Made by a program: the position numbers and the translations under genes
Notes under the pieces: generated by a model
The model's input: only the letters and a program-made list of their open reading frames with translations
The model's database searches: none
Told to the model about the DNA's origin: nothing
Part shown: piece by piece, positions 1 to 20,614 of the stretch
Position numbering within the stretch: the first letter of the stretch is position 1
How the letters are laid out: the number at the start of each line of letters is the position of its first letter
Virus record (IMG/VR): IMGVR_UViG_3300040815_000111
Coordinates: 1 to 20,614 of that record
Length of the DNA stretch: 20,614 nucleotides
Direction: 5' to 3' (one strand)
Source: a virus

Positions 1-391
1 CTGCTTTATAGATAAAATGCAGTGAACTTCCGTCTATATAAAAGTAAGATTGCCCGCTAGTATCGTTTACTCCAGCAGGAGCTTCACCAGTCGTTCTATC
101 ACGCTTCATCCAAAGAGATACAGAATTATTACTTCGGAAGGTTGATTGGAAAGTAGAACCCATATCTATATAATCATCCACTCCATCAAAATCTAAGCTG
201 TAGGTGTTACCATTCCATGCACCCGCACTAGCTTCATTAGCAAACGTTCTCCACGTTCCGTTATCATAAGCAACAATAGCACCCGCATTAGTACTCCCTG
301 CTTTCTTTAAATAGAGTTCGCCATTCTTGACGAGTCCATTAGTTACTAGCGAAGACTGCTCGCTGTCGTTAATTAATGTAATATCACTCAT
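1..391 (-). CDS. LamG/concanavalin-A-like receptor-binding protein (partial, C-terminus off the left edge)
   Basis: The open frame starts with ATG at 391 and runs off the window after 130 residues, so only the N-terminal part is seen. Residues 1-55 form a short fibre-tip-like module (GELYLKK near 24-30, YDNGTW near 42-47). From about residue 61 the sequence YSLDFDGVDDYIDMG followed by VSLWMKRD is the typical opening of a LamG/concanavalin-A-like jelly roll (Laminin_G_3 type), a fold that usually binds glycans. It is the last gene visible in a run of short fibre-type genes and sits 8 nt downstream of the preceding stop. The likely role is a virion receptor-binding or decoration protein. I see the lectin motif directly. 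Glycan binding and the tail location are inference from family and position. Total length and any C-terminal enzymatic or chaperone domain cannot be judged. Confidence 0.75.
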   Translation of the reverse strand, partial: MSDITLINDSEQSSLVTNGLVKNGELYLKKAGSTNAGAIVAYDNGTWRTFANEASAGAWNGNTYSLDFDGVDDYIDMGSTFQSTFRSNNSVSLWMKRDRTTGEAPAGVNDTSGQSYFYIDGSSLHFIYKA

Positions 392-399
392 TGTATGTT

Positions 400-657
400 T
401 TAACTGTTGTTGTATATTTGCCAGTTACTGCCGTCAAAGACATATAAGTCGTAGGTATCGCTACCGTACATTATAGTACCTGCGTCGTCGCTGGATCGTG
501 CTGTGATGTTAGCCGCTGTATCTACGTCTGGGCTTACGGTATCTTGAGGGAATCCTAGAACTGACTTCAAGAAGTCCGTTACAGCATCCGTTTTATCTAC
601 CTTGTCATCCAGCTTCGACTTAACGGTTGTTCCGATTTGTTGAAGTATGTTTGCCAT
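400..657 (-). CDS. 85-aa short fibre-type protein, GTIMY/YVFDGS domain (copy A)
   Basis: This small protein has two parts. Residues 1-45 are polar and probably helical (QQIGTTVKSKLDD near 6-18). Residues 46-85 form a compact domain with the motif AANITARSSDDAGTIMY and then LYVFDGSNWQIY. That C-terminal domain is shared with the proteins encoded at 699-893 and 19230-19457, with about 20 identical residues in 37 by hand alignment. It also resembles the beta-hairpin tip modules common in phage fibre proteins. The N-terminus resembles that of the 699-893 protein (Q-x-[IM]-G-x2-V-[KR]), which suggests a gene duplication within the cassette. There is no obvious Shine-Dalgarno sequence. A virion fibre or adhesin accessory role is inferred from position and domain only; I do not recognise a characterised homologue. 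Confidence 0.7.
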   Translation of the reverse strand: MANILQQIGTTVKSKLDDKVDKTDAVTDFLKSVLGFPQDTVSPDVDTAANITARSSDDAGTIMYGSDTYDLYVFDGSNWQIYNNS

Positions 658-667
658 TAGTGTCTTA

Positions 668-696
668 TTTTTATGTTAGTGATTATCAGATGTCAA
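668..696 (-). promoter_or_regulatory. possible host sigma-70-like promoter
   Basis: On the minus strand a perfect TTGACA (691-696) is followed by a 17-nt spacer and TAAAAA (668-673), a 4-of-6 match to TATAAT. It lies in the 41-nt gap before the 85-aa gene. A separate GATAAT also lies inside the spacer but has only a poor -35 partner. The region is AT-rich, so chance is a real alternative. Confidence 0.2.
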
Positions 697-698
697 AA

Positions 699-893
699 CT
701 ATTGAACCAATTGCCATCCTGAAGAAGTAAATACATACAATTTATTAGTATCTGTAGCATACGCCATAGTCCCTAATTCGTCGTCTGTTCTTGCTTGAAT
801 ATTACTCGCTGTGTCAAGTATTGCTTTGCTAGTACTCGTAAGAGAGATTAATAAATTCCTTACACTTTGTCCCATTTGATACCATACGCTCAT
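699..893 (-). CDS. 64-aa short fibre-type protein, GTMAY/YVFTSS domain (copy B)
   Basis: Residues 1-26 look like an amphipathic helix (YQMGQSVRNLL). Residues 27-64 carry the shared domain: DTASNIQARTDDELGTMAY, then DTNKLYVF and WQLV. Twenty of 37 positions match the protein encoded at 400-657 by hand alignment, and the N-termini are alike too, so the two genes are probable tandem paralogues. The preceding gene stops at 940, leaving a 46-nt AT-rich gap in which I see no Shine-Dalgarno and only a weak 4-bp hairpin. An overlapping ATG a few bases upstream is in another frame and opens nothing useful. A fibre-tip or receptor-binding accessory role is inferred from the domain and its neighbours, not shown. 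Confidence 0.65.
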   Translation of the reverse strand: MSVWYQMGQSVRNLLISLTSTSKAILDTASNIQARTDDELGTMAYATDTNKLYVFTSSGWQLVQ

Positions 894-939
894 ATTTATT
901 TTTCATTTAGGTGTTTTAAATCCGACACTTGTTAGTGAA

Positions 940-1176
940 TTACGGATCACCTGTCAAGCCTTCAAGGAACTCAGCGTGATCTCCGACCTCTTCTTCACGA
1001 GCGTCTAGGAAGTAAGGAAGGGAGTTCCAGGCTGTTGTACCGTCTCCTATCTTTATACGATTACGACCTGCATCTAATTCGATTGCTACTTCTCCTTCTA
1101 GCAGTACGGGGTTCTCGCTACTCCATTCACTTGCTGTTCCTCTTCTTAATTGTATACGCTTTGTAAAACTAGGCAT
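940..1176 (-). CDS. 78-aa Mtd-N-type (RRGT) fibre-tip protein
   Basis: The frame is open further upstream, but I chose the ATG at 1176. From there the protein begins MPSFTKRIQLRRGTASEW, the canonical opening of the RRGT-type N-terminal domain found in phage fibre and tropism proteins (Mtd_N type). The extra upstream residues would overlap the previous gene deeply. Residues about 28-52 continue the fold (EGEVAIELDAGRNRIKIGDG, then AWNSLPYF). The C-terminus is a short acidic tail (EEEVGDHAEFLEGLTGDP). The chosen ATG overlaps the stop of the upstream gene by 8 nt (ATGCCTAG), which suggests translational coupling. With no shaft or long C-terminal domain it looks like a stand-alone tip or capping module. 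The domain family is clear by eye; the virion role is inference. Confidence 0.7.
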   Translation of the reverse strand: MPSFTKRIQLRRGTASEWSSENPVLLEGEVAIELDAGRNRIKIGDGTTAWNSLPYFLDAREEEVGDHAEFLEGLTGDP

Positions 1177-1399
1177 CTGCTTGTCCTCCGTCGAATATAT
1201 CAGTGTCTTCCAATACAGGACTACCACCGTCAATAGTAACAAAAAATGGGTCACTCTCTAGCGATGTAACTTTAGTTTGTAGGTCTTCCGCTTTCTGCTT
1301 ATTCTCTGTAGCAACAGCCGATGAAGTAGCTGAGATTGTCCGTTGTTGAAAAGTTAACGGATTAGGACGTACTACAGGTCTTCTAGCAGGTCTAGCCAT
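1169..1399 (-). CDS. 76-aa Arg/Pro-rich N-terminus, acidic C-terminus, conserved phage protein of unknown role
   Basis: The protein starts with a basic, proline-rich stretch (MARPARRPVVRPNP). A probable helix follows at about residues 20-48 (ATENKQKAEDLQTKVTSLES). It ends in an acidic, glycine-containing tail (DPFFVTIDGGSPVLEDTD, then IFDGGQADA). The ATG directly abuts the stop of the upstream 80-aa gene, and its own stop overlaps the start of the next gene, so it belongs to a tightly packed translational string. I do not recognise a named family. The IFDGG-type tail is reminiscent of ends of small structural proteins in T7-like marine phages. The charge split suggests a DNA- or protein-bridging virion component, but that is speculation. 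Confidence 0.6.
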   Translation of the reverse strand: MARPARRPVVRPNPLTFQQRTISATSSAVATENKQKAEDLQTKVTSLESDPFFVTIDGGSPVLEDTDIFDGGQADA

Positions 1400-1642
1400 C
1401 TAACACTTCCACCTTCTGAGTGCTAAAGCTTTTCTAGTGGGTCTACCTTTGCTGTCTTTCATTGGTCCTTTATTACCGCTCATACGAGCACAGAAAGAAC
1501 GCTTACGAGGACCACCACCAGGTTGAGGAGCTTTCAGGTTAGACCCCGTAGCACGGTTGTACTTAGCACGACCCTTAGCAGTGAGGCCGCCTTTACGACT
1601 CTTCTCACCTCTCCCTAAAGATAACGATACGCTACGAGCCAT
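1400..1642 (-). CDS. 80-aa basic conserved marine-phage protein (DUF6321-like)
   Basis: This is a highly basic protein with the hallmark segments GGLTAKGRAKYNRATGSNLK, PGGGPRKRSFCARMSG, KGPMKDSKGRPTRKALALRR and a terminal WKC. I recognise this as a small family widespread in marine phages (DUF6321 from memory). Two cysteines are present, one in SFCARM and one as the very last residue. No structure or function is known to me. The charge and size would suit nucleic-acid binding or packing inside the head, which is inference. It starts 2 nt after the stop of the 40-aa basic gene and abuts the next start, with AAGG only just upstream of the ATG, so expression is probably coupled. The pairing with the 40-aa gene is notable. 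Confidence 0.8.
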   Translation of the reverse strand: MARSVSLSLGRGEKSRKGGLTAKGRAKYNRATGSNLKAPQPGGGPRKRSFCARMSGNKGPMKDSKGRPTRKALALRRWKC

Positions 1643-1644
1643 CC

Positions 1645-1767
1645 TTACTTCTTCTTCGGGAACCCACGCTTCATATTAGCGTATGACTTAGGTGATATTG
1701 TAGACTTCTTCTTACTACGACTAATACCTAACTTCTTCCGTCTGTTTATATTTTTATATAAGCTCAT
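1645..1767 (-). CDS. 40-aa very basic conserved phage protein
   Basis: This is a short gene between the membrane coiled-coil gene and the 80-aa basic gene. The translation begins MSLYKNINRRKKLGISRSKK and ends KSYANMKRGFPKKK. The signature STISPKSYANMK...GFPKKK is one I recognise from many marine cyanophage and pelagiphage genomes, which supports a real gene despite its length. The ATG overlaps the upstream stop in an ATGA arrangement, and the downstream gene starts 2 nt after its TAA. About 15 of 40 residues are Lys or Arg, which would fit nucleic-acid binding. No function is known to me. Confidence 0.75.
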   Translation of the reverse strand: MSLYKNINRRKKLGISRSKKKSTISPKSYANMKRGFPKKK

Positions 1768-2015
1768 CGTTTCATTAACATCTCCATCATGCGATCCAGT
1801 TTATTATTAATCTCTTTAACGGTAACCTCTAACCCACTCATACGGTTCTCAACAGCAGTATCTCTTTCGCTTTGTGCTGCTAGTTCGACCTCTATCTTTG
1901 TGAGTCGTCGTTCGTCGTTCTCTAAGCGATCAGACAGTTTCTTTATCATCCAACCGATCACTGCAAGTATTACTCCAAGAGCGGTATCTAAAAAGTGGGA
2001 GAGGGATTCAGTCAT
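1764..2015 (-). CDS. 83-aa N-terminal membrane anchor plus coiled coil; holin/spanin-type lysis candidate
   Basis: Residues 9-24 (LDTALGVILAVIGWMI) form one hydrophobic segment. Residues about 27-80 are charged with heptad-like spacing (LSDRLENDERRLTKIEVEL, then MSGLEVTVKEINNKLDRMM), predicting a coiled coil. The topology is a short N-tail, one membrane span and a long soluble helix. In T7 the holin gene 17.5 directly follows the tail fibre, and this gene lies in the comparable place, after the fibre set. The design could be a one-span holin, an inner-membrane spanin without its outer partner, or a membrane-anchored XhlA-like or virion-assembly protein. No endolysin or outer spanin is visible in the window, so the lysis assignment is an inference from topology and synteny. 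Confidence 0.6.
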   Translation of the reverse strand: MTESLSHFLDTALGVILAVIGWMIKKLSDRLENDERRLTKIEVELAAQSERDTAVENRMSGLEVTVKEINNKLDRMMEMLMKR

Positions 2016-2019
2016 TTTG

Positions 2020-2748
2020 TTACACTACTATTCTAAGTTCTCCTGTGGAAGTTTTATACACATCGTTTGTAGCTAAGCCTCCACTTGTAGCAGCACTATT
2101 ATCAGCAAAGGCAGGAAGATTAGGTAAAGCTGGCACTAGATAATCAACGGCAGATAATGTTTTTCTTTCAAACTCAATAACTTGCTTATCAGTTCCTCCA
2201 CCTCCAGCTGCGACAGAACCTACAGAAAACTTACCGTCTGCCGAAGAAATGTTATAAACACCTTTATCTGTAGCTGACTGACTCGCATCTTTTAGTTGTA
2301 TGATAGCATCTCGTTGAGCAGTGCAAACCAGTATACCATCATTAGTTGCTCCTGTGCTTTCAATAGTCATTACAGCACTTGCTGAAGAAGATGTAACACC
2401 TACTTGAGATATACTCTGTAAAGCAGAATCATTTAAATCACCACCGATACGTACTTGGTCAGAGGTATTTATTTTAAATACTGCGTCAGTCGTACTGATC
2501 TTATCGTGAGTAACAGCACTGTCAGCTATAACCGTAGCACCGTCTCCCGTGGAAGTAACATCACCAGTGTGATTAGGATGAACGTATGCGTCGCTTGCTT
2601 TTGCTAACTCATGTCCACCTGCCGTAGCGTTATCGTGTACTACTAAAGTTTCTTTATCGGTGTCTACTGTTACTTCTCCTTCAGCACCTGTAAAGCCAGC
2701 GTGTTGTGCTGTGGTTCCTCTTCTAAGTTTTACTTGTATGTTTGGCAT
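2020..2748 (-). CDS. 242-aa fibre protein: RRGT N-domain, repeat shaft, conserved C-terminal tag
   Basis: Residues 2-45 form an Mtd-N-type module (NIQVKLRRGTTAQHAGFTG, then EGEVTVDTDKETLVVHDN). Residues about 57-85 carry the common fibre linker HTGDVTSTGDGATVIADSAV followed by THDKIS. A beta-rich middle region (QVRIGGDLNDSAL, QRDAIIQLKDAS, GVYNISSADGKFSVG) resembles right-handed fibre repeats. The C-terminus, LPAFADNSAATSGGLA followed by DVYKTSTGELRIVV, is a widespread terminal tag in fibre proteins of marine phages. The protein is short for a full-length fibre. It lies downstream of the adaptor fibre and the 181-aa fibre protein, and probably contributes a distal, receptor-contacting segment. 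The 15-nt gap upstream has no clear Shine-Dalgarno. Confidence 0.8.
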   Translation of the reverse strand: MPNIQVKLRRGTTAQHAGFTGAEGEVTVDTDKETLVVHDNATAGGHELAKASDAYVHPNHTGDVTSTGDGATVIADSAVTHDKISTTDAVFKINTSDQVRIGGDLNDSALQSISQVGVTSSSASAVMTIESTGATNDGILVCTAQRDAIIQLKDASQSATDKGVYNISSADGKFSVGSVAAGGGGTDKQVIEFERKTLSAVDYLVPALPNLPAFADNSAATSGGLATNDVYKTSTGELRIVV

Positions 2749-2763
2749 GGTTCTATGTAGTTG

Positions 2764-3309
2764 TTATGCGATTGATCCAAAGTCTAATGTTGTTGATAGT
2801 TTATCAGAGTCTACTACACTGTTAGCAATAGTAAGACTGGTTGATCCTGTTACGTCTCCTGTGTGCGTAGCATTTGTTACCTTAGCAGTATTAGCTGTAA
2901 CAGCAGAGTTGTTAGCTACTTCTGTATCGAAGTCAGATATCGTACTAGCAGCCTGTGTGCCTGTGTGATTAGCTCTAGCTAGTAAAGTTGCATCACTAGA
3001 GTTAGCAGTAGCACCGTTAGCTACGTTTAACAAAGCTTGAGTCTGTGCTACACTTAACTCTAATATATCAGAAGAACTACCAGTATTATTACCTAATATC
3101 GTATTAGCAGGTATCTCTTCTATCTTAGCGAATGTAACAGAGTCGTCTGCGATAGCAGCTAACGAACCTACTACTTGACCCCCAGCCGTCGTACCGTCGT
3201 GTACGTATAAATCTTTAGTATCAGTAGTGTAAACAAGTTCTCCCTCTTGTCCTATGAAACCTGTGTTCTCAGCATTAGTTCCTCTTCTTATTTGTACTTC
3301 AATACTCAT
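2764..3309 (-). CDS. 181-aa fibre protein: RRGT N-domain plus HTG repeat shaft
   Basis: Residues 2-50 form an Mtd-N-type module (SIEVQIRRGTNAENTGFIG, then EGELVYTTDTKDLYVHDG), close to that of the 242-aa neighbour. The shaft contains two HTG-type repeats (LLARANHTGTQAASTI and TNATHTGDVTGSTSLTIANS) with VVDSDKLS, a standard fibre-linker pattern. The protein ends STTLDFGSIA, and that FGSIA end echoes the DYGSIA motif near the end of the upstream adaptor fibre. The start codon directly abuts the fibre stop (TAAATG). A good GGAGG sits 10 nt upstream, inside the last codons of the fibre gene. It is likely a separate subunit extending the tail fibre; assembly order is inference. Confidence 0.8.
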   Translation of the reverse strand: MSIEVQIRRGTNAENTGFIGQEGELVYTTDTKDLYVHDGTTAGGQVVGSLAAIADDSVTFAKIEEIPANTILGNNTGSSSDILELSVAQTQALLNVANGATANSSDATLLARANHTGTQAASTISDFDTEVANNSAVTANTAKVTNATHTGDVTGSTSLTIANSVVDSDKLSTTLDFGSIA

Positions 3310-4311
3310 TTATGCAATTCCTCCGTAACTGAATGATGCGGTAACTGGATCACCTGCTATGCTGCCATAATCGTAATCAGTTGGTATATCTGTTATAGCA
3401 GTCTTGTATCCTCTTTCAATAACAAGTATCTCAGCAAGATTAGTAGGCGGTGTGTTAAATCGTATTAAGTTACTAGCTCCTACTAGAGTATAGTCATCAG
3501 GGTCTTGTACATCACCCGCTATTGTAACTAACATAGCAGTTGAACTACTGATATTAACAGTAAACGTTAAAGCAAACTCAGTCTCTATACCGTCCCCCGT
3601 AAACTTACTGAAACTAGGAGGACTGCTTATTCCTGTGGTTACTCCTGATATAGCAGAATCTACATACGACTTAGTCGAAGCATCTGTAGCATTAACAGGA
3701 GAAGCTAAGTTCGTTATGTTATTGGTTCCCATAGCTAACGCTCCTGTCATCGAGTCACCAGCTTTATTAACCTTCAAGGCATCACCTGCTATACGAGCCG
3801 TTTCCTCTGCGTTTACATCTGCTATACGAGCGTTACGCTCAGTTGTCAGTTCAGTATCTACGTAGTTCTTAGTGGTAGCGTCTTGTGCGTCTACAGGATC
3901 AGCTAAGTCTTTTAAGTTTTGATCTTGTGCAGAGAAGTCCTGAGTACCTTGTACTCGTTGAATAGATGAATCGTTCAGCTCACTTATCTCTTCATTAAGA
4001 TAACGGTTGTGTTGGTATGCTCTATCTAACTCAGACTCAGTAAGTACCGATCCGTTCTCAAAGTCTACGAGGTTTAGATCAGGTTGACTCTTTCTTCTTA
4101 CTCTTACATTGTTACCTGCTACAACATTTGCCGTAGGAAACACACGAGTAACTCCTGATGTAGTAGATACTGAATAATTATTTAAAGCAAGTGCCGCACC
4201 GTTGACTTCTACTGTTATATGTATTTCTTCAAGAAAGGGGAAGGTAACGATAAAGCCAGCCGTAATGTCTGCTTGGGAAACGTTGTTGTAGTCTACGAAG
4301 GTGTTGGCCAT
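3310..4311 (-). CDS. T7 gp17-type tail fibre adaptor protein
   Basis: Residues 1-115 match the T7 tail-fibre N-terminal domain that docks the fibre to the tail (FVDYNNVSQADITAGFIVTF, FPTANVVAGNNVRVRRKSQP, LTESELDRAYQHNRYLNEEI). Two copies of a collagen-like hinge motif follow at 137-152 and 203-218 (PVDAQDATTKNYVD and PVNATDASTKSYVD), with a coiled region and GDSMTGALAMGTNNI between them. Residues about 236-303 (FTGDGIETEFALTF, then LIRFNTPPTNLAEILVIERG) look like a second copy of the N-terminal beta-sandwich type. The C-terminus has DYDYGSIAG and ends FSYGGIA. At 333 aa, against 553 for T7 gp17, it lacks a large receptor-binding tip, so downstream genes probably supply it. No Shine-Dalgarno is visible before the ATG. 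Confidence 0.9.
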   Translation of the reverse strand: MANTFVDYNNVSQADITAGFIVTFPFLEEIHITVEVNGAALALNNYSVSTTSGVTRVFPTANVVAGNNVRVRRKSQPDLNLVDFENGSVLTESELDRAYQHNRYLNEEISELNDSSIQRVQGTQDFSAQDQNLKDLADPVDAQDATTKNYVDTELTTERNARIADVNAEETARIAGDALKVNKAGDSMTGALAMGTNNITNLASPVNATDASTKSYVDSAISGVTTGISSPPSFSKFTGDGIETEFALTFTVNISSSTAMLVTIAGDVQDPDDYTLVGASNLIRFNTPPTNLAEILVIERGYKTAITDIPTDYDYGSIAGDPVTASFSYGGIA

Positions 4312-4327
4312 GATATTATATTATTAC

Positions 4328-7300
4328 TTATTGAGCGAGGAGTTCAAGCACATCTTCTCTGTTTACGCCTTTCCTATTTAAAGCTAACGCACGAGTTGTT
4401 TTATTTATATGAGCAGAAGCTTCAGGAAATTCTTTCAACATCTGCATTTTAGCTAACTTCCTATACCTTCTCAACACATTAGTTAACTCACGTACACGAG
4501 GACTGTCCAACCCTACTTCAGGCGAGTAACCAGGAAGTTTTTTATATTTAGATGATTTTATTAATTTATTCAACGACTGTCTTAAAGTTCTTCCACCTAT
4601 CGTTATCTCTTGTAGTAACTCTAAACGACGATCATGTGCTGTCTGTCCTTTGTTATTTACAAATCCTAATAAGTCTACATTTCCATTTAGCAACTTAGCA
4701 CTGGGCTGCCTAAACGCATATTTTAATTCTGCCATCTCCTGTAATACTGGGTCTTCTTTTTCAGCTGAATAAGCAACAGGATTAATAAAACCGAAAGAAC
4801 CGTAGTCTATTATTTTTTCTTCTCCTAGTATGTTTCTTTTAGGATCAAGCATATCTCGACCGTTTGGTAATTTTTTTAAGACAGCATCAGCTATACTTCT
4901 TACCTCCCTCATAGATTGCTTATCGTAGTCTTGCATCTGCGAGAGCACATTAGGGACGAAAGAACTTGAATAGTTTCTACCTAACCTTTCTCCGAAACGC
5001 TCAGGGTCTTTAAGTGCGTCTGCCCATAATTGTATTCCTGCTAAGTAAGACTTATTAGCAACATTCCTAGAAAGTGCAGTAGCTACTGCTATTCCTACGT
5101 GCTCTAAATCAGCTTCATTCGCTTCTATGTTTTCCTTCATTAACTCACTCATGTCCGCAGATACTCCTAACAAAGTGGCAATAGGGTCTAATCTTTGGTA
5201 ACTGTAATAAGTACCGTCTATCTTTATACTATAAGGTCTCCACCCCGTTTCTTCTAATATCTTCTTTTGTCTTTCGTCTTTTGGTCCTCCTCCTGTTATC
5301 AAGGGTAACGTATTATTATTGTTAAAAACCATCTCGTAAAATAAACCCGCAGTAGCAAAACTCGTAACAACTTTACCTTGAGCTGCTGCTTTTATTACAG
5401 GGTCTTTTGATGCTAACCCTTTCTGTAAGGCTTCTGCTTCTGATCTAAGACCAGGGACATTAAGTCGCTTATTGGTTCCTGGTATCTTAAACGAAGCGCT
5501 CAAAGGTGTACGCTCCAAAGCAAAGCTTAAAAGGTTAGAGGGAGTACGAACAAACGGTAGAACGAACCTAGCGAATGCGTAATTCTTAGTTATGTTTTGT
5601 ATCTGTTTCCCTAACGACCCCTCTTCTAACTCTCGTGTATGCGTGAAGTATTTTGCCTCTTCTAAAGCATACGCAGCAAGATTAGAAGCATCTTCATCAA
5701 AGTTATCGTCAACATATTTCTTAATGTGAGCTACTCTTTTCTCAGCAAAAGCTACTCCCACTAATCCTAATTCATCTGCTTGTTTAGTACCTTCACGTAT
5801 CAACGCCTCCTGAGACATGGCTTGACCGTTTAGTGCTACTATTTTATTTAACTTATCTTCAACGTATTTAGTGATCCCTTTGGAGTCTGTAATCCCAGCG
5901 TTTATAGCTTCCATCCCTGCCTTTAATCTAGCAGCACGCCTAAACGCTAGTTGCTTAAAAAGCTCGTCCCCAGTCAACAGTCCCCTAGCAGGTAGGTTAA
6001 CAACTGTGCCTAATGTGTTTATAGCATTTCTATCTATACTCTTACTGCCTTTACCTAGGGGATCAAAATCTATGGACTTTCCTAATGCTTGAGTCTGTGC
6101 TTCTAATGTGCGACTCCCTACATCAAGTACTTCTCGACCTGTTACTAATGTTTTAAAAGAAGCTCCTATCGATTCGCTCCATAAAGACCAGTCAGCCCAC
6201 GAAGCTAACGCAGCTTTAGCTAAAGGAATATTACCCGTAAGAACAGCACCTGCCGTCATTTCTGCTGTTCCTAATAACTGAGTTAAAGCGTTGCCTAAAA
6301 AGTTGACTGCTTGAGTTCTAGGTCCACTCAATAAAGAGTTAATCCAGTATTCTGAAGTGACGTCTAGTAAGCTCTTTCCCTGCGTCTTCTTCGCTAAACC
6401 TAAAACTTTTGATATAGTTGCTTCAGGGTTGTTAGGGTCGTACATTTCTTTTATAAGATCAACAGCTTTTTTAGGTGACATACCTCCTGATTGACTATTT
6501 AGAAATTCTTTAACAAGTGTGGTGTTTTCCATTCCGCTTGTCTCTAACCCTACTTTTCTTGAAATAGGCTTTTTACTTCTACGCATAGCAAGCGTTACTG
6601 CAACCTCTTTACCCATTTGTCTGTAGTAATCATAGACTTCAATAACTTCACTGAGCTGGTTTCTTAAAGAAGCTTCAGCTTGTAAGCTCTCAGTAGCCTC
6701 AAACTCCTTTACTGACTTCATCAACTTCTCAGTGGAGCCTTTCAAAATATCTTTATAGACCTCGTTGGCTAACCTAATTTCTTGTTGATCCTTTATTACT
6801 TTCGGAGCCATTGCCATTATACGATTCAAATCGTCGTCTAGGAAGTCGATGGGTTTATCTTTAAACTTAGCCAACAACTCAGGGTTCTTTTTGTATTTAT
6901 CCGTTAAGATAGTATAAGCCGAATCTATGTCGTCTGTTACCTCCATGCGTGGCGTAGTGGGTTTCTCTCCCCTCATAACAGCATCCGTCCACTCTTTCCA
7001 TTCAGGGTCTGTTTCTATCTTAGATTGCGTTGTCTGTGGTGCGGGTTTTATAGGCTCAGGAAGCTTCTCTACGTCTTTTAACTCCTTAACTTCAGGCTCA
7101 ACCTTCTTCACGGCACTTACATCTGTTAGTAAATCCTCACCCTCTAACATATCTGCTGTAGCTTTATTTACATCATCCGCTCCCCCGCCTTCGACATCCC
7201 TTACTTTCTTACCTGCTTTTAAAGCTTTCAGTGATTTCAAGAACAAAGCCACAGAACCTCCTATAGCACCTTCTAGTATTAAACCCTCTAGTACATTCTT

Positions 7301-7840
7301 GATTCTTCCTTCAACTTCTGTTTCATCAGCGTCATGTGCTAAGTATTCAGTAACAGGGTTTTGTAATTCAGGGTATTGTTGTATAAGATTAGACAGTCTT
7401 TCCTCCTGTCCGTTAAAGGCTGCAAAATCAGTAACAGCACCCGCAACAACGCCTTTTGTAACCGTCCCTGCTTTAGCTAAAACTCCTACACGTCCTAACT
7501 GACCAAAAATAGGAATAAATCCTGAAGCAAACTGAGAAATACCCTCAACGAGTGACCCTGCTGTGGTTTTAGAAGTACCCAAGAACCTCGTATCTAAGTC
7601 AGGGAGGACGTCAAACAAAGCCATGTCCGCTAAGTTGTAAACACCGTTAAGCATTCCTTCGACACCTCTGAAAGGAGCTAAAGCAACGTCTCCTGCTATG
7701 TCAAAGAAATCAGTATCATCTTCTACTTCTGGTGCCTGTTGTTTTACAAGAGGTTCTGCTGTAATAGTAGGTGCATCTATACCTGTTGTTAACCCAGCTG
7801 TTGGGTCTTTAAGTAATTCGTCTTGTTCTATTTCTTCCAT
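4328..7840 (-). CDS. internal virion / DNA-ejection protein, T7 gp16-like (no transglycosylase domain)
   Basis: At 1170 aa this is the largest gene after the gp15-like one, the same order and size class as T7 gp16 (about 1318 aa). T7 gp16 forms part of the ejected trans-envelope channel. Gly/Ala-rich hydrophobic stretches lie at about 92-142 and 184-201, and another near the middle (NALTQLLGTAEMTAGAVLTG), suiting membrane insertion after ejection. The C-terminal part has features I associate with gp16-like proteins (DPKRNILGEEKI, LTNVLRRYRKLAKMQMLKEF). In T7 the N-terminus carries a lytic transglycosylase. Here the N-terminus is acidic (MEEIEQDELLKDPTAG) and I find no ESxGxxxxAxS-type motif anywhere in it. 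Assignment rests mainly on synteny and length. The gene starts 5 nt after the upstream stop without an evident Shine-Dalgarno. Confidence 0.85.
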   Translation of the reverse strand: MEEIEQDELLKDPTAGLTTGIDAPTITAEPLVKQQAPEVEDDTDFFDIAGDVALAPFRGVEGMLNGVYNLADMALFDVLPDLDTRFLGTSKTTAGSLVEGISQFASGFIPIFGQLGRVGVLAKAGTVTKGVVAGAVTDFAAFNGQEERLSNLIQQYPELQNPVTEYLAHDADETEVEGRIKNVLEGLILEGAIGGSVALFLKSLKALKAGKKVRDVEGGGADDVNKATADMLEGEDLLTDVSAVKKVEPEVKELKDVEKLPEPIKPAPQTTQSKIETDPEWKEWTDAVMRGEKPTTPRMEVTDDIDSAYTILTDKYKKNPELLAKFKDKPIDFLDDDLNRIMAMAPKVIKDQQEIRLANEVYKDILKGSTEKLMKSVKEFEATESLQAEASLRNQLSEVIEVYDYYRQMGKEVAVTLAMRRSKKPISRKVGLETSGMENTTLVKEFLNSQSGGMSPKKAVDLIKEMYDPNNPEATISKVLGLAKKTQGKSLLDVTSEYWINSLLSGPRTQAVNFLGNALTQLLGTAEMTAGAVLTGNIPLAKAALASWADWSLWSESIGASFKTLVTGREVLDVGSRTLEAQTQALGKSIDFDPLGKGSKSIDRNAINTLGTVVNLPARGLLTGDELFKQLAFRRAARLKAGMEAINAGITDSKGITKYVEDKLNKIVALNGQAMSQEALIREGTKQADELGLVGVAFAEKRVAHIKKYVDDNFDEDASNLAAYALEEAKYFTHTRELEEGSLGKQIQNITKNYAFARFVLPFVRTPSNLLSFALERTPLSASFKIPGTNKRLNVPGLRSEAEALQKGLASKDPVIKAAAQGKVVTSFATAGLFYEMVFNNNNTLPLITGGGPKDERQKKILEETGWRPYSIKIDGTYYSYQRLDPIATLLGVSADMSELMKENIEANEADLEHVGIAVATALSRNVANKSYLAGIQLWADALKDPERFGERLGRNYSSSFVPNVLSQMQDYDKQSMREVRSIADAVLKKLPNGRDMLDPKRNILGEEKIIDYGSFGFINPVAYSAEKEDPVLQEMAELKYAFRQPSAKLLNGNVDLLGFVNNKGQTAHDRRLELLQEITIGGRTLRQSLNKLIKSSKYKKLPGYSPEVGLDSPRVRELTNVLRRYRKLAKMQMLKEFPEASAHINKTTRALALNRKGVNREDVLELLAQ

Positions 7841-7845
7841 GACTA

Positions 7846-10005
7846 TTATAAACTAGGGTAGGTATATTTCTTACTTCTGTACTGCTTTTGTAGTTCTTTT
7901 TGTTGATTATAGAAATCCAAAACTTCGTCTTCCTTTCCTACTAAACGTGCCTTTTCTTTAACAGCCGCATCACCTGCTCCTTTATCTATTTCTTCTTTTG
8001 TTAGAATAGGAATAAACTTAGGATCGAGAGCCTCAGGGTTAAAAAGAAGCCCAGCAGGTAAAGTCTTATTTACAAGTGTTTCGAGATCAGTATATAAACC
8101 TAAGTGAACAGCAGCAGCTTTGTATGTGTTTTTCATTTCTAACTGCTCTTCTACCGTAGCAAATCGAGGCATTGTTATGGTCTCGTACTCTCCTCCTCCT
8201 GCTTTTTTAATCATTTCCATAGGCACACGTCCAAAAGCTTTTGACATAAAACCATCGAAATCCACATCTTTTAATAGTCTTAAAGCTTTCTTTCTTTCTT
8301 TTAGTTCTTTAATTTCTTTATTACTTAGAACCGAAGTGTAGTTTTTTACTTTTACCGTTGTAGTTAAATCGTCTTTCCAAAACTTTAGCTGATCCCACAC
8401 AGTATCTTCAATCACTTTTTCATCTTCTACTGATTGAGTAGCAGTATTTAATATTTTCGTTTTTTCATCGTCAGTTTCAGCTGCCTCCCTAAAAGACTGC
8501 TTCATCTCTTGTTGTTTTTCTTTGAAAAGTTTGCGAGCAATAGGTCTTAAACTTATTGTTATCTTTTCTATATCGTAATCAGAAGATTCAGCTGCTAACC
8601 TTTCCGCTTCTTCTCCTAACTCTAAAATTAAATCACTATACGCTTCTTGTATTATTTCTGGATTGGATTCAATAACATCAGCTACGTTAGGGTAGGAAGC
8701 AGCCAAAGAGTTAGCTATAGAACTTCCGACATAAGCTGTTGAAGTAGGCTCAAAAAAAGTGTTTATAGAATCTCTCCTTATCTGAACAAGTGACCTATCT
8801 CTAGCTTCTTTAACAGGATCAGGAGCACGTGCTTTATTTGAATAAAAACCTTTAATTAATTGTTCTTTTTCTACGTTACCTAGTACTATTTCTTCTTCGT
8901 CAACGCTTCCCAACCTTAGTGCCTCAACGGCTTCATCTAACTGTCTCTCTGTTGTTATGTTTGTTATACCTTGAAATTCTCCGTACCTTTTATTTGGGTT
9001 TCTTATATCCCTTAGAGCTTGCATAGCCTCTGCACTTATCTCTTCTATAGCTTTATCTTTTTTCTTCTCCCTATTACTTCCCGCTTGCTCCGCTGTGTCA
9101 TCAATAAAATCGTCGTATTGATCTCTCTCTAGCTCAGACATAGAAGCGTTTCCGAATTTAAGTTTATTATCTTCTGCCCACACTCTCAGTTCTTGAGCTT
9201 CATCTTCATGGCCTTGGTCTGCTAAGTTAAACAATATCTGCTTAAATAAAACACGCTGTTCAGCAGGAGTATGAGCATTGGTGTTATCCCATATTTTATT
9301 AAACTCCTCAGTGTATCTGCCTGAAGCGATATCGCCAGCGGCTAAACCTTCTGGAGTACCTTTTAGGTTGTCAATTAAATCATAAAAACCCGATACAGTA
9401 GAAACACCGTTTTCAGCTTTAGCTATTCTATTCTTCTGTGCGTCGTATTGTCTAACCAAGGGCAGTATCTGTGGATTAACGGCTTCTTGTAGTCCTTCCT
9501 GTGCAAATTTAGAAGTATTTAAAGCTTCGCTATTTCCTACAAAATCTTGTTGTACTTGTGCGATTATATCAGAAGTACTTAAATCTTCATCTCCTGCTTG
9601 TGGGCTTTCTAAACGACCATACACTTGTTCCATTAACAAACGACTAGATGCTTGACCTACCGCCTTCAGCTTACGTTTCTGATTTAAAGGAGATGTCAAC
9701 CATCCCATACCACCACGACGTACTTGTTTGTCTAGCTCTCCTTCCGTCTGTTTCAGCATGGCCTGTACTTCTTCAGGACTCTTACCTGCTAACTCTTCTT
9801 CAAACTGTTCTGCTTCTATATCAGCCACTCTCGTGTACTGCTGTAACATCGGATTAACTTGTCCTAACGCATCCGCTAAGTCCATCAACTTGTTACGTCC
9901 TGCTTGTTGAACTTGTACAGAGTACTGTCCTCCCCGTTGAATGGTAGGTGATATGCCAGGGACTGCCCCGCCTAATCCTTGTACTTGTACTCTTTCTCTA
10001 GCCAT
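7846..10005 (-). CDS. internal virion / DNA-ejection protein, T7 gp15-like
   Basis: The protein is 719 aa (T7 gp15 is 747 aa) and lies between the gp14-like and gp16-like genes. It is strongly charged and mostly helical by eye, with long acidic and basic stretches such as AEQFEEELAGKSPEEVQAML and KEIKELKERKKALRLLKDV. It has no signal peptide or transmembrane span. In T7, gp15 forms part of the inner core stack and is ejected to build the periplasmic tunnel with gp14 and gp16. Here that role is assigned by position, size and composition rather than by a clear motif. The start is 1 nt after the preceding stop, and the downstream gene begins 5 nt after its own stop, so the three ejection genes form one translation block. 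No transglycosylase motif is seen here either. Confidence 0.85.
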   Translation of the reverse strand: MARERVQVQGLGGAVPGISPTIQRGGQYSVQVQQAGRNKLMDLADALGQVNPMLQQYTRVADIEAEQFEEELAGKSPEEVQAMLKQTEGELDKQVRRGGMGWLTSPLNQKRKLKAVGQASSRLLMEQVYGRLESPQAGDEDLSTSDIIAQVQQDFVGNSEALNTSKFAQEGLQEAVNPQILPLVRQYDAQKNRIAKAENGVSTVSGFYDLIDNLKGTPEGLAAGDIASGRYTEEFNKIWDNTNAHTPAEQRVLFKQILFNLADQGHEDEAQELRVWAEDNKLKFGNASMSELERDQYDDFIDDTAEQAGSNREKKKDKAIEEISAEAMQALRDIRNPNKRYGEFQGITNITTERQLDEAVEALRLGSVDEEEIVLGNVEKEQLIKGFYSNKARAPDPVKEARDRSLVQIRRDSINTFFEPTSTAYVGSSIANSLAASYPNVADVIESNPEIIQEAYSDLILELGEEAERLAAESSDYDIEKITISLRPIARKLFKEKQQEMKQSFREAAETDDEKTKILNTATQSVEDEKVIEDTVWDQLKFWKDDLTTTVKVKNYTSVLSNKEIKELKERKKALRLLKDVDFDGFMSKAFGRVPMEMIKKAGGGEYETITMPRFATVEEQLEMKNTYKAAAVHLGLYTDLETLVNKTLPAGLLFNPEALDPKFIPILTKEEIDKGAGDAAVKEKARLVGKEDEVLDFYNQQKELQKQYRSKKYTYPSL

Positions 10006-10006
10006 A

Positions 10007-10633
10007 TTATGATTTTGGTAGTTTCGTCATGGAATCAGCAGCCATAGCATTTATATCTCCACCGTACTGACTACCAAGAGAGCCTGGTTTCATCTGATTA
10101 AATGTAGGTATTCTACTCTGTATATCTAAACCTAGACCATAAGCACCCATTGCACTTGTAGCAGTTTGTAACGCAGATGTTAAGAAGCTTGGTCTACTAA
10201 TAGGTCTGTTAATACCGATCTGACGTTGTTGCGTAGCGAACCCTGCTTGTTCTAATCCCATGCCTGTTGCTACCTGTCCTAACTCTTGTTGTCTTAAAAG
10301 TGCTGCACGATACCCTGCTTCTTGTCGTGTGTAGTCATCCATTAAAGCTTGAACAGATACTCCTGCTACTCCTGCTTCTCCAGCAGATACTCTAGCTCTA
10401 GCAAGTGCTGCTTGTGACTTCTGACTGACTTGTTCGAGTTCACGACCCACAGCTTCCTGCTCCTGTGCTTGACGCATACGAATAGAAGTTTGTTCCTGCA
10501 GGAAACGTTGACGTTCAGCTGCTGCTGCTTGTGCTTGATATGCTGCTTGTTGTTTAGCTTGCTTACGCTGTCCGACGTACTGAGCACCACCTGATGCAAC
10601 TGCAAGACTCGCTAATAACACTGGATAACACAT
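10007..10633 (-). CDS. internal virion protein, T7 gp14-like
   Basis: The frame is open upstream to 10684, but the ATG at 10633 is preferred. It gives MCYPVLLASLAVASGGAQY, matching the hydrophobic MC(W/Y) N-terminus typical of gp14 proteins, and has AGGAAGT about 10 nt upstream. The protein is then 208 aa (T7 gp14 is 196 aa). After the short N-terminal hydrophobic helix comes a Gln/Ala-rich helix (QRKQAKQQAAYQAQAAAAER). A conserved-looking helical middle follows (SQKSQAALARARVSAGEAGV, DDYTRQEAGYRAALLRQQEL) and then a Ser/Gly-rich tail. In T7 gp14 is ejected first and makes the outer-membrane pore. It starts 5 nt after the gp13-like gene ends. Family assignment is firm by pattern and synteny. 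Confidence 0.88.
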   Translation of the reverse strand: MCYPVLLASLAVASGGAQYVGQRKQAKQQAAYQAQAAAAERQRFLQEQTSIRMRQAQEQEAVGRELEQVSQKSQAALARARVSAGEAGVAGVSVQALMDDYTRQEAGYRAALLRQQELGQVATGMGLEQAGFATQQRQIGINRPISRPSFLTSALQTATSAMGAYGLGLDIQSRIPTFNQMKPGSLGSQYGGDINAMAADSMTKLPKS

Positions 10634-10638
10634 ATCTA

Positions 10639-11076
10639 TTACTTCCTCTCTAATATAAATGACATATACCCGTCGTAGTGGCAATCGTTAAACTCAGCAC
10701 CTAACCACTTCAACCACCTCATGCTCAACGTATTAGTCTTCATTACAACATTCGTTAGAAAATCAAACCCGATCATCATCTCATCCACCCACTTCTGTGA
10801 GTTCTGTACGAAATACTTCTTAGCACCTGCTAAACGACGTGTGCCTAACAGCCATACAACTCCGATGTTATCGTTAGGACTAACACCAAAGCTACAGTAT
10901 AAACCGTCGTCACCTCTCAGTGAGTATACTTTACTGCTTGTTTCAAATGATATATTAACAGCGTCCTTCGGGTGGTGCATGAGACCGATACACTCCATCA
11001 TATCCTCTTCCCTCATGTCGTCATACAACTCAAAGGCATCAAGATCAGGTTGTGCTTCTTCTATTCTAAGCTCCAT
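10639..11076 (-). CDS. GNAT-fold-like internal virion protein, T7 gp13-like
   Basis: The open frame reaches back to 11109, but I chose the ATG at 11076 because AAGGAGT lies 7 nt upstream of it. That gives 145 aa beginning MELRIEEAQPDLDAF; T7 gp13 is 138 aa. Patterns shared with gp13-type proteins, which resemble GNAT acetyltransferases, include the N-terminal beta strand with acidic helix, the central SLRGDDGLYCSFGVSP, GVVWLLGTRR, and near the end MRWLKWLGAEFNDCHYDGYM (compare the FLKTIGAxF motif of gp13). The usual acetyl-CoA loop (Q/R-x2-G-x-G/A) is not evident, so catalytic activity is doubtful. It overlaps the end of the nozzle gene by 11 nt. In T7 gp13 is needed for virion morphogenesis. 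Confidence 0.8.
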   Translation of the reverse strand: MELRIEEAQPDLDAFELYDDMREEDMMECIGLMHHPKDAVNISFETSSKVYSLRGDDGLYCSFGVSPNDNIGVVWLLGTRRLAGAKKYFVQNSQKWVDEMMIGFDFLTNVVMKTNTLSMRWLKWLGAEFNDCHYDGYMSFILERK

Positions 11077-14000
11077 ATCTTTTACTCCTTGGTATAAACA
11101 TCGATTCAAATTCTGCAGCTAACAGCTTAACTGGCAAGGCTGAATCACTCTTCACTTCAATCTTTACTTCATTTGGTTGTGCTTGAACAGCAAATCTAAA
11201 GTGTCCGTCTTGTGGTTTAAATTCATTCAACGATAAGTTAGCTCCTACTATATCAGGATTAAACACATATTTGTAAGTGTCCCTGTATAAAGGAGTTACC
11301 TCTACGGTAAAGTGTCCTGTGTCTGCGTAGTCAAGACTACCGCTCCTTATCGTTTGGAAGGTGTAATCAGATGCAGACCGTCCTCCTCGTTCCGTAGGTT
11401 GTTTAAGTGATTGATTGGAGAACCTGTACAACATATTGTACGGCTTACCTAAAAAGAAGTACTTGTCGTTGTTGTAGAAGTTACCGCTACTCCATATAGA
11501 AGCCGCAGAAACCTCAGTAGATACTGCCCATTTAGCACTTGTAGCAGGGCTGTCATCATCAGTAGCAGTATGAGTCTCTAAGCATTTATAGATAACACCT
11601 TGACTGTAAGCAGTAGCGGCAGCCCAATCAGGAGTACCACTAGGAACCGTTGTTACTTCTCTCCAGTTGATGTTTACAAAGTTAGATGTTGAAGTGTGAG
11701 CTTTAACGCAGTAGTAGAGTTTACCATCATAAGCGACATAAGAACCACTACCGTCATCTGCGTAACTAGCTAATGTACCTGCTATACTGATAGAGCTAGA
11801 ACTAGCTATGCTGACAGGACGCTCCACACCGATCTTTGTATATAGTTGTATACCTGTTGTGTCGTAAGGGATGTTACTAATAGTAGTCTTCTTAGTGGTA
11901 GTATTGTAACTAGGTTCAGGATAAGTAACGCCGTCAAACAATCCTCCATCCACCTTACTATCTAAATACAAAGTATAATCCAAACCTTCGTCTGTCAGTC
12001 CGTCCTCTAAAGTCAATGATTCTAAGTGTAAGCCTTCCGTATCAGAAGTAAGCATAAACAACTTACTGTCTATAAAATCACACCCTATAATATCACGAGC
12101 AAAAGTAAACTTCATCCAAGCGGATTGTATCTTCTCCTTATTACTCCAAAAGTATTTATATACATACAACGTCTTTAGATCGTCATCTGTTGTGATAACT
12201 AATGTATTCTCAGTAGGGCTTCCTATTATACGGGTAGCTTTCTTATTGATGTACTTAGGTACTTGTTGAGTGATCTCTTCCGCATTGAATGTCTCTGTGT
12301 TATTATCTACAAAGTATTCGTATACACCTTCATAATCATTCCGTTGAAAAGTAAAGTATATATAATTACCTACTGCTAAAGGATTGATACTGTCTGATAT
12401 ATCGTACTCAGTAACAGGAGATATAGCTACCGTCTTAGGACTGAGTATGTCAGCTCCTCGTAACACAAACTGTGACTGCTTACTGAATAACATCAGCTTC
12501 TCTTGGAACGGTATAGCGTGTTGTAGTACTGCTACTTTCGTGTGACTGAGTCCTACATCTATAGGTGCACTGTCTAACAACTGTTGAGTAGTAGTACGGA
12601 AGAAATTAAAGTAAGCATCTGCTTCACTGAAGATAACAGCGTTATTAGTAAGTATTCCTAAACGGTTCTTAAAGAAGAAGATGTCGTTGATCGTCTGTCC
12701 TACAAAGGAAGGGAACGGATTGGTGAAGTCGTCACCTGCTTGTCTTGATACATAACCTGCTAAACCGTTATTGTATCTCTTATCAACTTCCCAATCAGGT
12801 GCTGCAGTAAACTTAGTAGTAGGTACCCAATACTCTTCCCAATCTGCCCCTGTTCCAGGAGCGGTAGCAGCAGTTGAAACGTGTTCTTCTACTAAATTAT
12901 ATACCGTACCGTTTCGCTCTACTGTCCCTACTAATTCGTTGGGAGTCTGTACTAAAAATTTATTAACACTACCATCCCCGTTGTACTTAGGCACAATAGT
13001 AACAGGCATAGTCTTGTTGTTTAAAGTAGTATCTATGCCTTCCAGTTCAGCTGCTGCTCTTATATCGGTCCCCCAACCTACCGTCTCTATCCAGCTGCCT
13101 TCTCCGTAATCTTCCTTGTCTTTTGATTCAAAGCGTACATAGTAATCATCTTGTGCTATATCAGCATCACCACGCACTTTTACACGGAAACCATTAAAGC
13201 ACCGCTTAGGTAAGTCCACGATACTATCTACTTCTTTATAAGCTACACCTAAACCTTGATTAGCTAGTCCGTCTTCTGTTCTGATTGTAAAGTCTTGGTC
13301 TCCCTCGATCTTAATAACAGCTCCTTCTCTTTTTACTGTATAGTTAGTAGCTAAGAAACTGTTAGTAAAAGTCGGCATAGTACCGTGAGAACCTGAAGTA
13401 GTGTAGTTACTCTTATAAGATTCAGTATACGACACTCCTTTATTACGCATAGCCCAAGGTCTAGCATAGTGATAGAATACTAAATGTCTATGGATCGTAA
13501 GCTTTAAAGTGTCATCAGGTAAACCATTATTGTAACCTGTGCCGTGATGTGTTAACTCGCTAGAGCTTACAATTCCGTTCTTAAATATTACAGTACCCTT
13601 AGCACCAAAGCCAATCTGATCAGTATGAGCGTTAGTAGCGTATTGAGCGATAGAGAACTCATATTGAACGTTAACATATCCTTCTTTATAAGCAGGTAAC
13701 TCTGTTCTTCCGCTGTCGTATTCCCAAGGTGTAGCACCTCCTGGACTAGTTAACAAAGCAGAACTTATACGTTTGTCGCTCGTTAGATAGGTCTTTAATA
13801 TTTTTTCTAAATGGTCTGCTATATATTCTGTATCTGCGTATACGCCTGTAGAACTACCTGACGAACCACTTTGATAGGTGTGGTCAGCGATAAGGAATGC
13901 AGAAGGCACAGTGTACCCAGCGTGGACAGTATCACTGTGGGTTACTTCAATTACTTTACCATCTAAAATTACATCATATCTTTTCTCGTAGTCACCTAGC

Positions 14001-14488
14001 TTAACAAACACTAATGCTTCGTACTTACCCTCGTCGTTCTTAATGGTTTTACTCTTTAGATCAGGAGAGTTACTTATTGCTACCTGCTTACTCTTATTAA
14101 CGAGAAATGTATAGTCAGCTACCGTTAAAGCTCTTATGTCTTTAGCAGGGTTTGTTATACCGCTTAGGTAAGACTGAGCAATAGAAGTAGTAACAACAGG
14201 AATAGAAGTACCTAAAGATAAATTGTAAGCACTGACGCTACCACCTAACGATACATTGATAACATACTTGTTCTTCTCGTCCCGTTTAACAAAGTGTGTG
14301 AATAGATTAGTAGGCTGACTACTGTCTACATTCTTAATGTAACTTGTGTGTGGCCTCTTTACTAAGCCTTCAACAACAGTAGCCCAAGCATTTACTTGCT
14401 CGTCACATTGTCCAGGATACCTAAGATTGTCTGGTTGTTGTGATACGCCCTGAGCTAAGTTAGGTACACTGTTGACTAACAGAGGCAT
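11066..14488 (-). CDS. tail tubular protein B / tail nozzle, T7 gp12-like, enlarged
   Basis: The N-terminus (MPLLVNSVPNLAQGVSQQPD, LRYPGQCDEQVNAWATVVEG, LVKRPHTSYI) is diagnostic of T7 gp12-type nozzle proteins. The central FVGQTINDIFFFKNRLGILT followed by IFSEADAYFNFF is another family hallmark, and the C-terminal region ends RSKRYGA. At 1140 aa it is much longer than T7 gp12 (794 aa). Part of the excess is carbohydrate-binding-like segments. Near residues 905-995 two units of the type Y..GxxYxCxxxHT....W occur (YDGKLYYCVKAHTST and YSQGVIYKCLETHTATDDDS). A related fragment lies near 524-554 (YNLVEEHVSTAATAPG, then WEEYW). The start overlaps the tail tube A stop as TAATG, implying coupling. 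The six-fold nozzle carries the fibres in T7. Confidence 0.93.
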   Translation of the reverse strand: MPLLVNSVPNLAQGVSQQPDNLRYPGQCDEQVNAWATVVEGLVKRPHTSYIKNVDSSQPTNLFTHFVKRDEKNKYVINVSLGGSVSAYNLSLGTSIPVVTTSIAQSYLSGITNPAKDIRALTVADYTFLVNKSKQVAISNSPDLKSKTIKNDEGKYEALVFVKLGDYEKRYDVILDGKVIEVTHSDTVHAGYTVPSAFLIADHTYQSGSSGSSTGVYADTEYIADHLEKILKTYLTSDKRISSALLTSPGGATPWEYDSGRTELPAYKEGYVNVQYEFSIAQYATNAHTDQIGFGAKGTVIFKNGIVSSSELTHHGTGYNNGLPDDTLKLTIHRHLVFYHYARPWAMRNKGVSYTESYKSNYTTSGSHGTMPTFTNSFLATNYTVKREGAVIKIEGDQDFTIRTEDGLANQGLGVAYKEVDSIVDLPKRCFNGFRVKVRGDADIAQDDYYVRFESKDKEDYGEGSWIETVGWGTDIRAAAELEGIDTTLNNKTMPVTIVPKYNGDGSVNKFLVQTPNELVGTVERNGTVYNLVEEHVSTAATAPGTGADWEEYWVPTTKFTAAPDWEVDKRYNNGLAGYVSRQAGDDFTNPFPSFVGQTINDIFFFKNRLGILTNNAVIFSEADAYFNFFRTTTQQLLDSAPIDVGLSHTKVAVLQHAIPFQEKLMLFSKQSQFVLRGADILSPKTVAISPVTEYDISDSINPLAVGNYIYFTFQRNDYEGVYEYFVDNNTETFNAEEITQQVPKYINKKATRIIGSPTENTLVITTDDDLKTLYVYKYFWSNKEKIQSAWMKFTFARDIIGCDFIDSKLFMLTSDTEGLHLESLTLEDGLTDEGLDYTLYLDSKVDGGLFDGVTYPEPSYNTTTKKTTISNIPYDTTGIQLYTKIGVERPVSIASSSSISIAGTLASYADDGSGSYVAYDGKLYYCVKAHTSTSNFVNINWREVTTVPSGTPDWAAATAYSQGVIYKCLETHTATDDDSPATSAKWAVSTEVSAASIWSSGNFYNNDKYFFLGKPYNMLYRFSNQSLKQPTERGGRSASDYTFQTIRSGSLDYADTGHFTVEVTPLYRDTYKYVFNPDIVGANLSLNEFKPQDGHFRFAVQAQPNEVKIEVKSDSALPVKLLAAEFESMFIPRSKRYGA
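11084..11090 (-). promoter_or_regulatory. Shine-Dalgarno deciding the gp13-like start
   Basis: Minus-strand AAGGAGT lies 7 nt upstream of the ATG at 11076, inside the last codons of the nozzle gene. It favours this start over the in-frame upstream ATG at 11109. Confidence 0.8.
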
Positions 14489-15066
14489 TATCTATCTAGC
14501 ACTCGTAACACGCTGTAATCATCAAAGATCGTTCTGTCTGCGTTCTCGGAGTCGCTGTCTATTGCTCTAGCTTTAGCTTCTATCTCATCTCTTGTAGCAA
14601 AGCCTTCTATCTCTCTACTACCTAAGAAACGAGCAGCAAATATACGAGCAGCTTTAACTGCTATGTAATGCCTGAATTGTTCAGGTAGTTCTTCAAAAGG
14701 TAAATCAAAAGTTATGGAGGCTTTAACCTCCTTAGACCATACATCCGTGTGTTTCTTGCGGTCGTATAATTTATTACCGCGTTGTACAGGATCAGAGTCT
14801 GTGTAAAGTTGTGGATCAAGATCGATTCTTAACGTGTTGTTAGGTAGAATGATCTTACTGTCGAAAGTGTTAGGGGTAAGGACGTACTCGTGTTCTGTGT
14901 TGAAATGCCAACCCTCTGATTGTACGGCTCTACTTGTCTCGTCTAATGTATTCTCAGCTTGAACAACAGTGACAGGGACTGCTGATCCTCCTAGAGAGTT
15001 GACGGGTGCTTCTCCGATGACACTGATCATCGTGTTTACTGCATTCAGTTTAGTCGTAAGAGCCAT
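14488..15066 (-). CDS. tail tubular protein A, T7 gp11-like (gatekeeper/adaptor)
   Basis: The protein is 192 aa (T7 gp11 is 196 aa). The start MALTTKLNAVNTMISVIGEA followed by PVNSL is the standard opening of the family. The segment EGWHFNTEHEYVLTP and the helix YIAVKAARIFAARFLGSREI are also typical. It forms the dodecameric ring joining portal and nozzle. It is the first gene after the post-capsid terminator. The 23 nt between the terminator T-tract and the ATG are AT-rich with no Shine-Dalgarno, so it is probably made in lower amounts than the capsid protein. Its stop overlaps the nozzle start (TAATG). Confidence 0.93.
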   Translation of the reverse strand: MALTTKLNAVNTMISVIGEAPVNSLGGSAVPVTVVQAENTLDETSRAVQSEGWHFNTEHEYVLTPNTFDSKIILPNNTLRIDLDPQLYTDSDPVQRGNKLYDRKKHTDVWSKEVKASITFDLPFEELPEQFRHYIAVKAARIFAARFLGSREIEGFATRDEIEAKARAIDSDSENADRTIFDDYSVLRVLDR

Positions 15067-15079
15067 AGTTAATGTATGT

Positions 15080-15135
15080 AAAAAGGAATCTCGGAGAAGG
15101 GAGCGGAACGAATCACAGACCTCCCAACACCGAGA
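15080..15135 (-). terminator. intrinsic terminator after the capsid gene (T-phi-like position)
   Basis: In the minus-strand RNA a 6-bp outer stem (TCTCGG at 15130-15135 with CCGAGA at 15089-15094) encloses a 4x4 internal loop. Inside it is a second 5-bp stem (GGGAG at 15121-15125 with CTCCC at 15099-15103) with a 17-nt loop. The stem is followed by TTCCTTTTT (15080-15088). It begins 8 nt after the capsid stop, the same place where T7 has its only late terminator, between genes 10 and 11. Partial read-through would allow high capsid and lower tail expression. Confidence 0.75.
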
Positions 15136-15142
15136 GAAAGTA

Positions 15143-16201
15143 CTAAGCTACTAATTCGATAGCACACTCAGGACGGAGAACTCCGTGACCCATAGCATAC
15201 TTAGCGACGAATAGCGTACCTTGGCGTTCAATCTGATATTCAGATTCAGTAGCAAGATCAAGTAGTTTAACAGTTCCTACAGCAGCAGAGTGGGAGATGA
15301 TTCCCAAGCTGTTACGGAAGTCTCCGTTGTACCCTACTCCACCTGAACCAAACACATCATTAGCTGATGAACCGTCTCCAGTAGAAACAGCTGATAAATC
15401 AGTTGATGGAATGTGGTTGGATTTGTAGATGTTGATGCCAGCAATCTGAGGTATCGATCCTGAAGCAAGACTTCCTTGACCACCGATGTCAGAGTTAACA
15501 GCAGAAACAAGGCTGAAGCTATTGGAGCTGTCTGCACCTGTTACTAACTTGTAGTACTCTTGTGGACGAAGAACGCAGAAACGACCATCGCTAGGAACGT
15601 CATTCTCATCAAGCTTCTGAGCAGCAGTAAAGAAAGCAGCAACTAGGTCAGCACCTGTAGTAGCAGCAACCGTACCTGGAGTATCAGGAGCAGAGAAGTC
15701 GTTATTAGCAACGTCAAGCTGTCCACCTGAAGTTCCGACTTGACTCAAGTTAGCGGAATCACGAGCAGCAGCACAGAATACTTTAGCTAAAGCAGTGTCG
15801 AAACGTTTGGCAAGAGCCTTACCTAACTCGTTAGCGTAAACTGAACGAATGTCGTAGTGGTTCTTAACGTCGTCGATGTTAGCCAAGAAGGTAGAAGCAA
15901 CAAGCATCTTATCGATGGTGATGATCTTTTCTGTCTTAGCGATGTCACTGAGGTAACTATTTCCACCGTCAGCAATGTTCTCGCCTGGAGTGTGGTAGTT
16001 AGCTGAAGCAATACCCGTTACTGGGAACTGTGCGGACTTACCGTTTTCGATTGTTCTGATTGTATGTAGTGCCTTGAATACGTTGGATTCGTCAAAGGTT
16101 TGCAGTATCTCTCCAGAAAATTTCTTGAGAAACAAAGCATCGTTGTCAGATCCACCTTCAATAAGACCTACGCGACTTGGGGATGTATTTCCATTTGCCA
16201 T
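15143..16201 (-). CDS. major capsid protein, T7 gp10-like (HK97 fold)
   Basis: The protein is 352 aa (T7 gp10A is 345 aa) and starts MANGNTSPSRVGLIEGG. The segments FLKKFSGEILQTFDESNVFK, HTIRTIENGKSAQFPVTG, EKIITIDKMLVASTFLANID and RFCVLRPQEYYKLV are typical of T7-like capsid proteins of the HK97 fold. It ends GVLRPECAIELVA. The gene has the strongest ribosome-binding site in the window (AGGAGA, 10 nt before the ATG) and its own leader of about 120 nt. It is followed within 8 nt by a terminator hairpin, consistent with the highest late expression. I looked for a T7-style -1 slip site near the stop that would give a longer minor form and saw none. Confidence 0.95.
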   Translation of the reverse strand: MANGNTSPSRVGLIEGGSDNDALFLKKFSGEILQTFDESNVFKALHTIRTIENGKSAQFPVTGIASANYHTPGENIADGGNSYLSDIAKTEKIITIDKMLVASTFLANIDDVKNHYDIRSVYANELGKALAKRFDTALAKVFCAAARDSANLSQVGTSGGQLDVANNDFSAPDTPGTVAATTGADLVAAFFTAAQKLDENDVPSDGRFCVLRPQEYYKLVTGADSSNSFSLVSAVNSDIGGQGSLASGSIPQIAGINIYKSNHIPSTDLSAVSTGDGSSANDVFGSGGVGYNGDFRNSLGIISHSAAVGTVKLLDLATESEYQIERQGTLFVAKYAMGHGVLRPECAIELVA

Positions 16202-16321
16202 AATATATAGTCTCCTATTTTGTTGTTGTTATAGTTAGTTGTTGGTTGGTTGACTCTTACTTCTTTCGTGCTCACAGGATTGTCTACCGCAGTAGGTCTA
16301 GGGACTAATTGTTGCAATCGT
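16202..16321 (-). promoter_or_regulatory. capsid gene leader: probable late promoter region, G-free leader and strong ribosome-binding site
   Basis: This is the longest non-coding gap in the window, placed where T7 has its strongest late promoter. On the minus strand it holds a small hairpin (CTAC-TGCG-GTAG, 16284-16295). A 38-nt stretch with no G follows (16216-16253), made of CAA/CAACC-type repeats. Then comes AGGAGA (16211-16216) 10 nt before the capsid ATG. The G-poor, unstructured leader should keep the ribosome site open. I could not identify a T7-like promoter consensus; TATAAC lies in the leader but has no good -35 partner. The promoter is therefore inferred from position, while the ribosome site is seen directly. 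Confidence 0.5.
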
Positions 16322-16450
16322 CTATAAATTATTAAATATGTTACCGATTACTATAAGACCAATAAATACACCAATTGTCAACACTAGTGCTTTCTCCCTC
16401 GTCTTTAGTCCACGGTATATCCGTAGTAATCTCTTAACTTGAAACTCCAT
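16322..16450 (-). CDS. 42-aa single-span membrane protein overlapping the lipoprotein gene
   Basis: This small frame starts at the ATG at 16450, overlaps the last 17 nt of the upstream lipoprotein-like gene in another frame, and ends at TAG 16322. The translation begins MEFQVKRLLRIYRGLKTREK and continues with a hydrophobic span at residues 20-38 (VLTIGVFIGLIVIG), ending NIFNNL. The basic N-terminal half and single span predict an inner-membrane protein with the positive part inside. Support comes from the clean amphipathic/hydrophobic layout, the overlap typical of coupled phage genes, and its filling an otherwise empty gap. No family is recognised. It could be a partner of the neighbouring membrane protein or a small holin-like protein; neither is shown. 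Confidence 0.5.
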   Translation of the reverse strand: MEFQVKRLLRIYRGLKTREKALVLTIGVFIGLIVIGNIFNNL

Positions 16451-16871
16451 TCTTTGTCTTCTTGTGAACGTACCTCGTATATATGATCGGTATGACATTC
16501 CATAAGACTACACCTACGAGACATAGCTTTAGCAAGCCATAAATTTCAGTCAACATACCGTCAAAGAAGCCTTCATCCATAGATTCATCTAGCTGATTTT
16601 TGACTAGTTGTTGTACATCTCCTTCACTTAACGCTTTGACTTGGCTTGTTAAATGTTTGTTTTCTTCCATGTATTTGGAGACTTCTCCTACTCCCCATCC
16701 GAGGGCAGCACCGCCAGCAGCAGTACCAGGACCACCGAGGCTACCAACGGCAGCACCACCTGTGGCTCCCAATGCGGGATAAAAAGAAGCCTTGGAACAT
16801 CCGTTAAAGAAACTCCCGAAACCCAATAAAACGAGAGAAAATAAAATACGGATGTGTCCAAGGCTTCTCAC
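16434..16871 (-). CDS. putative lipoprotein with C-terminal membrane segment, between scaffold and capsid genes
   Basis: The frame has no ATG before residue 68, so the GTG at 16871 is taken as start, with only a weak ribosome site. Residues 1-24 form a signal-like segment (basic RSLGHIR, then hydrophobic ILFSLVLLGFGSFF) ending NGC, with Cys25 as a possible lipidation site. The -3/-2 residues (Phe, Asn) are poor for a lipobox. Residues 33-62 are Gly/Ala-rich (LGATGGAAVGSLGGPGTAAG), like glycine-zipper segments. A helix with NKHLTSQVKALSEGDVQQLV follows, then a second membrane span at about 111-131 (KLCLVGVVLWNVIPIIY) and a basic tail. T7 has no such gene between 9 and 10. It may be a virion membrane-active protein, a lysis or an exclusion protein; function unknown. 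Confidence 0.6.
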   Translation of the reverse strand: MRSLGHIRILFSLVLLGFGSFFNGCSKASFYPALGATGGAAVGSLGGPGTAAGGAALGWGVGEVSKYMEENKHLTSQVKALSEGDVQQLVKNQLDESMDEGFFDGMLTEIYGLLKLCLVGVVLWNVIPIIYTRYVHKKTKNGVSS

Positions 16872-16895
16872 TTACTTATACACACACATGAAAGT

Positions 16896-17663
16896 TTAAA
16901 AACTACTCACAGCGAGACGTCTGTCAACCTCATTATGATAAGCTTTATCACCACTCTTATATCGAGGGTCTGCTTGAGCACGAGCTAACTCCTGCATAGA
17001 TTGATAAGGCATTGTAGAAGAACCACTTAGCCCTCCTTGTACAAGCTGTGGTTTAGAACCAGTAGAATTTTGATACCTAGCATATAATCCTTGGACTGCT
17101 AACTTCGCTTGTTGTATCGTGCCTCCTGTAACAGCTTCGTCAAATGCGTCGACTTCCTCCTGCGGTAAATTGTCGTTTGCCCACTCAGCCATAGCATCGT
17201 AGTTTCCACCTGCCACTCCTTTGATCTGGGCTTCTTCTGTTTGCAGTAAAGCTTGTTGACCAGCTGCGTAACTATCGACGAGATCACGAGGTAGTCCTAC
17301 TTCTTCAAGTTTCTTATAAGTATCTTCAGACAGTTGACCGTCGTTTGCAAAGTACTCCTTACTAGCTTCAACAACAGCTTCGTTATAATTACTAGCTTCT
17401 TCTGTTGGCGGCTCCTCTGCCTTATCCATTTTCTTGGGGTGTTCCTCTTCAACTTCTTCTGCCCCTGCTCCCATTCTTTTTTCAAGAGACGCATATGCTT
17501 GTGCCATGTCCTCCGCACTTTTAAACTTTTCAGGTAACCACTCAGGACGCTCTTGCTGTGGTTCCTCTTGTTGAACTTCAGGAGTCTCAACCGCTTCGTC
17601 AGCTTCAGGTTCGATCTCATTAGGTGCTTTATCGTTAATCTCTACTCGGTGTAATTCTGCCAT
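16896..17663 (-). CDS. capsid assembly scaffolding protein, T7 gp9-like
   Basis: The protein is 255 aa (T7 gp9 is 307 aa) and very acidic and Glu/Gln-rich at the N-terminus (NEIEPEADEAVETPEVQQEE, then PQQERPEWLPEKFKSAEDMA). The segment PEWLPEKFKSAEDMAQAYAS is the usual signature of T7-like scaffolds. The middle is helical (YFANDGQLSEDTYKKLEEVG, YAAGQQALLQTEEAQIKG). The C-terminus (MQELARAQADPRYKSGDKAY, then HNEVDRRLAVSSF) is the conserved capsid-binding end. It directs procapsid assembly and is absent from mature heads in T7. It starts 3 nt after the portal stop, with AGAGGA overlapping the last portal codons. Confidence 0.92.
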   Translation of the reverse strand: MAELHRVEINDKAPNEIEPEADEAVETPEVQQEEPQQERPEWLPEKFKSAEDMAQAYASLEKRMGAGAEEVEEEHPKKMDKAEEPPTEEASNYNEAVVEASKEYFANDGQLSEDTYKKLEEVGLPRDLVDSYAAGQQALLQTEEAQIKGVAGGNYDAMAEWANDNLPQEEVDAFDEAVTGGTIQQAKLAVQGLYARYQNSTGSKPQLVQGGLSGSSTMPYQSMQELARAQADPRYKSGDKAYHNEVDRRLAVSSF

Positions 17664-17666
17664 TTG

Positions 17667-19226
17667 TTATTCCTCTTGTGGTTGTTCTTGTGATGCCATG
17701 TACTGTTCCTGTGCAGCATTGATAGCAGGTGCTACGGCAGGTCCACCCAACTTCATCATCATTTCCTGTTGTTGAGCTTGTTGCATAGCTTGTTGAATTT
17801 CTTCCTCTGTCTTGATAAGTCCTTCAGTCTCAATACCAAGAGCAGTAGCACGACGTTTAAAATAATCAGATACATTAAGATATTGTGTTACAGCTTGTGG
17901 GCCTACTACTTGGTTAGCTCCTGCAAGGAATAGATCGAGTCGTTGTAAGTCGTTACCTCTACCCAATGCTTCAACACCAGTAACAATCGTAGGCTTAACA
18001 ATATCTTTAGGTAGCTTAGGCAGTCGCTTCTCTTTGGACATCTTATCCATCAAGCGAGTAACAATCGGGAGCTGTAGTTCTTGAGACAGTAACGAGTAGA
18101 GTCCTCCTAATGCAGCTTCTAATTCCTGACTGAGCATTCTTATCTCTTCAGCAGTTACTCTTTCAGCGTCACGTACAACTCCCGAAGTTAAAAGGAAAGC
18201 TTGGCTTAACCTATCTGTTATACCTTGCATGGTAGCCTGAGCAGTACGGAAGTCATTGAACTTATTAAGTTGTAACACCGATACATCTGCATCAGACCCT
18301 TGTACAATTGCACCGTTAGGAGCTTCTGCTAGTGTCCGTGCTCTAGTCGTACCGTTAGGATTAACCATGAATAGAACCTTAGCTGCTGCTGCACTACCTT
18401 CTACGATTGCTTTAGTTAAAGCTTCAAGTGACTTGATGTCTCCAATGTACTCCTCAACAAATCCACGTCCGTAATCTTCTCCGTCGATATGTGTATAGCG
18501 TAAAGGTAGCCAAGGTGACTTATCGATAGAATACGATCCAATCGACTCCTCGATAACCATTCCTTTGACATCTTGTTGTACTTTAAATTGATCTCCTTCT
18601 CGAATGATTGAAGTGTATAGGTCGCAAGTATTCTCTTTCTCCTGACGGTATACTTCTTCTCGTACACTCTCAGGTAACATCATAGGAGCTACCGTTTCTT
18701 TGACAGCTATATGTGTTACATTACCCATTGGGTCTCTCTTGATTACATAACGATCTAAACGAAACACCCGTATACCACCCTCATCAGGTAAGTATAACAG
18801 ACTGTTACCACTGACTAATAAGTTCTTTAGTGCTTGGAATATACCGTTCCTAAAGTTCTGTACTTCAACCTCTTGCGATACACTACGCTCTACATCAGCT
18901 AAAGCTTTCTCTAAGTCAGTACGTAACTGCTCTGCTCCTTCTGGTCCTAACTCTGCTTTAGCTTTGTCCAACTCATAACGATCTATAACTAGACGGAAGA
19001 AGGGAGCGTTAGGTGGAAGTAAAGCAAGTAGTAACTTAGATGACAAGTTCAGTACACCTCTAGCTCCGATGCCTTGATAAGGTGTGTAGTATTTAGTAGC
19101 GAAGTTGTGACCGTCAGGTGGTAGAACATAAGGCAAGGTCAACTCAGAAGAAGTACGACCCCTATCTAAGTATGAGTACCGTTGGTTCTCTAAGCTGTGG
19201 TAAAGTCCTTGTGCTGTCTCTTGCAT
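17667..19226 (-). CDS. portal protein / head-tail connector, T7 gp8-like
   Basis: The protein is 519 aa (T7 gp8 is 536 aa). Family features run in order: an N-terminal region with LTLPYVLPPDGHNFATKYYT, the segment YQGIGARGVLNLSSKLLLAL followed by LPPNAPFFRL, LLVSGNSLLYLPDEGGIRVF, SPWLPLRYTHIDGEDYGRGF followed by EEYIGDIKSLEAL, RVTAEEIRMLSQELEAALGG and QELQLPIVTRLM. These are diagnostic of the T7-type connector (Head_tail_con). The C-terminus is a Gln/Met-rich tail (EEEIQQAMQQAQQQEMMMKL). It forms the 12-subunit ring at the packaging vertex. The start follows tandem stops of the upstream gene (TAATAAATG), with only a GGGAC as possible ribosome site. Confidence 0.95.
   Translation of the reverse strand: MQETAQGLYHSLENQRYSYLDRGRTSSELTLPYVLPPDGHNFATKYYTPYQGIGARGVLNLSSKLLLALLPPNAPFFRLVIDRYELDKAKAELGPEGAEQLRTDLEKALADVERSVSQEVEVQNFRNGIFQALKNLLVSGNSLLYLPDEGGIRVFRLDRYVIKRDPMGNVTHIAVKETVAPMMLPESVREEVYRQEKENTCDLYTSIIREGDQFKVQQDVKGMVIEESIGSYSIDKSPWLPLRYTHIDGEDYGRGFVEEYIGDIKSLEALTKAIVEGSAAAAKVLFMVNPNGTTRARTLAEAPNGAIVQGSDADVSVLQLNKFNDFRTAQATMQGITDRLSQAFLLTSGVVRDAERVTAEEIRMLSQELEAALGGLYSLLSQELQLPIVTRLMDKMSKEKRLPKLPKDIVKPTIVTGVEALGRGNDLQRLDLFLAGANQVVGPQAVTQYLNVSDYFKRRATALGIETEGLIKTEEEIQQAMQQAQQQEMMMKLGGPAVAPAINAAQEQYMASQEQPQEE
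17671..17676 (-). promoter_or_regulatory. Shine-Dalgarno of the scaffold gene, inside the portal C-terminus
   Basis: Minus-strand AGAGGA lies 7 nt before the scaffold ATG and is formed by the last two Glu codons and neighbouring base of the portal gene. It couples the two reading frames and is one of few good ribosome sites in the window. Confidence 0.7.
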
Positions 19227-19229
19227 TTA

Positions 19230-19457
19230 TTATGTCCCTGTGTAGTACTGCCAATCCGTACCATCGTAGACATATATGCGAACAACATCAGAAGCTAAGT
19301 AAATAGTACCAACAGGATCACCCGATCTAGCTTCTATGTTTGCTTGTATATCGTAGTAGGCTTGGAAGGTGTTGTCAAAGTTATCTAACGGATAAGTAGT
19401 TCCCCAACTCGGTACAACAAATTGAGAGGGATTATTAAACTCCGATGGAGAAGGCAT
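19230..19457 (-). CDS. 75-aa short fibre-type protein beside the portal, GTIYL/YVYDGT domain (copy C)
   Basis: Residues 1-33 are polar (PSPSEFNNPSQFVVPSWGTT). Residues 34-75 carry the same small domain as the proteins at 400-657 and 699-893: ANIEARSGDPVGTIYL, then IYVYDGTDWQYYTG. About 20 of 37 positions match the 85-aa copy. It lies directly between a small beta-rich protein and the portal, some 18 kb from the other copies, so the domain is used at both ends of the structural module. It may be a head fibre or head-tail joint decoration. The gene starts 3 nt after the upstream stop, with AAGG about 10 nt before the ATG. The domain relationship is seen; the location in the virion is inference. 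Confidence 0.7.
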   Translation of the reverse strand: MPSPSEFNNPSQFVVPSWGTTYPLDNFDNTFQAYYDIQANIEARSGDPVGTIYLASDVVRIYVYDGTDWQYYTGT

Positions 19458-19460
19458 GAC

Positions 19461-19778
19461 TTAAAGCCCTTCAACTGAACCCGTAGCAAACACGTCGTAA
19501 CTACCGTCAGTGTAAGCTGTGATCGAAGCTCTTATTTTTTCGTAGTGTCCGTGGTCATCTCTTATTAGAGTGTTACCAGTGGCGGTGATAGTACGACTGT
19601 CTACTGTTCTCCAGACATCTCCGATATAAGCTTCAATTGCTACAGTAGCTCCTGAAGTTACACCTGTTGATTCTATACAGAACGTCCAGCCCTTAGACCT
19701 TTCGACACTAAATGAACTACCTGCCGCAGCTGAAGTACCTGCTGAAAGTAGAGTTAGTTTTGCGAGAGAGCGAAGCAT
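19461..19778 (-). CDS. 105-aa beta-rich small structural protein (decoration candidate)
   Basis: After a short Ala/Ser/Leu-rich N-terminus (SLAKLTLLSAGTSAAAGSSF) the protein alternates hydrophobic and polar residues in a pattern expected for a beta sandwich. Examples are GATVAIEAYIGDVWRTVDSR, TITATGNTLIRDDHGHYEKI and SYDVFATGSVEG. Small proteins with this TVxIEAxxGDxWxxV pattern are common among phage head-completion and decoration genes, but I do not recognise a named family. A good AAAAGGA lies 8 nt before the ATG. It forms a tight pair with the 75-aa fibre-type gene (3-nt spacing), so the two may act together on the virion surface. Confidence 0.65.
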   Translation of the reverse strand: MLRSLAKLTLLSAGTSAAAGSSFSVERSKGWTFCIESTGVTSGATVAIEAYIGDVWRTVDSRTITATGNTLIRDDHGHYEKIRASITAYTDGSYDVFATGSVEGL

Positions 19779-19801
19779 GATTTATATCCTTTTGTTATTT
19801 G

Positions 19802-20008
19802 TTACGAAGAAAGTTGTACGCCTGTTCCACCGCTACCACCCATAGTTACAGACGGACGACGAACTGTTAATTGAGACGTACCTCTACGACGCTTCTGCTG
19901 TGGTCTAGCTTGACGACTTGTTACTGCTTTCTCTGCTAAAGGTAGCGGAGGAGGAGGCGGTGCAGGAGGTGGAGGTGGTGGAGGAATGTCGGGCGTTGAC
20001 ATACACAT
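19802..20008 (-). CDS. 68-aa polyproline small virion protein, gp7.3-like C-terminus
   Basis: Residues 1-25 are MCMSTPDI followed by long proline runs interrupted by one Ala and two Leu. Residues 30-48 are basic (SRQARPQQKRRRG). The C-terminus reads GTSQLTVRRPSVTMGGSGGT and ends GVQLSS. The layout of a basic region, then S-L-T-V-R-R and a Gly-rich ending matches the end of T7 gp7.3 (KKSLSVARSSGGGINI from memory). T7 gp7.3 is a small virion protein needed for host adsorption and is encoded just before the portal, as here. The N-terminal polyproline replaces the longer gp7.3 N-terminus. The similarity is short, so this is probable rather than certain. Confidence 0.6.
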   Translation of the reverse strand: MCMSTPDIPPPPPPPAPPPPPLPLAEKAVTSRQARPQQKRRRGTSQLTVRRPSVTMGGSGGTGVQLSS

Positions 20009-20012
20009 AGTA

Positions 20013-20213
20013 TTAGTCCTTGGTTATGATGTTGTCTTGAAGTTGTTCGTCGTAAATTTGTTGTAGATAATTAATTACACTACGTTGTCCTACTTTAAAC
20101 CATACCATTCTATCGTCGTCTGTCAAGAGGGGACATTTATCGGGGTATAGCTTGTCAAGCTTATCTATCAAATCTTTCGACAGAGTGGGTAATACTATTT
20201 CTTCGTTATTCAT
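20013..20213 (-). CDS. 66-aa conserved T7-like phage protein of unknown function
   Basis: This is an acidic, helical small protein with LPTLSKDLIDKLDKLYPDKC, a short acidic turn (LLTDDDRMVWF) and then KVGQRSVINYLQQIYDEQL. The pattern of an LIDxLDxxYPDKxP start plus a [KR][AV]GQRSVxxxL helix is one I have seen in hypothetical proteins of many T7-like phages near the head genes. No function is known to me. Its ATG overlaps the end of the DUF5664-like gene by 8 nt, and the polyproline gene starts 4 nt after its stop. Confidence 0.65.
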   Translation of the reverse strand: MNNEEIVLPTLSKDLIDKLDKLYPDKCPLLTDDDRMVWFKVGQRSVINYLQQIYDEQLQDNIITKD

Positions 20214-20568
20214 CGTTCTCTATGTCGTTTAATTCTATCGGTAAATTACCACGATCTATCTGATCTTTTGTCCACAACCAAGCGGAAGCATTCCATAGTA
20301 TAGCACCTGCGTGGTCTTCAGAGTTGTCTCCTTCTGCTAATGCTAACAGATGTCTGAACATACTATCGTACAGTCTGCTTAGTGGGAATCCTTTTCGCCA
20401 GTTGTTGTCTCCGTAAAGCTTGCCGCCATCTTCAAATCTTTTGGCGAGACTGCGTAAGGCGATTGGAGGTATAAGGCAGGGTCGTCCGCGTCCAATGTCC
20501 CCGTCACGTTTAGCCCCTGTGGTGAAATCTTTAGTATATCCTTGGTTTGGTAGTTTCTCGGTGTCCAT
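20206..20568 (-). CDS. DUF5664 / MazZ-like dATP/dGTP diphosphohydrolase candidate
   Basis: The protein is 120 aa. Visible family motifs are TGAKRDGDIGRGRPCLIPP (18-35), the helix ALRSLAKRFEDGGKLYGDNN followed by WRKGFPLSR, DSMFRHLLALAEG (68-80) and NSEDHAGAILWNASAW (82-97). The E-D-H at 84-86 and the acidic residues of the first helix are the likely metal ligands. This is the DUF5664 family. Its relative MazZ converts dATP and dGTP to monophosphates in some phages that replace adenine by 2-aminoadenine; in most T7-like phages the role of the family is untested. I see no PurZ or special polymerase in the window. The 46 nt upstream to the edge hold only a short palindrome (TAATACTATTA) and no clear ribosome site. 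Confidence 0.75.
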   Translation of the reverse strand: MDTEKLPNQGYTKDFTTGAKRDGDIGRGRPCLIPPIALRSLAKRFEDGGKLYGDNNWRKGFPLSRLYDSMFRHLLALAEGDNSEDHAGAILWNASAWLWTKDQIDRGNLPIELNDIENDE

Positions 20569-20614
20569 AGTTTTTTAATAGTATTAGTTCTGAAGCTGTA
20601 GTTATCTGCTCGTA

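Follow-up and report, generated by a model that had tools for sequence, protein, structure and literature searches.

A predicted glycine-zipper lipoprotein encoded between the scaffold and capsid genes of uncultured T7-like phages is a candidate unimolecular spanin

The stretch of DNA analysed here (the window, 20,614 nucleotides) is the 20.6-kb record IMGVR_UViG_3300040815_000111, which belongs to a marine T7-like phage. Its main genes are on the minus strand, and it carries two overlapping genes for putative membrane proteins, A and B, between the scaffold gene (16896-17663) and the capsid gene (15143-16201). At this position of T7 the promoter phi10 is the sole annotation, as an initial annotation of the window had remarked. 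Gene A (16434-16871, minus strand) encodes 145 residues and begins with a GTG directly after an in-frame stop. Its predicted product consists of an export signal region (residues 1-24, 16800-16871), the lipobox FNGC (residues 22-25, 16797-16808), a glycine-rich zipper (residues 33-64, 16680-16775) and one strong hydrophobic span (residues 112-130, 16482-16538, mean hydropathy 2.16) followed by the basic tail RYVHKK. Gene B, on the same strand and in a reading frame different from that of A, was found as the initial annotation had placed it, with 42 residues and a 17-nt overlap with A (16322-16450), and its single predicted membrane span lies near the C-terminus (residues 21-39 of this short form, 16334-16390, hydropathy 2.55). 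Additionally, the B frame is open from an upstream ATG at 16498, which gives a long form of 58 residues overlapping A by 65 nt (16322-16498). In the leader of the capsid gene, outside A and B, the minus strand could form a hairpin of 4 bp with a UGCG loop (16284-16295), for which compensatory changes occur at 2/4 pairs among 15 sequences from the window and its relatives; a resembling sequence is present in AP013544 and HTVC031P, the hairpin in the window has no Rfam match, and the sequence around it did not turn up as a repeated element.

A scan of IMG/VR for gene A returned 116 encoding stretches, of which 80 were taken, and a second scan with a profile returned 137, with no more distant relatives of A among the 80 listed. 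The order scaffold-A-capsid is kept in 93/93 loci containing all three genes, and the lipobox sequence GCSKA occurs in 48 of the 49 distinct complete A frames, the exception being a remnant at locus L143. Among 30 aligned A proteins, Gly24, Cys25 and nine glycines of the zipper are invariant, the span is nearly so, the residue following Cys25 is always Ser, and no Cys occurs in the predicted periplasmic part (residues 26-111) of any of them, so that the earlier description of A as a lipoprotein-like protein that combines a glycine zipper with a span at the C-terminus holds across its relatives. The lipoboxes of these 30 proteins, judged by pattern and in most cases with F at -3, outside the classical consensus, read FTGC, LGGC and FGGC (6 each), FNGC, FFGC and FSGC (3 each), FAGC (2) and LSGC (1); F at -3 from the Cys is also found in an o-spanin lipobox, FVGC, in the part of the spanin survey available to us (PMC6139136). 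Mean pairwise identity is 44% in the signal region and 79% in the mature part of the 30 proteins, a combination of varying signal and conserved mature sequence that is the pattern expected of a processed lipoprotein, and the mature part gives dN/dS values of 0.05-0.18 in nine comparisons. The structure model of A is of low confidence (mean pLDDT 51), with a helix at residues 102-142 and no strands, and is too poor for a fold search.

In the family libraries, the nearest match of A is that of Gly-zipper_Omp (PF13488) to residues 33-72, with E 0.003 and 17.9 bits, under the gathering cutoff of 25; no Pfam match lies above cutoff, the best E values in PHROG and NCBIfam are 0.017 and 0.026 (YiaD_Gzip_OmpA), and no PDB sequence matches below E 0.28. 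Among GenBank phages the A of the window has no match and that of L131 one chance match (E 6), and the 48 pattern matches in GTDB genomes include no relative of A. All of the best family matches across A proteins are weak, with E values between 0.003 and 0.12, and they include a tail lysin as well as an internal virion protein. At the level of sequence, A has no convincing relative in PHROG, Pfam, NCBIfam, GenBank phages or the PDB beyond these uncultured phages, and in the spanin and marine-phage literature genes of the A/B type are undescribed in the titles and abstract openings of the matches listed.

Gene B is present in 99/99 loci with enough sequence, out of 102 that contain the stop of A, a count in which some contigs appear more than once and which comprises 33 distinct B sequences; with the B of the window as query, plain tblastn gives a match in 96/103 A loci. 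In other clades B has 34-38 residues, and its overlap with A is often 4 nt. Outside the overlap, B has fewer replacement than synonymous changes per site (L051 versus L131, dN 0.11 and dS 0.51), with dS saturated in distant pairs. Both frames are conserved and under selection; loss of the 42-residue frame, of Cys25 or of the span among relatives, which the initial annotation had named as speaking against its reading, was looked for and did not occur.

To see what else this slot contains, 155 distinct scaffold-capsid slots were classed by tblastn into 70 of A type, 45 of AP type (AP013544 and its relatives), 29 of an alternative (alt) type and 11 others. A home-made lipoprotein pattern marks 131 of them (A 70/70, AP 37/45, alt 21/29, other 3/11), at least five of these marks being doubtful: L250 and L251 are marked solely for a 62-63-aa protein, probably falsely, and in the three marked slots of the last class the mark is a protein of predicted lysozyme fold with a signal ending in GCC. 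The pattern misses eight alt slots, at least one of which (L095) has the same frame as the marked ones. In nine whole records (346 kb, sense strand) four frames elsewhere than in the slot are marked: G005 and G007 have one each, and RHEph21 has two. The genome G001, which comprises loci L167-L169, ends in a terminal repeat of 123 nt and is therefore probably complete; in all six of its frames, A is the sole frame with a lipoprotein-pattern mark.

AP-type slots encode a 62-aa single-span protein (phrog_9685, function unassigned) and then a frame overlapping that of an Rz1-like lipoprotein, whose matches to phrog_456 (E 0.0025-0.03) and to Pfam LysC (E 0.013 at best) are both weak and insufficient alone. 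Some AP and other slots have an extra protein of 164-165 residues with a signal and a confident model (pLDDT 88.9), whose top 37 matches in the PDB are all either lysozymes or lytic transglycosylases, if a destabilase among them is counted as a lysozyme, as we assume it may be; the top probability is 1.00, and the best E is 0.0066, with none below 0.001. This protein (L308 3178-3672 and 65 loci) has no Pfam or PHROG match, and it resembles a Cellulophaga phage 'lysozyme' with E 3e-4 over 45% of its length. Of 68 loci picked for this gene, with a few contigs counted twice, 54 show it flanked, within 2.5 kb, by scaffold upstream and capsid downstream, and 14 have one flank only. Pseudomonas phage LUZ100, with a capsid 47% identical, has in its slot the gene gp38 (L381 2066-2408), annotated as hypothetical, which matches the Rz-like spanin family phrog_1275 with E 1.6e-12; a frame of 78 aa that overlaps gp38 is unannotated. 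According to the available part of the LUZ100 paper, its authors could annotate no spanin (PMC10134795). The slots of HTVC031P, CRP-125 and P-SCSP2 hold small basic proteins unmarked by the lipoprotein pattern, which gives no mark anywhere in the records of HTVC031P and CRP-125, and those of RHEph01 and RHEph21 hold a small span protein, also unmarked, the two marks of RHEph21 lying elsewhere. The use of the slot for lysis-like or lipoprotein genes is not universal among T7-like phages.

The alt type encodes a protein of 107-126 residues with an N-terminal span and a coiled coil, and then one of 153-156 residues with about three spans. Within the three-span gene the +1 frame runs without a stop over at least 137 codons in 52/52 distinct proteins (one with N left out), and for three of these proteins it was open in 0/2000 random back-translations, which had about 11.6 stops on average. 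A lipobox-like motif occurs in this overprinted frame in 40/52 cases (for example L087 2763-3235 and L143 169-641), and the frame is a candidate o-spanin nested in a gene that is not that of an i-spanin. The alt cassette was also found in contigs without a match to the portal, scaffold or capsid of these phages.

At one locus, L143, and in this single case, A and alt genes occur together. The same junction is present in four contigs, each from a different metagenome: the alt cassette is joined there to a remnant of A, reduced to residues from about 111 on, and to an intact B that is identical in all four. One of these contigs, G024 (41.8 kb), matches A over residues 111-143 and nowhere else. 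Since the four contigs have one origin, they count as one event. We infer that the alt cassette replaced A and not the reverse; as far as this one junction indicates, the former place of A can thus be taken by a cassette that has a lipoprotein-like frame of its own. Because B is intact without A here, A and B appear to form no obligate pair, and B does not seem to need A. A loss of the stop in the A remnant was considered and rejected, as L022-like A genes extend beyond that point. L143 and L019 differ at 9 of the 72 nt that once formed the overlap, and these differences change 9/23 codons in the A frame and 1/24 in the B frame. The same changes placed at random altered 6.3 B residues on average, and one or fewer in 0/20000 trials; relative to other relatives with intact A, the L143 overlap alters B at 2-5/24 positions. 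This sparing of the B frame suggests that the long form of B is probably the one translated in the clade of the window, so that the frame described initially stands and its start would probably lie further upstream.

Based on the build of these genes and on the gene exchange, the locus, which is real and conserved, is best explained as a lysis locus, and we propose that A probably represents a new family of unimolecular spanins (u-spanins), one with a glycine zipper. In the accessible part of the survey, u-spanins are defined by a lipobox together with a C-terminal span, and the 58 reported there have no periplasmic Cys (PMC6139136). The u-spanin reading is supported by A having both marks and a predicted periplasmic part without Cys, and by A being the only lipoprotein-marked frame in G001; the lysis reading is supported by several related groups keeping lysis-like genes in the slot, and by the alt cassette with its own lipoprotein-like frame sitting in the place of A in the four contigs. 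The 13 u-spanin families of the same survey, in the part available, have no sequence in common (PMC6139136), and similarity to a known family is therefore not a requirement. In the proposed mechanism, A would be exported, lipidated at Cys25 and, with Ser after the Cys, sorted to the outer membrane, while its C-terminal span would remain anchored in the inner membrane, with the basic tail on the cytoplasmic side. Beside the lipid, the glycine zipper probably packs onto the outer membrane or inserts into it, and the 45 or so residues after it would bridge the periplasm, a bridge that is short for a periplasm and counts against the u-spanin reading. A would be held back by the wall until the wall is cut; A molecules could then gather and collapse, and so cause fusion or rupture of the outer membrane as the final step of lysis. 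B, with its start within A, would be a distinct small protein of the inner membrane. The lipidation, topology and membrane-fusing activity of A, and any role for B, are read from the sequences and are put forward here as predictions.

Compared with known systems, A resembles the u-spanin gp11 of T1 and the 13 families in its N-terminal lipobox, its single C-terminal span and the lack of periplasmic Cys, and gp11 is presumably similar to it in size. However, the T1 family is described as beta-rich, whereas A appears glycine-rich, with a probable helix in its poor model, and A would therefore represent a new family. Unlike the known u-spanin families, to which it has no detected similarity in the libraries searched, A has no recognised adjacent endolysin and is sited between scaffold and capsid. 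Two-component spanins (PHROG 456 and 1275, Pfam LysC) have likely members in the same slot, strongly so in LUZ100 and weakly in the AP013544 group, but A would join the lipid anchor and the span in one chain. With outer-membrane lipoproteins of the Gly-zipper_Omp/YiaD type A shares a lipobox followed by a glycine zipper, but it ends in a membrane span and not in an OmpA domain. T7 belongs to the same phage family as the A-type phages and has the same genome plan, and its lysis genes 3.5, 17.5 and 18.5/18.7 are located elsewhere than in the scaffold-capsid slot.

The initial annotation had left the choice between a lysis pair, a superinfection-exclusion pair and a virion factor for membrane entry, and of these the lysis option is favoured, with A as the outer-membrane disruptor and with the slot content in its support, while the notion of a pair is weakened. 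That A is a lipoprotein with another late role in the envelope, such as superinfection exclusion, its C-terminal span serving as an extra anchor, accords with its position alongside the capsid gene, with the known glycine-zipper lipoproteins of cellular envelopes and with the weak match to YiaD_Gzip_OmpA (E 0.026), but we regard it as unlikely, given the lysis-like genes that occupy the slot in several related groups, the want in G001 of any other lipoprotein-marked frame to act as spanin, and the replacement of A by a cassette that brings its own lipoprotein-like frame. A role for A, B or both as virion parts that aid the passage of the genome through the membranes at entry appears very improbable; the genes do lie between scaffold and capsid, and one A member weakly matches the internal virion protein family phrog_6056 (E 0.03), but an export signal with a lipobox would place A in the envelope of the cell that makes it, and genes for internal virion proteins are present elsewhere: a gp14-type gene in G001 (Pfam T7_gp14), and two large genes that, by position only, correspond to gp15 and gp16.

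An obligate two-gene lysis unit, in which B is either a holin or the inner-membrane partner of A, would account for the constant company of a small, overlapping, single-span B with A wherever the locus could be assessed. It is nevertheless improbable in view of the four contigs, where B persists beside the last residues of A, and of a competing holin candidate, an 83-aa protein with an N-terminal span and a coiled coil encoded downstream of the tail genes (1764-2015, minus strand). This gene is found in 16/24 records, with both slot types and several of the remaining records being fragments, and has weak holin and Rz-like matches; it is a candidate holin equal to or better than B. A 76-aa gene of L370, compared with it, is alike in build and gives no alignment. 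B itself, with one span and 34-58 residues, has no match to a holin family in the Pfam, PHROG and NCBIfam searches and may perhaps be holin-like or a modulator of lysis.

If A is a u-spanin, as we propose, a wall hydrolase would be expected to act before it. Five enzymes of related phages and the AP013544 amidase gave no tblastn match in 179 sequences, many of them short loci. Amidase_2 was found in none of 24 records, a set without HTVC031P and CRP-125, with control genomes positive, and the A-type records searched contained no recognisable T7-type amidase. With six more Pfam families, of 10 records (seven of A or alt type) only AP013544 (Amidase_3) and CRP-125 (Hydrolase_2) were positive; this search missed the annotated peptidase of HTVC031P, so its sensitivity is limited. 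Pfam was searched with 18 ORFs of G001 and 10 of G005, most of the large ORFs. The slot protein of predicted lysozyme fold is absent from G001, G005, G007, G015, G020 and the window. Over the seven Pfam families and the enzymes of relatives, no recognisable wall hydrolase was found in the A-type genomes G001, G005, G007, G004, G008 and G011, and this is a gap, not proof of absence. A bolder proposal, which we hold to be unlikely as it stands, is that these marine T7-like phages gave up a recognisable endolysin and lyse by a membrane-bridging glycine-zipper lipoprotein with small membrane proteins, perhaps aided by an enzyme of the host or by some wall hydrolase of a type not yet known, and that the gap between scaffold and capsid is a site where unrelated lysis modules are swapped.

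Spanins are hard to find by sequence. A slot where unrelated modules, with different lipoproteins, take one another's place could make them findable by position, and A would add a candidate u-spanin class with a glycine zipper. Many marine phages are entered as spanin-less in the available part of the survey (PMC6139136). The A-type phages, with no recognised endolysin, also offer a place to test the usual account of tailed-phage lysis.

Elsewhere in these genomes, G001 35417-36289 is a gene of the GP88 family, function unassigned, which is 82% identical between G001 and G005. In the tail region of the window, the N-terminal domain of the major tropism determinant (Mtd_N) occurs in three proteins, encoded at 940-1254, 2020-2748 and 2764-3309.
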